In this document: piece after piece, positions 1 to 64,000 of the stretch
Layout: every line of letters starts with the position of its first letter
How positions within the stretch are numbered: position 1 is the stretch's first letter
Source: Chthonomonadales bacterium
GTDB taxonomy: Bacteria > Armatimonadota > Chthonomonadetes > Chthonomonadales > CAJBBX01
Reading direction: 5' to 3'
Length of the DNA stretch: 64,000 bases
Assembly: GCA_020849275.1 (NCBI GenBank)
Contig: JADLGO010000067.1
Coordinates: 62,001-126,000 of the forward strand
Translations under genes and position numbers: made by a program
Notes under the pieces: generated by a model
The model's database searches: none
Told to the model about the DNA's origin: nothing
Seen by the model: the letters and a program-made list of their open reading frames with translations, nothing else

Positions 1-1
1 C

Positions 2-121
2 GTGCGGCGCGACGCCGTGCATACGGCCGGCATGGACGACTTCGGCCGGCCCTCGCCGCGGCTCGTGGAGGCGCTGCTTGCCGTGGCTCGTGCGCTCCAC
101 CCAGGCGCCTTTCGGCGTTGA
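2..121 (+). CDS. Substrate-binding protein of a metal-chelate ABC transporter, C-terminal fragment
   Basis: Only the last 39 codons are in the window; the 5' part lies to the left. The tail contains the run RLVEALLAVARALHPGAF, which resembles the C-terminal helix of cobalamin or siderophore periplasmic binding proteins of the BtuF/FecB type. Its TGA stop overlaps the TTG start of the FecCD permease, as expected for an operon of binding protein, permease and ATPase. No ATPase follows downstream, so it must be elsewhere. The ligand cannot be decided from this fragment. Confidence 0.6.
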   Translation: MRRDAVHTAGMDDFGRPSPRLVEALLAVARALHPGAFRR

Positions 122-1200
122 ACGCCGCGCGCGCCGAGCGCGCCCCACTGCGGAGGCCGGCGCGTCACGTCCCGTGGCCACTGGCCGCCGCGGTCGTGTC
201 GGTGGTGCTCGTCGTTCTCTTGTTGCTCGGAGCCGCCCTCGGTCCGGAGGGCGTCAACGTCCCGGGACGACAGGTGGCCCTGGTGGTCACAAGTCACGTT
301 CCGGGAGTGCGCGCCTGGGTGCGTGGCGTCCCGACGCCGGAGGCGGAAGCCATCGTCTGGCAGGTGCGTCTGCCGCGCGCGGCAAGCGCCGCGCTCGTCG
401 GCGCCCTGCTCGGCATGGCCGGCGTCGCCCTGCAGGGCCTGCTGATGAACCCGCTGGCGGACCCCTACACGGTCGGCGTCTCGTCGGGTGCCGCCGTCGG
501 CGCTGCCCTCGCGGAGGTGACCGGCTTCGCTGCCCTGTGGCTGGGCTTCGGCGGCGTGGGCGTGGCGTTCGCCACCGCGCTTGCGGCGGTCACGCTGGTC
601 TACGCGCTGGCCCGAATCGGCGGCCGCGTGTCGGTGCACACGTTCCTGCTTGCCGGCGTGGTCGTCGGCACCTTCCTGTGGTCACTCATTCCCCTCCTGA
701 TGGTCCTCGCCGATCGCGCCGAGGACCTCCAGCGTGTCTTCTTCTACCTGATCGGCACGCTGCAGGGCGCGGACTGGCTGCGCGTCGGCATGCTGGCGCC
801 GTTCGCCGCCGCCTCCGCGCTGCTGCTAGGCCTGTGGTCCCGCGACCTGAACCTGATGACGCTCGGCGAGGAGACGGCGCTGCACCTGGGCGTGTCGGTG
901 GAGTCCTTCAAGCGAAGGGTGCTGCTCGTCGGGTCGCTGGCCACCGCGGCGGCGGTGTCGGTTGCCGGCATCATCGGTTTCGTGGGTCTGGTGGTGCCCC
1001 ACGTCGCGCGACGGGTCGTGGGGCCCGACCATCGGGCGCTGATGCCCGTGGCGGCCCTGCTTGGCGCGGCCCTGCTCGTCGCTGCCGACATGCTCGTGCG
1101 CGTGTGGCTCAACGACATGCCGGTGGGGGTGGTCACGGCGATCCTTGGCGCGCCGGTCTTCTGCCTGCTGCTGCGACGTGGGCGCGTCGCAGCCTGGTAG
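118..1200 (+). CDS. FecCD/BtuC-family ABC transporter permease
   Basis: A 360-residue inner-membrane permease for import of iron-siderophore, heme or cobalamin. The sequence has many hydrophobic segments and the hallmarks of the family: the stretch around RLPRAASAALVGALLGMAG, the motif PLADPYTVGVSSGAAVGA, and near the C-terminus GIIGFVGLVVPHVARRVVGPD, which forms the coupling region for the ATPase. Length is normal for the family (about 330-360). The start is a TTG at 118 that overlaps the stop of the preceding binding-protein gene, implying translational coupling. The gene ends four bases before the convergent comF stop. The substrate is not resolvable here. Confidence 0.9.
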   Translation: MNAARAERAPLRRPARHVPWPLAAAVVSVVLVVLLLLGAALGPEGVNVPGRQVALVVTSHVPGVRAWVRGVPTPEAEAIVWQVRLPRAASAALVGALLGMAGVALQGLLMNPLADPYTVGVSSGAAVGAALAEVTGFAALWLGFGGVGVAFATALAAVTLVYALARIGGRVSVHTFLLAGVVVGTFLWSLIPLLMVLADRAEDLQRVFFYLIGTLQGADWLRVGMLAPFAAASALLLGLWSRDLNLMTLGEETALHLGVSVESFKRRVLLVGSLATAAAVSVAGIIGFVGLVVPHVARRVVGPDHRALMPVAALLGAALLVAADMLVRVWLNDMPVGVVTAILGAPVFCLLLRRGRVAAW

Positions 1201-1204
1201 GGCG

Positions 1205-1996
1205 CTACCCGCCGCGTGCCGCCGCGGCCACACAGACCGACCGTGCCCCCGCGTTGCTGAGCGCCCGCGCGACCTCGTTCACGGTCGCGCAGGTGGTCAG
1301 AATGTCGTCTACTACCAGCACGCGCCGCCGCGCCACCTCGGTGGGATCACACACGGCGAAAGCGCCGCGCACGTTGGCGGCACGCTCGTCTACGTGCAGT
1401 GAGAACTGCGGGCGGGTGCGGCGCACGCGCCGCACGGCGCGCTCGGAGATTGGCACTTCGAGGGCCCGCGCCAGTGGGCGAGCCAGCAACTCGGATTGGT
1501 TGAACCCGCGCTCCCGCATGCGCGACGGATGCAGGGGCACGGGGACGACCAGATCTGGGCGGACCGCCGCGAAGCCGGAACCGCTCAGGACGCAGGCCAT
1601 GTACTCGCCGAGTGGCGCCCCGAGCGTGTGGAGGCCATCGTATTTCAGGCGCAGGAGAGCGGCACGCAGGGTGCCGGAGAAGTGTCCGGCGGCGCGAGCG
1701 GCGGTGAACAGAAAGGGCGGGGAGGCCCGGCAGGCGGGGCACAGCGCGGCGAGATGGCCCTCGCCGTCGCCCGCCATCGGCATCCCGCAACGCGCGCACA
1801 TCGGCGCGGCGATGTCGGCGAAGGCGGCGCGACACGTGGCGCACAGCGGCGAGTCGCAAGGCTCGAGGCAGACGAGGCATACGGGCGGATAGAGCAGATC
1901 GAGCAAGCCGAGCCCGGCTTCTCGTCCGAGGGCGGAGAGGCGGAGGGCCGCGCCTCGCAATCGGGCTCCGCCGTTGCCTGCCTCCGCGGCGCCCAT
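1205..1996 (-). CDS. comF: ComF-family phosphoribosyltransferase-like protein
   Basis: A 263-residue ComF homologue. Members of this family are linked to DNA uptake in competent bacteria or occur in housekeeping contexts, and have a type I phosphoribosyltransferase fold. An N-terminal zinc ribbon is visible as pairs of CxxC (CLVC, CATC, CARC, CPAC). The C-terminal PRPP-loop motif reads RVLVVDDILTTCATVNE, and the MRERGFNQSELLA segment is typical. The ATG start overlaps the E2 stop (ATGA on the minus strand), so it is probably co-transcribed with the dehydrogenase genes although the functions look unrelated. Confidence 0.9.
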   Translation of the reverse strand: MGAAEAGNGGARLRGAALRLSALGREAGLGLLDLLYPPVCLVCLEPCDSPLCATCRAAFADIAAPMCARCGMPMAGDGEGHLAALCPACRASPPFLFTAARAAGHFSGTLRAALLRLKYDGLHTLGAPLGEYMACVLSGSGFAAVRPDLVVPVPLHPSRMRERGFNQSELLARPLARALEVPISERAVRRVRRTRPQFSLHVDERAANVRGAFAVCDPTEVARRRVLVVDDILTTCATVNEVARALSNAGARSVCVAAAARGG

Positions 1997-3222
1997 CAGC
2001 CCGCCAGGGACGCCAGCGTGTCGGGTAGCGCCGCCACCAGTCGCCGAAGCTCCTCCAGGTAGCGGGCAGCTCCCGCGCCGTTCAGCACGCGGTGGTCGAA
2101 CGTGAAGGCCGCGAGCGCCACGCGCCGCCAGGCGACCCCGCCGTCGGGCGCCCGTTGGGGCTCCTCGAACGGGGCGCCGATGAAGAGCGTCCCCACTGCG
2201 GGCGCGGCGATCACCGGGATGCCGCGCCGCACCACCGACCCGGAGAGGCTGGACACGCTGATCTGCATGGCCTCCGACGCTTGGTCCTCGCCAGCGCGAG
2301 CGCGGCGCACTGCGGCCTCGGCAACCTGACGGAACGCGTCGACCTCCAGCGTGTCGGCGGCGGGCACGCGCGCCAGCACGAGCTCGTCGCCCGGGCGCGC
2401 CACGGCGATCCCAAGGTGCAGGCGCCGATAGCGGCGCAGGGTGTCCTCACGTGTGTAGGCACAGTAGAGGGCCGGCTGCGCGCGTGCCGCCCGCGCCGCA
2501 CACCAGGCCACGAGCAGGAGCGGAGTCGGGGCCCCGGTCCCGGTACGGCGGGCATGAGCTTTGTAGAGCGCCCGCGCCGCGTCGACGGCGCTCCAATCGA
2601 GCGGCTCCTCGATGGTGGCGGGCACAACCCCGCGCGCGCTCCGCTCCAGGCGGTAGACGAGCGTACGCTGGCGGCTCGGCAACGGCTCGTCCGCGTAGGC
2701 CTCCATTCCGTCGTCGGCGCCAGCGCCTTCCATCGCGGCGCGCGCCGCCATGTGGCTCCGCACGTCCTCCGGCGTCACCTTGCGGCCCGTGCGCGCCGCG
2801 ATCTCCAGGAGCGTCTCGGGCGCGACGCCGTGGTCCCGGGCGTAGGCCCTCGCGCGAGGAGAGGCGATGGCGTTGCGCGGGCCGTCGGTCAGAGTGGCGG
2901 CCGCCGGCGCCGAGGTCGCGAGCGGTGCGTCCGGTTCGGCAGGCTCGGCGGATGCGGCCCGCGAAGCGGCCGCCGGAACCAGTTCGGTGGCCACGCGGCC
3001 GACGAGCGCGCCAATCGGCAGGACGTCGTCCTCGGCCGCCGCCCACCTCTCGAGGCGCCCGTCCACCGGCGACGGGATCTCAAGGGCAGCCTTGTCCGTC
3101 TCGATCTCGTAGACCGCCTCGTCACGCGCGACCGGGTCGCCAGGCTCCTTCAGGAAGCGCAGCACGCGCGCTTCCTGAAGCCCCTCCCCCATCTGCGGTA
3201 TCCTCAGCTCGAACGACTCCAT
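1996..3222 (-). CDS. 2-oxoacid dehydrogenase E2, dihydrolipoyl acyltransferase
   Basis: Core acyltransferase of a 2-oxoacid dehydrogenase complex, 408 residues. Order of domains: lipoyl domain (1-78) with acceptor Lys44 in ETDKAAL; Ala/Pro linker; peripheral-subunit-binding domain (about 120-157); catalytic domain (about 180-408). The start chosen is ATG 3222, preceded by GAGGGG and beginning directly at the lipoyl fold; an upstream open extension has no such support. The catalytic motif normally HxxxDG reads HRVLNG (His377, Asn381), so the usual Asp is Asn. It lies 19 nt after the E1 gene. Substrate (pyruvate, branched-chain or other) cannot be read from the sequence. Confidence 0.9.
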   Translation of the reverse strand: MESFELRIPQMGEGLQEARVLRFLKEPGDPVARDEAVYEIETDKAALEIPSPVDGRLERWAAAEDDVLPIGALVGRVATELVPAAASRAASAEPAEPDAPLATSAPAAATLTDGPRNAIASPRARAYARDHGVAPETLLEIAARTGRKVTPEDVRSHMAARAAMEGAGADDGMEAYADEPLPSRQRTLVYRLERSARGVVPATIEEPLDWSAVDAARALYKAHARRTGTGAPTPLLLVAWCAARAARAQPALYCAYTREDTLRRYRRLHLGIAVARPGDELVLARVPAADTLEVDAFRQVAEAAVRRARAGEDQASEAMQISVSSLSGSVVRRGIPVIAAPAVGTLFIGAPFEEPQRAPDGGVAWRRVALAAFTFDHRVLNGAGAARYLEELRRLVAALPDTLASLAG

Positions 3223-3241
3223 CCGCCCCTCGCCGCCGTCG

Positions 3242-5227
3242 TCAGCACATCGCCGCGCGAACTGCCTCCAGGACGCCGTCCACATCCGGCAGCACCGCGT
3301 ACTCCAGGTCCGGGCAGTATGGCACGTGCACGTCCTTCCGCGCGACAAGCCGAGGTCCCGAGAGAAACGTATCCCATGAGGTGCTCCGGCTCGTTAGCTC
3401 GCCCACGATCGCTTGCCCGAAGCTGCCCGTCCGCGAGTCCTCATCCACCACCACCAGCCGCCCCGTCTTCCGCAGGGAGCGCTCGAGACCGTCCCAGTCG
3501 CACGGGTTGAGCCAGCGCAGGTCGATCACCTCCGCCGACATGCCCTCGGCGGCGGCTCGCTCCGCCGCTTCCTCGGCCACCTCGACACAGTTGCCCCAGG
3601 CCGCCACCGTGACGTCGACCCCCTCGCGCCGCACGACCGCCTGGCCGACGGGCACCGTCGGACACGCCGGCGCGTCCACCCGCTTGCGGAACACGTGTTT
3701 GGGCACCAGGATGAGCGTCGGGTTCTCGCCGCGCATCGCCGACCACAGCATGCCGGCGGCATCGCCGGGCGTCGACGGCACGCCGACCTGGAGGCCCGGA
3801 ATGTGCGTCCAGAGGCCATCGCCGGTCTGGCTGTGCCATGGGCCGCCGGCGGGCAGATAGGCCCCCGCCGGAGCGATGAAGGTGGCCGGGCAGGCCCAGT
3901 CCCCGCATGTCCGCCAGCGCAGGGAGGCGACCTGATTGAGGATCTGGCTCATCGCCGGCGCGGCGAAGTCGATGAACTGGAACTCGAACACGGGTCGGAG
4001 CCCGGCGGCTGCCATGCCGACCGCGATGCCCGCGATCGTCGCCTCGGCGAGCGGCGAGTTCATCACACGGCCCGGGAACTCCCGGCTGAGGCCACGCGTC
4101 AGGCCGAACACGCCACCCTTCGGGTCCTCGATGTCCTCTCCGAACAGGACGACGCGCGGATCGGCGGCCAGCCCGGCGCGCAAGGTCTCGTTGAGCACGG
4201 CCACCATCGTCGTTCCGGTGGCGGCGGCAACGGGGGGCGGTTCGGGCGCTGGCTCCGGCGCATAGAGCCATTCGGCGACCTCGCCAGCATCGGGGCGCTC
4301 CGCCCGCTCCGCCCGCGCGTAGGCCTCCTCCACCTCGGCGGCCACGTCCTCCTGGAGGCGCTCCCACGCCGCGGCGTCTAGCTCGCCGCGCTCGCGCAAC
4401 TTCGCGGCGGTCCGCGCGATAGGGTCGCGCTCCCGCATGGCCGCGATCTCCTCGGCCGTGCGGTACACCCGGTGATCGTCCGAGCTCGTATGAGAGCACA
4501 GGCGGTCGAGGTCACACCACAGTACGGTGGGCCCCCTGCTGTCGCGAGCCCGGCCGACGGCGGCCGCGGCGGCCGCATGGACGCGACGCGGCTCTCGCCC
4601 GTTCACTCGCACCACTCCCTCCACCGCCAGGATACCCAGCCGATAGGGGTTGTGCGGCTCCGTGCGCGTGCTGATGCCGAGCCCGTTGTCCTCCACCACG
4701 AACACGACGGGCAGGCGCTCCTGAACGGCGAGAGCGAGCGCCTCGTAGTACTCGCCCTGGCGCAGTGCCGCATCGCCCACGGTGCAGACCACCACGGAGT
4801 CGCCGCCCTGCCGGCGGATCGCCATCGCCGCGCCGGCTGCGGGGAGGCACTGCGAGGCGATCGGCGTGGCCACAGAGAAGATGCGAAGGCGTCCGCAACT
4901 GAAGTGGCATGGCATCTGCCGGCCACCGCTGCTCGACTCGCGGGCCGCGAAGAAGTCGAGCGCCATCTCGTAGGGCGAGAGCCCGCGGGCCAGACAGAGC
5001 GCCCGATCGCGGTAGTACGGGAAGAGCCAGTCGTCGGGCCGCAGCACGTTGGCGATGCTGGCCAGGCCCTCGTGACCCGACCCCCCCACATGGAACCAGC
5101 CCCGGCTCTGGCGCACGAGCAGCCCCTCGCGGCGATCGCACTCGCGCGCGACGGCCATCACGCGGAGCAGGCGGAGGTCGGAGATCGGCTCCGTGGCGGA
5201 CGCATGGGATTCGATGAGGTTCGGCAT
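3242..5227 (-). CDS. 2-oxoacid dehydrogenase E1, fused alpha and beta subunits
   Basis: A 661-residue thiamine-diphosphate enzyme that decarboxylates a 2-oxoacid and acylates the lipoyl group of E2. Residues 1 to about 345 are E1-alpha with the ThDP/Mg region GDAALRQGEYYEALALAV, ending in EDNG (151-182). Canonical proteins have GDG and NN where this has GDA and DN. A Pro/Ala-rich linker (about 340-356) joins it to E1-beta (about 357-661), with LFGEDIEDPKGGVFGLTRGL and FEFQFIDFAAPAMSQI. Fused E1 forms are known in branched-chain-type complexes. No E3 gene is nearby. A GC-rich hairpin just upstream may separate it from the small acidic protein gene. Confidence 0.9.
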   Translation of the reverse strand: MPNLIESHASATEPISDLRLLRVMAVARECDRREGLLVRQSRGWFHVGGSGHEGLASIANVLRPDDWLFPYYRDRALCLARGLSPYEMALDFFAARESSSGGRQMPCHFSCGRLRIFSVATPIASQCLPAAGAAMAIRRQGGDSVVVCTVGDAALRQGEYYEALALAVQERLPVVFVVEDNGLGISTRTEPHNPYRLGILAVEGVVRVNGREPRRVHAAAAAAVGRARDSRGPTVLWCDLDRLCSHTSSDDHRVYRTAEEIAAMRERDPIARTAAKLRERGELDAAAWERLQEDVAAEVEEAYARAERAERPDAGEVAEWLYAPEPAPEPPPVAAATGTTMVAVLNETLRAGLAADPRVVLFGEDIEDPKGGVFGLTRGLSREFPGRVMNSPLAEATIAGIAVGMAAAGLRPVFEFQFIDFAAPAMSQILNQVASLRWRTCGDWACPATFIAPAGAYLPAGGPWHSQTGDGLWTHIPGLQVGVPSTPGDAAGMLWSAMRGENPTLILVPKHVFRKRVDAPACPTVPVGQAVVRREGVDVTVAAWGNCVEVAEEAAERAAAEGMSAEVIDLRWLNPCDWDGLERSLRKTGRLVVVDEDSRTGSFGQAIVGELTSRSTSWDTFLSGPRLVARKDVHVPYCPDLEYAVLPDVDGVLEAVRAAMC

Positions 5228-5251
5228 ATGACCTGCGGTTCCTGCGTCGCG

Positions 5252-5280
5252 GCGCGCCGGGCGTCAGCCGCCCGGCGCGC
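5252..5280. terminator. GC-rich hairpin between two minus-strand genes
   Basis: Perfect 12-bp stem (GCGCGCCGGGCG with its complement) and a 5-base loop, lying 24 bases past the stop of the small acidic protein and 25 bases before the E1 start. There is no T-run, so it is only terminator-like; it could attenuate read-through into the dehydrogenase genes. Confidence 0.5.
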
Positions 5281-5303
5281 GGCATGATGCGACCCTGCTG
5301 GGG

Positions 5304-5660
5304 CTAAGAGACCTCTTCCTCGTCCCACTCGTCGAGGTTCCAGTTCTCGACCCAGTCCTCCATCGCGTACTCGGCCAGGACGCGGAACGCCAGGTCTCGC
5401 CGCTCGGCAGGCTGGTTGAGCGCGGTGTCGGCGGCTAGCGCGATAAGGCTGGACAGGTCACCCTGATCATCGTCGTTGAGCTCATTGGTGCCGTTGCGCA
5501 CCCAGTCCTTCAGCACGCCTCGGAGCGTCTGCTCGTAGGCGAGCTCGTGCCACTCGGGCGGGACGTGGGCGGGCAGGCCGTCGGCGACGGCCGCGGCGAT
5601 GCGAGCGGCCCCGCCAAGGGCCTGGACGTCCTCTTCGGATACGTTACCGTAGACGGGCAT
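5304..5660 (-). CDS. Small acidic protein of unknown function
   Basis: A 118-residue protein I do not recognise. It is rich in Asp/Glu, with an acidic C-terminal end (WNLDEWDEEEVS) and several Trp residues (DWVRNG, EDWVENW). No signal peptide or membrane segment is visible. Its ATG start overlaps the TGA stop of the preceding radical SAM gene (ATGA on the minus strand), so the two are likely translationally coupled; this is the main evidence that it is real. An in-frame extension upstream exists but has no ribosome-binding site and would lie inside the radical SAM gene. Confidence 0.75.
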   Translation of the reverse strand: MPVYGNVSEEDVQALGGAARIAAAVADGLPAHVPPEWHELAYEQTLRGVLKDWVRNGTNELNDDDQGDLSSLIALAADTALNQPAERRDLAFRVLAEYAMEDWVENWNLDEWDEEEVS

Positions 5661-7558
5661 CAGTGGAATCCTCCTCCACGCGCGTCGGCGGCGCCGACGG
5701 CGGCCACGGGAGCGGCGGCGCGTCGCGGCCGCCGCTCGAGAACGTAACGCTCGCACGCCTGGCACATGGTGCATGGCGCGTAGTGGCAGTCCGCGGTCCC
5801 CTCGCCGCGCCGGGCCCGCTTGTCCTCCGCTCTCAGGTAGCCCTTGCTCACACCGCAGTCGATGTGGTCCCAGGGGAGTGGCTCGGCGTAGTAACGATCG
5901 CGGTTCGCGACCCGCGCCGGGTCGACGCCGGCGAGATCGAGCGCGCGCTCCCACGCGTCGTAACGGAGTTGGTCGTCCCACGCATCGAAACGGCAGCCGA
6001 GACGCCACGCGTGCCAGACGACCCCGGCCACCCGGCGGTCACCGAGGGCAAGAACGCCCTCGACGCGCGTAGCGCGCGGGTCATGCCAGCGGAGCTCCAC
6101 GCCGCGATCCGTCACGGCGCGCGCCAACAGCGCCTGCTTGCGGCGCACCTCGTCGATGGTGGCCTGCCCGTGCCACTGAAACGGCGTGTGCGGCTTCGGG
6201 ACGAATGAGGAGACGCCCACCCCCACCGCCGGCTTGCGAACCCCCATGCGCCGTGCCAGGCGCGCCACGCGCATCGCCAGGTCCGCTATGGCCGTCACGT
6301 CCTCGTCGGTCTCCGTGGGTAGCCCGATCATGAAGTAGAGCTTGATGCGCCTCCAACCGGCGGCGAAGGCGGCCTCGGCGGCCGCGAACAGGTCCTCCTC
6401 GGTCACGCCCTTGTTGATCACATCGCGGAGGCGCTGCGTGCCGGCCTCCGGCGCGAACGTGAGGCCACTCTTGCGCACCGTCTGGACACGCTGAGCGAGC
6501 TCGACGCAGTCGCGGTCGGCCCGCAGCGACGGGAGCGACACCCCAACGCGCTCGCCGGCATGGCGCTCCGTGAGCGCGCCCACGAGTTCCTCCACGCGGC
6601 TATGGTCCGATGTGGAGAGCGAGACGAGCGACACCTCGTCATGGCCGGTGGCGCGCAGAAGCGCCTCGGCCTGGCGCAGCAGAACCTCGGGCGACTTCTC
6701 ACGCACCGGGCGAGTCACCATGCCGGCCTGACAGAACCTACAGCCGCGGGTGCAGCCGCGCATCACCTCGAGCGCCACGCGGTCGTGCACCACGTCGAGG
6801 AACGGAACGATGGGCGCGTCGGGAAACGGTAGGGCGTCGACATCCTCCACCACGCGGCGCGTTACGCGTTCCGGAACACCGGGGCCGTCGGGTACGGGAC
6901 GAACGCCGCCAGAGCCGGTCGGCTCGGAACGGTACAGCGCTGGCACATACACACCCGACACGCGCGCCATGCGCCGCAGCAGCGCCTCTCGCGGCGCTTC
7001 GCGCGCCTCCGCGTAGGCGTTCAGGATCTCGACAACCACGTCCTCGCCCTCGCCCACCACGAACAGGTCAAAGAACGGCGCGAGCGGTTCCGGGTTGAAC
7101 GCGCAGTGGCCCCCTCCCACGACGAGTGGGAAGCCGCCGCGCGCGCGGTCGGCCGCACGCACCGGCACGCCGGCGAGGTCGAGCATGTTCAGGACGTTCG
7201 TGTAGCCGAGTTCCGTGGCAAGCGAGAAGCCAAGGAAGTCAAAGTCGCGCACCGGCCGGCGGGTTTCCAGCGTGAATAGCGGCACGGCGGCGGCCCGCAT
7301 GGCGGCCTCCATGTCCGGCCACGGCGCAAACACCCGCTCAGCGACGCACGCGGGCCGGCTGTTGACGACGTGATAGAGAATCGAGACGGCAAGATTGCTC
7401 ATCGCGATCTCGTACGCGTCGGGAAACGCGACGGCGAACGAGATCACGCAGTGGGAATGGTCTTTGACCACTGCGTTGAGCTCGCCGCCCGCGTACCGGG
7501 CCGGCTTGAGGACCGCGGGAAGGATCCTCTCCAGGCGATCGCCTATGAACGCGGTCAC
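5660..7558 (-). CDS. TIGR03960-type radical SAM protein
   Basis: A 632-residue radical SAM protein with a degenerate B12-binding-type N-terminal domain. It opens with ERILPAVLKPARYAGGELNA, the typical start of the TIGR03960 family. The [4Fe-4S] cluster motif CxxxCxxC reads CTRGCRFC, in RGCTRGCRFCQAGM. A second Cys cluster near the C-terminus reads CHYAPCTMCQAC. The start is GTG 7558: the family's N-terminus begins here and a strong minus-strand promoter (7593-7621) lies just upstream, so the longer open frame is untranslated. In many genomes this family sits next to a DUF2344 protein and ribonuclease G; here it is followed by a small acidic protein instead. The reaction is unknown. Confidence 0.88.
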   Translation of the reverse strand: MTAFIGDRLERILPAVLKPARYAGGELNAVVKDHSHCVISFAVAFPDAYEIAMSNLAVSILYHVVNSRPACVAERVFAPWPDMEAAMRAAAVPLFTLETRRPVRDFDFLGFSLATELGYTNVLNMLDLAGVPVRAADRARGGFPLVVGGGHCAFNPEPLAPFFDLFVVGEGEDVVVEILNAYAEAREAPREALLRRMARVSGVYVPALYRSEPTGSGGVRPVPDGPGVPERVTRRVVEDVDALPFPDAPIVPFLDVVHDRVALEVMRGCTRGCRFCQAGMVTRPVREKSPEVLLRQAEALLRATGHDEVSLVSLSTSDHSRVEELVGALTERHAGERVGVSLPSLRADRDCVELAQRVQTVRKSGLTFAPEAGTQRLRDVINKGVTEEDLFAAAEAAFAAGWRRIKLYFMIGLPTETDEDVTAIADLAMRVARLARRMGVRKPAVGVGVSSFVPKPHTPFQWHGQATIDEVRRKQALLARAVTDRGVELRWHDPRATRVEGVLALGDRRVAGVVWHAWRLGCRFDAWDDQLRYDAWERALDLAGVDPARVANRDRYYAEPLPWDHIDCGVSKGYLRAEDKRARRGEGTADCHYAPCTMCQACERYVLERRPRRAAAPVAAVGAADARGGGFH

Positions 7559-7592
7559 GAGCGGGGTCGCACTCCCATCGGGTCGATGCCGG

Positions 7593-7621
7593 AGTATAGC
7601 ATGCGTGACAGGGCGAGTCAA
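7593..7621 (-). promoter_or_regulatory. Sigma-70 promoter of the radical SAM gene
   Basis: On the minus strand: -35 TTGACT (7621-7616), a 17-base spacer, -10 TATACT (7598-7593). Each box matches the consensus at five of six positions. The predicted start of transcription is near 7586, just before the GTG at 7558, which also supports that start codon. Confidence 0.65.
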
Positions 7622-7688
7622 ACCGAGGGCCGGCGGGCCGGAGCGTTCCTGGTCGGCATGGCGGGCGCGGCGCGCCGTCGCGTTCTCG

Positions 7689-7717
7689 TTGACGATGCCT
7701 GGCGCCCGTGCCATAAT
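7689..7717 (+). promoter_or_regulatory. Sigma-70 promoter of the mutS2 cluster
   Basis: -35 TTGACG (7689-7694), 17-base spacer, -10 CATAAT (7712-7717); both boxes five of six to consensus. Predicted transcription start is near 7724, leaving a leader of about 146 nt to the mutS2 ATG. Confidence 0.6.
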
Positions 7718-7869
7718 GGAACCCGGAATGGTCGCAGTGCCGGTGTGGTGTCTTCGCGTTCGCTTCCCAGGGCCCTGCGTCGACACGAGCCGCCGCGCGG
7801 CGGAACCGGGGGCGCGAGGGAAGCCGCGGATACGCTCGCGGCCTGCGCGGAGGCCCAGGCGCGATCGCG

Positions 7870-10233
7870 ATGGACGCACACACGCTCAAGGTCCTGGAGT
7901 GGCGAAAGGTCCTCGACCGGCTCGCGGCGCACACCGCCACGGGCATGGGCCGCGAGGCTGCATTTAACCTCGCTCCCGCCGTCTACCCGGAGGTCGTGAA
8001 CCGCGCCCTCCAGGAAACGCGCGAGGCGAAGGCTCTGCTTGACCGCGGCGCCGGAATGCCGCTCGGCGGCATCCGCGACATCCGCCAGGCGGTGGACCGC
8101 GCCGCCATTGAGTTCCCCCTTGCTCCCATCGAGCTCCTGGACGTCGCCCAGACCGTCGCGGCCGCCCGTCGTCTCAGGACCTTCCTCGTTCGCGGAGTCG
8201 ACGACCACCCGCTGCTGGCGGAGATTGGTGGCAATCTGCCGGTGCTCCCCGGCATCGAGACGCGCATTGAGGAGGCCATCGCGGCCAATGGCGAGGTGCG
8301 CGACTCGGCCACGCCCGATCTCGCTCGCCTCCGCTCCCAGCGCAAGCTCAGCCACAACCGGCTCATGGAGCGCCTGAACAGTATCGTTGCCGGCGAGCGC
8401 TACCGCACATTCATCCAGGAGCCAATCGTCACGCTGCGCGAGGGCCGGTACTGCATCCCGGTGAAGGCGGAGTTCCGCGGTCAGCTTGGCGGCATCGTCC
8501 ACGACGCGAGCGCCAGCGGCGCCACGGTCTTCGTGGAGCCCGGAAGCTGCGTGGAGCTCGGCAACGAGCTCAAGGAGATCGCCGTCCGCGAGGAGCAGGA
8601 GGTGGCCCGCATCCTTGGCCGGCTTACGGCGCTCATCGGAGCGGCGGCCGCGGAGATGCGGCAAATGCTGGAGACCCTGCGCGCCCTGGATCTGGCCAAC
8701 GCCAAGGCCGCCCTGGCCCTCGAGATGGATGCCTCCGAGCCGCGCGTGAACCGCGATGGCCTCGTGCGCCTGCGTGCCGCGCGCCATCCCCTGCTCACCG
8801 GCGCCGTAGTCCCCATCGATATCGAGATCGGCGCCACCTTCAGCATCCTGCTGATCACCGGACCCAACACCGGCGGCAAGACCGTCGCCCTTAAGACCGT
8901 CGGCCTCATGGCCATCATGGCCCAGTCCGGCCTGCAGATCCCGGCCTCGCCGGACACCGACCTCGCGCTGTTCGACCAGGTGTTCGCCGACATCGGCGAC
9001 GAGCAGGACATCGAACAGTCGCTCTCGACGTTCTCCGCGCACCTGAGGAACATCGTCCACATCACGGGAGCGCTCAGGGGCAGCGCGCTCGTGCTGCTGG
9101 ACGAGGTTGGCGCGGGCACCGACCCCGCGGAGGGCGCTGCCCTCGCCAAGGCGATCCTCTCGGCGCTGAAGCGTGCTGGCGCGCGAGTGCTCGCCACCAC
9201 GCACTATGGCGAGCTCAAGGAGTACGCCTACGCGAACGCTGGCGTCGAGAACGCCGCCGTCGAGTTCGACCGCGAGACGCTTCGACCGACCTACCGGGTG
9301 CTGCTCGGCGTTCCCGGCAGTTCGCACGCACTCTACATCGCCGGCCGCCTGGGCCTGGCGGAGGCGATCATCGAGGAGGCGCGCGCCAATCTGTCGACGC
9401 GAGACCGGACCACCAGCGAACTCCTGCAGCAGATCGAGGCCAGCCGCCGCCACGCGCTCGAGCTGGAGCGCGACGCCGAGCTCGCCGGCCGCGCGGCGGC
9501 GGCCGCGCGGGAGGAGTACGAGCGGCGCGCGCGCGAGGTGGCCGACGTGCAGCGCACCGTCCGCCGCGAGGCGCAGGAGGAGGCGCGCGGGGTGCTGCGG
9601 CGCGCGTCCGAGAAGGCCGAGAACATCCTCGACGAGCTCCGCAAGATGAACCGGGGCAAGCGCAAGGGTTCGACGGCGCGCCAGGAGTTGGCGGCGCTGC
9701 GCACGGAGGTGGCCGGCGCGCTCGAGGAGCCCGAGGAGCCGGAGGCCGAGTCGGCCCCGCCCGGCGGCTACGCGTTGCGCCGTGGCGACCGCGTGCGCGT
9801 CACCTCGCTGGGCGCCGAAGGCACGCTGATCGAGGACCCCCGTGAGGGGATCGTCGCCGTGCAGGTAGGATCGATGCGCGCCACGCTGCCCGTCGACGTG
9901 CTGCGCCCCGCCAGCGCCAAGCCCGATGACCCGGCGCGTCGGGCGCGCTCCAGCGCGGCCGAGATCTCGATGCGCAAGGCGATCCACATCTCGCCGGATC
10001 TCACGATCCGGGCGCTGCGGGTCGACGAGGCGGCGCCTATGCTCGAGAAGTACCTGGACGACGCCTATGCCGCGGGCATCGCCCAGGTGCGCATTATCCA
10101 CGGCAAGGGTACAGGCGCCCTGCGGCGCTTTGTGGGGGACACACTGAGGGTGCATCCTGTAGTCGGCGGCTTCCGGGCGGGCGACGACGGTGAGGGTGGC
10201 GAGGGCGTTACGATCGTCACCTTCAAGGAGTAG
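7870..10233 (+). CDS. mutS2: MutS2 family ATPase/endonuclease
   Basis: A 787-residue MutS2, the MutS paralogue linked to suppression of recombination and to ribosome-collision rescue. It lacks the mismatch-recognition domain, has the core and clamp helices, then Walker A GPNTGGKT (about residue 333) and Walker B LVLLDEVGAGTDP. A long Glu/Arg-rich coiled coil (about 510-620) follows, and a C-terminal Smr domain with HGKGTGALR. The Smr motif that normally reads LDLRG reads LTIRA here, so the Asp and Gly are missing; nuclease activity may be altered. Length is normal. cdd follows after six bases. Confidence 0.95.
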   Translation: MDAHTLKVLEWRKVLDRLAAHTATGMGREAAFNLAPAVYPEVVNRALQETREAKALLDRGAGMPLGGIRDIRQAVDRAAIEFPLAPIELLDVAQTVAAARRLRTFLVRGVDDHPLLAEIGGNLPVLPGIETRIEEAIAANGEVRDSATPDLARLRSQRKLSHNRLMERLNSIVAGERYRTFIQEPIVTLREGRYCIPVKAEFRGQLGGIVHDASASGATVFVEPGSCVELGNELKEIAVREEQEVARILGRLTALIGAAAAEMRQMLETLRALDLANAKAALALEMDASEPRVNRDGLVRLRAARHPLLTGAVVPIDIEIGATFSILLITGPNTGGKTVALKTVGLMAIMAQSGLQIPASPDTDLALFDQVFADIGDEQDIEQSLSTFSAHLRNIVHITGALRGSALVLLDEVGAGTDPAEGAALAKAILSALKRAGARVLATTHYGELKEYAYANAGVENAAVEFDRETLRPTYRVLLGVPGSSHALYIAGRLGLAEAIIEEARANLSTRDRTTSELLQQIEASRRHALELERDAELAGRAAAAAREEYERRAREVADVQRTVRREAQEEARGVLRRASEKAENILDELRKMNRGKRKGSTARQELAALRTEVAGALEEPEEPEAESAPPGGYALRRGDRVRVTSLGAEGTLIEDPREGIVAVQVGSMRATLPVDVLRPASAKPDDPARRARSSAAEISMRKAIHISPDLTIRALRVDEAAPMLEKYLDDAYAAGIAQVRIIHGKGTGALRRFVGDTLRVHPVVGGFRAGDDGEGGEGVTIVTFKE

Positions 10234-10239
10234 GCGAGC

Positions 10240-10668
10240 GTGCCGCCCGCTCTCGATGACCTCGCCGTGGCAGCGCTCGTCGGCCTGGCCGCGACGGCGC
10301 GCGAGCGGGCCCACGCCCCCTACAGCGGCTTCGCGGTGGGAGCGGCCGTGGTGGCGGACGACGACCGCGTCTTCGCGGCCTGCAACGTGGAGAACGCTTC
10401 CTACGGTCTCTCCCTATGCGCGGAGCGCGCGGCGCTGGCGGAGGCCGTGGCCCGAGGCGTGCGGGCCGTGCGCGCCGTCGTCGTCGTGGCGGGGGGTGGC
10501 GAGCCGCCCCGGCCGTGCGGCGCGTGCCTCCAGTGGATCGCCGAGCTCGGGGGGCCGGGTACCGAGATCGTGAGCGTCAGCATCGGCGGCGCCCGCGAGC
10601 GCGCCAGCCTGCGTGACCTCCTGCCGCGGCCCTATCGACTCGGGAGCGAGGGCGCGGGTGACCGATGA
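10240..10668 (+). CDS. cdd: Cytidine deaminase
   Basis: A 142-residue homotetrameric-type cytidine deaminase of pyrimidine salvage (cytidine or deoxycytidine to uridine). Zinc ligands and the catalytic Glu are seen in LCAERAAL (CAE) and PCGACLQW (PCxxC). The N-terminal substrate motif reads YSGFAVGAAVV, with CNVENASYG following. The start is a GTG at 10240, six bases after the mutS2 stop, so the two are likely in one transcript. The C-terminus is slightly longer than in short-form enzymes. Confidence 0.93.
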   Translation: MPPALDDLAVAALVGLAATARERAHAPYSGFAVGAAVVADDDRVFAACNVENASYGLSLCAERAALAEAVARGVRAVRAVVVVAGGGEPPRPCGACLQWIAELGGPGTEIVSVSIGGARERASLRDLLPRPYRLGSEGAGDR

Positions 10669-10702
10669 GGTGCGCACACGGGGCGCGCGGGGAGGGCCCG
10701 GG

Positions 10703-11875
10703 ATGACGCCGACAGCCGTGCAGTTCGGCGCCGGTAGCATTGGCCGGGGCTTCATCGCCCAGCTGTTCCATGACGGCGGCCTTGAGGTGGTCTTCGTCGA
10801 CGTGCTCGAGGCGTTCGTGAGCGCGATCAACGCGCGTCGCTCCTACACGATCCGCATCGTCGGCCCGAGCGCCGAAGACATCGAGATCGGCGGCGTGCGC
10901 GCCGTGAACGGGCGCGACGCGGGTCGCGTGGCCGAGGAGGTGGCAACGTGTCGCGTCGCCTGCACGGCCGTCGGCGCCAAGGCGCTCCCGCAGATCGCGC
11001 CGACGCTGGCCGCCGGCCTCCTGCTGCGCCACCGCCAAGGCGCCGAGCCCCTGAACATCCTGGTGTGCGAGAACCTCCACAGCGCCGGCGCGGTGCTTCG
11101 CGGCCTGGTGGGCCGTCACCTTCCCGCCGGCGAGCGAGACGCGGTACTTGCCGAGGCCGGCTTCGTGCAGGCCGTTGTCAGCCGCATGGTCCCGCTGCGG
11201 GAGGGCGACAACGCCTCGGACCCTCTGTTGGTCCGCGCCGAGGCCTACCGCCGCCTGCCCGTTGACGCGGCCGCGGTCGTCGGCACGCTGCCCGATCTGC
11301 CCGGTGTCGAGCCGGTGGCCGACTTCCCAGCCCACGAAGCCCGCAAGCTCTTTGTACACAACTGCGCTCACGCCGCCCTGGGCTATCTGGGCTGGCGCCG
11401 TGGGATTCTGCACGGGTACGAGGCGCTCGCTGATCCCGCCATCCACAGCGAGGTCATGGCCGTGCTGGCCGAGACGGGCGAGGCGCTCATCCGCCGTTTC
11501 GGCCTCGACCGGGACGAGCACCGGGCCCACGTGGCGGACCTGCTCGCACGCTTCTCCAACGTCGCCCTCGGCGACACCTGCTTCCGCCTGGCGCGTGACC
11601 CGGTGCGCAAGCTCTCCCCCGATGACCGGCTCGTCGGCGCGGCACGGCTCTGCGAGCAGACCGGGGTGGCGCCGAACGCTCTCGCCCGCGTGGTCGGCGC
11701 GGCCCTGCGGTTCGATGCCGCCGAGGATCCCGTCGCCGTCGAGATGCAGCGCCGAATCGCCGCCGAGGGCGCGCCGGCCGTCCTGCGGTCGGTCGCGGGC
11801 ATCGCGCCGGATGAGCCGCTCGGGCGCGCCGCGCTCGCCGCCTACGCCCTGCTCAGCGCCGGGGCCGCGGGCTGA
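10703..11875 (+). CDS. mtlD: Mannitol-1-phosphate 5-dehydrogenase family protein
   Basis: A 390-residue polyol-specific long-chain dehydrogenase. It is predicted to interconvert mannitol 1-phosphate and fructose 6-phosphate with NAD. The nucleotide-binding motif is at the N-terminus, QFGAGSIGRGFIAQLF, and the catalytic Lys/Asn/His arrangement is visible in KLFVHNCAHAALGYL. The start at ATG 10703 follows GGGAGGG and coincides with the family N-terminus; the open frame upstream overlaps cdd. No mannitol PTS genes are adjacent, so it may serve another hexitol phosphate. A sugar-phosphate SIS protein lies two genes downstream. Confidence 0.85.
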   Translation: MTPTAVQFGAGSIGRGFIAQLFHDGGLEVVFVDVLEAFVSAINARRSYTIRIVGPSAEDIEIGGVRAVNGRDAGRVAEEVATCRVACTAVGAKALPQIAPTLAAGLLLRHRQGAEPLNILVCENLHSAGAVLRGLVGRHLPAGERDAVLAEAGFVQAVVSRMVPLREGDNASDPLLVRAEAYRRLPVDAAAVVGTLPDLPGVEPVADFPAHEARKLFVHNCAHAALGYLGWRRGILHGYEALADPAIHSEVMAVLAETGEALIRRFGLDRDEHRAHVADLLARFSNVALGDTCFRLARDPVRKLSPDDRLVGAARLCEQTGVAPNALARVVGAALRFDAAEDPVAVEMQRRIAAEGAPAVLRSVAGIAPDEPLGRAALAAYALLSAGAAG

Positions 11876-11889
11876 GGCCGCAAGCCGCC

Positions 11890-13077
11890 ATGGCAGTGGA
11901 GATCCGCGCCATTCGCGAGTCGGAGCAGGAGGAGTGCCTCGCGCTGTGGCAGACGGTGTTCGGCGACCCGCGCGCCTACTTTGAGCGCTACTTCCGCGGT
12001 GACGCCGAGTACCTGCCCGATTACACGCTCTGCGCGCTGGTGGACGGGCGCCTGGCCAGCGCGGCGCAGATCGTGCGACGCGTCGTCTCGCTGCCGGGAT
12101 GCACGCTCACGATGGGCGGGATCGCGAACGTCGCGACGCTTCCAGGCCACCGCGGCCGCGGCCTGAGCACTGCCTGCCTGGCGCGCGCCATCGAGACCAT
12201 GCGCGCCGACGCGATGGACGTGTCGATCCTCTTCACGGGCGTCGCCGCGTTCTACGCCCGGCTCGGATGGGAGGAGACGAGCGTGCCGCGCATGTCCGCG
12301 GCGCTGGACCCCCATCGCCTCGCTCTCTCGGCGCCGGGACCGTGCCCGCGCCCCTACGCAAGGGGCGATGATGAGGGATTGCGCTCGCTGTACGCCTCCG
12401 CGAATGGTGAGCGGCCGCTGACGGTGCGGCGCGGCCCGCCCTACTGGCGCGACTGGATCGGCTGGGACGCGGGGCGGGCGCCCGGCCGCGCGATGGTCAT
12501 CGACAGCGCGAGCCAGCTCCGCGGCTACGCGCTGAGCCGCGCGCGCGGCGAGTCGGCGCGCGTTCGCGAGCTCGTGGCGAGGGGCGACGACCTCGATGTG
12601 ATGGCCGCGCTGCTGGCTGACGCGGCGGCGGCCGCGGCGAGCGAGGGAGCGCGCACCCTGCGCATCGAGATGCCCGCGAGCGCGGCGGCGCGCGAGGCCG
12701 CGCGCCGCGCACTCGGCAGCGTCGACGTGGAGGATGGGCGCGGTCCGATGGTGCGTTTTCTGGATGTCGAGCGCCTCCTGGGGGGCCTGATGCCGCTCCT
12801 CCTGGCGCGCTGGAGCGCCGCCGGCCGGCCCGGCGGCCGGATCGCCGCGCGGGAGCCCGGCGGCCAGCGCGCGGCCATCGTCGAGGCGGCGGCCCGCGGG
12901 CTCACCGTGCGCTCCGCGGCCCAGCCCGCCGCGGGCGCGCTCACCCAATCAGAACTGTTCGGTCTGCTGGTGGGATGCGAGCGTGCCTTCGCGCGCGTGA
13001 ATGACGAGGGCGCCTCCCTCGCTCGAGCGCTCTTCCCCCGCTGCGACCCCTGGTTCTGGGCGCTGGACGCGTTCTGA
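11890..13077 (+). CDS. Eis-like GNAT N-acetyltransferase
   Basis: A 395-residue protein with the three-part layout of Eis-type acetyltransferases: an N-terminal GNAT domain with acetyl-CoA loop LPGHRGRGLSTA and an AAFYARLGWEE segment, a second degenerate GNAT domain, and a C-terminal sterol-carrier-like domain from about 290 that ends in WFWALDAF. Eis enzymes acetylate amines, including lysines and aminoglycosides, but the substrate here is unknown. It sits 14 bases after mtlD on the same strand. Confidence 0.83.
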   Translation: MAVEIRAIRESEQEECLALWQTVFGDPRAYFERYFRGDAEYLPDYTLCALVDGRLASAAQIVRRVVSLPGCTLTMGGIANVATLPGHRGRGLSTACLARAIETMRADAMDVSILFTGVAAFYARLGWEETSVPRMSAALDPHRLALSAPGPCPRPYARGDDEGLRSLYASANGERPLTVRRGPPYWRDWIGWDAGRAPGRAMVIDSASQLRGYALSRARGESARVRELVARGDDLDVMAALLADAAAAAASEGARTLRIEMPASAAAREAARRALGSVDVEDGRGPMVRFLDVERLLGGLMPLLLARWSAAGRPGGRIAAREPGGQRAAIVEAAARGLTVRSAAQPAAGALTQSELFGLLVGCERAFARVNDEGASLARALFPRCDPWFWALDAF

Positions 13078-13127
13078 GCCCGGACGAGCCGACGGTGGGC
13101 GCTCGACTGGAAAGGAGTTAACACACC

Positions 13128-14165
13128 ATGGCCTACATGCTCAGTGAGATCCACGAGCAGCCCGACTGGGTTGCCCGCGCCGTGAGCTCGGAGCGCGCCA
13201 ACGCGACGGCGCTGGCGAACGCGATCCGCCAACGCGATATCCGCTTCGTCGTCATCGCCGCGCGCGGCACCTCGGACAACGCAGCGACCTACGCCAAGTA
13301 CCTGCTGGAGATCGCGGCGGGCATACCGGTTGCCCTGGCGGCCCCGTCGGTCTACACGCTCTACGGCGCGGACCTGCGCCTGGCCAATGGCCTGGTTGTG
13401 GGCATCTCCCAGTCAGGTCGCGGCACCGACGTGGTCGAGGTGCTGCGCGCGTCGCGCGATGCCGGCGCCCTCACGGCTTGCATCACGAACAGCGGCGACT
13501 CGCCCATCACCGAGGTGAGCGACCACGTGCTCCTCTGCCATGCGGGCGAGGAGCACGCCGTCGCGGCCACCAAGACCTACACGACCGCGCTTGCCGTGGT
13601 GGCGCTGCTGAGCGGACTGCTCGGCGAGAGGGCCGGCCTCTTCGCCGACCTCGAGCGCGTTGGCGAGGCGATGCGCGTGGCGCTCCGCCTTGAGGAGCGC
13701 ATCGCGGGCATCGTGGATCGCTACCGCTACATGGGCGAGTGCGCGGTGCTGGCGCGCGGCGTCAACCAGGCGACAGCGCTCGAAGCCGCGCTGAAGATGA
13801 CGGAGACCTGCTACGTCGTCGCCAAGCCGTACTCGGGGGCCGACTTCCTCCACGGCCCGATCGCCATGGTCGACGCGGGCTTCCCGTGCTTCCTCTATGC
13901 CCCGGACGGCCACGCCCTCTCCTCGCAGCTCGAGTTGGCGGCCAGGATCCGCGAGCGCGACGGCGAGATGGTGACGGTCGCGCGCTCGCACGAGATACTG
14001 GATCTGGCGACGGTGCCCATCGAGATGCCTATCGACGTGGACGAGTTGCTCAGTCCCATCGTATACATACTGGCCGGGCAGCTGTTTGCGTACTATCTTT
14101 CGCGCACGCGCGGCGTGGATCCGGACCACCCGCGCGGCCTGACGAAGGTGACGCTGACCCGGTAG
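13128..14165 (+). CDS. SIS-domain sugar-phosphate isomerase/deaminase
   Basis: A 345-residue protein with two SIS domains, like the isomerase half of GlmS and the NagB-II/AgaS enzymes. It probably acts on glucosamine 6-phosphate or a related amino-sugar phosphate. Visible motifs are AARGTSDNAATYAKYLLE, VVGISQSGRGTDVVEVL (phosphate-binding) and ATKTYTTALAVVALLS. There is no glutaminase domain, which favours deamination over glutamine-dependent synthesis. The ATG start at 13128 has a good AAAGGAG site. Its position after mtlD fits a small carbohydrate-salvage group. Confidence 0.85.
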   Translation: MAYMLSEIHEQPDWVARAVSSERANATALANAIRQRDIRFVVIAARGTSDNAATYAKYLLEIAAGIPVALAAPSVYTLYGADLRLANGLVVGISQSGRGTDVVEVLRASRDAGALTACITNSGDSPITEVSDHVLLCHAGEEHAVAATKTYTTALAVVALLSGLLGERAGLFADLERVGEAMRVALRLEERIAGIVDRYRYMGECAVLARGVNQATALEAALKMTETCYVVAKPYSGADFLHGPIAMVDAGFPCFLYAPDGHALSSQLELAARIRERDGEMVTVARSHEILDLATVPIEMPIDVDELLSPIVYILAGQLFAYYLSRTRGVDPDHPRGLTKVTLTR

Positions 14166-14174
14166 GAGGTCGAG

Positions 14175-15302
14175 GTGTTCGGGCGTGTTCGCGGGATCGT
14201 GGAGTGCATCACCGACGAGAGGCCGGGCGCGCAGGAGCTCGTGGTGCGTGTTGCCGACCAGCTTCGGCCGGCCGTCGCCTACCCGACGCTCTCCGGTCGG
14301 GCGGCTCCGGGCGACCGCGTGTGCCTGAACACCTGGGCAGCCGAGATGGGCCTGGGCACCGGCGGGGTCGACTTCGTGACCGAGGTCTCGGCGCCGCCAG
14401 GGCCCGCCGACCCGCCCGGGCACATCATGAAGCTCCGCTACACGCCGCTGCAGGTGCCCGTGCTCGCGGCGGAGGCGCCCGAGAGTCCCCATCACGCCGC
14501 GATCCGCGACTTCCGCTCCCTGGACATGACGCCCGTTGTCTGCGCGGAGCTGCACAGTCAGATCGCCGGAATTGCGGCCGCCGCCAAGTGGGAGACGGGC
14601 GGCGCCGCCCGCGTCGTCTACGTCATGACCGATGGCGCCGCGCTGCCGCTCGGCTTCAGCCGCCTGGTCGCCACCCTGCGCGCCCGCGAGCTTCTCGACG
14701 CCGTGGTGACCAGCGGCCAGGCGTTCGGAGGCGACTATGAGGCCGTCAACCTCTACTCGGCGCTCGCCGTGGCCCGGACGGCGGCCCGTGCCGACATCAT
14801 CGTCGTGTGCCAGGGACCGGGCAACACCGGGACCGAGACGTCGCTCGGCTTCTCGGGCCTGGAGCAGGGCGTCGCGCTGAACGCGGCCGCCACGCTCGAG
14901 GGCACGGCCATCGCGGTGGTGCGGCTGAGCTTCGCCGACCCGCGGCCGCGCCACATCGGCCTCAGCCACCACACGCGCGCGGTGCTCGAGCGCATCGCCC
15001 TGTGCGCCGCGCTCGTGCCGATCCCGCGGCTTCCTGACCCCGAGCAACGCCATCTGCGCCAGGCGCTGGAGGCCGGCGACCTCGCCGACCGGCACGAGTT
15101 CGTAACCATCGACGCCGCGAGAGGGCTCGATGCGCTCATCAGCGAGGGGATTCAGGTGACCACGATGGGCCGGGGCATTGGCGAGGAGCGCGCCTTCTTC
15201 CTGGCGTCGGCAGCCGCCGGGCTGCTCGCCGGGCAGTGGCACGCCAGCCTGCGAGCCGGCGCCGAGCCGCCGCGCCCCCCAACGGAAGGAGCGCAGCCAT
15301 GA
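14175..15302 (+). CDS. DUF3866 family protein
   Basis: A 375-residue member of the DUF3866 family, whose function is unknown. The family signature HIMKLRYTPLQVPVLAAEAP is visible, along with alternating strand-helix segments such as RVVYVMTDGAALPLGFSRLV and DIIVVCQGPGNTGTETSLGF. No signal peptide is apparent. The GTG start at 14175 follows a perfect AGGAGG at 14164-14169. The stop overlaps the start of the Nudix hydrolase (ATGA), indicating coupling. In other genomes the family is also often found beside Nudix hydrolases. Confidence 0.85.
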   Translation: MFGRVRGIVECITDERPGAQELVVRVADQLRPAVAYPTLSGRAAPGDRVCLNTWAAEMGLGTGGVDFVTEVSAPPGPADPPGHIMKLRYTPLQVPVLAAEAPESPHHAAIRDFRSLDMTPVVCAELHSQIAGIAAAAKWETGGAARVVYVMTDGAALPLGFSRLVATLRARELLDAVVTSGQAFGGDYEAVNLYSALAVARTAARADIIVVCQGPGNTGTETSLGFSGLEQGVALNAAATLEGTAIAVVRLSFADPRPRHIGLSHHTRAVLERIALCAALVPIPRLPDPEQRHLRQALEAGDLADRHEFVTIDAARGLDALISEGIQVTTMGRGIGEERAFFLASAAAGLLAGQWHASLRAGAEPPRPPTEGAQP

Positions 15303-15826
15303 GCCGGCCGGAGCCGATCGGCAGCCGCTACGTCTACCGCGGCCGCGTCGTCACGCTGCGCCTCGACACGCTGCGTACGATCGATGGGCGCGAGATCGTG
15401 CGCGAGGTCGTGGAGCATCGCGGCGCTGTCGCGATCGTTCCCCGCCTCGACGCCGGCACGATCCTTCTGGTCCGGCAGTTTCGTCCGGCCGTGGGCGAGT
15501 GGCTCCTGGAGATACCCGCAGGCACGCTGGAGAGCGACGAGGAGGCGGACGCGTGCGCGGCGCGCGAGCTTGAAGAGGAGATCGGCTATCGACCCGGTCG
15601 ACTGCGGAGGATGTTCACCCAGTACATGGCTCCCGGGTACTCCAGCGAGCGGTTGCACGCCTACGTGGCGGACGACCTGGAGCCTGCGAAGGGGGAGGCC
15701 GATGAGGACGAGGAGATCCAGGTCGTGCCCGTCGCGGCGGCGGATGTGGAGCGACGCATCATGGCCGGCGACATCCGCGACGCCAAGAGCATCGCCGCGC
15801 TCCTGGTGGCCCTTCGCGTGCCGTAG
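15299..15826 (+). CDS. Nudix hydrolase, ADP-ribose pyrophosphatase type
   Basis: A 175-residue Nudix enzyme predicted to hydrolyse ADP-ribose or a similar nucleoside diphosphate-sugar. The complete Nudix box (Gx5Ex7REUxEExGU) is present: [20 protein letters not shown] followed by IGY. The preceding [19 protein letters not shown] is the usual lead-in for ADP-ribose pyrophosphatases. The start ATG at 15299 overlaps the DUF3866 stop and follows GGAAGGAG. Confidence 0.9.
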
Positions 15827-15912
15827 GCGCCGACCCGCGTAACCCTCCGGCGCAGCGCTACGTCTGTTGGGTGGTGGCCGGCCGGCGAGCCCTGGCGCCC
15901 TGGAGGTGGAGC

Positions 15913-16500
15913 GTGCCGAAAAGACGGGCGTTCACACTGATCGAGATTCTGGTGATTATCGCCATCATTGCTATCCTCGCGGGGCTCCTCTTCCCGGTCG
16001 TCGCCTCGTCGCGCGCGAGCGCGCGCCGGACCGGATGCATCTCGAACCTGCGCCAGATCGGCCTCGCCCTGCGCATGTACCGCGACGACACGGACGCCCT
16101 GCCCCTTCGCCTCTCGGCCATCGAGGCGGCCTACGTGCGCGAGCCGCGGGTGTTCGTCTGCCCGAGCGACGGCGCTCGCGGCCTGCACGAGGGCAACCCG
16201 CGCATGGAGGGCACCCTCTTTCTGCCCACCGGCGTAAGCTACGACTACGTGCCGATGTGGCGGATGGCGCACGACCTCGGGTGGTGGGATGAGCCGCCAA
16301 ACTTCGGTGAGGGGCGCTGGGGCGATCTCACGCCCGTGGCCGACTGCCAGTGGCACTGGGCGACGACGTTCAACGCCACGTGGGCGGCCAACCAGGCCGG
16401 CTCGCGCGGCTGGCAGATGATCCTGACGATGGGTGGCTCTGTGCGCAGGGTGCGCGTCGAGGAGCCGGTCGAGTCCTTCACGCCGGACCGGTACCGCTAG
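15913..16500 (+). CDS. Type IV pilin-like protein (prepilin N-terminal methylation motif)
   Basis: A 195-residue pseudopilin-like protein. The short basic leader KRRA is followed by [20 protein letters not shown], the class III signal cleaved and methylated by prepilin peptidase, with Glu5 present. Next comes [20 protein letters not shown], a segment common in the many pseudopilins of Armatimonadota and Planctomycetota. The C-terminal part is Trp-rich and unlike classical pilins. The GTG start at 15913 follows GGAGG. It stands alone, without type II secretion or pilus assembly genes. Confidence 0.87.
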
Positions 16501-16610
16501 CCGGCTGGGCGCCGCCCTGGCATCCCGCTGAGCCGCGGTTCACCGAGGCTTGCGCCCGCGAGCGTTTGTGCGGCCGTATGAAGCGGCCACTTGCGCACCG
16601 CCCCGGCAGG

Positions 16611-17156
16611 CTACTTCCTCAGGACACGAGCCCGAACGATCCTGTCGCCGGGCTTGATCTTTCGGACCACATCCATCCCCTTCGTCACCTTGCCAAACAC
16701 GCAGTAGTCGCCGTCGAGTTGGTGGTTCGGCGCAAGATTGATGAACCACTGGCTGTCGCCGGTGGCGCTGCGCGGGGCGGAGAGCGCCATCGCAACGGTA
16801 CCGATCTCGTGCGGCTTCGCGCTCCTCTCGAACGGGATGTTCCGGCCGGAGCCGCCGGATCCGATGGCGGGGTCGGTGAACGGACGCGTCTTCGTCTGGG
16901 GGTCGCCGGCCTGCACGACGAAACCGGGCTCGACCCGGTGCACGACGATGCCGTCATAGAACCCCTTCCTCACCAGGCCGAGGAAGTGCGCCACCGTCTT
17001 CGGCGCGTCCTTCGGGAAGAGCGCGATCGTCACCTTTCCTCGGTGGGCGACCGTGATCTCCACCTTCGGCGCGGGAGGCGCCTTCGGCACGGCCAACGCG
17101 GCCCCCACCAGGCACAGCGCGGCGAGTGTCGCCGCCGTGCGAACCCACAACCTCAT
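16611..17156 (-). CDS. Secreted cyclophilin-type peptidyl-prolyl isomerase
   Basis: A 181-residue PPIase with an N-terminal signal peptide ending near ALAVPKAPP, so it acts outside the cytoplasmic membrane. Cyclophilin motifs are VVHRVEPGFVVQAGDP (with the catalytic Arg), GSGGSGRNIPFE, and GDSQWFINLAPNHQLDGDYC. It lies 16 bases downstream of a second, related cyclophilin gene on the same strand. The pair probably arose by duplication, since their domains share most motifs in the same order. Confidence 0.9.
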   Translation of the reverse strand: MRLWVRTAATLAALCLVGAALAVPKAPPAPKVEITVAHRGKVTIALFPKDAPKTVAHFLGLVRKGFYDGIVVHRVEPGFVVQAGDPQTKTRPFTDPAIGSGGSGRNIPFERSAKPHEIGTVAMALSAPRSATGDSQWFINLAPNHQLDGDYCVFGKVTKGMDVVRKIKPGDRIVRARVLRK

Positions 17157-17172
17157 GCCGGGCTTCCTTTCG

Positions 17173-17841
17173 TCACTGAACCGTCATGGACGTGATCGCA
17201 TCGCCCTTCTTGATTGACCTCACGACGTCCATTCCCTGCGTCACCTTGCCGAACACGCAGTAGTCGCCGTTAAGAGTGGCGTTGTCGGCCAGGTCGATGA
17301 AGAACTGGCTGTCGGCGGTGTCGCTCGCGGGTGCGTTCAGGGCCATCGCTACCGCCCCCGGCACGTGCGGAAGGTTGTTCTTCTCGAACGGGATGGTCTT
17401 TCCGGATCCGCTGCGGCCGATGTACGGCACGTCGACGCCATCCGTCTTGCTCTTGGGGTCGCCGGCCTGTACGACGAAGCCATCGACCACCCGATGGAAT
17501 CGGATGCCGTTGTAGAACCCCTGGCGGGCCAGTTCAACGACGCGCGCAGTGGTCTTCGGCGCCGCCTTCGGGTAGAGCTCCATCGTGACATCGCCCCGAT
17601 TGGCCACGGTCATCACGATCGTGACGGCGCCCTCGCGCGGCGGGTTGAACGCCTTGTCGACGCTGGCCGCGCGCTCGGACTTCGCCCTGGCGGCCTTCGC
17701 CGCCTCGGCTCGCTGCTCGGCCTCCTGCTTTTCGGCAATGGCCTCCTGCGGGTCGGCGACGAGTTGCTTGCTTGGCTGAACCAGGAGACTGATGATCAGG
17801 GCGGCGATGACGACGCCCACGACGATGAGGATCGACCGCAT
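17173..17841 (-). CDS. Membrane-anchored cyclophilin-type peptidyl-prolyl isomerase
   Basis: A 222-residue PPIase. The N-terminus MRSILIVVGVVIAALIISLL is a membrane anchor or signal. An Ala/Glu/Lys-rich coiled segment (about 30-65) leads to the cyclophilin domain with FHRVVDGFVVQAGDP, GRSGSGKTIPFE and DSQFFIDLADNATLNGDYC. The start at ATG 17841 is favoured because the promoter (17900-17928) begins transcription near 17893; the longer open frame would start upstream of the promoter. It diverges from hisF. Confidence 0.9.
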   Translation of the reverse strand: MRSILIVVGVVIAALIISLLVQPSKQLVADPQEAIAEKQEAEQRAEAAKAARAKSERAASVDKAFNPPREGAVTIVMTVANRGDVTMELYPKAAPKTTARVVELARQGFYNGIRFHRVVDGFVVQAGDPKSKTDGVDVPYIGRSGSGKTIPFEKNNLPHVPGAVAMALNAPASDTADSQFFIDLADNATLNGDYCVFGKVTQGMDVVRSIKKGDAITSMTVQ

Positions 17842-17899
17842 AGTTGGCTCCACGAGAGAAGTCAAGGCGATTGGCCCCAACAGGCGTCGGAACCGTGGG

Positions 17900-17928
17900 A
17901 TTCTACACAAACCGCCCCGGTTTGTCAA
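17900..17928 (-). promoter_or_regulatory. Sigma-70 promoter of the cyclophilin pair
   Basis: Minus strand: perfect -35 TTGACA (17928-17923), 17-base spacer, -10 TAGAAT (17905-17900). It drives the two cyclophilin genes. Its -35 box lies almost exactly on top of the -35 box of the hisF promoter on the other strand. Confidence 0.7.
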
Positions 17929-17950
17929 ACCGGGGGGCCTGTGGTACAAT
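17922..17950 (+). promoter_or_regulatory. Sigma-70 promoter of hisF-hisI
   Basis: -35 TTGTCA (17922-17927), 17-base spacer, -10 TACAAT (17945-17950), each five of six to consensus. The -35 region is the centre of the palindrome CCCCGGTTT-GTC-AAACCGGGG (17916-17936), shared with the divergent promoter. Predicted transcription start is near 17957, about 60 nt before hisF. Confidence 0.7.
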
Positions 17951-18017
17951 ACCGCACCTTCAAGGGTCGGCTCTGTTGCGCGCGGCGCCGCGCGCCGGAA
18001 TCTGGAACGCCCCGTAG

Positions 18018-18788
18018 ATGCTTGCGCACCGTGTGATCGCCTGTCTGGACGTTCGCGAGGGTCGTGTCGTCAAGGGAGTTAACTTCCTCGCGCTACGCGA
18101 CGCCGGCGATCCCGTGGAGCTTGCCGCCCGTTACGACAGGATGGGCGCCGATGAGCTTGTACTCCTGGACATCACGGCCAGCCACGAGCGCCGCGACGTC
18201 ATCCTGGAGGTCGTCGAGCGTGTCGCCGAGCAGGTGTTTATCCCGTTCACCGTCGGCGGCGGCATTCGCACGACCGATGACTTCCGCCGAATCCTGAGTG
18301 CCGGCGCCGACAAGGTGAGCGTGAACACCGCGGCAGTGGAGCGTCCCGATCTCATTACGGAGGCTGCTGAACGATTCGGCAGCCAGTGCGTCGTGATCGC
18401 CATCGACCCGAAGAGCGTGGGCACGCATTCGGACGGCACGCCCCGGTGGGAGGTCTTCACGCACGGAGGGCGGACTCCCACGGGCCTGGACGCCGTCGAG
18501 TGGGCTCGCCGCGCGGAGAAGCTCGGCGCGGGCGAGATCCTGCTGACGAGCATGGACCGCGACGGGACACAGGCCGGTTTCGACATCCCGCTGACGCGGG
18601 CTGTCGCGCGCGGCGTCTCCATCCCCGTCATCGCCTCGGGCGGAGCCGGCTCCCCGGACCACTGCGCGGAGGCCATCCTCGATGGCTGTGCCGACGCGGC
18701 CCTCGTCGCCTCCATCGTGCACGACGGGGTCTGCACGGTCGCCGACATCAAGGCTAGCATTCGGCGGCACGGCCTGCCGGCGCGGTGA
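18018..18788 (+). CDS. hisF: Imidazole glycerol phosphate synthase subunit HisF
   Basis: The 256-residue cyclase subunit of IGP synthase. It turns PRFAR and ammonia into imidazole glycerol phosphate and AICAR. The (beta/alpha)8 barrel signatures are clear: catalytic Asp in [19 protein letters not shown], second catalytic Asp region [13 protein letters not shown], and phosphate-binding [15 protein letters not shown] and [13 protein letters not shown]. Length is typical. hisI follows in the same direction; other his genes are not in the window. Confidence 0.97.
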
Positions 18789-18842
18789 CCTGTGCCCGAC
18801 CCTCCTCCCCGTTCCGTCCCGTCCGATCTCGAAAGGCCAGAG

Positions 18843-19235
18843 ATGCGTATTCCCGGCGAGCTGAAGTTCGACAGCGCGGGCCTGATCCCCGCAGTAGTGC
18901 AGTGCGATGCCACGGGCGCCGTGCTGATGGTGGGATACATGAACCACGAGGCGGTTAAGCGCACGCTCGCGTCCGGGCACGTGACCTTCTGGAGCCGCTC
19001 GCGCTCCGAGTTCTGGGTGAAGGGGGAGACGTCGGGCCACACCCAGGAGCTCAAGGCGATGTACGTCGACTGCGACGCCGACTGCCTCCTGATTCGCGTC
19101 GAGCAGACCGGCCCCGCCTGCCACGAGGGCTACCGCTCCTGCTTCTTCCGGCGCGTCGAGGCCGATGGAACGAGCGCGTCGGTGGCCGCTGAGCGGCTGA
19201 AGACGCGCGAGGAGATCTACGGCCAGGGCCGATGA
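18843..19235 (+). CDS. hisI: Phosphoribosyl-AMP cyclohydrolase HisI
   Basis: A 130-residue HisI catalysing the third step of histidine synthesis. Metal-binding residues are in [17 protein letters not shown] (the DxDxD-like run with Cys) and [12 protein letters not shown]. The sequence [20 protein letters not shown] with [17 protein letters not shown] is diagnostic. The start at ATG 18843 follows GAAAGG and begins at the usual N-terminus; a GTG at 18792 would add 17 residues without support. No HisE domain is fused. Confidence 0.94.
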
Positions 19236-19339
19236 GCACCGCAACGGGCGCCGTTCGCGGCCCCGTAACGTGTGATGTACGCGTCGCCGCCAGGCCGTCT
19301 GGCCAGCCCCTGCGCTGCGCTGTTTCGGAGGTCCACTAC

Positions 19340-22300
19340 ATGGCTCGCTTCCGCTCGCTCCGGCTCGTGCTCGCCGCTCTGTGCGTGCTCGCCGCCGTGC
19401 CCGCGCTCGCCGCTCCGCCGCGCTTCCCCGACATCATGCCTGCCAGCCATCTGAAGCCGGGCATGACGGGTTACGGGCTCACCGTGTTCCACGGCACGCG
19501 CATCGAGCGCTTCTCGGTTCGGATCGTCGGCATCGTGAAGAACGGCAGCCTGATCGTGCCGGGCCACGACATGATCCTGGTCCACATGTCCGGCGGACCG
19601 ATGACGACACGGCAGGCGAACCTGATTCGCGGCATGAGCGGCAGCCCGGTCTATGTCAACGGTAAGATCATTGGCGCCTTCTCGCAGGGCGAACCGACCA
19701 CCAAGGAACCCCTCGGCGGCGTTACGCCGATCGAGGACATGCTGGAGGCCTGGGATCCGAAGCTGCCCCAAACGCCGGTCGCCTCTCTGCCGCCGTCGCC
19801 GATGCGAGAAGTAGCGCTCAAGGCGCCCATCGTCGCGGGCGATCGCCGCATCGACCGGGTGATCTACAACGTGCCCCCCGGGAGCAAGCTCCGCTCCCAC
19901 GGCTCCACGCTCGTGATGCGCGCGTGCACGACGCTCATGTCCGTGAGCGGCATCGGGCGCGCGGCCCGCGGGAAGCTGGCCGCCTTGCTGGAGCCTTACA
20001 ACGTTGAGGTCGTCCAGGGCGCGGCCACCGGCGGCAAGAAGACGGACTTCGGCGGAACGCCCCTCGTGCCGGGCTCGGCGTTCAGCATGATGCTGCTCAC
20101 CGGCGACCAGTCGATCGGCGCCACTGGCACGGTCTCCTATCGCCGCGGCAACCGGATCCTGGGCTTCGGCCATCCGTTTCTGGGGATCGGCCCAATCGAC
20201 GCGCCGCTCTGCTCGGCGTATGTCTACGACGTCTACCCCCTGCAGTCGGGCTCCTACAAGATATCGAGCCCGGGTCCGGTTGTCGGCTCCAGCACCCAGG
20301 ACCGCAACTTCTCCATCAGCGGCGTGATCGGCAGGCAGCCGCTCACCGTGCCCATCACCGTCGACGTGCGCGACGCGACCACCGGCCGCAGTCGCGTGTT
20401 CCACTCGCGCGCCGTGGCCCACCCGAATCTCTATGCCGCGCTCGTCAGCACCTCGGTCGCCTCGGCCGTGGCCGAGATTCGCAGCATCCCGGGTGCCGCG
20501 ATGGCGCAGATCGACACGACCGTGGTGGCCGACGAGCTCGGCAAGATCGAACGCACGAACACCGTGTTCGATATGAGCGGTATTGACGGCGCCGCTACAG
20601 CCGACCTGGACGACGTTCTCGGAATCCTGACATCCAACCCCTTCTACCCGCTGGGCATCAAGGGCGCCACAGTCACGGTGCGCATCGAGAGCGGCCGCAA
20701 GACCGCGCGCATCGAGCGGATATTCGTTAAGTCCGGCCGCTTCGAGCCCGGCGAGGAGGTTGAGGTCGGCGTTGTCCTCAAGCCCTACCGCCAGCCCTCG
20801 GTCACACGTCTGATGAAGGTGCGCATTCCGGCGAACGCCGCGACGGGGCGCCTGGTCCTGCAGGTACGCGGCGGCGCCGTGTCCGGCGCCATCAACCTGG
20901 GCGGTATCGTGATCCGTCCATCCTCGGGCCAGGGGCAAGAGCAGGCGCCTCCCACGAGCATCCGGCAGATGGTGGATCGCTACCTGGAGCGCGAGCGAAA
21001 CACCGATATGGTGGCCCGGCTCGTGATGCCGACGACCGCCGTGAACGTGGAGGGAGAGCGGCTGAGCAACCTACCGCCGTCGCTGGACGCCATCATGCGC
21101 TCGGCGCGCTCGTCGGGAGTGCGCATGGAGCGCGACGAGGTCCGCGTGGTCGAGCCCACCGAATGGGTCGTGTCGGGGCAGCAGGTGCTCGTGGTCAACG
21201 TGAAGCGCCGCGAGTCGCTCGAGGGCTCTGCGGGCGCTCCGCGGGCCGCGCCGCCCACGGCGCAGCCGGAAACGCCGCCAGCGGCCGCCTCCGTGTCCGA
21301 CGGCGACGAGGAGCCCGGCGACGCGGGCGCTGACGATCTCTATGCAGCGCACACCGGCGCCGCGCCGCGCCAGACGCCCAAGCGCTCGCAGCCCGAGGAG
21401 GGCACTCCGAAGGGCGGCGACACGGCGCGGACCAACAAGCCCGCGTCGGCCGACGGCGCCCAACCAGCGCAGCCCGCCCAGCCGACGCCGGCCCCGCCCA
21501 CTCAGTCGGAGACGCCCGTGTCCCGGGCGGCCAGGGTGTGGCGACAAGCCACGACGGCCGACTTCGCGAAGGGGGACTCGCACGGCGTCAGCGTCACCAG
21601 CGCCGGTGACCTGACGCTCACCCGCACGCTCCGACGCCTGTACGAATCGGACGAGGGCTTCGTCTGGTCGGTCACCTCGGACGGCGCGGGCGGCGTGTTC
21701 GCCGGCACCGGGTCACGCGGCCGCATCATTCACATCGACGCTACAGGCCGCTCCGAGTCGGTCGCCGACCTGCCCGACCTCTCGATCCATGCGCTCCTGC
21801 GCGCGGCAGATGGCACGCTCTACGCCGCGACCGGGCCGAAGGGCCGCACCTACCGGATTCGCCCCGGCCAGAAGCCCGAGGTGCTGCACGAGGCGCCGGA
21901 GAAGTACGCCCTTGCTCTGGCCCAGGATCCGGCCGGGAACCTGTTCATCGGCACCGCCGGCGGGCACGGCACCGTCTACCGGGTTGCGCCCGACGGCAAG
22001 GCGACCACCTTCTTCCAGTCGCCCGAGGAGCACGTGCTGGCCCTCGCCGTCGACGGCGCCGGCGCCGTGTACGTGGCGACCAGCGAGTCCGGCCTGGTCT
22101 ACCGCGTGTCGCCCGACGGTACGCCGAAGGTCCTCTACGACGCCTCGCAGCAGAGCGTGACCGCGGTGGTCGTGGGCCGCGACGGCAACGTGTACATCGC
22201 GACCGCGCCCAAGGGGGCCGTCTACCGCATCGCGCCGGACGGCGCCTCGAGCGTGGTCGTCGACAAGGCGCCCGCGGCGCTCACTTGCATGGCCTCGGCC

Positions 22301-23650
22301 GCCGATGGCACGCTCTACGCGGCGGGTGGCGACTCCGTATACGCGATCGCTCCCGACGGCAAATGGCAGTCGCTCGACACCCCGGACAACGTCGACGTGC
22401 TCTCAATGGCGGTGGGACCGGACGACAGCCTTCTGGTGGGGACCGACAACGTCGCGGAGATCTATGTCGCCCCGCCCGTAGCGGCGGGCGCCAGCGGCAC
22501 CTACGAGTCGGTCGTTCATGACGCCGGAATCGCGGCTCGGTGGGGCTCCCTTCGCTCCGCGGCGGCAGCGCCTCCGGGCACATCGGTGGAGGTCCAGACG
22601 CGCAGCGGCAACGTATCGGACCCCGACAGCACCTGGAGCGGCTGGGCGACGCCGGAGCCGCGGGCCGGTGGAGCTCGCATCGCCAGTCCGCCCGCGCGCT
22701 ACGTGCAGTACCGCGTTGCCCTTAAGGCCGATGCCTCGGCGGCGGCGCCCATGCTCCGCGAGGTGGCGATCAGCTACCTGCCGCGCAATCAGGCCCCCTT
22801 GGTGAGCGTTAAGTCGCCGGCGGGCGGCGAAAGCTGGGCCAGGCAGCAGACGGTGCGCTGGCAGGCCACCGATCCGGACAAGGACCGCCTGAGCTACGAG
22901 GTCTATGTCTCTGGCGATAACGGGGCTACCTGGACCCCGCTTCCCGAGGGCGCGGCCGCCGCGAAGCCGACTGCGCCGGCTCCCGCACCGACTGCGCCGG
23001 CTCCCGCACCGACTGCGCCGGCCCCAGCCGCCCCGGCGCGACCCCGGCCGCCCTCAGTGGAGCAGGTGACTGCCGAGCTCGACAAACACCCGAACCTGCC
23101 GCCCACGCTGCGTGAGGCCATACTGACCCGGGCCCGTCAGGCCAACGCGCAGTATGACGCCGCGAACCAGCAGCAGCCGTCGGCCCCGGAGGTCCGGGCA
23201 ACCGGCGCGCCGACCCAGGAGACGAGCCGAACGGTGGACACGCGGCAACTGGCAGACGGCAGATACCGGATCAAGGTGGTGGCAAGCGACCGCGTGAGCA
23301 ACCCGACCGACCCCCTCGGCGCGGAGGCCGTGTCCGAGCCGGTAACCGTCTGCAACAGCCTGCCCGTCGTGTTGGTCTACAGCGACGGAACCCGAGCTAA
23401 CGCCGACCGTACTGTAACACTGAGCGGCATCGCGCTACAGGCCGTGGTCCCGCTGAGTGCCGCCCAGTACCGGGTCGACGGCGGGGAATGGCAGGCGGTC
23501 GGCGCGGCGGACGGCCTGTTCGACGGGGAGATGGAGACCTTCTCGCTCACGACGGCGCCGCTGGCGGCCGGCCGGCACACGATCGAAGTGAAGGCGTTCA
23601 ACGCCGCAGGCTCCACGAGCTCGGACACCGCCGTGGTCGAGGTGAAGTAG
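19340..23650 (+). CDS. Giant secreted S55 (SpoIVB-like) peptidase with beta-propeller and Ig-like domains
   Basis: A 1436-residue exported protein. A signal peptide (to about residue 24, ALAAPP) precedes an S55-type peptidase region with KPGMTGYGLTVFHGTRIERF, the putative nucleophile motif GMSGSPVYVNGKIIGAFS (Ser100) and GFGHPFLGIGPID (His about 278). A Pro/Ala/Thr-rich linker follows (about 630-740), then a propeller of repeated YAATGPKGRTYRI-like blades (about 760-1045), sandwich domains, a TAPAPAP linker and a C-terminal Ig-like domain. Ser before His is the reverse of SpoIVB. The ATG at 19340 follows GGAGG. The role is unknown; a cell-surface protease is an inference. Confidence 0.83.
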   Translation: MARFRSLRLVLAALCVLAAVPALAAPPRFPDIMPASHLKPGMTGYGLTVFHGTRIERFSVRIVGIVKNGSLIVPGHDMILVHMSGGPMTTRQANLIRGMSGSPVYVNGKIIGAFSQGEPTTKEPLGGVTPIEDMLEAWDPKLPQTPVASLPPSPMREVALKAPIVAGDRRIDRVIYNVPPGSKLRSHGSTLVMRACTTLMSVSGIGRAARGKLAALLEPYNVEVVQGAATGGKKTDFGGTPLVPGSAFSMMLLTGDQSIGATGTVSYRRGNRILGFGHPFLGIGPIDAPLCSAYVYDVYPLQSGSYKISSPGPVVGSSTQDRNFSISGVIGRQPLTVPITVDVRDATTGRSRVFHSRAVAHPNLYAALVSTSVASAVAEIRSIPGAAMAQIDTTVVADELGKIERTNTVFDMSGIDGAATADLDDVLGILTSNPFYPLGIKGATVTVRIESGRKTARIERIFVKSGRFEPGEEVEVGVVLKPYRQPSVTRLMKVRIPANAATGRLVLQVRGGAVSGAINLGGIVIRPSSGQGQEQAPPTSIRQMVDRYLERERNTDMVARLVMPTTAVNVEGERLSNLPPSLDAIMRSARSSGVRMERDEVRVVEPTEWVVSGQQVLVVNVKRRESLEGSAGAPRAAPPTAQPETPPAAASVSDGDEEPGDAGADDLYAAHTGAAPRQTPKRSQPEEGTPKGGDTARTNKPASADGAQPAQPAQPTPAPPTQSETPVSRAARVWRQATTADFAKGDSHGVSVTSAGDLTLTRTLRRLYESDEGFVWSVTSDGAGGVFAGTGSRGRIIHIDATGRSESVADLPDLSIHALLRAADGTLYAATGPKGRTYRIRPGQKPEVLHEAPEKYALALAQDPAGNLFIGTAGGHGTVYRVAPDGKATTFFQSPEEHVLALAVDGAGAVYVATSESGLVYRVSPDGTPKVLYDASQQSVTAVVVGRDGNVYIATAPKGAVYRIAPDGASSVVVDKAPAALTCMASAADGTLYAAGGDSVYAIAPDGKWQSLDTPDNVDVLSMAVGPDDSLLVGTDNVAEIYVAPPVAAGASGTYESVVHDAGIAARWGSLRSAAAAPPGTSVEVQTRSGNVSDPDSTWSGWATPEPRAGGARIASPPARYVQYRVALKADASAAAPMLREVAISYLPRNQAPLVSVKSPAGGESWARQQTVRWQATDPDKDRLSYEVYVSGDNGATWTPLPEGAAAAKPTAPAPAPTAPAPAPTAPAPAAPARPRPPSVEQVTAELDKHPNLPPTLREAILTRARQANAQYDAANQQQPSAPEVRATGAPTQETSRTVDTRQLADGRYRIKVVASDRVSNPTDPLGAEAVSEPVTVCNSLPVVLVYSDGTRANADRTVTLSGIALQAVVPLSAAQYRVDGGEWQAVGAADGLFDGEMETFSLTTAPLAAGRHTIEVKAFNAAGSTSSDTAVVEVK
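22970..23032 (+). repeat. Three tandem 21-bp repeats encoding Thr-Ala-Pro linker
   Basis: Two identical 21-bp units (22970-22990 and 22991-23011) and a third diverged copy (23012-23032), in frame within the S55/propeller gene. Each encodes TAPAPAP, a flexible interdomain linker. Copy number could vary between strains. Confidence 0.85.
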
Positions 23651-23709
23651 GCGGGACCATCTGCTGCACGGCACGCGCCGATGGCCCCGCCGCAGGGGGG
23701 CGCCGGCGC

Positions 23710-24525
23710 ATGGACACGCCAGACCTGATCCGCCGCCTGTCGAGCCACGACGCGCGCGAGAGCGCCGCGGCCGAGCAGGTGCTGCGCCACTCCGGCCCGG
23801 ATGCCCTCGCGTCGCTGCTGAGCCACATGGAGAGCCAGAGCCGCCGGCGCCGTTGGCTAGGCGCGCTGTTCGCCGCAGTCTCGACGGCTGCCGGCCTGCT
23901 GGCCTGCGTCGCGGCGCTCCTGCTCGCCCGCAGCGCTACGTGGGCGCTCGTGGCGGGCACCTGGGCGGCGATGGCGGCCTTCAGCGGCCTGTGGCTGCGC
24001 GAACAGGTGGAGAACCTCTCGGCGGCGCGCGCCACGGCCGTGCTCGGCTCGCTCTCCGAGGCCCGCGCGGCCGCGCCCATCGCCGAGGTACTCCTCTTCG
24101 CGGACCCCGAGGCCCGCGCGGCCGCCGAGGTGGCGCTCACCAGACTACTGCCGCGCGTGGGGCCGGAGTCCGCCGACGCCTGGAGCGCCCACCAGGTGGA
24201 GTGCCTCTGCCGTGCGCTCCACGGCCCTGACGTCGACCTTGCGTTCGCCGCCCTGCAGGCGCTCCGCTACGTGGGCGGTGAAGCCGCAGCCCGCCAGGTC
24301 GCGCGCCTTGCTTCTGGCCGCGCGCGGACCGTTCGGCGGGCCCCTCTGCGCCGCGCCGCCTCGCGCTGCCTGCGCGTGATGACGCGCCGAATCGAGCAGG
24401 AGCGCCGATCGCGGGAGCTTCTCCGCCCGGCGCCGCCGCCGGCCGACCGTCTACTCAGGGTTCCGCATCGTGATGCTGTCGAGGCGCAGCACCTGCTCGT
24501 CAGGCCCGCCGACGAGGACGACTAA
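23710..24525 (+). CDS. HEAT-repeat-like membrane protein
   Basis: A 271-residue protein of unknown function. The N-terminal 45 residues resemble a HEAT hairpin (SSHDARESAAAEQVLRHSGP). They are followed by two membrane helices (about 49-71 and 76-94) and then helical repeats rich in Ala, such as SEARAAAPIAEVLLFADPEA and VDLAFAALQALRYVGGEAAA. Such a layout fits a membrane-tethered protein-binding scaffold. It starts 59 bases after the S55/propeller gene and may share its transcript. The ATG at 23710 coincides with the start of coding character. Confidence 0.7.
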   Translation: MDTPDLIRRLSSHDARESAAAEQVLRHSGPDALASLLSHMESQSRRRRWLGALFAAVSTAAGLLACVAALLLARSATWALVAGTWAAMAAFSGLWLREQVENLSAARATAVLGSLSEARAAAPIAEVLLFADPEARAAAEVALTRLLPRVGPESADAWSAHQVECLCRALHGPDVDLAFAALQALRYVGGEAAARQVARLASGRARTVRRAPLRRAASRCLRVMTRRIEQERRSRELLRPAPPPADRLLRVPHRDAVEAQHLLVRPADEDD

Positions 24526-24547
24526 CCGCGTCGAGGGAGGGGGTCCC

Positions 24548-26788
24548 GTGCGCACGGTGCTCGCCGTCGCCCTCCTGGTCGCCGTTCCGCTCCGGCCCGC
24601 GCCCCCGAAGGTCCCCGCTCCCACGCTGGATGTCACCACGAGCGAGCTCTCGCCGGCCGTCCTCGTGACCACGCCCCGCCCCACGATCTCCCTCTTCGCC
24701 GGCCTGGGGCGCTGGGGGCTGGGCGCGCCCGCCCACGCTGCGTGGGCAGCGCGCCAGGGCCGGACATTCATCTCCGGCTCCGGCCCGCTGGCGCCCGAGA
24801 CGTGGCGCGAGGCGTGGACGCTGCTCTGGTTTCGCGGGGCGCCCGGATGGGAGGCATGGGACGTTCCGTGGCTCGTGGTGTGGCAGCGGCGCCCGGCGCG
24901 CGCCTGGCTCGACGAGGATGGGCTTCACGCGACGGCACCCGGCGGGCTGGGCACCCTGGCCCTGATGCCGCTCTACGGCATGCGCAAGCCGGACACGCGC
25001 AACTGGGCGACCTCTGGCGGCCTGCCGCCAGAGGTCGCTCGCCGATGCCGGTTCTGGGCATCGGTGCTGCGGCGCTATCCTCTGGCGTGCCAGGAGGCGA
25101 CGCGCGTCGACGGCGCCAGAGGTGACATCATCGTTCGGTCCCGGTTTCGATGGCTCACGATCGACGACGACTGGCGCACGCCGCCGCGCAAGCTGGCTCC
25201 CCTCCCGCCCACGCTGGCGCTCGCGCTCCGTGGCGGCCGGCTGCCGGCAACGGTCACTGGCCGCGTTCGGGACGTGGATCTGGCCACTCCCTACGGCCCG
25301 TATGCCGGCGTGGAGGGCACGGACGGCTACGACACGCGCTTTCGCCTGCTGCACTACCTGGCCCGCACGGAGCGCGACGAGCTTCCTAAGCCGGGCCAGC
25401 CGATCGCCGAGCGGGCCCTGGCCCGCTTGCGAGCCGCCATGCGCGATGCGTTCGGCAGCGCCGACGGTCTGTTCCATCAGGACTTCGGCGATCCACCGGG
25501 CTTCGCGGAGCCCCCGCCGCAGGGGGGCGACGGCGGCAATACCTGTTGGGCCGTGGTGAGCGCGCAGCACTACTGCCGATCGATCCCCTACCTGCCCTTC
25601 GGCCTCGCGACAGAGGCCAGGCGTCGACTGCACCGCTACTTCGCCGACTGGGCCCTTCAGCCGGGTCGCTACCAACCGTTCCGCGGCAAGCGTCTCCTGG
25701 TGGGACCGGGGATCGACACCTGGGGCGGCTACGACGATGCGGGCAAGTTCAGCTCGAATGTGCTCGTTACTCTGTGGGCCTACGCGCGCTACACGGGGGA
25801 TCGCGCACTGGTCCGCGATCGCTGGCCGCTCATCAAGCGGCTGTTCGTCACGCCACGGGAGTGCTCATGGCGCGGGTTCGGCCGCGGGGAGATCGCCGAG
25901 ATGGGCGACGAAGCGGCGCCAGCCCTCGCGATGGCCCGGCTGGCCTGGCTCGTTGGCGACCGCCAGGCCTACGCACAAGCGGCCGGCGTCTTCGCGCGGG
26001 AGATCGTTCACCACGTGGTGAAGCACACGGGCTCAGCCTACTTCGTGGCCCGGCAGCCGTTCAACTCGTCCGAGCCGATGCCCGCCGATGTGTACCTCAC
26101 GAACCTCTGGGGCGACACGGCAGGCTGGCAGATCGACGGCCCCGCCTGGCCGAAGGAGACGGGCGAGCGGCAGTACACGAACCGCTGGGTGCGCTTCGGC
26201 GATGTCGACGTGGCCCGCGTCCACCGCGACTCACTGCTCGACCTCGACCGCGCGGAACTGGACCGGCTCCTGGCCAGCGGACGGTTCACCACATCGCGCG
26301 AGGGCACGATGGACGATCCGCACATCCTGCCCTCGATGGTGCGGCTGCGTTCGCTCCTGCTGGACGCGAGCCCCGAGCGCCTCGCACGCATCACCCCGGT
26401 CGATGCCCCGGTACACCCGGCCAGCGGCGTCGCGGCCTACTGCGGGGCGTTTCTGCGCACGGCCCACCCGCGCCACCTCGACACGATCATCCCCATGCGC
26501 GACGCGACCTCGGGATGGGTGAAGGGGATCGAGCGCGACCGCCCGGAGGACGAGCCGGTGCTGGATGTGGCCGTAAGCTGGCGCGCGCGCGGCCGTGCCG
26601 GCGAGCCCTCGCTCACCTGGTGGGGCTGGCGACCACCCAGAGCCGCCGAAGGCGTCCCCGGCGGCAACCGGTGGAGCTTCGGCGGCATCCGAACGGACCT
26701 GCCGGTCCGCTCCGGAGAAGAGCGGCGGCTCTCCTGGAACACGGTGTGCGTGCGGCTGACGCTGGGTGCCGAGAGTGTGGCCCGCTGA
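24548..26788 (+). CDS. Secreted helical-barrel protein, possible glycoside hydrolase
   Basis: A 746-residue exported protein with a signal-like N-terminus (VRTVLAVALLVAVPLRP). The central part (about 280-560) has the helical, Trp/Tyr-rich look of an (alpha/alpha)6 barrel, for example GGNTCWAVVSAQHYCRSIPY, WGGYDDAGKFSSNVLVTLWA and MGDEAAPALAMARLAWLVGD. That fold is common in glycoside hydrolases and polysaccharide lyases. I cannot assign a family or catalytic residues with confidence. GTG 24548 follows GGGAGGGG. It is convergent with the aminotransferase gene. Confidence 0.65.
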   Translation: MRTVLAVALLVAVPLRPAPPKVPAPTLDVTTSELSPAVLVTTPRPTISLFAGLGRWGLGAPAHAAWAARQGRTFISGSGPLAPETWREAWTLLWFRGAPGWEAWDVPWLVVWQRRPARAWLDEDGLHATAPGGLGTLALMPLYGMRKPDTRNWATSGGLPPEVARRCRFWASVLRRYPLACQEATRVDGARGDIIVRSRFRWLTIDDDWRTPPRKLAPLPPTLALALRGGRLPATVTGRVRDVDLATPYGPYAGVEGTDGYDTRFRLLHYLARTERDELPKPGQPIAERALARLRAAMRDAFGSADGLFHQDFGDPPGFAEPPPQGGDGGNTCWAVVSAQHYCRSIPYLPFGLATEARRRLHRYFADWALQPGRYQPFRGKRLLVGPGIDTWGGYDDAGKFSSNVLVTLWAYARYTGDRALVRDRWPLIKRLFVTPRECSWRGFGRGEIAEMGDEAAPALAMARLAWLVGDRQAYAQAAGVFAREIVHHVVKHTGSAYFVARQPFNSSEPMPADVYLTNLWGDTAGWQIDGPAWPKETGERQYTNRWVRFGDVDVARVHRDSLLDLDRAELDRLLASGRFTTSREGTMDDPHILPSMVRLRSLLLDASPERLARITPVDAPVHPASGVAAYCGAFLRTAHPRHLDTIIPMRDATSGWVKGIERDRPEDEPVLDVAVSWRARGRAGEPSLTWWGWRPPRAAEGVPGGNRWSFGGIRTDLPVRSGEERRLSWNTVCVRLTLGAESVAR

Positions 26789-26897
26789 GCGTGCAGCGGC
26801 CGAGCGCGGGCCGAGCGTCCGCCAGGCGCCCGCCGCCGCGACGCAATCGGTGTCGGGCTTCTCGCGTTCGCCGCTCACAGACGCGGCGCGGCTCGCG

Positions 26898-28172
26898 CTA
26901 CAGGTCGGCCAGCACGGCGACAGCCTCGTCCACCGACTCCTCGAAGGCTCGAATGGCCGTTCCGACCTGCGCCTCGCTGATGATCACGGGCGGCTCGAAG
27001 CGGATGACGTGCGGGTTGTTGAGGGTATAGGCAGCGATCACTCCGCGGCGCGCCATGCCGTTGATCGTGAGCTCCGCCGCATCCTTCACGCGGAACTCAA
27101 CACCGATCAGCAGACCCACGCCGCGCGCCTCCGCGAGCGCGTCCGGGTGACGCTCGGCGACGGCGCGAAGGCCGGCCAGGAGCTGCCGGCCGCGATCGGC
27201 CGCGGCCCGCACCAGGCCGTCCTCCTCAATGACGCGCAGCGTCGCCAGGCCGGCGGCGCAGGCCAGCGGACTTCCCCCGAAGGTGCTCGTGTGAATGAGC
27301 GGGTTCGCGGCGAAGGTGCGCTCCCACACCTCCGGCGTTCCCATCACCGCGCCGATGGGCATCACACCGCCCCCCAGCGCCTTGGCGAGCGTCATGATGT
27401 CGGGTGACACACCCACGTGGTCTGCCGCGAACATGGCGCCCGTCCGCCCGAGGCCGGTCTGCACCTCGTCCAGGATTAGGTAGGCCCCGCGCTCGCTGCA
27501 CAGCGCGCGCAGCTTCCGGAGGTAGTCGGGCGCCGGGAGCCGAATGCCGCCCTCGCCCTGTACCGGCTCCACGATGAGGGCCGCAGTAGCGTCGTCGATG
27601 GCCGCCTCGGCCGCCGCGACGTCGTCGAACGGAATGTGCGCGAACCCGGGGACCAGCGGCTCAAATGGCTTGCGGAACAACTCCCGGCCGGTGGCGGAGA
27701 GCGCGCCCATGCTCTTGCCGTGGAAGCCTCCCACCGTGCAGACGACGCGCGCGCGGCCCGATGCCACGCGCGCCATCTTCAGCGCGCCCTCGACGGCCTC
27801 CGTGCCGCTGTTGCAGAAGAAGGTGTACCGCAGGCCCCGCGGCGCGATGGCAGCCAACCGCTCGGCCAGATCGGCCATCGGCTCGCTGAAGAAGGTCTTG
27901 CTCGAGAGCGCCATACGTCCGAGTTGGTCTCGCACCGCCGCCACCACGGTGGGGTGGGAATGGCCGAGCGTGAACACCCCGTAGCCGCCCAGGCAGTCCA
28001 GGTACTCCGCACCGGTCGCGGTGCGGAGGATGCAGCCCGAGGCGCTCTCCTCGACGTCGCCGAACCCGCCGAACTTCATCAGGCTCGCCAGGCCGGGGTT
28101 GACGTAGGCCTGGTACTTCTCGATCACCCGCTCGACGCGCGATTCGGCGTCCTGCGGGGGGTGCTGGCTCAT
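26898..28172 (-). CDS. Class III aminotransferase, putrescine/acetylornithine type
   Basis: A 424-residue PLP-dependent aminotransferase. Diagnostic stretches are [48 protein letters not shown] and the Schiff-base Lys in [18 protein letters not shown]. The N-terminal [18 protein letters not shown] is closest to putrescine (PatA-type) or ornithine aminotransferases. The exact amine donor is uncertain. The start ATG 28172 follows GGAGGAGG. No polyamine or arginine genes adjoin it. Confidence 0.88.
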
Positions 28173-28204
28173 GGGCCTCCTCCGTTCGGGCACGCGGGCT
28201 CGCC

Positions 28205-28426
28205 CTAACCCTCGACCTCGTCGTCATGCCGGCACGCCGGCACGCCGACCACGATCGTCTTGATGTCTCCGTGGGCCCGATGGGGCGTGCCCGGCCCGAT
28301 GAGCACCGTCACCACGCGCACGCTTGCCCCGCACTCCGAGCGCGCCGTGGGCGCCTCGCCGCGCTTGCGATGGGGATCGCCCTTCCACGTTGTTGCCCCC
28401 GGCCCGCGCGATCCGACAACGACCTC
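28205..28426 (-). pseudogene. Possible cupin C-terminal remnant
   Basis: Directly after the TGA of the nucleotidyltransferase, and in the same frame, an open stretch of 73 codons ends at a TAG (28207-28205). Its last 38 residues contain VLIGPGTPHRAHGDIKTIVV, which looks like the second half of a small cupin domain (PxGTPHR). It also has strongly G/C-biased third positions, like real genes here. No complete cupin start is visible. It may be a decayed gene or the lost tail of a fusion. Confidence 0.35.
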
Positions 28427-29404
28427 TCAGCGGTCCCGAAAAGCCTCCGGCACGTGCAGCGATGGCACCGCCAGCATCCGCACCAGGGCCGCGAGCATCT
28501 GCTCGCGGTACAGGGAGCCGACGGCCAGCGCCGCCTGGGTTTGCGCGTACCCGAACGGGATGCCGATGTCGTAGCGGTCGCCCACGGTCTCAACGGCCAG
28601 GTACCGCTCGCCGCGCTCGCGCACCCGCTCCTGCGCGCTGGTAAGCTGAAACTCGTTGTTCTCGCGCAGGTCGTGGTCGATTGCGTACCCCAGGGCCTCG
28701 AATATGCTCGGCGTGAGGACGTGCATGCCGAAGAAGCACAGATACATGCCCCAGAGAAGCCCCTCGACCCTCAGGTTCGCCTCGGCGTATTCGGCGAGCG
28801 GCTTCTCGCGGATGTGGTCGACGTCGTAGACGCGCGGGCTCTGCCCCACCAGGCGGCCGCGCACGGTGCCGAACAGGTGCAGAAGCTCCGTTGGCGTCTG
28901 CTGTACCGCCGATACGCTTGTCTGGTACGCCTCGTAGACGTCGAGAAGCTGGCGGGCGCAGCGGCGATCAGTTCCCGACGTGTAGACGTGGTCGCCGAGC
29001 ATCAAGAGAAACGGCTCGTCGCCCACGAACTCCCTGGCGCACCACACGGCGTGCCCATACCCCTCGGGCGAGGGCTGCTCCACGAGAGTCAGCCGGCACG
29101 CGATCTGGCGGATGCGCGCCGACTGCAGCAACGCCCAGTCCTTGCCCTGGAACACGCGCATCTCCTCGTCGGCGAGTGGCGCGAAATGCGACTCGATCTG
29201 CGCGCGGTTGTGCCGGTTGACGACGAGACACACCTCCTCGATACCGGACTCCAACGCCTCCTCGATGATGATCTGGATGGCGGGCTTGCAGATGCCATCC
29301 GTGTCCATCAGGGGAAGCATCTCCTTCTGGATCGTCGTGGTCGCCGGGTACATCCTCGTGCCGCGCCCCGCGGCCGTGATCACTGCCTTGCGCACTCGAG
29401 CCAT
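28427..29404 (-). CDS. Sugar-phosphate nucleotidyltransferase (GalU-like)
   Basis: A 325-residue nucleotidyltransferase that probably makes a UDP- or dTDP-sugar from a sugar 1-phosphate. The N-terminal motif AVITAAGRGTRMYPATTTIQ followed by KEMLPL is the NTP-binding signature. Metal-binding Asp is in LMLGDHVYTS, and the sugar-binding EGLLWGMYLCFFGMHVL and DRYDIGIPFGYAQTQ segments resemble GalU. Length is normal. It is followed in frame by a cupin-like remnant. No polysaccharide cluster is next to it. Confidence 0.87.
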   Translation of the reverse strand: MARVRKAVITAAGRGTRMYPATTTIQKEMLPLMDTDGICKPAIQIIIEEALESGIEEVCLVVNRHNRAQIESHFAPLADEEMRVFQGKDWALLQSARIRQIACRLTLVEQPSPEGYGHAVWCAREFVGDEPFLLMLGDHVYTSGTDRRCARQLLDVYEAYQTSVSAVQQTPTELLHLFGTVRGRLVGQSPRVYDVDHIREKPLAEYAEANLRVEGLLWGMYLCFFGMHVLTPSIFEALGYAIDHDLRENNEFQLTSAQERVRERGERYLAVETVGDRYDIGIPFGYAQTQAALAVGSLYREQMLAALVRMLAVPSLHVPEAFRDR

Positions 29405-29439
29405 GGTGCGGTCCTGCCGGGGCGCGGGCCCCGCCTCCT

Positions 29440-29970
29440 TCAGCGTTCGATGTCGATCGCGATGGCCTTGCCGTCAAGGCGCGCCAGATCGGTTCGCGCC
29501 GGCAACCGGAGCAGCGTGTCGCCGGTCACGGCGGCCTCGAAGCGCGCGCTCATCCTTCCGGTCCGGTCGGGCCCGGCGAAGCTGACGCTCGCTGTGACCG
29601 CGTTCGTGCCGCGTACCGATGCGTCCTCCTCCGTGGCCACCCCACCGCCCGGCCCGGCGCGCCGCCGAGCGCTGTAGTCGATCTCCCAGATGTGAGTCCC
29701 GCGCGGACCGCCGGGCGAGCTGAGCGGCGTCGCGCGCGAGAGGCGAAGCGTGCGGCCATCCCAGCTAGCCGCGCCCCAGTTGCGCTCGCCCACCACCGCC
29801 CACACCCAGTGCACCGCCTCACCGGTCCCCTCCACCTTGCGCGCAAGCAGGCGCACCTGCCCATCGGGCGGGAGCGCGATCGTGCCACTCGCGGGCGCGC
29901 GCCCGGCGGGCGGCCGGCAGCCGGCTGCGGTGACCGCGCACAGGCACAGCGCCCATCCCATGCCCCTCAC
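29440..29970 (-). CDS. Putative lipoprotein of unknown function
   Basis: A 176-residue protein with a short signal peptide and lipobox-like CAVTAAGC, giving a predicted lipid-modified Cys near residue 18. The rest looks like a beta-rich extracytoplasmic domain (HVWAVVGERNWGAAS-like strands, IWEIDYSARRR). I do not recognise the family. The GTG start at 29970 overlaps the TGA stop of the TPR gene (GTGA), so the two are probably coupled; an internal ATG at 29961 is an alternative. Confidence 0.65.
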   Translation of the reverse strand: MRGMGWALCLCAVTAAGCRPPAGRAPASGTIALPPDGQVRLLARKVEGTGEAVHWVWAVVGERNWGAASWDGRTLRLSRATPLSSPGGPRGTHIWEIDYSARRRAGPGGGVATEEDASVRGTNAVTASVSFAGPDRTGRMSARFEAAVTGDTLLRLPARTDLARLDGKAIAIDIER

Positions 29971-31079
29971 TTCCGTCTCACCCCCTCGAGGAACTTGAGC
30001 GCCTGCCCCAGGGCGGCCGCGTCCGGGCGGCCCTTACGTGCCTCCCGCGCATCTTCCGTTGCCGCGCGCAGATCGTCCGCGTCGCCCACGGCGGCAGCCT
30101 CCTCGTAGGCCTTCCGTGCCTGCTCCCACGAGCCCTGCAGCGCCAGGAAGAGCCCCAGGTTGTAACGGACGTAGGCTAGCCCCGGGTTAAGCTCAATCGC
30201 CTTGCGGCTGCTGACGATGGCGTCTTCCAGATGGCCGGCCCGGTACTGCGACCATCCCATGTTGCCCCAGACGACGGCAGCGCCCGGGTTCTCCGCCAGG
30301 ATGGCCCTGTACTCGCGGATGGCGTCCTCGCGGCGTCCCATCGTCTCGTAGGCGGCGGCAAGGGCGGCGCGCGCGTCGGGATCCTTGGGCGCCGCCTTCA
30401 GCATCCCATTCGCCTCGGTGACGGCCTCGTCGCACCGGTTGGCCGCGGTGAGCGCGCCGATCAGGCCCAGCCGGGCCAGGCGCAGGTCGGGCTGCACGCG
30501 CAGCGCGGCGCGGAACTCTGCGGCTGCCTGATCGCCTCGGCCGCGGTCCGCCAGGTACCTCCCGAACGCGAGGTGTACAGCCGGATCCACCGGGCTGTAG
30601 CCCACCGCGCGCTCGTAGCACGCGAGCGCCTCGGAGTGGCGCCCCGCGCGCGCGAGCGCGTCGGCGAGTGCGAGGAGCGGCCCGGGCTGCATCGGAACAA
30701 GGTCGACCGCGCGCCGCAGCACGGGCACCGCCTCCGCCGCGCGGCTCGCCTCCATCAGCACCCCGCCGTAGCCGATCAGTATCTCCGCCGAGCCGGGGTT
30801 GAGCTCGACGGCGTGTCGGTAGGCATCCGTGGCCTCGGGGAGCTTCCCAAGCGCCCGGTACGCCTGCGCGAGCCCGACGTGGGAGGCGATATCCCTGTCA
30901 CTGGCCTTCAGCGCCGCCGCAAACGCCTCGACGGCGGCATCCAGCTTGCCGGCCTTGAGCTGCTCATAGCCACGGTTGCGAAGCTCGTCCACGGTGTCGG
31001 CGCGCGCAACCGCCGGCCACGCGCACGCGATCACGCACACCATGGCGGCCGCGGCCGCCGCCGATCGCCAGACGCCCAT
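29967..31079 (-). CDS. Exported TPR-repeat protein
   Basis: A 370-residue protein with a signal peptide (to about 27, AVARADTVDE) and about nine tetratricopeptide repeats. The repeats show the W/L-G-Y-A-F-A-P pattern, for example YEQLKAGKLDAAVEAFAAAL, YRALGKLPEATDAYRHAVEL and YETMGRREDAIREYRAILAE. Such proteins are protein-interaction scaffolds in the periplasm or at the membrane. It is coupled to the downstream lipoprotein gene by GTGA overlap, so the two may work together. Confidence 0.87.
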   Translation of the reverse strand: MGVWRSAAAAAAMVCVIACAWPAVARADTVDELRNRGYEQLKAGKLDAAVEAFAAALKASDRDIASHVGLAQAYRALGKLPEATDAYRHAVELNPGSAEILIGYGGVLMEASRAAEAVPVLRRAVDLVPMQPGPLLALADALARAGRHSEALACYERAVGYSPVDPAVHLAFGRYLADRGRGDQAAAEFRAALRVQPDLRLARLGLIGALTAANRCDEAVTEANGMLKAAPKDPDARAALAAAYETMGRREDAIREYRAILAENPGAAVVWGNMGWSQYRAGHLEDAIVSSRKAIELNPGLAYVRYNLGLFLALQGSWEQARKAYEEAAAVGDADDLRAATEDAREARKGRPDAAALGQALKFLEGVRRK

Positions 31080-31105
31080 GTTCCCCTCCGCGGTTCCCGG
31101 CGCGC

Positions 31106-32101
31106 TCAGCGCCCCTGTCGCCGGCGGACGCCGTCATAGAGCGCCGCAAGCCAGATGACCGACCCGATGATGATCAACTGGAAGTGCGGGTGGACGCCCT
31201 TCAGGTCGCAGCCGTTCTGGATGATCGCCATCAGAAACGCGCCGATGAGCGTGCCCACGACCCCGCCCGAGCCGCCAGAGAGGCTCGTGCCGCCGATGAC
31301 GGTTGCGGCGATGGCCTGAAGCTCCAGCCCCGCCCCGGCCGTCGGCTGCGCGCCGCCTGTGCGGGCCACGTGGAGCACCGCCGCGAAGCCGGAAAGCAGG
31401 CCGGACAGCACGAACACGCTGATCGTGACGCGTCGGAGCGCCACCCCGGACAGGCGAGCCGCGTCCATGTTGCCGCCGATCGCGTAGACGTGGCGGCCCC
31501 ACGCGGTCCGCGCCAGAAGCAGATGCACCGCCACCGCGGCGAAGGCCATCAACAGCAGCGGGTACGGCAGTCCCTCGCGCGCCGGGGTACCCAGAAGCTC
31601 GCCCATGCTCAGCGCCTCGAACCCCGGCGCCACACCGCTGATGTTGGCGTCGCCGGCCACGAGGAGCGCCAGCCCGTTCGCCACGCCCATCATGCCCAGA
31701 GTTGCGATGAAGGACGGCATGCGCCCGAACGTGGTCAGAAGCCCGTTGGCGAGGCCGCAGGCCGCGCCGCTCGCACACGCCAGCGCCAGGCCGCCCGCAG
31801 TGCCAGTTCCGTGGAACACCATGCCCGCCGCCGCGGTAACGCCGCTCAGAGCCAGGACACGACCGACGGACAGGTCAATGTGACCGGCGATGATCACGAC
31901 CGTCTCGCCAATGGCGAGAATGGCGACGACGGCGGTTGACTGCACGATCGTGCGCCAATTGGCCCGGGAGAGGAACCCCTCGCCGCGAGCGGCGAGCCCG
32001 AGCACGACCACGAGGACCAGCAGAAACGCCAGTGGCGCGACGACGCCGCCCAGACGGCCCCACAGGGTGGGCCGTACCGCCGTACCGCCGCTGGCTACCA
32101 T
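31106..32101 (-). CDS. RbsC-type sugar ABC transporter permease
   Basis: A 331-residue permease of the ribose/monosaccharide family (BPD_transp_2). The conserved segment GHIDLSVGRVLALSGVTAAA is present, with GMPSF-like IATLGMMGVANGLALLVAG, YAIGGNMDAARLSGV (the EAA-like coupling loop) and GTSLSGGSGGVVGTLIGAFL. The start at ATG 32101 follows GGAGG and fits the family. An in-frame extension to ATG 32263 exists and could add 54 residues. No ATPase or binding protein lies nearby, so it is an orphan. Confidence 0.87.
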   Translation of the reverse strand: MVASGGTAVRPTLWGRLGGVVAPLAFLLVLVVVLGLAARGEGFLSRANWRTIVQSTAVVAILAIGETVVIIAGHIDLSVGRVLALSGVTAAAGMVFHGTGTAGGLALACASGAACGLANGLLTTFGRMPSFIATLGMMGVANGLALLVAGDANISGVAPGFEALSMGELLGTPAREGLPYPLLLMAFAAVAVHLLLARTAWGRHVYAIGGNMDAARLSGVALRRVTISVFVLSGLLSGFAAVLHVARTGGAQPTAGAGLELQAIAATVIGGTSLSGGSGGVVGTLIGAFLMAIIQNGCDLKGVHPHFQLIIIGSVIWLAALYDGVRRRQGR

Positions 32102-32283
32102 GAGGCCTCCATTTCCGGCCGCTACTGCCGCCGACACCCACGTCTGATGGCGCACCACGGCCGTCGCTCCGAGACGACGCGGGCCCGCCTGGAGGGTCTC
32201 CCGCAGCCAGATGACCCCACGCTCGCCGTACTCGCGGACGACGAACCCGTCGGGTGGGCGCATGGGCCGGGCTTCCCATCCCC

Positions 32284-32312
32284 ATGATAGCGCCCAACCG
32301 CGCCGGACGCAA
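32284..32312 (-). promoter_or_regulatory. Possible promoter of the RbsC-type permease
   Basis: Minus strand: -35 TTGCGT (three of six), 17-base spacer, -10 TATCAT (five of six). The weak -35 suggests activation or a chance match. The start would be near 32277, upstream of both candidate start codons. Confidence 0.35.
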
Positions 32313-32532
32313 GGGCGGCCGCGGCGCATCGGCCCGTCGGAGCTCTGTATCGCCATGCTTGTCCCTCAAACCAGTCGTGCGAGCTCAGGGGCCGGGCCAT
32401 GCTCGCCGCGAACGGCCTGAAGCCGGCCGCAACCGTCAACTCGCGCCGACAGCAGCCTCTGAGCCTTCGCCGACTCCAAACTCCGATTCGTCCGGGCGCC
32501 GGGCGCGACCACGCGCCAGTCCAACGCGTGAC

Positions 32533-32585
32533 TCACCGTCCGGCCGGCACTCACCGTCGGGGGCCGCATCACCGTCCGGGGCCGC
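32533..32585 (+). repeat. Three 18-bp direct repeats abutting a -35 box
   Basis: Units at 32533-32550, 32551-32568 and 32569-32585 each begin TCACCGTC followed by C/G-rich sequence; the second and third are nearly identical over GGGGCCGC. The last unit ends at the base before the -35 box at 32586. This arrangement is typical of tandem activator or repressor sites. The binding protein is unknown. Confidence 0.55.
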
Positions 32586-32615
32586 TTGACTTTTGCCGCG
32601 CCGCTATACGATAAT
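32586..32615 (+). promoter_or_regulatory. Promoter of the alcohol dehydrogenase/flavoprotein pair
   Basis: -35 TTGACT (32586-32591), 18-base spacer, -10 GATAAT (32610-32615), each five of six to consensus. Transcription would start near 32622, about 60 nt before the dehydrogenase ATG. Confidence 0.6.
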
Positions 32616-32681
32616 GGGCGATGGGCCGCCCGGCCACCGGCTCGCCTCTTCCGCCCGCCGGGTCGCCCGGAGGAACCCGTG

Positions 32682-33791
32682 ATGGTCACCGCACCGTCGG
32701 GCGCGCTCCCCGCCACGATGCGCGCCCTGCAATGCATAGCGCCCGGCGACTACCGGCTCAAAGAGCTCCCGGTGCCCGAGCCCGGGCCAGGCGAGGTGCT
32801 CGTGCGCGTCGAGGCGTGCGGCATCTGCGCCTCGGACGCCAAGTGCTTCGCGGGCGCCCCGCTCTTCTGGGGTGACCACGACCGCCCGCGCTTCGTCGAG
32901 CCCCCCGTCACCCCCGGTCATGAGTTCATCGGCGCGGTCGTCGCGCTCGGCGAGGGCGCGGCGGAACGCCACGGCCTGCGCGTGGGCGACCGCGCTATCT
33001 CCGAGCAGATCGTGCCGTGCTGGAGGTGCCGCTACTGCCAGATGGGCAAGTACTGGCTCTGCGCGGCCAACGATGTTTACGGATTCCACCAGGCCGTGCA
33101 GGGGGGCATGGCCCCCTACATGCTCTTTCCCCAACGCTCCCTCTGCTACGCCGTGCCGCGCGGTCTGCCACTGGAGCGCGCCGCCCTGATCGAGCCCCTT
33201 GCCTGCTCGATGCACGCGGTGGAGCGCTCGCGCATGGAGCTGGGCGACGTGGCCGTGATCGCGGGCGCCGGTACGCTCGGGCTGGGCATGATAGCCTGCG
33301 CCCGGCTGCGCAATCCCGGCCTTCTCGTGGCGATCGACCGCAATGACGCCCGTCTGGAGGTCGCCGCCCGTCTGGGCGCGGACGTGACGCTCAATCCGGA
33401 TCGTGAAGACGTCGTGGAGCGCGTCCGCGGCATGACGGAGGGCTACGGCTGTGACGTCTACATCGAGGCGACCGGACACCCGGATGGCGTCAACCAGGGG
33501 CTCCACATGCTGCGGAAGGCCGGCACCTTCGTTGAGTTCTCGCTGATGCCGCGCGAGACGTGCACCGACTGGTCCATCATCGGCGACGCCAAGGAGTTGA
33601 CGATCTACGGCGCCCACCTCGGGCCGAACTGCTATCGCAAGGTGATCGACTACCTGGACCGCGGCCTCCTGAAGGTCGACGGCATCGTCACCCATCAGAT
33701 CCCGCTCGATGGGTATCGCGAGGGTTTCGATATGGTTCACTCCGGCCGCGAGTCGATTAAGGTCCTCCTGCGACCGCACCAGGGAGCGTAG
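32682..33791 (+). CDS. Zinc-dependent medium-chain alcohol (polyol) dehydrogenase
   Basis: A 369-residue MDR-family dehydrogenase. The catalytic zinc site is in ACGICASDAKCF and TPGHEFIGAV. The structural zinc Cys cluster reads CWRCRYCQMGKYWLC. The nucleotide-binding motif is VIAGAGTLGLGMIACARL. The set resembles polyol dehydrogenases such as erythritol/threitol or sorbitol enzymes, but the substrate is inferred only. ATG 32682 follows CGGAGGA. A promoter with direct repeats lies upstream. The next gene starts six bases after its stop, in the same frame. Confidence 0.87.
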   Translation: MVTAPSGALPATMRALQCIAPGDYRLKELPVPEPGPGEVLVRVEACGICASDAKCFAGAPLFWGDHDRPRFVEPPVTPGHEFIGAVVALGEGAAERHGLRVGDRAISEQIVPCWRCRYCQMGKYWLCAANDVYGFHQAVQGGMAPYMLFPQRSLCYAVPRGLPLERAALIEPLACSMHAVERSRMELGDVAVIAGAGTLGLGMIACARLRNPGLLVAIDRNDARLEVAARLGADVTLNPDREDVVERVRGMTEGYGCDVYIEATGHPDGVNQGLHMLRKAGTFVEFSLMPRETCTDWSIIGDAKELTIYGAHLGPNCYRKVIDYLDRGLLKVDGIVTHQIPLDGYREGFDMVHSGRESIKVLLRPHQGA

Positions 33792-33797
33792 CAGGAG

Positions 33798-35000
33798 GTG
33801 GGGTACGACGCGATCGTGGTGGGAGCCGGGCCGGCCGGCTGCGCGGCGGCACTGGGAGCCGCGCGCGCGGGGCTCTCCGTGGCGCTCGTGGAGCGCCACA
33901 CGCTCCCGCGCCACAAAACGTGCGGCGGCGGCATGCCGATGGTGATGGGTGGCCTGCTGCCGGCCCTCCGGCCCGAGGGCATCGTGGAGGCCGAGGTGGG
34001 CGCCATGCGCCATACCTTCGCCTTCGACGGGCCGGTGCTGGCCGAGATCAACCCGGCGGGAGCCGAGGAGCGCCTCACGCTCTGGATGGTGCAGCGTTCC
34101 GTGTTCGACCAGGCCCTCGCGCGGGCCGCGCAGGAGGCGGGCGCCCAGCTCGTGGAGGGGGCGACCGTGCGCGAGGTCGACATCCGCCCGGACGGCGTAG
34201 CGCTGCGCGCGGACCTGGCCGGCGGCGGCCACTGGCAGGCGCAGGCGGCCGTCGTGGTCGGCGCCGACGGCGCGAACGGCGTGGTGGCGCGCGCCGTCGG
34301 GCTGCGGCAGCGTCGCATCCTGGCCGTGGCCCTGGAGGTGGAGCAGGCGCACCGTTGGGGTACCGGGCACGAGACCCTGCGGCCGGACGTGCTGCACCTG
34401 GACTTCGGCGCCGTAGAGCGCGGCTACGCCTGGATCTTCCCCAAGGGCGACCACCTCAACGTGGGGGCCGGCATCTTCCGGCCGCGCCAGGGCGGGCGAG
34501 GCGACGGAAGGATCCGCGAGGAGTTGTGCCGCGCCGTCTTCGCCTACATGGAGGCCCTCGGCGTGCCGCACGACCCGGCGGCGACGCGTTTCCACGGCCA
34601 CACGCTTCCGCTCTGGAACGGAGCGGAGCCGCTCAGCACGCGCGATGGCCGGGTCCTGCTCACCGGTGATGCCGCCGGCCTCGTTAACCCGATGTTTGGA
34701 GACGGCATCTTGAACGCCGTGCTGAGCGGACAGATCGCCGCACGATGCCTGGCCAGCGGCACGCCGGAGCGGTACACGCGGATCATCCATCATGAGATGG
34801 CGCGCAACCTGGATGCCGCTCAGCGGCTGGCCCGCGTGTTCTATGGCTGGCCGGCCCTCTGCTACCGCCACGGCGTCACGCGCCCCGGCGCTACGCGCAC
34901 CGCCGCCAGCCTGCTCTGCGGCCGCGCGGCCTTCACCGAGGTGTCGCGCCGTGCCCTGCGGCGCCTGAGCCGACTGCTTCCTCGCGTGGCCCCGGCCTGA
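33798..35000 (+). CDS. Geranylgeranyl reductase-family FAD oxidoreductase
   Basis: A 400-residue flavoprotein of the geranylgeranyl-reductase family. Members saturate prenyl chains of lipids or quinones. The FAD motif is YDAIVVGAGPAGCAAALG, followed by RHKTCGGGMP (the GGR-type substrate loop) and LLTGDAAGLVNPMFGDGI. The only start before the FAD motif is GTG 33798, yet the Shine-Dalgarno-like AGGAGG (33793-33798) overlaps it. The previous gene's TAG stop lies in the same frame just nine bases upstream. Coupled re-initiation seems likely. Confidence 0.85.
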   Translation: MGYDAIVVGAGPAGCAAALGAARAGLSVALVERHTLPRHKTCGGGMPMVMGGLLPALRPEGIVEAEVGAMRHTFAFDGPVLAEINPAGAEERLTLWMVQRSVFDQALARAAQEAGAQLVEGATVREVDIRPDGVALRADLAGGGHWQAQAAVVVGADGANGVVARAVGLRQRRILAVALEVEQAHRWGTGHETLRPDVLHLDFGAVERGYAWIFPKGDHLNVGAGIFRPRQGGRGDGRIREELCRAVFAYMEALGVPHDPAATRFHGHTLPLWNGAEPLSTRDGRVLLTGDAAGLVNPMFGDGILNAVLSGQIAARCLASGTPERYTRIIHHEMARNLDAAQRLARVFYGWPALCYRHGVTRPGATRTAASLLCGRAAFTEVSRRALRRLSRLLPRVAPA

Positions 35001-35012
35001 CGAGCGGCGCCG

Positions 35013-36071
35013 CTACGGTAGCCAATCGGCCACGAACACGTTGGTCTGGTGCCCCCTGCCGTGGCGGTTCGAGCACCACACGAGCCGCTTGCCGTCGGGA
35101 CTGAACATCGGAAACGAGTCGAACTGCTGGCCGTAGGTGATGCGCTCCAGGCCGGCGCCGTCGACTCCGATGAGGTAGAGCTCGAAGTCACGTCCCTTTG
35201 GGTCATCCATATTGGATGAGAAGATGATGTGCCGACCGTCAGGCGCGAAGAAGGGCGCGAAACTCGCCGCGCCGAACCGCGTCACCTGTCGCGCTCCAGT
35301 TCCGTCCGCCTCCGCCACCCAGATCTCCATCCTCGTGGGCCGCACCAGGTTCTGCCGCAGCAGCGAGAGGTAGTCCTCGCGCTCCTTCGCGTCCCTCGGG
35401 TACCACGCGCGCCACACGATCCTCTTCCCATCCGGTGAGTAGTACGGCCCGCCGTCGTAGCCGAGCCGGTTAGTCAGCCGGCGCACGTCGGTGCCGTCGG
35501 CGCGCATCGAGTAGATCTCCAGGTCGCCGTCCATCGTTGAGGTGAAGATGATGCGCTTGCCGTCCGGCGAGACGGTCGCCTCCGCGTAGTACGCTGTCGG
35601 CACGCCCGGCTTGACGCGCCTCGGGAGCAACGGGCGCGCGCCGGAGCCATCAACACGAGCGCGGTAGATGGCGTAGTAGGGCCACACCGGCCACACATAC
35701 CCGTGCGAGCGGTCGGCGGGCGGCGGCGCAGCGGGGCTGTAGCCGGCGGTGGAGGAGTAGATGATCTCGTGATCGCCCTTCAGGAAGTAGGCACAGGTGC
35801 AGCGCCCGCGCCCATCCGACACCTGCCGCTCGCCCGTGCCATCGGCATTGATGACGAACACCTGGTCGGCCGGCATGTCGCCGCGGCGTGCCTGAAACAC
35901 GAGGCGGCTGCCATCGAAGCTCCAGTACGCCTCCGCGTTATCGCCTCCGAAGGTGAGTTGGCGCACGTTGCGCAGGCGCACCTCGCGGGGGTCGTGGAGC
36001 GATGCGAGCTGGGCGTTCGAGATCGCCGCACAGGACAGCAGGGTCGCAGCCAGGAGCAGGCGGCAGGACAC
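35013..36071 (-). CDS. Exported TolB-like beta-propeller protein
   Basis: A 352-residue protein with a signal peptide (VSCRLLLAATLLSCAAISNA) and WD40-like PD40 repeats. Repeats are seen as EAYWSFDGSRLVFQARRGD, EATVSPDGKRIIFTSTMDGD, PYYSPDGKRIVW and PMFSPDGKRLVWCSNRHGRG. Family members form six-bladed propellers, as in TolB. It lacks the TolB N-terminal domain and has no Tol-Pal genes nearby, so a direct Tol role is doubtful. The start at GTG 36071 follows GGAGG. Confidence 0.85.
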   Translation of the reverse strand: MSCRLLLAATLLSCAAISNAQLASLHDPREVRLRNVRQLTFGGDNAEAYWSFDGSRLVFQARRGDMPADQVFVINADGTGERQVSDGRGRCTCAYFLKGDHEIIYSSTAGYSPAAPPPADRSHGYVWPVWPYYAIYRARVDGSGARPLLPRRVKPGVPTAYYAEATVSPDGKRIIFTSTMDGDLEIYSMRADGTDVRRLTNRLGYDGGPYYSPDGKRIVWRAWYPRDAKEREDYLSLLRQNLVRPTRMEIWVAEADGTGARQVTRFGAASFAPFFAPDGRHIIFSSNMDDPKGRDFELYLIGVDGAGLERITYGQQFDSFPMFSPDGKRLVWCSNRHGRGHQTNVFVADWLP

Positions 36072-36102
36072 GGGGGCACCTCCGCGGCAGGATGCGCCGG
36101 CC

Positions 36103-36765
36103 TCAGAGGCCGGCATTGAGGATCTCCTCTTCGGCTCGCGCGTCGGCGGGCCGGAGCGCGCGGTCGGGCAGCGTTCCGACCGCGCTAGCCACGTCCGCGG
36201 CGACGGCGAGCATCGCCATGATGTCGCGCGCCGACCGGAGCGTACCGGGACGCCGCCACTCCACCGACGCGGGCCGCACAAACCACTCCGATCCCGCCTG
36301 CGTAAGGAGCGCCCGGCGCGTGTGCGGCTCCAGCACTACCCCCACGGCGTCGGGCAGGCTGGCGACCAGGAAGAAGGCGCGATCGAAGTCGGCGTCGCCC
36401 GTCGCGGCGGTGTCGGCGTTGCGCTGCGTTGTCATCTCCTCAAGCACGCTCTTGCGGCGCAAGCCCAGGATGAGGTGGGCGGGGTTCGGGGCGTCGAGCG
36501 CGCCGCGCGTGTGCGCGTAGGGAACGCCGCCCTCGTAGCTCACAGCCTCGCCCACGAATGCGGGCATGCCCCGGTAGTGACCGCGCACGCGCAGCCTGCC
36601 GTCGACAGCCTCCAGCGCGCCCTCCAATCCGTGCGCCACCGACAGCCAGTTGCTGCGCAGCGCGCGGCGCCACCAACCCCACGCGGCCACGCCGAGCAGC
36701 GCGGCCAGCGCCGCCAAAAGCACCCCGCCCAGCCAGGTCGGCACGAGCCCCGGCGCGTCCGGCAT
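36103..36765 (-). CDS. Single-span membrane protein of unknown function
   Basis: A 220-residue protein with one N-terminal membrane helix (about 10-32, GGVLLAALAALLGVAAWGWW). A cytoplasmic or external domain follows with a mixed strand-helix pattern, for example LEAVDGRLRVRGHYRGMPAF and AHLILGLRRKSVLEE. I do not recognise it. It lies 31 bases upstream of the TolB-like gene and 24 bases after the M28 peptidase, all on one strand, so the three may be one operon. Confidence 0.65.
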   Translation of the reverse strand: MPDAPGLVPTWLGGVLLAALAALLGVAAWGWWRRALRSNWLSVAHGLEGALEAVDGRLRVRGHYRGMPAFVGEAVSYEGGVPYAHTRGALDAPNPAHLILGLRRKSVLEEMTTQRNADTAATGDADFDRAFFLVASLPDAVGVVLEPHTRRALLTQAGSEWFVRPASVEWRRPGTLRSARDIMAMLAVAADVASAVGTLPDRALRPADARAEEEILNAGL

Positions 36766-36789
36766 CGGTTCCCGCCCTCCCGCCTCGTG

Positions 36790-38604
36790 CTAGCGGCGCG
36801 AGGCCTGCAGCGTCGCCGTGAGCACGACCTCGCCGGCGGCGCGACGCACCTTAATCCGTACCGTGTCGCCCGGCCGATGGCCCCCGAGCGCCGCGGCGAG
36901 ATCCTCGATGTTCACGATGCTGGAGGAGTCCAGGGCGATGATCACGTCGCCGGCGCGCATGCCGGCCTTCTCGGCCGGGCTGCCCGGACGCACGCCGCTG
37001 AGGCGCACGCCCACGACTTCGGCTCCGTACTCCGGCACCGCTCCAAGCGAGACTCCGGCGCGCATCCGCGGCCCCTGCTCGGCCGTCTGGCCCGACTCGG
37101 CGAAGGCCGGGCGGCCGTCCGCATTCGCGATGCGCAGTGCGATGTCGCCCACCATCTCGGTGACCCGGGCGGCATCCATCGTGTCGATCCTGTCGGCGGT
37201 GTCGGAGGGGCGGTGGTAATCCGCATGGAGCCCCGTGAAGAAGAAGAGCACGGGCACACGCTTCGTGTAGAACGACTGGTGATCGCTGCCGCCGAAGCCG
37301 CCCGAGCTCTGTGTCAGCAGGAAGCTGGCAGTGCGGTTCGCCTCGGCCAGCAGGCCGGGCCACTCGGGCGAGGTGCCGGTTCCCATCACGATCAGCTTGT
37401 TGTCGCGCATTCGGCCGATCATGTCCATGTTCAGCATGGCGACCGTCCTGGCGAGCGGGTAGATCGGGCTCTTAACGTAGTGCATCGAGCCCAGAAGGCC
37501 TAGCTCTTCGCCGCTGAAGCAGATGAACAGAATGCTGCGCCGCGGAGGCTGCGGCATCGCCGCCATGCTGCGCGCCAGAAGTAGCAAGCCCGCAGTGCCC
37601 GACGCGTTGTCGTCGGCGCCGGGATGCAGGGCCGGCTTGTGCGCGGCGCTCAAGGATCCTGCCCCGCCCATCCCAAGGTGGTCCATGTGCGCGCCGATGA
37701 CCAGGATCTCGTCGCGCAGCGCCGGGTCGCGGCCTGCCAGAAGGCCCACCACGTTGGCCGTCGGCCTCATCACCCGCCGCACCGAGGCGGCCAGCGAAAC
37801 CTGCAGCCCGGTCGCGAAGGACTGGGGCCGCCGCTCGAGCTCCTTCTCAAGATCCGCGAGCGGCCGGCCTGCCGCCCGGAGCCACGCGCTCGCGACCGGG
37901 CGCCGCACCACCAGAATCGGGATTCCCGTTGACCGGCCGCCCTCCCCACCGATGCGCGGCGCGTCCTTCTCACCCGGCAACATGACCAGTAGAGCGGCCG
38001 CGCCCTGATCACGCGCGACCTGTGCCTTGCGGTTGATGGTCCCGAGCCGCGCGAGCTCGGGGTCCGCCCCGGGGGCGCCCGAGATGACCAGCACGACGCG
38101 GCCCTTCGCGACGATGCCCGCGTAGTCGTCGCGCACCGGGTCCTCGGATCGGATGCCGTAGCCGGCGAAAACGAGCTCGCCGCGCGCCTCGCCGCCGCCG
38201 GAGTTAGCCGCGGGCTCGAACTCCGTTCCCACCCGGTAGCGGTGCGCCTTGCCGCCGAGCGTGACCTCCAGGCCATTGCCGTCGCCGCGTGCCATGCCAG
38301 CGGGGAACGCGAACGGCTGGAAGAACCCTGTCCCGTCCAGGGCGGCCTTCGTATCGCCCTGGCGCGCGGTGCCCACCGGCCTCAGCCCGGCGCTCCGGAA
38401 GCACTCAGCGATGTAGCGCGCGGCCCGCTCGTTGCCCGGTTCGCCGGTGCGACGGCCACCGAACTCCGGAGAGGTCAGGCGCGCGACGTGCGACTGGTAC
38501 TCAGCGCGTCCGACGGAGATCGAGGATGAGGCAGCCCGCGGCAGCGCCGGCGCGAGAAGGCAGACGGCAACGAGCGCGAAAGATCGGGTCAGACAGCGTG
38601 TCAT
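36790..38604 (-). CDS. Secreted M28-family aminopeptidase with PA and PDZ domains
   Basis: A 604-residue exported zinc peptidase. Signal peptide to about residue 24 (LPRAASSS). A PA domain is inserted (about 130-240). M28 metal ligands are in GAHMDHLG, PGADDNASGTAGLL, SGEELGLLGS, NMDMIG and the final His in HADYHRPSDT. A C-terminal PDZ domain (about 510-600) contains GSPAEKAGMRAGDVIIALDS. The start at ATG 38604 follows CGGAGG; the longer open frame is antisense-like sequence over surE. Aminopeptidase activity is inferred from the family. Confidence 0.92.
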   Translation of the reverse strand: MTRCLTRSFALVAVCLLAPALPRAASSSISVGRAEYQSHVARLTSPEFGGRRTGEPGNERAARYIAECFRSAGLRPVGTARQGDTKAALDGTGFFQPFAFPAGMARGDGNGLEVTLGGKAHRYRVGTEFEPAANSGGGEARGELVFAGYGIRSEDPVRDDYAGIVAKGRVVLVISGAPGADPELARLGTINRKAQVARDQGAAALLVMLPGEKDAPRIGGEGGRSTGIPILVVRRPVASAWLRAAGRPLADLEKELERRPQSFATGLQVSLAASVRRVMRPTANVVGLLAGRDPALRDEILVIGAHMDHLGMGGAGSLSAAHKPALHPGADDNASGTAGLLLLARSMAAMPQPPRRSILFICFSGEELGLLGSMHYVKSPIYPLARTVAMLNMDMIGRMRDNKLIVMGTGTSPEWPGLLAEANRTASFLLTQSSGGFGGSDHQSFYTKRVPVLFFFTGLHADYHRPSDTADRIDTMDAARVTEMVGDIALRIANADGRPAFAESGQTAEQGPRMRAGVSLGAVPEYGAEVVGVRLSGVRPGSPAEKAGMRAGDVIIALDSSSIVNIEDLAAALGGHRPGDTVRIKVRRAAGEVVLTATLQASRR

Positions 38605-38639
38605 GCGTGCCTCCGAGCGGCGCGTCGCGAGCGCCGGCC

Positions 38640-39398
38640 CTACGCCAGCCGCCACTCCCTCAGGCGGTCGAGCAGGTGGCAGGCCGTCATGTCCAGATGG
38701 ACGGGAGTGACCGAGATGCGGTTGTGCAGTACGGCGTACACGTCGGAGCCCTCGTCGGGCTCGTCGGCCTTCAGGCTGCCGCACAGCCAGTAGTACGAGC
38801 GTCCCCAGGGGTCGGTGCGCCGGTCGATGCGGTCCACGTACTGGCGCCGTCCCTGGCGGGTGACCTCGACCCCCCGGATCTCGTCCTCGGCCACCGATGG
38901 CACGTTGACGTTCAGGAGTGTCCACGGCTCCAGGCCACACTGGAGCACTCGCTCGGCGAGGCGGCGCGCAAAGGAGGCGGCCGGACCGTAGCCCGTCGGG
39001 CCGGGCCGCCCGGCCACCGAGACGGCGATGGAAGGGATGCCGAGCATGGCTCCCTCCATCGCGGCCGATACCGTACCGCTGTACGTCAGGTCCCAGCCCA
39101 GATTCGCGCCGTCGTTGATCCCCGAGGCGACAAGATCCACCCTCCCGTCCATCACCACGTCCACGCCGAGCGTCACGCAATCGCTCGGCGTGCCGTTGCT
39201 TGCCCAGGCGGCCGCGCCGTCCGGCAGGGGTGTCTCGGCGAGCCGGAGCGGCTTGTGGAGCGTGACGGAGTGGCCAGAGGCGCTGCGCGGCCGTTCGGGC
39301 GCCACGACGACGACCTCGCCGATGCCGGCGAGCGCGGCGCGCAGCGCGACGAGGCCGGGCGCCGCCACGCCGTCGTCGTTCGTAACGAGGATCCGCAT
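38640..39398 (-). CDS. surE: 5'/3'-nucleotidase SurE
   Basis: A 252-residue SurE, a metal-dependent nucleoside-monophosphate phosphatase of stress survival. The N-terminal motif RILVTNDDGVAAPGLVAL contributes the metal-binding Asp-Asp. SGHSVTLHKPLR, SNGTPSDCVTLG and SGINDGANLGWDLTYSGTV are conserved. Length is normal. A TATAAT sits only 11 bases upstream of the ATG, inside the stop of the MFS gene, so a nearly leaderless mRNA is possible besides read-through from the MFS gene. Confidence 0.95.
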   Translation of the reverse strand: MRILVTNDDGVAAPGLVALRAALAGIGEVVVVAPERPRSASGHSVTLHKPLRLAETPLPDGAAAWASNGTPSDCVTLGVDVVMDGRVDLVASGINDGANLGWDLTYSGTVSAAMEGAMLGIPSIAVSVAGRPGPTGYGPAASFARRLAERVLQCGLEPWTLLNVNVPSVAEDEIRGVEVTRQGRRQYVDRIDRRTDPWGRSYYWLCGSLKADEPDEGSDVYAVLHNRISVTPVHLDMTACHLLDRLREWRLA

Positions 39399-39408
39399 AG
39401 TGGCCTGT

Positions 39409-39414
39409 ATTATA
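39409..39414 (-). promoter_or_regulatory. Isolated TATAAT before surE
   Basis: A perfect -10 hexamer on the minus strand, overlapping the TAA stop of the MFS gene. There is no matching -35. If used, transcription would start about four bases before the surE ATG. In a GC-rich genome a perfect TATAAT is rarely accidental, but the stop codon accounts for part of it. Confidence 0.3.
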
Positions 39415-40669
39415 CCGGCGCGCCGCGACGCCTCGCCGCCTGCTGGCCCCGGTAGCCGCGCATCGAGACAACCTGCAGGGCGGTTCCGGCCAGCATGATG
39501 AGCAGCGCGATGGCGAAGGCCGGCCGCATGCCCACATGCTCCTGCAGCGGGACGGCGCAATGGGGGGCGATGGAGCCCCGGATCCCGAAGAAGCTGGAGT
39601 GGAGCGCCTGGTACTGCGCCGCGCGACCCGGTTCCGAGAAGAGCAACGTCGTGTTCAGGTAGCCCAGGTCGATTCCCGACATGGCGATACCGCCAGCCGC
39701 CGCCGCCAGATACAGCAGCGAGACGTCGCGGGCCACGGCGTAGAAGAGCGGCATGAGGCACACGACGCCAATGCAGAGCAGCACGGTGATGAGCGGACCC
39801 TTGCGGTCCATGAACCAGCCCCAGTAGAAGAACCCGGCGATGGTAGACACCGAGGCGATGTTCTGGAGGTTCGCCACCTGTGTGTTGGTCACGTGGAAGC
39901 GGTCCACCTGGTACATCGGGTACAGGGTCGTTGCCATCAGGTTGCCGAATCCGTAGACGAAGACCGAGGCGGTGAACCAGCGATAGCCGGGGTTGCGCCG
40001 CAGGATCGCGAGCGTGTCGCCGAGGAATGCGCGGACGGGCAGGCCCGGCGTTTCCTCCTTCGGTGCTGGCACCGCGATGCGGCTGAAGGTGAGCGCGCTG
40101 AGTGCTCCGCACGCCCCACCGAAGGCGAAGGCCACGCGCCAGTTGAGCCCGGCGTCCAGGAGCCGGCCCATCATCAGACTGCACACCAGCGTGACAACGC
40201 TCATGCCGATCCGAACGACGCTCATCAACCTCCCGCGGTGGTCGTCGGGGTAGATGTCCTTCATCACCGAGGTGTAGGCCGGCGTCGACACGGAGAACAC
40301 GAAGGGCGAGAGGCAAACGAGGACGGCGAGCTGCTCGCGGGTGCGGACCAGCGGGGCCAGCATGAACAGGCCGCGCGCCGCGAGCCACGTCCAGTACACG
40401 AAGGGCAGCTTGGCCCGCCCCTCCATCTGCCGGGCCCAGACCGTGGCGAACAGGTAGCCAAGCGCTGGCGCGGCGGCGATCCAGCCCATCTGCGCGTCGC
40501 TGGCCCGCAGGTCGGCACGGGCTACGCGGCCAACGAAGGTCCAGATACAGCCCATGTAGGCGCCGGCGAGAAGGCCGGTAGCCATGTCCCAACCCCACGC
40601 GACGCGCGTGCGAGCGGGCAGAACGAGCATCCGGGTTCGAACTGCGGCGCGGAAGCGTGCGAAGGGCAA
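39410..40669 (-). CDS. Major facilitator superfamily transporter
   Basis: A 419-residue membrane protein with about 12 predicted helices in two halves. MFS features are the motif-A-like loop in KDIYPDDHRGRLMSVVRIGM and the second-half counterpart in GWFMDRKGPLITVLLCIG. No substrate can be assigned. It ends 11 bases before surE on the same strand and could be co-transcribed with it. Confidence 0.85.
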   Translation of the reverse strand: MPFARFRAAVRTRMLVLPARTRVAWGWDMATGLLAGAYMGCIWTFVGRVARADLRASDAQMGWIAAAPALGYLFATVWARQMEGRAKLPFVYWTWLAARGLFMLAPLVRTREQLAVLVCLSPFVFSVSTPAYTSVMKDIYPDDHRGRLMSVVRIGMSVVTLVCSLMMGRLLDAGLNWRVAFAFGGACGALSALTFSRIAVPAPKEETPGLPVRAFLGDTLAILRRNPGYRWFTASVFVYGFGNLMATTLYPMYQVDRFHVTNTQVANLQNIASVSTIAGFFYWGWFMDRKGPLITVLLCIGVVCLMPLFYAVARDVSLLYLAAAAGGIAMSGIDLGYLNTTLLFSEPGRAAQYQALHSSFFGIRGSIAPHCAVPLQEHVGMRPAFAIALLIMLAGTALQVVSMRGYRGQQAARRRGAPV

Positions 40670-40779
40670 GGTACCTCAGCCAGGGGGAAGGTTCGCGTGC
40701 CAGTTCGCCGCCGGGCTCCCCGGCTCCTCCCTCCGTGCCGCTGTCTCGCGCGCGGCCGGGCTGCGGTCGCCCTCGCGGC

Positions 40780-42462
40780 CTACCCGCCGCCGGCCCGGAC
40801 CCACGCCATCCACGCGCGCTCCCCGTCCGCCGGTCGACCGATGGAGGTCCCGGAACGCCGCGAGAGCAGACGCAGTCCCTCCGCTCGCGGCGCGCCGCGC
40901 CTCAGGATGACCGTGTCGCGGCCAAGCGCCACGATGCCGTATGCCGGGCTCCGCAGTACGGCGATGGCGCACCGATGGTAGAGGTCAACCGATGCCGGGA
41001 AGAGCGTGGTGGCGGGGCAGAGGGCCACGTACTCCACGGGCGCCGCCGCGACGGCCTCATCGAGCGCGTCCTCCGAGCACGGAGCGTAGTCCTCCCCCTG
41101 CATCTGGCGCAGCGCCTGCGCCCCGGGCCCGGTGGCGACGCGGTGGAAGGGGTTCGGGAACGCGTGGATCGCGCGGCGATGCGCCAGGTGAGCCGCGATA
41201 GCCGCTTGCGCGCTCACGGAAGCAGTGGGCGGGATGGCGGCGAGCAGCGCGCGCGTCTCGTTCGCCCCGGCGGCGGTGAGGCCCGGCGGCCGCCAACCGC
41301 GAGTCAGGAGCGGCCCTCGCGCCGCGCCCTGCCCCACACAGACGACCAGGAAGGCGAGCGCGAGGCCCGTGGTGAAGCGGTTACCCCAGCGCCGCCAGCG
41401 GGCGAAGCCGAGCACGGAGGCTGCGAGCACAAACGGCGTGACGAGCGCGGTGTACTGGTACTGGATGCTGTGCATCACGCGGCGCTCGCTCAGCAGGTTG
41501 AGGAGCAGCGGCGGAACGGCGGGCAACAGCGCGCCAGGCGCGAGCAGCGGCAGGGCGAGCACGGGACGCAGCGTGTCCGCGAGGTACTCGCGGTTGGCGC
41601 CGCTGTCCAGGTCGGCCACCGTGGCGAGCGGTTGCGTCGCCACGTGACGGGCTACCGACCCGGGCGAGCCGCCGTACCGCGAGTAGACGGCGAAGTAGGG
41701 CGAGGGCCCGCCGTTCATCCGCGTGGTCGTCGCCATCGCGACGGTGAGAGCCGCGACTCCGACGGCCAGCGTCCGCCAGCCTGCCTGGCGATCCACCGCG
41801 AGCGCGAAAGGCGCGAGCGCCACGATGCTCAGGCCCACGGTTTCCTTCGTGAGCGCCGCCAGCACTAGGTACGCCAGATAGGCGCGCCGGCGACGGGAGA
41901 GAAGGCAGGCGAGCGCGGCGAGGAGCGCCGGAACAGCCAGCATCTCCGCGTGGAACTCGAAGAGCGCGGTCCACTGCACTGCCGGATAGAGCAGGTAGGC
42001 CAGCCCGAAGACCAACCCGAGCGGCGCCGAGGCCGTCGCGCGGCTGGCCAGCGCATATACCGGCGCGGCGCCGGCCGCCAGCGCGACGACCTGCAAAGCG
42101 AGGAGCGCCCTCGCGTCCGGCCAGACCGGGTAGAGCGGGGCGATCAGGTAGAGGACGGGGCTGAAGTGGTCGGCTAGTATGTGCAGGCCCCGCACCGTGA
42201 CGAGGGCCGTTTGGCCGTGACTGATCAGCCAGGTGGCCTGGTCGAAGATGGCCAGGTCATAGACGAGCAGCCCGAAACGACCGTAGAGCTGCCACGACTG
42301 CGATGCAAACACGCTCGCCCACGCGACCATGGCGAGCCCGACGGCCGCAGCGCACAGCCGTTCGACGCGCGCCGCCGGAGGCGAGCCCGCCATGGGAGCG
42401 CCGGGCCACTCCGACCCACCCGCGTCCACGCCGGTGGACGGCCGGGACTGATGGGTCCTCAC
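40780..42462 (-). CDS. DUF2079 polytopic membrane protein
   Basis: A 560-residue membrane protein of the DUF2079 family, with about ten hydrophobic segments and the family-like stretch YDLAIFDQATWLISHGQTAL near the N-terminus. These proteins are distantly related to GT-C glycosyltransferases or mannosyltransferases, with Asp/His residues in the first loop (LHILADHFSPVLYLIAPLY). The GTG start overlaps the stop of the DUF4367 gene (GTGA), so it is the last gene of the four-gene operon with the Cys-rich and DUF1573 proteins. Donor and acceptor are unknown. Confidence 0.83.
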   Translation of the reverse strand: MRTHQSRPSTGVDAGGSEWPGAPMAGSPPAARVERLCAAAVGLAMVAWASVFASQSWQLYGRFGLLVYDLAIFDQATWLISHGQTALVTVRGLHILADHFSPVLYLIAPLYPVWPDARALLALQVVALAAGAAPVYALASRATASAPLGLVFGLAYLLYPAVQWTALFEFHAEMLAVPALLAALACLLSRRRRAYLAYLVLAALTKETVGLSIVALAPFALAVDRQAGWRTLAVGVAALTVAMATTTRMNGGPSPYFAVYSRYGGSPGSVARHVATQPLATVADLDSGANREYLADTLRPVLALPLLAPGALLPAVPPLLLNLLSERRVMHSIQYQYTALVTPFVLAASVLGFARWRRWGNRFTTGLALAFLVVCVGQGAARGPLLTRGWRPPGLTAAGANETRALLAAIPPTASVSAQAAIAAHLAHRRAIHAFPNPFHRVATGPGAQALRQMQGEDYAPCSEDALDEAVAAAPVEYVALCPATTLFPASVDLYHRCAIAVLRSPAYGIVALGRDTVILRRGAPRAEGLRLLSRRSGTSIGRPADGERAWMAWVRAGGG

Positions 42463-43391
42463 CCCTCGCCGTACGGCCGTAGCGAGCGAATGAGCCGCAC
42501 CGCCTCCTCCTGGCTGATGGCCTTGCCGTGGTTGTTCAGCCAGAAGTGAACACGATCGCCCTTAAGCCACACGGCGCCGGGGGCGTCCGGCGCCCCGGAG
42601 AACCAGACCTCCTGCCCGGCGACATCCACGCGGCGCGCCCCTGCCGCGCCTATGCTCATGGCGGGCTCCTCGTCGTCGTTCACCTCGCTCTCGATCAGCA
42701 CGCACTGTCGCCCGCGCACCTGCATCAGCACGGCCGCCTGCTTGTGGTGCTTCCGCGGCCGCGGAGCGGTCGGCGTCTCCGGGTAGAGATAGGGCCCTTG
42801 CTCGGCAAGAAGGTAGGTGCGCACCCGGCCCCAGGAGTCGCGAACCGTCAGGCGCAGCGGAGGGGCATGGCGCGTCGCGCTCGTGACGGCGGCTTCCGCG
42901 GACCCGGTGGCCGCCCCCTTGGTGATCGACCTGACGTCCTTGCCGTCGACGGCGAGCAGAGTGAAGAGCGTGCCCACGGGCATGCCCGCGCGCGCGGCCG
43001 GTGTCTCGCGGCCGGCGAACACCATCAACCGGCCCTCGAGGCTGCCGATCGCGATGCCGTAACCATGCCGCGTGCGTTGGATGCGCCGGATGGCGTCGGG
43101 GTCCGTCCGACGCCCCGAGCCCCGCGCCCGGGAGACCTCCTGCACCCGGTTCACCACCACGCCCGTCACGCGGCCATCGGCCGGCAACTCGGTGGGGACG
43201 TAGATCGGGAAGGGCACCTCCTCCTGCGCCCGGGCAATGCTCAACACGGGCGGCCCTTCACTGGCCGGCGGGGTGAGCCGCTGTCGGACCCATGGCCAGA
43301 GGACGACCACGCCACCTCCCACCAGCATCGCGCCCGTCAGCAACAAGGGGCGCGTCCAGCGCCGCATGGTCACCCGTAACTGCTCAGCCAT
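42459..43391 (-). CDS. Membrane-anchored DUF4367 protein with inserted PDZ-like segment
   Basis: A 310-residue protein. A membrane helix (about 16-33, PLLLTGAMLVGGGVVVLW) is followed by VPFPIYVPTELPADGRVTGV, the opening of the DUF4367/RseB-like fold. A PDZ-like stretch lies in the middle (TPAARAGMPVGTLFTLLAVD, about 130-165). The C-terminal AVWLKGDRVHFWLNNHGKAI with SQEEAVRLIRSL closes DUF4367. DUF4367 proteins often serve in signalling or anti-sigma roles. The start ATG 43391 overlaps the end of the DUF1573 gene by eight bases. Confidence 0.72.
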   Translation of the reverse strand: MAEQLRVTMRRWTRPLLLTGAMLVGGGVVVLWPWVRQRLTPPASEGPPVLSIARAQEEVPFPIYVPTELPADGRVTGVVVNRVQEVSRARGSGRRTDPDAIRRIQRTRHGYGIAIGSLEGRLMVFAGRETPAARAGMPVGTLFTLLAVDGKDVRSITKGAATGSAEAAVTSATRHAPPLRLTVRDSWGRVRTYLLAEQGPYLYPETPTAPRPRKHHKQAAVLMQVRGRQCVLIESEVNDDEEPAMSIGAAGARRVDVAGQEVWFSGAPDAPGAVWLKGDRVHFWLNNHGKAISQEEAVRLIRSLRPYGEG

Positions 43392-43842
43392 CCCCTTCCC
43401 CCGCGCGCCTGGCAGCCTCCGGCGCAAACCGCACAGAGAGGGTCACATGCTGGCGACCGCCGGCGCCCTCATCCGTCTCGACCATTACCTCCTTGCGAAC
43501 AACCGGGACACGGGAGACCGGCTGGACGATAACATCGATGCGCCTGCGTTCGCCAGGGGCAAGAGTCATCGACCCGATGACCTTCACCTCACAGCCTCAC
43601 CCAGCGCCGGCATGGAGGATTCGGACGGCCGAGCGCCCGACGTTGCGCGCCCACAGCGTCACGCCAGCCGGTCGCCGGTGCGGGACCACAACCGGTCCGG
43701 ATGGCGAGGTCAGAACGATCCGCCCCGCCAGCCAACGGGCGCGCGCGCTCGACGCGCCGATGACGCACAGCGCACCAAGACCGAGGGCGGCAAACAACTC
43801 AAGCGGCCTAACGGGGGGGGACAGGCCGCACCCAACGAGCAT
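43384..43842 (-). CDS. DUF1573 Ig-like protein with in-frame UGA at the first Cys of CGC (candidate selenoprotein or pseudogene)
   Basis: One frame of 153 codons is interrupted only by TGA at 43599-43597. With UGA read as an amino acid (U) it gives 152 residues: a membrane helix (about 14-32), then a DUF1573/ASH-like Ig fold with ARNVGRSAVRILHAGAG, U-Gly-Cys-Glu-Val, SMTLAPGERRRIDVIVQ and a final strand HVTLSVRFAP. Family members usually have SCGC at this place, so UGA replaces the first Cys. A SECIS-like hairpin follows. Against recoding, the best Shine-Dalgarno (AGGAGG, 7-base spacing) serves ATG 43849, whose frame is broken by a C8 tract. It sits between the Cys-rich and DUF4367 genes. Confidence 0.6.
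43558..43588 (-). promoter_or_regulatory. SECIS-like hairpin downstream of in-frame UGA
   Basis: Core stem GUCAUCG/CGAUGAC, seven perfect pairs, with loop GGU (43581-43565). A lower stem GGUGA/UUGCC extends it through one A-C mismatch and one G-U pair. The loop begins 22 nt after the UGA and its first base is G. These values fall within the published bacterial SECIS pattern (loop 16-37 nt from UGA, G among the first two loop bases). It lies wholly in the reading frame, as bacterial elements do. Confidence 0.5.
43813..43820 (-). repeat. C8 homopolymer at the start of the DUF1573 gene
   Basis: Eight C on the minus strand within the first codons. With seven C, the well-placed ATG 43849 reads MTDARWVRPVPPVRPLELF into the DUF1573 frame. 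With eight, that start ends at a TAG and only ATG 43842 (Shine-Dalgarno 14 bases away) enters the frame. Confidence 0.6.
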
Positions 43843-43927
43843 CCGTCATTGCCGGGCCTCCTGAGATACACGGTCACGCGCACGGTGCCGCCAAAACGCG
43901 AGATCCGGTACACTGTATGAAGCACAC

Positions 43928-44287
43928 CTATGCCCAGAGCGGACACCAGATGCACGCCTCGGTCGGCCCAAGGTGCTCAAACTGAGTACTGAAGTAGCTG
44001 CAGTTCTGGTACCTGTAGCACTTGTAGATGCTCGTCTGATCCAGCAGCCGGTAGTGTACCGGTACCCCCTGTGGGTCGTAGCCGCAGACGTCATCAGTGG
44101 GAATCCCCGGTTGCGTGCAACGAAAGCAGCAATAGCAGCAGACGGGAGGTACGCAACCATAGCCCGTCGCGGGGCAGGAGCCCTGTGTGGCGCAGTAGCC
44201 GCCGCAGTCGAGAGCCCCGGCGGCGTCCAGCCAGGCAACCAACGCCACAAACGAGAGCGCAGCGACGACCCACCGGAGCCCCTTCAT
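43928..44287 (-). CDS. Small secreted Cys-rich protein
   Basis: A 119-residue protein with a signal peptide (MKGLRWVVAALSFVALVAWL, cut near DAAGA). The mature part of about 92 residues has 14 Cys: CGGYC, GSC, GYGC, CCYCCFRC, VC, KC, NC, AC and WC. An even count suggests up to seven disulfides or metal binding. I recognise no family. ATG 44287 follows AGGAG at good spacing. It is the first gene of the predicted operon with DUF1573, DUF4367 and DUF2079. A lux-box-like palindrome and a promoter lie about 110-165 bases upstream. Confidence 0.72.
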   Translation of the reverse strand: MKGLRWVVAALSFVALVAWLDAAGALDCGGYCATQGSCPATGYGCVPPVCCYCCFRCTQPGIPTDDVCGYDPQGVPVHYRLLDQTSIYKCYRYQNCSYFSTQFEHLGPTEACIWCPLWA

Positions 44288-44768
44288 CGCCCGTTCTCCT
44301 ACCTGCCAGACCAGTGGCAAACGCGCGCACCCTCCAGGAACCGACTGGTGCCGCGGAGCGCCACCGCCCGCCCACGCGAACGGAACTCCGCGGCGATCGC
44401 CGCCAGTATACGCCGCACGGGCAGCCCGCGCAATACCACGATCGTGGTATCTTGCGGCGGGCCCGCGGGGAACGAGCGGGAGGTGCTCGCAGCGGCGGGC
44501 CGCGCGCACCAGGGACGCCGCCTGTTCCGGCCGCGCCGTCAGCGTCGCTCGTCCGTAGCCAACCGTGCCGCAGCGCGAGGAGCACAGCGGCGAACCGGGA
44601 GTGCGTGGAGGTGACCTCAAGGATGCGGCGCCACTCGGTGTGGACGGTGGCAGGCGACACGCAAAGGCACTCGGCGAGCGCACGGTCCGACGTGTCGCCC
44701 ATCGCGATGCTCGTCAGCATCAGGCGACGAAGAGAGGGGCTCAGCGGGCAGCCCTCGTCGGCAGCCAT
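44094..44768 (-). CDS. LuxR-type HTH transcriptional regulator (3' end uncertain)
   Basis: Residues 1-80 are a clear LuxR/GerE helix-turn-helix: DRALAECLCVSPATVHTEWR then RILEVTSTHSRFAAVLLALR. The ATG at 44768 follows GAGG. There is no receiver or ligand domain. The frame has no stop until 44094, so the 224-residue ORF would run through a palindrome, a promoter and the first 194 bases of the Cys-rich gene. That C-terminal part is Arg/Ser-rich and does not look coding. The true end is probably soon after 44528, implying a lost stop, a frameshift or a sequence error. Confidence 0.6.
   Translation of the reverse strand: MAADEGCPLSPSLRRLMLTSIAMGDTSDRALAECLCVSPATVHTEWRRILEVTSTHSRFAAVLLALRHGWLRTSDADGAAGTGGVPGARGPPLRAPPARSPRARRKIPRSWYCAGCPCGVYWRRSPRSSVRVGGRWRSAAPVGSWRVRAFATGLAGRRTGDEGAPVGRRCALVCGVGCLAGRRRGSRLRRLLRHTGLLPRDGLWLRTSRLLLLLLSLHATGDSH
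44405..44433 (-). promoter_or_regulatory. Predicted promoter of the Cys-rich/DUF1573 operon
   Basis: Minus strand: -35 TTGCGC (44433-44428, only three of six), 17-base spacer, -10 TATACT (44410-44405, five of six). Transcription would start near 44398, giving a leader of about 110 nt. A poor -35 next to an upstream palindrome is the design of an activator-dependent promoter. Confidence 0.5.
44433..44450. promoter_or_regulatory. 18-bp perfect palindrome, lux-box-like operator
   Basis: ATACCACGATCGTGGTAT reads the same on both strands. Flanking GC-rich arms (GCCCGCGCAA against TTGCGGCGGGC, one base inserted) extend the symmetry to about 40 bp. Its centre (44441.5) is about -43 from the predicted start of the operon promoter and touches the -35 box, the position used by LuxR-type activators at class II promoters. 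The HTH gene is immediately upstream. Confidence 0.6.
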
Positions 44769-45028
44769 GGGGAACCTCGCTCTCGGGCGGCGTTCGGGAC
44801 GCACCGAGGGATGAGCGCCGCGGCCGCGCAATGGGAACCCGCCGGCGGCACGAACCGGCGGAGCGGCTCGACCGGGCACGCACACGGTGAGGTCCGCGCG
44901 CCGCGCTCGCGCCCGCTACTCTTCAGTACGCGTTCAGGCGCCAGATCGGCGCGCAAGGAGGCGCCGCATCTTCCGGTAGCCGCGGCGAATTCGACGCCGC
45001 GCCAGCGTCCTCTAAAGTGAGGGGAGCC
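44769..45028. other. Divergent intergenic region, LuxR-type and ECF sigma genes
   Basis: About 260 bp between the two divergent regulators. It is GC-rich, with a small inverted repeat around 44846-44868 (CCGCCGG...CCGGCGG). I find no convincing sigma-70 promoter or coding sequence. Confidence 0.4.
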
Positions 45029-45580
45029 TTGACGCCCGACAGTGCCGGCCACCACGAGCGAAGACTCGTCGAGCGGTTCCGACAGGGCGACCGCCACGCG
45101 CTCGCCACGCTCTTCGAGGCGCACGTCGACCGCGTGTACGCCTACGCCCACCACGTGCTGGGGTGCCGCGAGGACGCGGAGGAGGTTGCGTCCGAGGCTT
45201 TCCTGCGGGCCTTCCGCCGGGCCGCCGACTTCCGCGGCGACTGCCCGTTCCTGCCCTGGGTGATCGCCATCGCGCGCAACCTCTGCCGCGACCGCTTGCG
45301 GCAGCCGCGCCTGCTCATCCTGCCCGCAACGGGAGAGGAGCCCGGCGGAGAGGACTGGCCCCTGCGCGCGGAGATGGCCGCCGACGTGCGCGCCGCGCTC
45401 GCCGAGTTGCCCGACGACCAGCGCGACGCGCTCATCCTCTGCGACGCCGACGGCTGGGACGCCGCCGAGGCCGCTCCGGCCCTGGAGCGCTCGCCCTCCG
45501 CGACACGCTCGCTGCTCTACCGGGCCCGCCGCGCCCTGCGCGCCCGGCTCGCAGTACGATGGAAGGACGCGGAGCGATGA
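45029..45580 (+). CDS. ECF sigma factor
   Basis: A 183-residue sigma-70 family factor. Region 2 is seen in VERFRQGDRHALATLFEAHV, CREDAEEVASEAFLRAFR and FLPWVIAIARNLCRDRLRQP. Region 4 is seen in AALAELPDDQRDALILCDAD, then AAPALERSPSATRSLLYRAR, the HTH for the -35 element. I favour TTG 45029, preceded at good spacing by AGGGGA; GTG 45017 (four residues longer) has no site. The stop overlaps the start of the anti-sigma gene (ATGA). Its target promoters are unknown. Confidence 0.88.
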   Translation: MTPDSAGHHERRLVERFRQGDRHALATLFEAHVDRVYAYAHHVLGCREDAEEVASEAFLRAFRRAADFRGDCPFLPWVIAIARNLCRDRLRQPRLLILPATGEEPGGEDWPLRAEMAADVRAALAELPDDQRDALILCDADGWDAAEAAPALERSPSATRSLLYRARRALRARLAVRWKDAER

Positions 45581-45882
45581 CGTGTCTGCACGCCGCCGAC
45601 CTGCTCGATGCCTACCTGGACCTGGCGCTCGCCGAGGAGGCCAATGCGCGCGTGGAGCACCATCTGCTCGCCTGCGCCGGCTGCGCCGCCGAGGCCGCGT
45701 CGCTCCAGCAGACGCGCGCGCACCTGCGCGGCTCCCTTGGCGAGCCGGTCCCGTCGCCGGCTTTCGTTGAGCGGTTGGGCGCGCGCCTGCTAGACGCCTT
45801 CGCCGAGACGCTCCAGCCCGAGCCGGGAAGTCGCCGCCTGCAGCGCGTGCTACCGGGCCTCCTCGCGGAGCCCGAGGAATGA
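45577..45882 (+). CDS. Zinc-finger anti-sigma factor
   Basis: A 101-residue protein beginning MTCLHAADLLDAYLDLALAE, with the zinc-binding anti-sigma signature HxxxCxxC in VEHHLLACAGCAAEAASL. It lacks a membrane segment, so it is a soluble ZAS-type factor. Its ATG overlaps the sigma stop, as usual for cognate pairs. It presumably sequesters the upstream sigma factor until a redox, zinc or other signal releases it. The C-terminal half is of unknown role. Confidence 0.85.
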   Translation: MTCLHAADLLDAYLDLALAEEANARVEHHLLACAGCAAEAASLQQTRAHLRGSLGEPVPSPAFVERLGARLLDAFAETLQPEPGSRRLQRVLPGLLAEPEE

Positions 45883-45937
45883 GCGCGCGACACGCGCCTG
45901 TCTTGCATTGAGAACATATTCCGACTGGAGGTTCGCC

Positions 45938-47089
45938 ATGGACACGTCGCCGACTGCCGCCGAGCCCACCCTGAAGGCCACCTGCGCGCGCAAGGACCTC
46001 TTCGATGGTGTCCAGACCGTTGCGCACGCGGTGAGCGGCCGCAGCGCCCTCCCCATCCTGAGCCACGTGCTGGTCCAGGCCGAGGAAGGCGGGCTGCGCC
46101 TGAGCGCCACCGACCTTCAGCTGAGCATCGCGCTCAGCATCCCGGCCACCGTGGAGGAACCTGGCGCCCTCACAGCGACCGCCCGCGTTCTAACGGAACT
46201 GCTGGGCACGCTTCCGGAGTCGGAGGTCGCAATCTCGGTGGACCGCAGCCACGCCGTGCGCCTCCATTGCGATCGCTCGGACTACAAGCTCCTCGGCCTT
46301 CCGCCCGAGGAGTACCCGAGGCTGCCCGAGGTCCAGGAAGCCAACTCCTTCCGTCTTCCGCAGGCCCGCCTGCGCAGCATGATCCGGGACACGGTCTTCG
46401 CCGTCTCCACCGACGAGGCCCGACCCATCCTGACTGGTGTGCTGATGGACTTCGCCGACAACTCGGTGCGGTTCGTGGCAACCGACACGCACCGCCTGGC
46501 GATGCGCCAGGCGCCGGTGCAGAACGGCCAGGGCGCCCAGGCCGCCATCGTGCCCGCCCGCGCCATGAACGAGCTGCAGCGCCTGCTCACCGGCGATGAG
46601 GGCGACGTCCACGTGCGGCTCTCGGGCAATCAGGTGATGTTCGCCACGCCGGGCGGCGCCGGCGTGGTCTCCCGCCTCATCGAGGGGCAGTTCCCCAACT
46701 ACCAGCGCGTCATCCCCTCCGCCCATCGCACGCGCCTGACGCTGGAGACCCAGCCGATGCTCCGGGCGGTGCGCCGCGCCTCCATCGTCGCCCGAGGCTC
46801 GCTCGACCGCGTCGTTCTACGCACCCTGGACGACCGCCTGACGATTACGGCCGAGTCGAGTGCAGAAGGTAACGCCTACGAGGAGGTCGAGGTGGCCCGC
46901 GAGGGCGACGACGTGCAGATCGCTTTCAACGCGAAGTACCTGCTGGACGTGCTGGGCGTTCTGGATGAGGAGGGGTTCCGGCTGGATGTGACCGAACCGC
47001 TCAAGCCAGGCATCGTACGTCCGGTGCCCTCGGAGGAGGTTGCCGGAGACGAGTACCTGTGCGTCCTGATGCCGATGCAGATCGTCTAG
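45938..47089 (+). CDS. dnaN: DNA polymerase III beta subunit (sliding clamp)
   Basis: A 383-residue clamp with the three-domain repeat typical of DnaN. Conserved runs are AVSGRSALPILSHVLVQAEE, VRFVATDTHRLAMRQ, RLIEGQFPNYQRVIPS and the C-terminal YLCVLMPMQIV, which forms part of the protein-binding cleft (normally MPMRL). Length is slightly over the usual 366-380. ATG 45938 follows TGGAGG. It is not next to dnaA, recF or gyrB; instead an ECF sigma pair precedes it, so it could be the relocated only copy or a second one. A 34-bp perfect palindrome follows. Confidence 0.94.
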   Translation: MDTSPTAAEPTLKATCARKDLFDGVQTVAHAVSGRSALPILSHVLVQAEEGGLRLSATDLQLSIALSIPATVEEPGALTATARVLTELLGTLPESEVAISVDRSHAVRLHCDRSDYKLLGLPPEEYPRLPEVQEANSFRLPQARLRSMIRDTVFAVSTDEARPILTGVLMDFADNSVRFVATDTHRLAMRQAPVQNGQGAQAAIVPARAMNELQRLLTGDEGDVHVRLSGNQVMFATPGGAGVVSRLIEGQFPNYQRVIPSAHRTRLTLETQPMLRAVRRASIVARGSLDRVVLRTLDDRLTITAESSAEGNAYEEVEVAREGDDVQIAFNAKYLLDVLGVLDEEGFRLDVTEPLKPGIVRPVPSEEVAGDEYLCVLMPMQIV

Positions 47090-47403
47090 GACGGCGGCGC
47101 GGCGGCGGCCCGGGCCGCCGCCGCGCCGGCCTTGCGCACCCTCCGCTCCCTCGCCGCCCCGCCTGTCAGACCGCTCCCCGGATCACCTCAACGGCCCTCC
47201 GCCAGCCCGTGTTCAAACGCCGGGCGACTGTGGAACAAATCCAACGGACCGTAACTCTACTGATTGTGACCAGGAAGCCGGCGCCGTCTCGTGACGCCGC
47301 TCGGGCGCCGTGGCGGTATGCGCCGGGAACCCGAGGTGCGTACCGATAGGCGCTCCGGGAGCAGTCGGACTACGGCCATGTACGTTCAGGCTGAGGCCCC
47401 GAT
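47090..47403. other. Intergenic region dnaN to STAS gene
   Basis: Contains the dnaN-proximal palindrome (47095-47128). A relatively AT-rich patch (47210-47275) may hold a promoter for the STAS gene, but I find no pair of boxes with good spacing. GGAAC at 47232 resembles an ECF -35 but lacks a clear -10. No coding signal. Confidence 0.45.
47095..47128. terminator. 34-bp perfect palindrome after dnaN
   Basis: CGGCGCGGCGGCGGCCC followed by its exact reverse complement, no loop, starting five bases after the dnaN stop. It would form a very stable hairpin. There is no U-run, so termination is probable but not certain; it may also protect the 3' end. Confidence 0.6.
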
Positions 47404-47796
47404 ATGTCCCGAGCGTGCGTGCTGGACATACGAGTGGAGAGCGGCGTTCCGCTGGTGGACGTGCGCGGCGCGGAAGCGCCCTCGTCGAGCGCGATCGCCG
47501 CGGCGGTTCAGGCCCTGGCGCGAGCCGGGCACCTGGAGATAGTCGTCAACCTCCAGCAGGCGGGAGACGAGGTCCACGCGGTCCTGCAGGGCTTGATGAC
47601 GGCGGCCCGCGAGGTGCGGGCGCATCATGGTCATCTGGTGCTTGTGGGAGCGCTGAGGCAAGCGATCGAGAAGCTGGCCCCTGACCTGCGGGGTGTTTTC
47701 CACGTCGCGGCGTCGGAGTCGAGCGCACTGAGTCGCATCAAACGAGCGCGCGTGTGTGCGGCGGGAACCTGCTGCACCGCGCGCGTTGTGATATAG
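47404..47796 (+). CDS. STAS-domain-like protein lacking the phospho-acceptor
   Basis: A 130-residue protein with a STAS-like fold pattern: LDIRVESGVPLVDVRGAEAP, HLEIVVNLQQAGDEVHAVLQ and HHGHLVLVGALRQAIEKLAP. In anti-sigma antagonists the segment after the second strand has a phosphorylatable Ser in D-S-[ST]-G; here the aligned residues are His-Ala-Val-Leu. So it cannot be switched in the usual way if it is a STAS protein. ATG 47404 follows TGAGG. No partner kinase or phosphatase is adjacent. Confidence 0.65.
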   Translation: MSRACVLDIRVESGVPLVDVRGAEAPSSSAIAAAVQALARAGHLEIVVNLQQAGDEVHAVLQGLMTAAREVRAHHGHLVLVGALRQAIEKLAPDLRGVFHVAASESSALSRIKRARVCAAGTCCTARVVI

Positions 47797-47848
47797 GGCA
47801 CACGCGAACAGGTTCGGGCAGACGGAGCCGGAACAGGGAAGACGCCTG

Positions 47849-48061
47849 ATGCAACACGATGAGAACACGCGCCTGAGGATAGTGCGGCTGCTGGAACCCG
47901 CCCTCTGTCTCTCCTGCCGTTTCGCGACTATAGCAACCGTTGAGATGCAGGACTCGTCCGCCAAGCGGATGCTGCATTGCAAACGACTTGATTGCGACAA
48001 CTGGCAGACGGAAGAGGTGGAGGAGGCCCCAAGGAGTATTAGCGACGAGAGTGAGGGGTAG
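47849..48061 (+). CDS. Small protein with Cys motif
   Basis: A 70-residue protein of unknown function. Its centre has CLSC and, 23 residues later, CKRLDC, a spacing that could bind a metal as a small zinc ribbon. The C-terminus is acidic (TEEVEEAPRSISDESEG). AGGGA precedes the ATG at a somewhat long distance. It is preceded by the STAS gene and followed by two strong hairpins. Confidence 0.55.
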   Translation: MQHDENTRLRIVRLLEPALCLSCRFATIATVEMQDSSAKRMLHCKRLDCDNWQTEEVEEAPRSISDESEG

Positions 48062-48071
48062 CAGCCAGGCT

Positions 48072-48092
48072 CCGCGCCGGCCCCCGGCGCGG
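48072..48092. terminator. Hairpin between convergent genes
   Basis: CCGCGCCGG, three-base loop, CCGGCGCGG. It lies 11 bases past the stop of the 70-residue protein gene. No T-run. Confidence 0.45.
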
Positions 48093-48126
48093 CTCGCGAG
48101 CCAGACGCGCGCTGGCAAATCGATGG

Positions 48127-48165
48127 GCGCCCCCCGGTTCCGCTCACGGCGGGACCGGGGGGCGC
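48127..48165. terminator. Bidirectional hairpin between convergent genes
   Basis: Outer stem GCGCCCCCCGGT/ACCGGGGGGCGC of 12 perfect pairs, an inner CCGC/GCGG stem, and a short loop. It lies seven bases from the stop of the FG-GAP-like gene, so it can stop transcription from both sides. Confidence 0.6.
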
Positions 48166-48171
48166 TCCGCG

Positions 48172-49251
48172 TCAGGGCCCCTCGTTATAGAAGACGTAGA
48201 GCCCGTCCTTCCCCGGCGCCACGATGTCCAGGCGGCCGGTGCGCCGCAGGTCGGCCACGGCGAAGCGGATGCCGCACCCGGTCGCCTCGCGCACCGGCCC
48301 GTGGTCGATCACCAGCTTCGTGAACGATTCCCCGTTCCACTTGAAGTAGTAGAGGCCGATGTCGTCGTGCTCGCCCGGATCGTTGCCGCAGTGTGCGCGG
48401 TAGCGCTTGCCCGTCACGAGCTCCGGCTCGCCGTCGCCGTCGATGTCGACCCACTCCATGGCGTGGTACTGCGATTCGTAGGGATCGATCGGATGGCGCC
48501 GCCAGCCGCGGCGGCCGGCCGCGTCGCGCGTCTGCTCCCACCAGTCCAGGCCGTAGTTGTGGGCGGCGCCAACGATCAGGTCTGCAAGACCGTCGCGGTT
48601 GACGTCGGCCACCAGGATCGGCACGCTCGCACCGCCCAGGTCGAGCTCGGGGTGGAACTGCCATTTGCCCTGGAGCGGGTCGCCGGGCGCCTCCAGCCAG
48701 CCATTCGGGAGCACGAAGTCCACGCGCCCCGCGCCGGCGATGTCGCCGCAGCCGAGCCCGTGCCCCTGTGGATGTGGGTGGAGCGTGTGCGCCGAGAAAC
48801 AGCCGGCGGCGCGACCGGCGGAGTCACGCTCGAGCCGGTAGGCCACCAGCGGACCGCCGGGCGTGTTGGACACGATCTCGGGCGTCCCGTCGCCGTCGAT
48901 GTCGCAGGTGAGGATCGCCTCAATGTTGCCGCACGCGGCGATCACCCGCTCCGGCCACTCCCCGCTGCCCGGGCCCGGGTTGCGCCGCCAGCGCAGGGGC
49001 CCCCACCAGCTCCCATCCACGATGTCCGGCCGGCCGTCGCCATCGACGTCCATCGGGATCCCCGCGAAGCTGTCGTAGTACTCGCCCACGGCGGCCACCT
49101 CGCCGATGCGGTGGGCCCGGCCGAAGTCCGGTCCCTCGTACCAGAAGGCGCCAGAGACGATGTCCAGGACACCGTCCCCGTTCACGTCGAACACGTCGGC
49201 AGCCTCGTAGCGCTCGTCGGCGATCAGCCGTCGCGTCCATCTCAGCGGCAT
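48172..49251 (-). CDS. FG-GAP/VCBS-repeat protein
   Basis: A 359-residue protein with repeated calcium-binding-like loops of the integrin-alpha/VCBS type: FDVNGDGVLDIVSGAFW, MDVDGDGRPDIVDGSWW, CDIDGDGTPEIVSNTPGG, ADVNRDGLADLIVGAAH and VDIDGDGEPELVTGKRY. Such repeats form a beta-propeller. No signal peptide is evident at the N-terminus, unusual for this class. It is followed on the same strand (upstream) by URO-D-like and oxidoreductase genes, a combination seen in carbohydrate-related loci. The role is unknown. Confidence 0.85.
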   Translation of the reverse strand: MPLRWTRRLIADERYEAADVFDVNGDGVLDIVSGAFWYEGPDFGRAHRIGEVAAVGEYYDSFAGIPMDVDGDGRPDIVDGSWWGPLRWRRNPGPGSGEWPERVIAACGNIEAILTCDIDGDGTPEIVSNTPGGPLVAYRLERDSAGRAAGCFSAHTLHPHPQGHGLGCGDIAGAGRVDFVLPNGWLEAPGDPLQGKWQFHPELDLGGASVPILVADVNRDGLADLIVGAAHNYGLDWWEQTRDAAGRRGWRRHPIDPYESQYHAMEWVDIDGDGEPELVTGKRYRAHCGNDPGEHDDIGLYYFKWNGESFTKLVIDHGPVREATGCGIRFAVADLRRTGRLDIVAPGKDGLYVFYNEGP

Positions 49252-49298
49252 CGAATGCTCCTAGCGCGGCCGCTTGCGCGGCCTGTCCCCGGTTCCGC

Positions 49299-50393
49299 CT
49301 ATACCCCTCGGGCTCCATGGCACACCTCGCGAAGCCGCTCGGCGGCGTAGCGATAGCCCTCCCACGGCGTGTCCGGGGGGATAAGGTGGTCAAAGCCTGG
49401 CACGTACCGCCCGGCCGCCACCATCGCCCGCGCGCGCTCCACCTCCGCGTCGATGGCGTCCCGGCCCGCCGCCAGGGCACGCTTGTCCAGCCCGCCCAGG
49501 ATGCCCAGCGTTGGGTAACGGCGCCGGTACTCCCGCACGTCGTTGCCGGCCTGCACCTCGAACGGAAAGAAGACGTTGACTCCGACCGCCATCATCGGCC
49601 CCACAAGCTGCCTGCAGTCGCCATCGGTGTCGACCGAAAGCAGCCGGACGCCGACGCGCCGCCCGAACGCGGCAATACGCTCATAGCACGGCAGCATGAA
49701 GCCGCGCACCATGGCCGGCGAGATGAGCGAGCCCTGGCGCCCCGACATGTCCTCCCAGATGTGGATATGGTCAATCTGTACCTCGGCGGCGGTGCGTTCC
49801 CACACCGCCAGCCACACGTCCGTCAAGCGCTCCATCATGTCTTGGACCAGGTCGGGCGCGTCGTAGAACGCCACGAGCAGGCGCTCAACGCCCATCAGGT
49901 CGCGCGCCGTGCCGAAGACGCCGTAGGGGAACCAGCCGACCTGCACGGCCTCGCCGGTCCGCTCGACGCGCGCCCGAAAGGCGTCCCAGCTCTCGGCCAC
50001 GCGGCCCGGTGCCTTCGGGTCCAGGCGCTCCGACCTGAGCCGGGCCCAATCCGCGGCCGTCTTCACCGGGTAGTCGAGGAACTCGGGCATCGACCCGCCG
50101 TCGCGACGGTTGCGCATCGTGATGCCCCGCTCGTCGCGGTGGACCACGAACGCCTCGTCCTCGGAGAGGAGCTCGGGCGCGAAGGGGGGATAGATTCCCG
50201 GGTGCAGGGCCGGGATGGCGAAGCTGTCGTCGAACCCGAAGTGTCGAGCGGCGTCGAGATCGGCGATGCCCGACTCCGCGCGCCATCGTTCGAGCGCCTG
50301 GCCCCAGGGATGCCATCCGAGCCCCACGCCGAACGGCACGCGGTCAACGGGCTGCCCGCTGAGGCAACGGACTACCCTCTCACCACATCGCAT
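49299..50393 (-). CDS. Uroporphyrinogen-decarboxylase-like protein
   Basis: A 364-residue member of the URO-D superfamily, which includes true URO-D and the corrinoid methyltransferases MtaA/CmuA. Visible are GERVVRCLSGQPVDRVPFGV at the N-terminus, HIHIWEDMSGRQGSLISPAM and LGILGGLDKRAL near the C-terminus. It lacks the Arg/His set and context of heme synthesis. These non-heme URO-D homologues are common in Armatimonadota and Planctomycetota and are of unknown substrate. It starts 12 bases after the oxidoreductase gene ends, so the two are co-transcribed. Confidence 0.83.
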   Translation of the reverse strand: MRCGERVVRCLSGQPVDRVPFGVGLGWHPWGQALERWRAESGIADLDAARHFGFDDSFAIPALHPGIYPPFAPELLSEDEAFVVHRDERGITMRNRRDGGSMPEFLDYPVKTAADWARLRSERLDPKAPGRVAESWDAFRARVERTGEAVQVGWFPYGVFGTARDLMGVERLLVAFYDAPDLVQDMMERLTDVWLAVWERTAAEVQIDHIHIWEDMSGRQGSLISPAMVRGFMLPCYERIAAFGRRVGVRLLSVDTDGDCRQLVGPMMAVGVNVFFPFEVQAGNDVREYRRRYPTLGILGGLDKRALAAGRDAIDAEVERARAMVAAGRYVPGFDHLIPPDTPWEGYRYAAERLREVCHGARGV

Positions 50394-50405
50394 GGCGCGA
50401 GGACC

Positions 50406-51458
50406 TCAGGCCCCGTCCAGAAGGCGGATGTAATCGCGCGCCACCTTGAGGTCCTCCAAGGCTTCCGCCGCCTCGCACATCGGAGCGATCTCGCCCTTCA
50501 CGGCGCGCACGAAGTTGAGGGCCTGCTGCCGCATCGCGTGCACCCACGGCAGCGACGGGACAACAGCACGCGGCGTCGCGCCGCCGCCCGGGTCCTTGAA
50601 CACCTCCACGCGCCCGGGTCGGTTGCTCGCGAGCGGCGCAGGAAGGTCGATCCGCACGTAGCCGCGCTCGAAGGCGACGAGCGCCGACTCGTGCCAGTCA
50701 ACGGTCGTCACATAGGGGGACATCTCGATCACACCGGCGACTCCGCTCTCGCTCCGCGCCACCAGCAGCACTCCGGACGGGTCCGCGTGCGTCACGGCAT
50801 AGGGCTCGCCGAGCAGGTGTCGCATCAGGTTGACCTGGTGGATGTAGTAGTTGACGAACGCGATGTAGCGCTCGTAGGTCGCGGCGTCCATATCGTCAGC
50901 CGGGGGATCGCTCGCCAGGGCCGGCATCGGATCATCGCTCGTCACGAGGTCCGTAAAGCCGGCGGCGACCCAGTCGCCGGCGGGCATCAGGATGCGCACG
51001 AAGCGCATCGCGCCGAGCTCGCCGGTCTCGCGCAGGCGCTCAATCTCGGCCTTGGCGAACATGGTGGCCGGATCGCTGCGCTTGTGGTAGCCGACCATGT
51101 GCCATGCCCCGCCTCCCCCCAACGCACGCAAGATGCGCTCGCCCGCCTGAACCGAGCCAGCCAGGGGCTTCTCGGTGAACACGGGAATGCCGGCGCGGAG
51201 CAACTCGGGCACCAGCATGCCATGCCGCGTGAAAGGCTGCGACGCGACGATGCCGTCAAGACCCTCGTTGGCCAGCATCGTCGCGTGGTCGGGGTACACC
51301 GTAGGCACCCCGTAGCGCTCCGCGACCCGGCGGCCGAGCCCCTCGCGAACCTCGGCGATGGCGACGACCTGGCACTCCGACAGGCTGGCGTAGTTGCGAA
51401 GATGGGCGCACTGGCCCATCCCGCCGACGCCGACGAAGCCGATGCGCGGCTTCTGCAT
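50406..51458 (-). CDS. Gfo/Idh/MocA-family oxidoreductase
   Basis: A 350-residue NAD(P)-dependent dehydrogenase of sugars or cyclitols. The N-terminal Rossmann motif is RIGFVGVGGMGQCAHLRNYA. The EKP motif is seen in PVFTEKPLAGSV. The C-terminal domain contains NYYIHQVNLMRHLLGEPYAV with the catalytic His. Substrate unknown. ATG 51458 follows AAGGAG. It precedes the URO-D-like gene in the same transcript. Confidence 0.88.
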   Translation of the reverse strand: MQKPRIGFVGVGGMGQCAHLRNYASLSECQVVAIAEVREGLGRRVAERYGVPTVYPDHATMLANEGLDGIVASQPFTRHGMLVPELLRAGIPVFTEKPLAGSVQAGERILRALGGGGAWHMVGYHKRSDPATMFAKAEIERLRETGELGAMRFVRILMPAGDWVAAGFTDLVTSDDPMPALASDPPADDMDAATYERYIAFVNYYIHQVNLMRHLLGEPYAVTHADPSGVLLVARSESGVAGVIEMSPYVTTVDWHESALVAFERGYVRIDLPAPLASNRPGRVEVFKDPGGGATPRAVVPSLPWVHAMRQQALNFVRAVKGEIAPMCEAAEALEDLKVARDYIRLLDGA

Positions 51459-51647
51459 GGGCAGGCTCCTTAACCTTCGCGACAGGGCCTCGGAATGGGC
51501 GCCGCGCGTGCTTCGAAACCTGATACGCGCCCCGCGTTCCACACTCCTGCTCGCCGCGGCGTCGAACCGGGCCAGATGCGACGGCGGCCCCGCTCACCCG
51601 GCTGTACGGGAGGGCGGAGCCGCCGTCGATGCGCGCTCAGTGGCTGG

Positions 51648-53867
51648 TCAGGGAGCGGTGACTGTGAGCGTTGCCGACCACGAGCTGGCCAGGTAGCCGC
51701 CCGCGGCGTCGAACTCCACCTGCACCGGGTAGTCGCCCGGAACGGTGCCGGCCGGGATCGCGTGAGTCAGGAGCACACGGCCGGTCCCGTCGATCACGCC
51801 GGACGCCACGCGATTCCCGAAGAGCCGCAGGTGTACGGTCTGACCGGCGAGTGCCGCGCCGTTGTCCTTGCGGACCAGGTAACCCCAGAAGGCCGCCAAC
51901 TTGCCGGCCTTCACCGTCCGGTTACCCACCCACGAGCGCGTCTCCACCGTCACATTGAGTGCGCCAGGATCACTGCTCGCCAGGTAGCCCGTGTCCTCGT
52001 CGAACTCGACGGCGACGGGCACGGAGCCGGGGGCGGTGCCCACTGGCACCACGTAGCTGAGGAGCGCGCGCCCCGAACCGTCCGTCACGCCGGAGTCGAC
52101 GCGCGAGCCGTTCACCGAGAGGTGCACGGTCCTGCCAGGGATCAGGCTGTCGTCGTCCTGCCGATGCAGGTAGCCCCAGTAGTGGACCGTCCTGCCCGTC
52201 GTCTGCGCCCGGTCGCCGACCCAGGCCCGCGTGGCGGCCTTCGAGACGACGAGTGAGCCGTTGGCCGCGGAGCCCGCATAGCCGCCGCCGCCGTTGAACG
52301 TGGCGGTGACCGAGCGCGATCCGGGCCCGGCGCCCTCGGGGATCGTGTAGTCGTACGTCGCGATGCCGTCGACGCCCGTTGCGCCCGATGTATAGGTGCC
52401 GCCGTCGCCGGCCACCGTGAAGTCGACCGTCTGGCCGGCGATGGGGTCGCCGCTCGAGGTGTCGATGAGCGTGGCGCTCAACTGCACCGTCTGGCCGACC
52501 GTGCCCGCCGCGCCGGCGACGCTTACGGAGGTGGGAATCGCCGTGGTGGAGGTGCCCGTGAGGGTGTAGCGCTGGACGTCGTCGACGGCGCCGGCGTGGT
52601 TCAGCACGCGGACATAGATCAGCCCGCCCGCCGAGGCCAACGACAGGTTGCTGATGGTCTCCGCGACGCCGGCCGGCTGGGAGTTCCCGGAGGCCATGAG
52701 AACGCTGCTGGCGTTGTAGACCTCTAGATCCAGGTTGTTGATCGCCAGCGTGTTGACGCTGACCGTGCTGCCGGAGGATGGCCCGACGCTGTATGTGGCG
52801 CCGATCGGGTTGAGGTTCAGCGTGAGCGTCTGGCCCGCGGTGACAGTGAAAGAGTACCAGTCCTCGTCGCTGCTCGAGTCCAGGGACGCGAGAGGGACGG
52901 AGGCCGACGCGGGCAGCGCTCCCAGGGCCGTCGCGGTGCCAAGCGTATCGTTGTCCTCGAGGTGGTCACCGTAGTTGCGGTTGGCGCCTCGGATGTCGTC
53001 GTCCTGTGGCCCGTCGAAGGCGGCGCTCAGGAAGGGCTCCATCAGCTTGGTCTGGTCGATCGGCCAGACGTGGTCGAACCCGATGCCGTGGCCGTGCTCG
53101 TGCGCCAGCGTGTTGCGGAGGAACAGGTAGCCCGCGAAGCTGTTGGCCCAGTTCTCCGAGGTGTCCAGCACCATGTCGCTGAAGTTGGGGAAGTAGCTGT
53201 AGGCCAGCACGTTGAACGCCCCGTCCAGGGGGATGCCAGCGATGCGGATGTCGCCGCGCACCGGGGCCGTGTTGCTGCCCGGGTTGAACACGAAGGCGGC
53301 GCCGTCGTCGCCCACCTGCGTATAGGTGATCCCCGTGAGCTCTCCCCAGCGCTGAAAGACCTGAGCAAACTTGGCCTGCCACGCGGCGGTGCTGCCGAAC
53401 TGCGCGTCTAGCGTAGCGAAGAGCGTGCTGGGGTCGCTGCCCCCGGCAACCGCGTCCGGGATGGTGAGGCCGTCCGGCACGAAGGAGTAGGTCAGGTGGA
53501 TCGGGGTGCCGGGCAACCCCGTTGAGCCCGAGGCCGTGCTCGTCCATCGCGCGCTGAGCGCGTAACGCGGGCCGACGGTTCCCTCGCCGTAGAGCCGGGC
53601 GAGGATGCGCCTGGCGTACTCCGGCGACGTGCCCGGCGCCAGGCAGGCGGCGATGGTGTTGGACTCTACGCAGAACGCCTGTCCGCTGGCCAGGCCCCGA
53701 CGGGCCAGGTCACGGACGGCGACCTGAGAGACGATGCGCTCGATCGGCCCTATGGGAGCAGACCCCGGCACGCCGCTGGCGGCGGGGGCGGGCGCGGGCA
53801 TGGTGGCTTGCCTCGGTTGCGACGGAAGTGCCAAACTGAGTGCCGCGGCGAGTGCAGCCCAGTGCAT
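51648..53867 (-). CDS. Secreted matrixin-like metalloprotease with Ig-like C-terminal repeats
   Basis: A 739-residue exported protease. Signal peptide (MHWAALAAALSLALPS), then a catalytic domain (about 60-300) with the metzincin zinc motif HEHGHGIGFDH (HExxHxxGxxH). A pre-peptidase C-terminal domain (about 310-430) with DSSSDEDWYSFTVTAGQTL follows. Next are an Ig-like domain and two copies of a module with WVG, WGYL, SGVxDG and GYLASS (about 540-739). The start ATG 53867 follows AAAGGAG. It diverges from the epimerase gene. Confidence 0.88.
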   Translation of the reverse strand: MHWAALAAALSLALPSQPRQATMPAPAPAASGVPGSAPIGPIERIVSQVAVRDLARRGLASGQAFCVESNTIAACLAPGTSPEYARRILARLYGEGTVGPRYALSARWTSTASGSTGLPGTPIHLTYSFVPDGLTIPDAVAGGSDPSTLFATLDAQFGSTAAWQAKFAQVFQRWGELTGITYTQVGDDGAAFVFNPGSNTAPVRGDIRIAGIPLDGAFNVLAYSYFPNFSDMVLDTSENWANSFAGYLFLRNTLAHEHGHGIGFDHVWPIDQTKLMEPFLSAAFDGPQDDDIRGANRNYGDHLEDNDTLGTATALGALPASASVPLASLDSSSDEDWYSFTVTAGQTLTLNLNPIGATYSVGPSSGSTVSVNTLAINNLDLEVYNASSVLMASGNSQPAGVAETISNLSLASAGGLIYVRVLNHAGAVDDVQRYTLTGTSTTAIPTSVSVAGAAGTVGQTVQLSATLIDTSSGDPIAGQTVDFTVAGDGGTYTSGATGVDGIATYDYTIPEGAGPGSRSVTATFNGGGGYAGSAANGSLVVSKAATRAWVGDRAQTTGRTVHYWGYLHRQDDDSLIPGRTVHLSVNGSRVDSGVTDGSGRALLSYVVPVGTAPGSVPVAVEFDEDTGYLASSDPGALNVTVETRSWVGNRTVKAGKLAAFWGYLVRKDNGAALAGQTVHLRLFGNRVASGVIDGTGRVLLTHAIPAGTVPGDYPVQVEFDAAGGYLASSWSATLTVTAP
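51650..52250 (-). repeat. Duplicated ~100-residue module in the metalloprotease
   Basis: Two tandem copies of the same module end the protein. Both contain the series WVGxR, GYLxRxD, GxTVHL, SGVxDGxGRxLL and VEFDxxxGYLASS in the same order. They are diverged at DNA level but clearly arose by internal duplication. Confidence 0.8.
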
Positions 53868-54076
53868 CGTGGCGTCTCCTTTCAGAGGGAAGGCTGAGAG
53901 ACCAGAACGGGCGCGGGGTATGCTGGCGAGCCATCGCGGGCGATGCGCGCCTTCCGTACCGTCCTGGCAGTGGCGCCGCGCAGGAGGGCGCGCGCAGCGC
54001 GTCGAAAGCCGAGCGCGAGCGCGATCACGACCGCGTGGCGCCCGGGTGAGACAGCGTATTTAGCATTGCACAAGGT

Positions 54077-54946
54077 GTGCCAATCTTGCGACTCTTGCTG
54101 ACGGGCAGCGCCGGACTGGTTGGCCGGGCCGCCGCCGACGCGCTCGTGCTTGCCGGCCATGCGCTGCGCACGCTCGACCGCGAGGCCCAACCGCCCGAGC
54201 GCCGCTCGGAGCACTGGCCGGCCGATCTGCGCGACATCGGCGCCGTGCGCCGGGCCGTGCAGGGCGTCGACGCCGTCGTGCACGCTGGAGCCATCGCCAG
54301 CGACCGCCGCGGCGCCGCGGACGACGTCCTATCGGTGAACACGCAGGGCACCTGGAACGTGCTGCTCGCCTGTGCCGAGGCCGGCGTGCGGCGCGTCGTC
54401 TACCTCTCCAGCGTCAACGCGCTGGGAAGCTTCGGCGGGCACCGCCCCTCTGCGCGGCTTCCCATCGACGACTCGTACCCGCCGCACCCGATGACACCGT
54501 ACCAGCTCTCCAAGCACCTCGCCGAGGAGGTGTGCCGCTCCTTCAGCGACCGCCACGGCATCGTGACCGTCTGCCTGCGCCCCATGCTCGTGGCAAGTGC
54601 CGACACCTACACGCGCTGGCGCGAGCCGGCGTGGGCGCGTCGCGAGGACTGGCAGCGCCGCGACTACTGGGCCTACGTCGACCTGCGCGACGTGTGCGAC
54701 GCCATACTGGCCGGCCTCACCGTGGAGGGGATCGCCCACGACGCGTTCCTGCTCGCCGCGCGCGACACGTCGATGGCCGTGCCCACCGCCGAGCTCGTCG
54801 ACCGCCACTACCCGGACACGCCCTGGCCACTCGTCGCGCGCGAAGAGTGGCTGCGCGGCGAGCCGCATCGCTCGCTCGTCGACTGTGGGCACGCCCGGGA
54901 CCGACTGGGCTGGGAGCCTACCCGCTCCTGGCGCGATGCCGAGTAG
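54077..54946 (+). CDS. NAD-dependent epimerase/dehydratase
   Basis: A 289-residue extended short-chain dehydrogenase. The Rossmann glycine motif reads LLLTGSAGLVGRAAADAL, and the catalytic Tyr-Lys is in MTPYQLSKHLAEEVC, with RRVVYLSSVNALGSFGG before it. It is most like UDP-sugar or uronate-type epimerases/dehydrogenases, but the substrate is not defined. The GTG start has only a weak site. The TIM-barrel gene follows after 35 bases. Confidence 0.85.
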   Translation: MPILRLLLTGSAGLVGRAAADALVLAGHALRTLDREAQPPERRSEHWPADLRDIGAVRRAVQGVDAVVHAGAIASDRRGAADDVLSVNTQGTWNVLLACAEAGVRRVVYLSSVNALGSFGGHRPSARLPIDDSYPPHPMTPYQLSKHLAEEVCRSFSDRHGIVTVCLRPMLVASADTYTRWREPAWARREDWQRRDYWAYVDLRDVCDAILAGLTVEGIAHDAFLLAARDTSMAVPTAELVDRHYPDTPWPLVAREEWLRGEPHRSLVDCGHARDRLGWEPTRSWRDAE

Positions 54947-54981
54947 GCACCGCGCTCCCGCTGAACGAAGGAGAGACCGCA

Positions 54982-56511
54982 GTGCTCCTCGCAGCCGCCT
55001 TCCGCCCCGCGGCATTCCTTGTTGCGCTCGTCGCGCTTCCCCTGGAGGTCGCGCCCATGACCGCACTCGCTCGTCCCGCGCCGGCGTTCCGCGCCGGCGA
55101 CTGCCTGATCATCGACGGCCGACCCCGCCTCGTCCTGGGGCTCTACGAGAACCCGGCCGACGATGGCGCGCTCAGCGAGGCGGTCGCCGCCGGATTCACC
55201 GTCTTCCATTGCCCGGCCACGATCGAGGCTCTCGATCGCCTGGCGCGCGCCGGCGCCCACGGTTGGGTGAACCTGGGCATGGACCTGGATCTGAGCGACG
55301 ATGCGGACCGGCGCGCCGCGGCGCTCGTCGCCACGGTGCGGCGCTTGAAGGACCATCCGGCGCTGCTCCTATGGGAGGGTCCCGACGAGATCCTCTGGAA
55401 CCAGTCCTACAGCATCGAGACCTACATGGACGCCGAGGAGATGCCGGCAGCCGAGGCCGCTGTCGCCGGCGGGGCGGAACGGCGGGCGGAGCTTGCGGCG
55501 CTGCTGGCGCGCGCCCGCGACCTGCGCTCGCGCGGCCTCTTCGCGGCCTACGAGCAGGCGAGAGAGCGGTTCTGGAGCGCCGCGGGCTCACTGCCGCCGC
55601 GGCCGGCGATGCGGTTGGACCAGGCGATCGCCCTCGGCCGCCGATCCGCCGATGGGATCGCGGCCGGTATTCGCGCGGTGCGCCGCGAGGACCCGTCGCG
55701 GCCGGTCTGGCTCAACCACGCGCCGCGCAACAGCTTGGCCAGCCTCAAACGCTACGGTCGGGAGGCAGACATGGTCGGCTGCGACATCTACCCGATCCCC
55801 TTCAATCTGGGAGTCGGTCACAGCGATCTGCTTGACATGCGCCCGAGCTCCGTCGGCGCCTACACCGACCGAATGCGCGCCTCGGCGCCCGGTAAACTGT
55901 GCGCCATGGTGCTTCAAGGCTTCGGCTGGCGCGACCTCCAGCCCGATCCGAAGGCGCCGCGAGAGCGAGGCCGGCGACCGACCTACGCCGAGAGCCGCTT
56001 CATGGCCTACGATGCCATCGCGCATGGGGCGAGCGCCATCCTCTACTGGGGCACGGCCTACGCGTTGTCCGACGCGGAGCCCGGCCGTCCGGCCTCCGGG
56101 GAGCCGGCGGCGGCGCGGCGCAGCCGGCTCTGGAGGGACCTGATGCGGCTGGCCCGCGAGCTCACAGCGCTGGAACCGGCGCTCGTGGCGCCGGAGGTCC
56201 GACCGGCGCCGCGTGTGACGACCGCCGAGACCTTCGGCTCCGTCGACCGACCCGAGGTGCGGGTCAGTCTGCGCCGCGTTGGCGAGGACTACGTGCTGAT
56301 CTGCGTGAACGAGAGCCTGTGGCCGGCGGCCTTCACGCTGAGCGGCCTGCCTGCCGGCCTGGAGGGGGTCGTGCTCTACCGGTTGGGCACCGACGAGCAG
56401 GTAAGCGTGGAGGGCCGCCGCTTCTCCGACGGCATCCGCGCGTCGGACGTGCACGTCTACGCCACATCGCACCGCTTCGAGCCGCCCGCACAGGCGGGCA
56501 CGGAGCGATGA
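54982..56511 (+). CDS. Secreted TIM-barrel protein, glycoside-hydrolase-like
   Basis: A 509-residue exported protein. The N-terminal signal (AAFRPAAFLVALVALPLE) leads to a barrel with typical strand-end acidic residues: LLLWEGPDEILWNQSYS (a possible acid/base) and READMVGCDIYPIPFNLG. A C-terminal beta domain ends the chain. This looks like a glycoside hydrolase of clan A type, but I cannot name the family. GTG 54982 follows AAGGAGAG. The stop overlaps the start of the next gene (ATGA), linking the two. Confidence 0.65.
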   Translation: MLLAAAFRPAAFLVALVALPLEVAPMTALARPAPAFRAGDCLIIDGRPRLVLGLYENPADDGALSEAVAAGFTVFHCPATIEALDRLARAGAHGWVNLGMDLDLSDDADRRAAALVATVRRLKDHPALLLWEGPDEILWNQSYSIETYMDAEEMPAAEAAVAGGAERRAELAALLARARDLRSRGLFAAYEQARERFWSAAGSLPPRPAMRLDQAIALGRRSADGIAAGIRAVRREDPSRPVWLNHAPRNSLASLKRYGREADMVGCDIYPIPFNLGVGHSDLLDMRPSSVGAYTDRMRASAPGKLCAMVLQGFGWRDLQPDPKAPRERGRRPTYAESRFMAYDAIAHGASAILYWGTAYALSDAEPGRPASGEPAAARRSRLWRDLMRLARELTALEPALVAPEVRPAPRVTTAETFGSVDRPEVRVSLRRVGEDYVLICVNESLWPAAFTLSGLPAGLEGVVLYRLGTDEQVSVEGRRFSDGIRASDVHVYATSHRFEPPAQAGTER

Positions 56512-57974
56512 ACGCCACGCGCGCGGGACGCCACTGCCTCGCCGCCCTACTGGTCGTCGCGGCCGCCACGCCCGCGGGAGGCGCCCCCATGGACTGGCCC
56601 GAACCCATCCGCGCGCTGCTGCGAAACACGGAGCCGCTCAAGCACGCACGCGGGAAGCGTCTACCCCTCTATCTCTGGCCCGCGATGAACCCGGGCGTGC
56701 TCTCCGACGCCGACGCCCGCGTGCTGGTGAAGGAGTTGGACGCGCGCGGCATCGGCCTGGTGTGCCGGTGGGACCCCGGCGATGTCGAGAAGTCACTGGC
56801 CGCCGCCCTGCCGGTCGCGCGCGCCCAGAGGAGCCTGGGCCTGCTCGTGAACGTAGATGCGACCTCCTGCCTCTACTCCCTGTTTGACGGCAGCCCGGAG
56901 ACGGCGCACGTCGACGCGCAGGGCAAGCCGTTTTGGGACCCATCGTTCGGCGCACCGCACATGGGCTGCCCGTTCGCCCTCGACGGCCGGCGTGCGCCGA
57001 TCCGCGCACGCATCGAGCGGTTCGCGGAGGCCTACCGGGCGGCGGGGCTCACGCCCGGGTTCGTCTTCGCCGACTGGGAGGTCGACGGGCCCATCGAGTG
57101 GAACGGGGCCTGGGAAGCGTCGCGCCGCTGCACCCGATGCCGCGAGCACATCGCCGACACTGGCAACTTCCTGGCGTTCCAGAAGACGCTGCGCGACCTG
57201 CGCGCCGACATTCAGCGTGACATCTACTCCGCGCCCCTCCGCGAGCGCTTCCCCGGCGTGCTGGTCGGCAACTACGCCGTGTACCCGAATGACGGGTTCC
57301 GCTACTGGTACGACTACTTCGAGCGCTATGAGGAGGGTCAGCCAGCGATCGGTGAGCAGGGCGCGCGCTACCGCCACTGGGCCACCGAGTGGGAGCGCGC
57401 GGGTTACACGTTCAGCATGCCCGTGGTCTACACGTGGTACCCGACCTGGGGATGGTACGACTTCGAGCCGGGCGATTACCGCTGGTTCTACAACATGCTC
57501 CTCGTGGCGACGAACGCGGCGCGCAGCGCCCCGCCCGGCCTGCCGATCGTCAGCTTCGTCCACTGGCACACGACCGCGCCACCCGAGGCCGCCGACCCTG
57601 CGGTCAGGCAGATGGGCGAGGCGGCGTACCAGGAACTCCTCTGGCACATGCTGCTGCGCGGGGTCGACACGTTCTTCCTGTGGTGCGTGCCCCAGGAGCA
57701 GGCCCAGGAGGTTCGACTGCTTCATCCGGTATGGGCAGCCGCGCAGGAGCACGGCGAGTTCCTGGATCGCGGCGTGCCGATATCGTTCGACGTGCCGCCG
57801 AAGCCCGGCACCGTCGTCTCGGGCCTCCGGCTCGGCGAGCGAGTGCTGGTGCGGCGCACAGACTTCGCCGGCTCCGTCGCGGAGGTGGAGTTGCGGGTAC
57901 ACGGCCGCGCCCTGCGCGTGCCGGCCTCCCCCGGCAGGTGCCAGGTGCTGACTCTGGCTCCGCGCGAGCGCTGA
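56508..57974 (+). CDS. Secreted TIM-barrel protein of unknown specificity
   Basis: A 488-residue exported protein with signal peptide to about residue 26 (PAGGAP). The body shows barrel-like strands ended by acidic residues, such as LTPGFVFADWEVDGPIEWNG, and aromatic-rich FSMPVVYTWYPTWGWYDFEP. A pair of Cys in RRCTRCREH may bind metal or form a disulfide. No family recognised. It starts inside the stop of the preceding barrel gene, so the two are expressed together and probably act on the same substrate. Confidence 0.65.
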   Translation: MNATRAGRHCLAALLVVAAATPAGGAPMDWPEPIRALLRNTEPLKHARGKRLPLYLWPAMNPGVLSDADARVLVKELDARGIGLVCRWDPGDVEKSLAAALPVARAQRSLGLLVNVDATSCLYSLFDGSPETAHVDAQGKPFWDPSFGAPHMGCPFALDGRRAPIRARIERFAEAYRAAGLTPGFVFADWEVDGPIEWNGAWEASRRCTRCREHIADTGNFLAFQKTLRDLRADIQRDIYSAPLRERFPGVLVGNYAVYPNDGFRYWYDYFERYEEGQPAIGEQGARYRHWATEWERAGYTFSMPVVYTWYPTWGWYDFEPGDYRWFYNMLLVATNAARSAPPGLPIVSFVHWHTTAPPEAADPAVRQMGEAAYQELLWHMLLRGVDTFFLWCVPQEQAQEVRLLHPVWAAAQEHGEFLDRGVPISFDVPPKPGTVVSGLRLGERVLVRRTDFAGSVAEVELRVHGRALRVPASPGRCQVLTLAPRER

Positions 57975-58039
57975 GGCCCGCGAGCGGGCGCAACGCACGG
58001 CCGGCGCGGCGAGACGGACGCCTGGCGAAGGTTGCCGCC

Positions 58040-59119
58040 ATGTCGAAGGGACAGACCTACGAGCACGAGCGCGTCGAGTTCGCGGACGCTGGCACGGGCG
58101 CCGAGATCGTGCAGCTCACGAGCTTCCCGACCGTCAGCGTGTGCCTGCCCTACGTCAGCCCGTGTTTCACGCCGGACTCGCGCAGGCTCATCTTCGTCTC
58201 CCAGCGCCAGGCGGCGCGCGATGCGCCGTGGGACCTCTTTCGCGTGGACGTCGACGGCTCCGACCTGACGCAGCTCACGGAGACAGAGGGAATCGCCCCG
58301 TGCGGCCTGACCCCCGATGGGGCCGCCGCCCTCTTCACGCGCGGCTCCTCGCTGTGGCGCGTGGAGATGGACACCTGCCGCGAGACGGAGGTGGCGCGCG
58401 CCGACGGCTTCGTCCTCAGCGGGCTCGGCCATCCATGGCCCGACGGCCGCCACCTGTTCGTGTGCGCGCGCCGCTCGAACGGCGCCGACGGGCTGCTGCG
58501 GCTCGACCTTGCGGGTGGAGCCCCGCTCTTTGTGCCGGGAGCCGAAGGCGTCTCGGTCACCCTGCACTCCTGCTCACCCGGCGGCGCCGGGCTGCTCGCC
58601 ATCCGCACCGGCCCGGCGGGCATGTCATACGCCCTCCTGGACGCCGACCTGCGGGAGCGCGCCCTCTTCACGAGCGGCTTCGACTTCGCGCATTGCACGT
58701 TCCTCGGCAGATCCGATCGCCTCCAGGGCTGCGGCCTCCCCCCGCTGCGCGCCATCCTGACACTGGCCCCCGGCGAGGGTGACCCGCGGCCTCTCGCCGA
58801 GGGGCCCTACTTCTGGCACTCGGCCTCCAGCCTGTGCGGCGAATGGATCGTGGCCGACACCAACTGGCCGGACGAGGGGATTCAGCTCGTTCACGTGCCC
58901 ACGGGCCGTGCGCGGCCCCTCTGCCGCCCGGGCAGCTCGGAGGGCCACCCGCAGCGCACGCACCCCCACCCACGATTCAGCCCCGACGGGCGCGTCGCCC
59001 TCTACAACTCCGACCGCACCGGGATCACGCAGATCTACACGGTCCGCGTCACGGACGAGGCGCGCGAGCGGCTCCGCGCTGGCGACCTGCGCCGAACGGA
59101 CCGTACGTTCGCGCGCTGA
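58040..59119 (+). CDS. PL22-like oligogalacturonate lyase-type beta-propeller
   Basis: A 359-residue propeller resembling oligogalacturonate lyases. The N-terminus HERVEFADAGTGAEIVQLTS is typical, followed by PD40-type blades (SPCFTPDSRRLIFVSQRQAA, FSPDGRVALYNSDRTGITQI). His residues near the C-terminus (HPQRTHPHPRF) may bind the catalytic metal. The enzymes cleave short pectin fragments in the cytoplasm, and no signal peptide is present here. The fit is by pattern only; a non-enzymatic propeller is possible. Confidence 0.7.
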   Translation: MSKGQTYEHERVEFADAGTGAEIVQLTSFPTVSVCLPYVSPCFTPDSRRLIFVSQRQAARDAPWDLFRVDVDGSDLTQLTETEGIAPCGLTPDGAAALFTRGSSLWRVEMDTCRETEVARADGFVLSGLGHPWPDGRHLFVCARRSNGADGLLRLDLAGGAPLFVPGAEGVSVTLHSCSPGGAGLLAIRTGPAGMSYALLDADLRERALFTSGFDFAHCTFLGRSDRLQGCGLPPLRAILTLAPGEGDPRPLAEGPYFWHSASSLCGEWIVADTNWPDEGIQLVHVPTGRARPLCRPGSSEGHPQRTHPHPRFSPDGRVALYNSDRTGITQIYTVRVTDEARERLRAGDLRRTDRTFAR

Positions 59120-59200
59120 CCGGCCCCGCGGCCATGTGGTATACCAGACGCGCGGGCCACGGCGCCCAACGCCCCGCCGAGCTCCCACGGAGTAGCAGCC

Positions 59201-60532
59201 ATGCCGCAATCCCCCCGGGCCTTTCACGTGATGACCAAGCCGATCGGGCCGATCTGTAACCTCGACTGCAAGTACTGCTTCTACCTGGAGAAGGAGACCC
59301 TCTATCCCGGCAACCGACGCTGGGAGATGCCGGACGATGTGCTGGAGCGCTACGTGCGCGAGTACATTGAGCAGCAGGACGTGCCCGACATCCACTTCGC
59401 CTGGCAGGGCGGCGAGCCGACGCTCCTGGGCGTGCGCTACTTCCACCGCGTCGTCGAGCTTCAGCGGCGCTACGCCGGGGGCAAGCGCGTCCACAATGCG
59501 CTGCAGACTAATGGCACGCTCCTCGACGACCAGTGGGGTCGCTTCCTGCATGAGAACCGGTTCCTGGTTGGCCTCAGCGTCGATGGCCCGGAGGACCTGC
59601 ACGACGCCTACCGCGTGGATAGGCGCGGGAGGCCAAGCTTCGCCGACGCGATGCGGGGTCTGGACGTGCTCAAGCGCCACCACGTCGAGTTCAACACGCT
59701 CACCGTCGTGAACCGCCTGAACGCCCGCCGGCCGCTCGACGTATACCGCTTCCTCAAGCGCATCGGGTCGGGCTTCCTCCAGTTCATCCCCCTCGTCGAG
59801 CGGGCCTCGTCCGCGCCGGCCGTCGGCGGGCTGCGCCTCGCCGAGCCGCCGCATCTCGACGCGCCCGAGCCGCAGGGCGACGAGCCCGCCGTGACCGAGT
59901 GGAGCGTCGACGCGCGAGACTACGGCGAGTTCCTGGTCACGATCTTCGAGGAATGGGTCCGTAAGGATGTGGGGCGCGTCTTCGTGCAGATGTTCGACGT
60001 GGCGCTCGGTAACTGGGCGGGGGCGGGCTCATCGCTCTGCGTCTTCGCCGAGACGTGCGGCCAGGGGCTGGCGATGGAGCACAACGGGGACCTGTACGCG
60101 TGCGACCATTACGTCTACCCGGAGCACCGGCTGGGCAACGTGCGCGACACGTCGCTCGGCGACATGGTCGCCTCGGAACGCCAGGTGCGCTTCGGCCTGG
60201 ACAAGCGCGACACGCTGCCCCGCCAGTGCCGCGAGTGCTCGGTGCGCTTCGCCTGCCACGGCGAGTGCCCAAAACACCGTTTCGTGCGCACGGTGGATGG
60301 GGAGCCCGGCCTGAACTACCTCTGCCCTGCCTACAAGCGCTTCTTCACGCACATCGCTCCGCACATGCGAACGATGGTGGACCTGCTTCGCGTTGGTCGA
60401 GCTCCGGCGGAGATCATGAGGTTGATCGCGGCGAGCGAGCGGACGCCTCAGCGCGCTGCCGGACGCAACGATCCGTGCCCCTGCGGCAGCGGCCGCAAGT
60501 ACAAGGCCTGTTGCCTACGCGGCGGCCTCTGA
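59201..60532 (+). CDS. Anaerobic sulfatase-maturating enzyme (radical SAM/SPASM)
   Basis: A 443-residue anSME. It converts an active-site Cys or Ser of sulfatases to formylglycine. The radical SAM cluster reads PICNLDCKYCFYLEK (CxxxCxxC). The SPASM domain provides further Cys ligands: CVFAETCGQG, LYACDHYVYPEH, CRECSVRFACHGECPKHRF and YLCPAYKRFF. A C-terminal SEC-C zinc motif (GRNDPCPCGSGRKYKACC) is appended. No sulfatase gene is in the window. The gene's end overlaps the convergent kinase gene by 18 bases. Confidence 0.9.
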   Translation: MPQSPRAFHVMTKPIGPICNLDCKYCFYLEKETLYPGNRRWEMPDDVLERYVREYIEQQDVPDIHFAWQGGEPTLLGVRYFHRVVELQRRYAGGKRVHNALQTNGTLLDDQWGRFLHENRFLVGLSVDGPEDLHDAYRVDRRGRPSFADAMRGLDVLKRHHVEFNTLTVVNRLNARRPLDVYRFLKRIGSGFLQFIPLVERASSAPAVGGLRLAEPPHLDAPEPQGDEPAVTEWSVDARDYGEFLVTIFEEWVRKDVGRVFVQMFDVALGNWAGAGSSLCVFAETCGQGLAMEHNGDLYACDHYVYPEHRLGNVRDTSLGDMVASERQVRFGLDKRDTLPRQCRECSVRFACHGECPKHRFVRTVDGEPGLNYLCPAYKRFFTHIAPHMRTMVDLLRVGRAPAEIMRLIAASERTPQRAAGRNDPCPCGSGRKYKACCLRGGL

Positions 60533-61648
60533 CGTCTCTGCCGCCGGCAGCGTGAACCAGAACTCGCTCCCGGCGCCCACCTGGCTGTCGACGCCGATCG
60601 TGCCCCCCTGCGCGTCAACGGCCATACGACAGAAGGTGAGCCCCAGGCCCGTCGAGGCGCCTCCGTTGCCGCCCCCGTTCTTGAGCTGGTGGAACTTATC
60701 GAAGATGCGGGCCCTCGCCTCCTCGGGAATTCCCGGCCCGGTGTCGGCCACGGCCACGCGGATCATGCCGTCGGCGCCGCGCGCCGCCTTGAGGGTGACG
60801 GCGCCGCCCTCGGGCGTGAACTTCACCGCGTTGCCGAGCAAGTTCACCAGCACCCGCAGGAGCAGCTCGCGGTCAGCGCGCGCCACGCCCTCGCCGATGG
60901 CGGGGCTCACCTCGCGCCGCACAGTCAGGCTCTTCTCGCGCGCCAGCGCCTCCACCAGCGACTCCGCCTCGTCCATCACCTCGGCCACGGGCACCGGCCG
61001 CGAGTCGATGGGCATCATGCCCGCCTCCAGCTTGCTGATGTCTAGAAGGTCGTTCACCATCTCCAGCAGCCGGTTCGCTCCGGCGATCGCACTATCGACG
61101 AGCTCGCCTTTGAGGTCCGATGTCAGCCCGAGGCCCTGGACGGTCTGTAGGCCTGTTATCACGTTGGTGAGCGGGGTGCGCATGTCGTGCACGATCATGT
61201 CCGTCAGGCCGTCGCGCGCCTCCTCGGCGGCCTTCAGTTCCGTATGGGCCGTCTGCAACTCGCCGTAGAACTGCTCGGTTCGGCGCTGCCGCTCCATTTC
61301 CACGGCCAGGTTCGGGAACCACTTGCGCACCAGCACGGCGATGATCGTGAGCGCCGAGAGAAGGTTCAGAAGCTTGGGAACCAGCACGAGTTGCGGCTCG
61401 GCCAGCGTCTCGAACAGCTCATGGGGGAGCAGGTTGGTGCGCGCTGTGTACCAGGTGCCGAAGTACATGTTCTCGAGCAGCGTGCGGGCGCCGTCCAGGA
61501 ACACGACGACCAGCATGGTGCCGACCATCGGGCTGAGCGCCGTGAGCCGTCGATGCTCGCGCCAGTAGAACACCAGAATCACGGACCAGCACCCGATCAG
61601 GCACCAGTAGAGTCCCGCCGTCACGTAGGCCAGCACGTCCTGGTTCAT
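60515..61648 (-). CDS. Membrane sensor histidine kinase
   Basis: A 377-residue kinase. The N-terminus has about three membrane helices and no large extracytoplasmic domain. The H-box is in MIVHDMRTPLTNVITGLQTV (phospho-acceptor His). N, G1, F and G2 boxes are LVNLLGNAVKFTPEGG, ADTGPGIP, IFDKFHQ and STGLGLTF. A coiled stretch (about 115-145) joins sensor and kinase parts. No response regulator is next to it. The predicted promoter at 61773-61802 gives a leader of about 118 nt. Confidence 0.9.
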   Translation of the reverse strand: MNQDVLAYVTAGLYWCLIGCWSVILVFYWREHRRLTALSPMVGTMLVVVFLDGARTLLENMYFGTWYTARTNLLPHELFETLAEPQLVLVPKLLNLLSALTIIAVLVRKWFPNLAVEMERQRRTEQFYGELQTAHTELKAAEEARDGLTDMIVHDMRTPLTNVITGLQTVQGLGLTSDLKGELVDSAIAGANRLLEMVNDLLDISKLEAGMMPIDSRPVPVAEVMDEAESLVEALAREKSLTVRREVSPAIGEGVARADRELLLRVLVNLLGNAVKFTPEGGAVTLKAARGADGMIRVAVADTGPGIPEEARARIFDKFHQLKNGGGNGGASTGLGLTFCRMAVDAQGGTIGVDSQVGAGSEFWFTLPAAETSEAAA

Positions 61649-62026
61649 GGCAAGATCCGCCCCCTCGCCTCCCTAAGACATTCCGGCGCCTGGGGGCGAC
61701 GGGCGCGTCCGCCAGATAGGGCCGGACGCAGACGCGCGGGGGGCCGGCGAGCGCCGGCCGAAGTCAGGCACTATTCTACCTTGCGTGCGGCGCGGGAGCC
61801 AACCGGATGCCATCCCAAACGAGTCCATGCGCACAGGCGCGACCAGGGCCCACCGAGGGTCGCCGGGTAGGCCGCCGAGAGTGGGAAGCACCGCCGCCTC
61901 CCGTCGCGGGCGCCTCCGGCGGCCGCGACGGGCATGCCCGCTGGATGAGGACCGCGTTTCGGCGAGCCCGGACTGGAGGCGGGCCGCGCAGTCCCTTGAG
62001 GGAGCTCCGTGCGGTACCCGCCAGCC
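61649..62026. other. Intergenic region upstream of the histidine kinase
   Basis: A 378-bp gap between two minus-strand genes. It holds the predicted kinase promoter at 61773-61802. The remaining part, nearest the SMP-30 gene, is GC-rich with no coding signal or clear terminator that I can see. Confidence 0.5.
61773..61802 (-). promoter_or_regulatory. Promoter of the histidine kinase gene
   Basis: Minus strand: -35 TTGGCT (four of six), 18-base spacer, -10 TAGAAT (five of six). Predicted start near 61766. Confidence 0.45.
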
Positions 62027-62887
62027 TCACTCGCAGACCCGCGAGAGGTAGACGGGGCCGCCACGCACGCCCGGCCGCACGCGAAAGAGAGCGCCGGCCA
62101 GAGGGCCGTCCTCGTCGCGCCTGTCACCGCCGCCGCTGGTGACGTAGAGGTCCGCCATGTCTGGGCCGCCGAACGCCATGCTCGATATCTTCGGCGCGGG
62201 CAGGTGGATGCGCTGCGCCTCGCGCCCGGCCGGGTCAAGCCGCACGATGCTGCCAGCGCCCCATCGAGCCGACCAGACGAAGCCCTCCTCGTCGATGGCC
62301 AGGCCGTCCGGGACCCCATCGCCCTCCGGCACCTCCGCGAAGGAGCGCCGCGCCGTCAGATCGCCCGTCGCGCGGGCGTAGTCGTAGGCGTAGATGCGCC
62401 GCGCCCGTGTGTCCGTGAAGTAGAAGGTTCGCAGGTCCAGGGAGAACCCGGATCCGTTCGCCTCACCGACTCCGCCAACTACCTCCCGCACGCTCCCACG
62501 GGTGTCAAGCAGGTAGAGGCTGCCAAGATGATCGGGTGACGGCATCGTGCCTGCGTACACGCGGCCCTCCGGGTCAGCCGCTACGTCGTTGAAGCGGGAG
62601 CGGTGCTGGGCGCCGATCTCGTCGACGATGATCTCGAGGCGTCCGTGGTGCCATGCGCGCACGACTCCGCGCGACTGGAACAGGAGCAGCGAGCCGTCGG
62701 CCTGCACCGCGATGCCGCCCACCGCGTCGCCCTGGTAGACCTGCTCGGATTTGCCGGTGGCCGGATCGTGGAAGTACATCCGCCCTCGGGGTATGTCGGC
62801 CCAGTAGAGGCGCCGCTCGGTCGGATGCCACGTCGGGCATTCCCCGGTCTGGCAGGCGTAGTCGGCGACGACCACGGGTTCCGTCAT
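62027..62887 (-). CDS. SMP-30/gluconolactonase-family lactonase
   Basis: A 286-residue six-bladed propeller that hydrolyses sugar lactones. The divalent-metal ligands are visible: Glu in TGECPTWHPTERRLYWADIP, Asn in SRFNDVAADPEGRVYAGTM, Asn in GEANGSGFSLDLRTFYFTDT and Asp in VPDGLAIDEEGFVWSARWG. No signal peptide; it is cytoplasmic. ATG 62887 follows CGGAGG. The gene follows a class III aminotransferase gene on the same strand, 126 bases apart. Confidence 0.92.
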   Translation of the reverse strand: MTEPVVVADYACQTGECPTWHPTERRLYWADIPRGRMYFHDPATGKSEQVYQGDAVGGIAVQADGSLLLFQSRGVVRAWHHGRLEIIVDEIGAQHRSRFNDVAADPEGRVYAGTMPSPDHLGSLYLLDTRGSVREVVGGVGEANGSGFSLDLRTFYFTDTRARRIYAYDYARATGDLTARRSFAEVPEGDGVPDGLAIDEEGFVWSARWGAGSIVRLDPAGREAQRIHLPAPKISSMAFGGPDMADLYVTSGGGDRRDEDGPLAGALFRVRPGVRGGPVYLSRVCE

Positions 62888-63013
62888 CTTCGTGTACCTC
62901 CGTGCGGCGCGGCAGCATGCCGCGCTCACGACATAAGACGCCGGTTTGGGCCGGGCCGATCGCACCGCCCCACGCGCCCCCGCAGGGCCAGGTGCCCTGC
63001 GCGGCGCTGGGCC

Positions 63014-64000
63014 TCAGAATCCCGCCCGGAGCAGGTCCCGCGTGATCGCGAGCGTCTCGTCGATGTCCGCCTCGGTGTGGGCGGCCGAGATGCTGCCCTG
63101 CTTGGTCGCCAGCGGAAAGTGGTAGACGCCCCGGTCGATCAGCCCACGGCGGTAGCGCACATCACGGGCCATGTCGTGGCGCTCCGCGATGTGGTGCCAG
63201 CAGCGCGGCGCCGCGCCCATGAAGTACGCGCAGAAAGCCGAGCCCTGCCGCGCCACGCACGCCTCGATGCCGGCTCCGGCGAAGGCCGCCTCCAGGCCGG
63301 CCTGCATCCGCGCTCCGAGCGCCTCGAGGCGCGGGTAGAGGGTACCCTCCTCTCGCCGCAGCCGCTCCATCGTCGCGATGGCCGCGGCGGCCGCCACGGG
63401 ATGGCCATTGTAGGTGCCCGCGATCATCACGCGCTCGCTCGGGTCCGGCGCATCGAAGAGGCCCATCAAGTCTGCGCGGCCCCCGATGGCCCCCATCGGG
63501 TAGCCGTTGGCGATCGCCTTGCCGAACACCGAGAGGTCCGGTCGGACGCCCGCGAGCGCCTGGTAGCCGCCCAGCGCGTGCCGGAAGCCGGTCTTCACCT
63601 CATCGAGCACCATCACGACGCCATGCCGATCACACAGCCCGCGCAGCCCCTCGAGGTAGCCGGGGTCCGGGCGCACGATGCCCACGTTCTGGAGGATCGG
63701 CTCCGTGATCACGCACGCCACCGGATAGCGCTCGAACACCTGCCGCACCGAGGCCAGATCGTTGAAGCTCACCACGTGCACCCGCTCGCCCACCCCCGGC
63801 GCGGCGCCCGCCGAGAGCGGCACGTACCGGTACTCGCCCGGCGACACGCGCGGCCCGATCTCCACGAGGGGGGTCATCACGTTGCACGCCACCTCGTCGT
63901 GCCAACCATTGTAGCCGCCCTGCATCACGACCACGTGCGAGCGGCCCGTGGCAGCGCGCGAGAGGCGCAGCGCGTGGTAGGTGGCCTCCGATCCCGTGGT
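63014..64000 (-). CDS. Class III aminotransferase, glutamate-1-semialdehyde aminomutase-like, 5' end outside window
   Basis: The gene runs off the right edge. At least 328 residues are visible. They begin TTGSEATYHALRLSRAATGR (PLP phosphate-binding) and contain GGYNGWHDE, VMVLDEVKTGFR and the Schiff-base Lys in LSVFGKAIANGYPMGAIGG. This set matches GSA-aminomutase-like aminotransferases that act on many substrates; the absence of other heme genes makes a heme role less likely. It may be co-transcribed with the SMP-30 lactonase. Confidence 0.88.
   Translation of the reverse strand, partial: TTGSEATYHALRLSRAATGRSHVVVMQGGYNGWHDEVACNVMTPLVEIGPRVSPGEYRYVPLSAGAAPGVGERVHVVSFNDLASVRQVFERYPVACVITEPILQNVGIVRPDPGYLEGLRGLCDRHGVVMVLDEVKTGFRHALGGYQALAGVRPDLSVFGKAIANGYPMGAIGGRADLMGLFDAPDPSERVMIAGTYNGHPVAAAAAIATMERLRREEGTLYPRLEALGARMQAGLEAAFAGAGIEACVARQGSAFCAYFMGAAPRCWHHIAERHDMARDVRYRRGLIDRGVYHFPLATKQGSISAAHTEADIDETLAITRDLLRAGF

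What the first reader, a model, noticed from the sequence alone, without database searches (positions are those of the whole stretch)
17900..17950. Divergent promoters with coincident -35 boxes inside a palindrome
The cyclophilin promoter (perfect TTGACA, 17 bp, TAGAAT) and the hisF promoter (TTGTCA, 17 bp, TACAAT) place their -35 boxes one base apart at 17922-17928, on opposite strands. Both -35 boxes are at the centre of the palindrome CCCCGGTTT-GTC-AAACCGGGG. Two polymerases cannot bind at once, so expression of the secreted foldases and histidine synthesis would be mutually exclusive per round. The palindrome may also be an operator.
Basis: seen in the sequence. Interest (0 to 1): 0.5.

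Follow-up and report, generated by a model that had tools for sequence, protein, structure and literature searches.

The report
Back-to-back promoters sharing one -35
Two ordinary-looking bacterial promoters facing opposite ways, one for protein-folding enzymes and one for histidine synthesis, share a single -35 recognition sequence, so RNA polymerase can probably use only one at a time; the arrangement is real and partly kept in relatives, but it is of a known kind and there is no sign of a special switch.

Summary
Minus strand: TTGACA (17928-17923), 17 bp, TAGAAT (17905-17900), before two cyclophilin genes. Plus strand: TTGTCA (17922-17927), 17 bp, TACAAT (17945-17950), before hisF-hisI. Palindrome: 17915-17935. 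It is the only coincident pair found in the 64-kb window; 60 simulations gave none. In the order (31 genomes, probably Chthonomonadales) a cyclophilin gene lies directly divergent to hisF in 15 of 29 hisF loci. Of these 15, 13 keep the cyclophilin promoter; 13 keep an extended hisF -10, but only 4 have the hisF -35 in place, coinciding with the cyclophilin -35 (4 genera, 2 families). The palindrome occurs at one place in the genome at up to 3 mismatches and relatives have other or no clear repeats, so an operator is unsupported. Best reading: two housekeeping-type promoters whose polymerases exclude each other per binding event; both operons can still be expressed by time-sharing, so 'mutually exclusive' expression goes too far. 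In E. coli such competition matters only when one direction is strong (PMC12825309). New member of a known kind; low interest.

The parts
17923..17928 (-). -35 of the cyclophilin promoter (TTGACA)
   Evidence: TTGACA in 10 and TTGACT in 3 of 15 linked loci, 17-18 bp from the -10
17900..17905 (-). -10 of the cyclophilin promoter (TAGAAT, 17-bp spacer)
   Evidence: ATTCTAC on the + strand in 14 of 15 linked loci
17922..17927 (+). -35 of the hisF promoter (TTGTCA), overlapping the cyclophilin -35
   Evidence: TTGTCA 17-18 bp before the hisF -10 in 4 of 15 linked loci
17942..17950 (+). extended -10 of the hisF promoter (TGG TACAAT)
   Evidence: TGn before the -10 in 13 of 15 linked loci
17915..17935 (.). 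palindrome CCCCGGTTT-GTC-AAACCGGGG around the shared -35
   Evidence: one place in the 4.8-Mb genome at up to 3 mismatches; not found in the relatives tested
17173..17841 (-). first cyclophilin-type peptidyl-prolyl isomerase gene (N-terminal hydrophobic segment by eye)
   Evidence: Pfam PF00160, E 1.2e-41
16611..17156 (-). second cyclophilin-type gene, same direction
   Evidence: Pfam PF00160, E 1.9e-41
18018..18788 (+). hisF
   Evidence: Pfam PF00977, E 2.9e-84; 67-78% identical over 252-256 residues in 28 relatives
18792..19235 (+). hisI (phosphoribosyl-AMP cyclohydrolase), 3 bases after hisF
   Evidence: Pfam PF01502, E 1.6e-35

Best explanation
Two housekeeping sigma-70/sigma-A-type promoters stand back to back and overlap in their -35 region. 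The cyclophilin promoter relies on a consensus -35 (TTGACA) and a near-consensus -10. The hisF promoter is an extended -10 promoter that in this species can also use the other strand of the same -35 (TTGTCA). Sigma region 4 would have to occupy the same base pairs for both, so one polymerase excludes the other for as long as it stays bound; after escape the site is open again, and both operons are expressed by time-sharing. Strong use of one promoter would moderately lower the other. Shown: the elements, their overlap, and how far they are conserved. Inferred: that both are active, that the sigma is the housekeeping one, steric exclusion, and its size. The palindrome is partly the by-product of the overlapping -35 boxes plus a GC-rich extension seen only in this genome, with no demonstrated role.
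For: Elements and statistics. Conservation: a cyclophilin gene directly divergent to hisF in 15 of 29 hisF loci from 31 genomes of the order; cyclophilin -10 and -35 kept in 13 of 15 at 17-18 bp although spacer sequences differ between genera; a hisF -10 in 15 of 15 (11 TAYAAT, 4 TATACT), with TGn in 13. The same promoter forms are enriched order-wide over the reversed-pattern control: 67 against 4 for ATTCTAC-N16/17-TGTCAA and 241 against 5 for ATTATAC-N16/17-TGTCAA (sums over the tables made by me), as expected of a housekeeping class. The three other own-genome TAGAAT sites stand before unrelated genes, two of which I recognise as scpA and a TetR-like gene (names recalled). Coincident geometry at this locus in 4 genera of 2 families, reversed control 0. 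Competition principle: PMC12825309.
Against: No transcription start data for this organism. The coincident -35 is absent from 11 of 15 linked loci (distances 12, 14, 15, 33, or no -35), so the overlap itself may be neutral. One linked relative (L005) lacks the cyclophilin -35 and another (L030) lacks the cyclophilin promoter form altogether. Of 12 cyclophilin loci not adjacent to hisF that I examined (starts partly extrapolated), only one (L169) has TTGACA-18-TAGAAT, two have TTGACA-17-TAAAAT, and six gave no match better than 3 mismatches. The competition data come from E. coli promoters of another geometry.
Confidence: 0.7

Rival explanations
1. The shared -35 is a selected switch: the coincidence is maintained so that exported foldases and histidine synthesis are reciprocally expressed.
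For: Coincident geometry in 4 genera and 2 families at this one locus; the TAGAAT-type coincident pattern matches no other locus in 31 genomes. The two loci with 14- and 15-bp distances lack the T that completes TTGTCA.
Against: 11 of 15 linked loci do not have it. The four loci with a 12-bp distance keep that T although the spacing is wrong for hisF, so the T alone says little. A TATAAT-type coincident pattern matches 7 sites at other loci of the order. I found no functional link between the two gene sets. Direct linkage is not detected in 14 of 29 hisF loci (in two of them the cyclophilin gene lies about 1.5 kb further upstream; some contigs end early). The HisF tree neither supports nor excludes one origin.
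Confidence: 0.15
2. The hisF TTGTCA is incidental: hisF runs on its extended -10 alone. A TTGACA box followed by A automatically gives TTGTCA on the other strand, so only the spacing has to fall at 16-18 bp by drift. (Compatible with the best explanation, except for the use of the shared -35 by hisF.)
For: TGn in 13 of 15 linked loci but a -35 in place in only 4 of 15; distances scatter over 12, 14, 15, 16, 17 and 33.
Against: In the window and L003 the distance and the CCTGTGG-TAYAATA block are the same although the rest of the spacer differs; L011 and L012 lack TGn and yet have a TATAAT.
Confidence: 0.4
3. The palindrome is an operator for a dimeric repressor that shuts both promoters at once.
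For: Spacer-shuffle p 0.001 in the window; different inverted repeats near the site in L003 (p 0.024) and L008 (p 0.033); combined p over 14 loci 0.011.
Against: One place in 4.8 Mb at up to 3 mismatches, so at best a single-target regulator; sequence not shared with the relatives tested; 11 of 14 loci have p above 0.1; combined p without the window 0.13, or 0.040 with one locus per genus; four comparable palindromes in the window, this one included.
Confidence: 0.08
4. The palindrome is an intrinsic terminator.
For: The scan flags a 9-bp stem on the minus strand followed by CGGTTTGTGT.
Against: Both genes point away from it, so no flanking gene ends there; no proper T run; the shuffles give 1.5 such sites in the 4-kb region on average.
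Confidence: 0.02

Closest known systems
Overlapping divergent promoters, e.g. Pc/Pr of plasmid pLS20 (PMC4207663, passages seen)
   Same: Two promoters on opposite strands overlap, and a polymerase can bind only one of them at a time
   Different: In pLS20 the favoured reading puts the -10 of one promoter on the -35 of the other, and the regulator Rco controls both; here -35 coincides with -35 and no regulator is known
Bidirectional promoters of the Warman/Grainger type (PMC12825309, named sections; PMC10268837, passages)
   Same: Symmetry of a promoter element lets polymerase engage in two orientations; competition when one direction is strong
   Different: Those share the -10 and have starts 7-25 bp apart; here the -35 is shared and the predicted starts are about 64 bp apart

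Membership tests
Overlapping divergent sigma-70-type promoters | Near-consensus -35 and -10 at 16-18 bp on both strands, overlapping | tested here: met
Overlapping divergent sigma-70-type promoters | Both promoters transcribe in vivo | not testable with these tools
   no start-site data; conservation is indirect support
Bidirectional promoter (Warman/Grainger definition) | Divergent starts 7-25 bp apart around a shared -10 | tested here: not met
   two separate -10s with 39 bp between them; starts predicted, not measured, at about 17957 and 17893; definition from passages of PMC10268837
Operator palindrome of a regulon | Same motif at other places of the genome or at orthologous loci | tested here: not met
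   one place at up to 3 mismatches; other or no clear repeats in 13 linked relatives. No other genome of the window's own genus was among the 31
Intrinsic terminator | Stem followed by a T run, downstream of a gene | tested here: not met

The most novel reading that the evidence does not exclude
A single -35 hexamer, TTGTCAA, is kept as a two-way docking site for sigma region 4, and in several Chthonomonadales genera it sets a fixed, low-noise ratio between exported prolyl isomerases and histidine enzymes through polymerase competition alone, without any regulator.
Probability: 0.15. Interest if true: 0.5.

Novelty: new member of a known kind. Interest (0 to 1): 0.25.

Why it matters
If competition is real, this locus is a clean natural test of promoter interference through the -35 alone: relatives supply a ready series of natural distances (12, 14, 15, 16, 17 and 33 bp) and one natural absence of the shared -35 (L005). 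It complements the -10-sharing bidirectional promoters studied in E. coli. Otherwise it is ordinary.

Tried and rejected
Operator and terminator readings of the palindrome. A special sigma factor behind the TAGAAT -10: rejected, since the same form stands before unrelated genes and TATAAT forms are commoner (241 against 67). An RNA element in the hisF leader: no Rfam match at E up to 1 in 17000-19000, and the leader folds no better than shuffles (z 1.38, 188 of 200 shuffles at least as stable). A HisF tree to decide whether the coincident state has one origin: inconclusive (4 changes needed on the tree, 3-4 in bootstraps, 15 of 26 inner branches open). A first inverted-repeat test misplaced the centre for L003 and is replaced. 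The genome-contig scan returned 80 named loci, of which I used two titles only; the others are mostly from other phyla and were not analysed. Paper searches; only named the organism group (Chthonomonas with promoter, 9 papers, by title none on this locus). Searches listed mostly unrelated papers. They cover open-licence PMC papers only, so absence from print is not shown. PMC11661796 was seen in passages and not used.

Full report
Observation. Read directly, the intergenic stretch between a cyclophilin-type gene (17841 to 17173, minus) and hisF (18018 to 18788, plus) holds a minus-strand promoter TTGACA-17-TAGAAT and a plus-strand promoter TTGTCA-17-TACAAT whose -35 hexamers share five bases (17923-17927). 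The independent scan found exactly these two sites in 16000-20000, with 0.2 expected from shuffles. Over the whole window 8 sites reach 9 of 12 matches (2.3 per simulated window) and this is the only coincident pair; 60 first-order Markov simulations gave none. Gene identities are from Pfam: two cyclophilin-type isomerases in a row on one side, hisF and hisI on the other. That the isomerases are exported is my reading of their N-terminal hydrophobic stretches; no tool tested it.

Taxon. The window's genome is held unnamed.

Conservation. HisF was found in 29 of 31 genomes of the order. In 15 of these 29 loci a divergent cyclophilin gene lies directly upstream. This is a lower bound, since some contigs end early; in two more genomes (G006, G007) the cyclophilin gene lies about 1.5 kb further upstream in the same orientation. 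Of the 15, 13 keep the cyclophilin promoter as TTGACA (10) or TTGACT (3), 17-18 bp, TAGAAT, although the spacers differ between genera. The exceptions are L005, which keeps ATTCTAC but not the -35, and L030. Of 12 further cyclophilin loci not adjacent to hisF, with starts partly extrapolated, one (L169) has TTGACA-18-TAGAAT, two (L153, L156) have TTGACA-17-TAAAAT, and the other nine have weaker or no matches; so this promoter form is kept mainly, not only, where the two genes adjoin.

The hisF side. All 15 linked loci have a -10 (11 TAYAAT, 4 TATACT), preceded by TGn in 13 (not L011, L012); only 4 (the window L002, L003, L008, L010) have TTGTCA 17-18 bp from it. Distances between the cyclophilin -35 and the hisF -10 are 16, 16, 17, 17 in these four; 14, 15, 12 (four loci) and 33 (three loci) in others. 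The T that completes TTGTCA is also present in the four loci with distance 12, where the spacing is wrong for hisF. The exact coincidence is thus shared by four genera in two families but is not the rule.

How unusual is the geometry? The pattern ATTCTA-16/18-TTGNCAA-15/17-TANNAT matches 4 of 31 genomes of the order, each time at this locus, reversed control 0. The ATTATA form (spacers 15-17) matches 7 of 31 genomes with 10 matches, 3 of them this locus read from the other strand and 7 elsewhere. In 291 genomes of the phylum the ATTCTA form matches 12; the 8 outside the order show neither hisF nor these cyclophilins within the fetched stretch (about 1.5 kb each side, less at contig ends), and 2 of the 8 lie inside a long open frame. 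A TATAAT/TATAAT form matches 6 of 291, none of them in the order and none beside hisF or these cyclophilins. So the geometry is rare and recurs at other loci.

Promoter class. ATTCTAC-16/17-TGTCAA occurs 67 times in 31 genomes against 4 for the reversed control, and the ATTATAC form 241 against 5 (my sums over the per-genome tables). The three other own-genome TAGAAT sites stand before unrelated genes. I read this as the housekeeping promoter form, not a regulon.

Palindrome. CCCCGGTTTGTCAAACCGGGG occurs at one place in the 4.8-Mb genome even with 3 mismatches allowed. The TTG/CAA pairs follow from the overlapping -35 boxes; seven further pairs are extra. Shuffling the spacers gives p 0.001 for the window. 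Of 13 other loci tested (L030 left out), two have p below 0.05 (L003 0.024, L008 0.033), with different sequences; the other 11 have p above 0.1. Combined p is 0.011 for all 14, 0.13 without the window, and 0.040 without the window and with one locus per genus, a choice made after the first version of the test. Four palindromes with 9-bp arms and a 3-base loop, this one included, lie in the 71% GC window. I take the extension as particular to this genome and without shown function; a weak tendency to inverted repeats at the shared -35 is not excluded.

Mechanism. Two holoenzymes cannot both place sigma region 4 on 17922-17928 (inference from geometry). Exclusion holds per binding event. Whether it affects output depends on strength: for five E. 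coli bidirectional promoters basal activity was too low for competition; when -35 'up' changes were made, transcription rose in the intended direction in all but one case and fell in the other (PMC12825309: abstract, introduction, part 1 of 3 of the results, discussion). The window's -35 boxes match 6/6 and 5/6, and both -10s 5/6, so competition is plausible here, but 'mutually exclusive expression' of two operons does not follow. Closest known cases: overlapping divergent promoters such as Pc/Pr of pLS20 (passages) and -10-sharing bidirectional promoters with starts 7-25 bp apart (PMC10268837, passages). Predicted starts here are about 64 bp apart, so the latter definition is not met.

Verdict. 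Observation confirmed; interpretation partly supported; a new member of a known kind, low to moderate interest.

Noticed in passing
window 17978-17995: Perfect 18-base palindrome GCGCGCGGCGCCGCGCGC in the predicted hisF leader; the leader folds no better than shuffles and the region has no Rfam match.
   Followed up: partly
L008, L010, L011, L012, L015, L017, L018, L020, L021, L027, L030 (hisF upstream): In these 11 of 29 hisF loci a hisF -10-like hexamer ends only 7-10 bases before the ATG, so hisF may be translated from a leaderless mRNA; in the window the distance is 67.
   Followed up: partly
L005 (G008), upstream of hisF: Natural variant: the stretch spanning the two -10s is 7 bases shorter than in its congener L004 and the shared -35 is absent, while both -10s are kept.
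   Followed up: no
G000:C32:5370-5398 and similar matches in G005, G008, G009, G011: Several genera have a site in which a forward -10-like hexamer (GGTATAAT or GGTATACT) sits inside the spacer of an opposing TTGACA/TATAAT promoter; perhaps another overlapping promoter pair. Whether these are orthologous loci was not checked.
   Followed up: no
L193, L194, L196, L197, L200, L201, L204: Other loci in the phylum with coincident -35-like boxes that appear to lie between divergent open frames.
   Followed up: no
G000:C15:59207-59710: A third cyclophilin-like stretch in the own genome has an in-frame TGA.
   Followed up: no

Follow-up and report, generated by a model that had tools for sequence, protein, structure and literature searches.

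Gene content of the locus

The window (the whole 64,000-nucleotide stretch of DNA that was analysed) carries on its reverse strand a short HTH gene (44541..44768), an 18-bp palindrome, a predicted promoter and a predicted operon of three genes, all in that order. The first gene of the operon (43928..44287, reverse strand), the predicted target of the regulation discussed here, encodes a protein of 119 aa, rich in Cys, with an N-terminus that by eye looks like a signal peptide; it matched no known family and had no relatives in 61 genomes. The third gene (42459..43427, reverse strand) encodes a protein of 322 aa with no family above the cut-off.

The second gene (43384..43842, reverse strand) encodes a DUF1573 protein and is split into two open reading frames, 43842-43600 and 43587-43384, which form a single frame interrupted by an in-frame TGA (43599..43597). 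Reading the TGA as U yields a DUF1573 match (E 7.8e-7) in which the TGA falls on the first Cys of the CGC motif, giving a UGC motif, and a homologue in another genome (G051) has CGC at this position. Because the genome carries tRNA-Sec (70.6 bits) and SelB (350.8 bits), the gene product is probably a selenoprotein, and one of an already known kind: a review already lists DUF1573 selenoproteins with the UGC motif (PMC9312934). About 15 bases past the TGA there is a hairpin whose loop starts with G; its energy is unexceptional (z -1.4).

The HTH gene

The HTH gene encodes a domain of about 76 aa, and homologues of about 75-82 aa occur in many genomes. Its reading frame is considerably longer, running on the reverse strand from 44768 to 44094 without a stop ahead of the palindrome and overlapping the Cys-rich gene. 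The coding-like GC3 of the HTH portion (0.85) and the family domain both stop near 44541-44556, and in the stop-free continuation through the palindrome (44094..44540, reverse strand) GC2 exceeds GC3, so that the extension is probably non-coding; the alternative is that a stop has been lost. Comparable frames were seen elsewhere. The HTH frame runs in-frame into the downstream protein in all three G003 loci and in both G042 C3 loci; read-through frames of this kind look commoner than expected by chance.

Profile matches place the HTH in the GerE/NarL/LuxR superfamily. Searched against the PDB, a seven-member family profile matched ChrA best (1.5e-5), followed by 7x1k (3.3e-5) and the GerE chain 1fse_A (2.4e-4), and DegU-like proteins were also matched. 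Matches of the single window sequence were weak, both to Pfam GerE (E 0.073, below the cut-off) and to PedR in NCBIfam (E 0.07); Pfam GerE is among the families that most members of the HTH family touch, likewise weakly. A single-sequence AlphaFold model of four helices has low confidence (mean pLDDT 59.9) and adds little, and the ranking from a Foldseek search with it (best E 0.046) is not used as evidence. Beyond the HTH, Pfam found no autoinducer-binding, ligand or other domain in the frame, and neither Pfam nor comparison with homologues found a receiver domain in the protein.

The initial annotation had placed a LuxR-type HTH gene directly upstream of the operon on the same strand. Position and strand are as described, with the qualification that the frame is open into the Cys-rich gene, and the LuxR label applies at the level of the superfamily only. 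A quorum-sensing LuxR is not supported, since no ligand-binding domain was found and the profile matches GerE/NarL-type HTHs; judged by its sequence, the gene product belongs to the GerE/NarL/LuxR superfamily as an HTH-only protein. Elsewhere in the same genome the family profile has one further HTH match, a weaker one, and the sole match in a scan of the genome collection with the HTH was an Anaerolinea NarL-type response regulator of different architecture.

The palindrome and its predicted promoter

The palindrome, ATACCACGATCGTGGTAT (44433..44450, strand-symmetric), is exact over its 18 bp and also reads as an inverted repeat of the 7-2-7 form, TACCACG-AT-CGTGGTA. Downstream of it on the reverse strand lie a poor -35 box, TTGCGC (44428..44433), which agrees with TTGACA at 3/6 positions and shares the last base of the palindrome, and, after a 17-bp spacer, a -10 box, TATACT (44405..44410), with a predicted start at about 44398, 7 bases after the -10. 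The distance from the -10 box up to the palindrome centre is 31 bp, and the centre, computed as -(12+d)-0.5 with d this distance, would lie at -43.5 given this inferred start. The perfect palindrome about 43 bases before the predicted start, the good -10 at 17-base spacing and the poor -35 touching the palindrome had all been annotated beforehand, and all are borne out. A predicted site that overlaps a poor -35 is the geometry of a class-II activator-dependent promoter. The consensus promoter scan reported no match at the Cys-rich operon promoter because the -35 is too poor.

We note that the length of the palindrome proves nothing by itself, since a third-order Markov model leads one to expect about 1-2 palindromes with an arm of at least 9 per 64 kb. 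Its composition and placement are more telling: in 60 simulated windows no such palindrome had as many as 5 A/T in each arm, and 44433-44450 is the sole palindrome in the window with an arm of at least 7 that has TANNNT 30-33 bp downstream. Together with a distance from the -10 that is similar among relatives, as described below, this makes it a predicted operator. Two other identities were tried and rejected. An RNA element is not indicated, as an Rfam search of the window matched none and the site has no terminator-like hairpin. The BlaI/MecI-type operator pattern TACNACN4GTNGTA fits the site, and does so once in the window, but the adjoining HTH is GerE-like. A second palindrome, GCGGCGATCGCCGC, lies at 44390-44403, right across the predicted start site.

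It had also been proposed that further copies of the palindrome might define a regulon. A scan of the genome (4.8 Mb in 73 contigs, 99.9% complete) found no further copy at up to 3 mismatches, and a looser pattern gave 43 matches against 89 for a reversed control pattern, that is, fewer than the control. A genome-wide regulon is thereby rejected: the palindrome is private to the Cys-rich operon promoter, as would be expected for a dedicated site.

Comparison across HTH loci

Seventeen loci, the window included, were gathered by HTH similarity alone. In each, the top-scoring -10 box was taken from a set interval downstream of the HTH domain, palindromes being disregarded, and complementary pairs were counted and averaged for each centre 10-60 bases upstream of that box, with 4000 shuffles that preserved local composition. 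Over the 17 loci, inverted-repeat content peaks 31 (31-32) bp upstream of the -10, where the target stretch has a mean of 4.65 of 8 pairs. Five control stretches, one on the reverse strand, one ahead of the HTH, one within it and two farther downstream, gave 2.65-3.06. The maximum of the profile has a shuffle p of 0.00075 for all 17 loci and 0.009 once the window is left out, values to be read with loci that share a genome or genus not being independent. None of the 4000 shuffles matches the better of d = 31 and d = 32 in any subset, even that without the window, G012 and G014, in which the profile maximum alone weakens to p = 0.09. The subsets lacking the window and the first relatives are the fair ones, because the distances 31 and 32 had been read from the window and these relatives before the test.

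The individual sites are diverse. Near-perfect palindromes are found in only two relatives, of the same genus, namely G014 (ATACCTCAATTGAGGTAT) and G012 (ATAATGCAATTGCAGTAT); partial sites occur in G068C16, G068C11, G007, G011 and G003, several relatives other than G012 and G014 score 3-5 of 9, and G042C2, G068C12 and G102C139 have nothing convincing as an inverted repeat. In the printed alignment, the -10 of G010, G030 and G068C16 was picked by eye over the top-scoring box. Half-sites vary among the loci, and so do the genes downstream. Where the window has its Cys-rich secreted protein, labels read from the sequences suggest apparent signal-peptide proteins in G006/G011, G007/G010 (with RCC1-like repeats) and G068C16, YD/Rhs-type repeat proteins and a glycosyltransferase-like protein in G003, a second glycosyltransferase-like protein in G068C11 and a small peptide in G012/G014. 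What the loci appear to share is the unit of HTH, site and promoter, and not the target gene. The -35 is good in some relatives (TTGACA in G007), so not all of them would depend equally on an activator.

Since relatives in the phylum carry a similar site, at an equal distance from the promoter and after a regulator gene of the same kind, the neighbouring HTH protein is the likely binder, and the palindrome is most likely its docking site. The candidacy of this protein, raised in the initial annotation on its position alongside the palindrome, is thus strengthened by the relatives. The LuxR-type activation geometry annotated with it survives in part: the site at about -43 and the weak -35 stand, and the inverted repeat keeps its distance from the -10 in relatives, but neither a strict lux box nor a quorum-sensing LuxR is supported for a protein in which no ligand domain was found and whose profile matches GerE/NarL-type HTHs.

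Relation to known systems

Three characterized systems invite comparison. The lux box sits at -42.5, an activation position (PMC4471428, PMC3376562), and the window resembles it in having an inverted repeat near -42.5, overlapping a weak -35, with the gene of the putative activator adjoining. The lux box is 20 bp long, whereas the window palindrome is 18 bp, at about -43.5 from an inferred start. LuxR has an autoinducer-binding domain that the window protein lacks, and nothing here points to quorum sensing.

For NarL, one 7-2-7 site placed at -44.5, 32 bp ahead of the -10, is enough for induction (PMC9314961). The window site resembles those of NarL/NarP in having two inverted 7-bp elements 2 bp apart and a centre 31 bp from the -10 as against 32 for NarL, and TACCACG-AT-CGTGGTA has the form and placement of a NarL-type site (7-2-7, near 32 bp upstream of the -10). 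NarL differs in being a phosphorylated two-component regulator, the window protein having no receiver domain. Against what we take to be the NarL heptamer consensus, TACYYMT, the window element TACCACG scores 5/7 and the G014 element TACCTCA 6/7; half-sites in several other relatives are unlike it.

GerE of Bacillus subtilis and PedR are like the window protein in consisting of about 75 aa of HTH alone, with neither a ligand nor a receiver domain. GerE, however, controls many unlinked genes, whereas the window has one single-copy site beside the regulator gene. On these comparisons of sequence, the window site agrees equally well with a NarL/GerE 7-2-7 box and with a lux box.

A proposed dedicated operator and its alternatives

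We propose, with a probability of about 0.68, that the upstream HTH-only protein has the palindrome as its dedicated operator and would activate the Cys-rich operon promoter from about -43. A dimer of the HTH protein would bind the inverted repeat next to RNA polymerase and contact it, compensating for the poor -35 in a class-II-type activation and switching on the operon of the Cys-rich secreted protein. As the HTH protein has no sensory domain, its amount is likely to be its control. Regulator, operator and target would form one compact cassette, and homologous cassettes, with diverged half-sites and different targets, would be present in other genomes of the phylum.

The same protein might instead bind the palindrome and repress, covering the -35 region. 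GerE/NarL-type proteins can repress from sites that overlap promoters, and the palindrome touches the -35, which in some relatives, such as G007, is complete; yet the poor -35 of the window leaves little to repress, and members of the superfamily are known to activate from a centre 31-32 bp upstream of the -10. We regard repression as unlikely. Slightly more improbable is that the palindrome serves another regulator encoded elsewhere, for example a NarL-type response regulator, the adjoining HTH being coincidental. The second, weaker profile match in the genome could be such a regulator, and 7-2-7 sites do serve other NarL-type regulators, but the 4.8 Mb offer no second copy of the site at up to 3 mismatches, and in other genomes the inverted repeats sit downstream of HTH homologues and are absent from the control regions. 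Least probable is that the palindrome is a functionless chance feature of a GC-rich stretch with several open frames: reading frames cross it and its length is to be expected in a window of this size, but not its A/T content, nor its unique placement ahead of a TANNNT, nor a position kept in relatives to a degree that is significant without the window.

Returning to the dedicated operator, were this reading true, it would reveal, in a phylum that has been little studied, a compact activator cassette of one gene and one site, supply naturally diverged regulator/operator pairs for reading the recognition code of GerE-type HTHs, and offer a way of learning when two proteins are produced, the uncharacterised secreted Cys-rich protein and the probable DUF1573 selenoprotein. 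We would also raise, tentatively and with more doubt than confidence, the broader idea that the phylum harbours an undescribed, fast-evolving class of self-contained switches, each comprising an HTH-only regulator, a private operator directly downstream and one adjacent, often surface or secreted, target. Regulator and half-site would change in step with each other. The regulator frame continues stop-free into the target in some genomes (G003, G042).

Upstream neighbourhood

Upstream of the HTH gene and divergent from it, an ECF sigma factor gene is followed by a zinc-finger anti-sigma-like gene (45017-45882, forward strand; Sigma70_r2/r4_2 and zf-HC2), and this sigma factor could drive the HTH gene. 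Beside the pair lies a gene (45908-47089) that we take to be dnaN-like, directly followed by a 34-bp perfect palindrome of G and C only (47095-47128), possibly a terminator stem.
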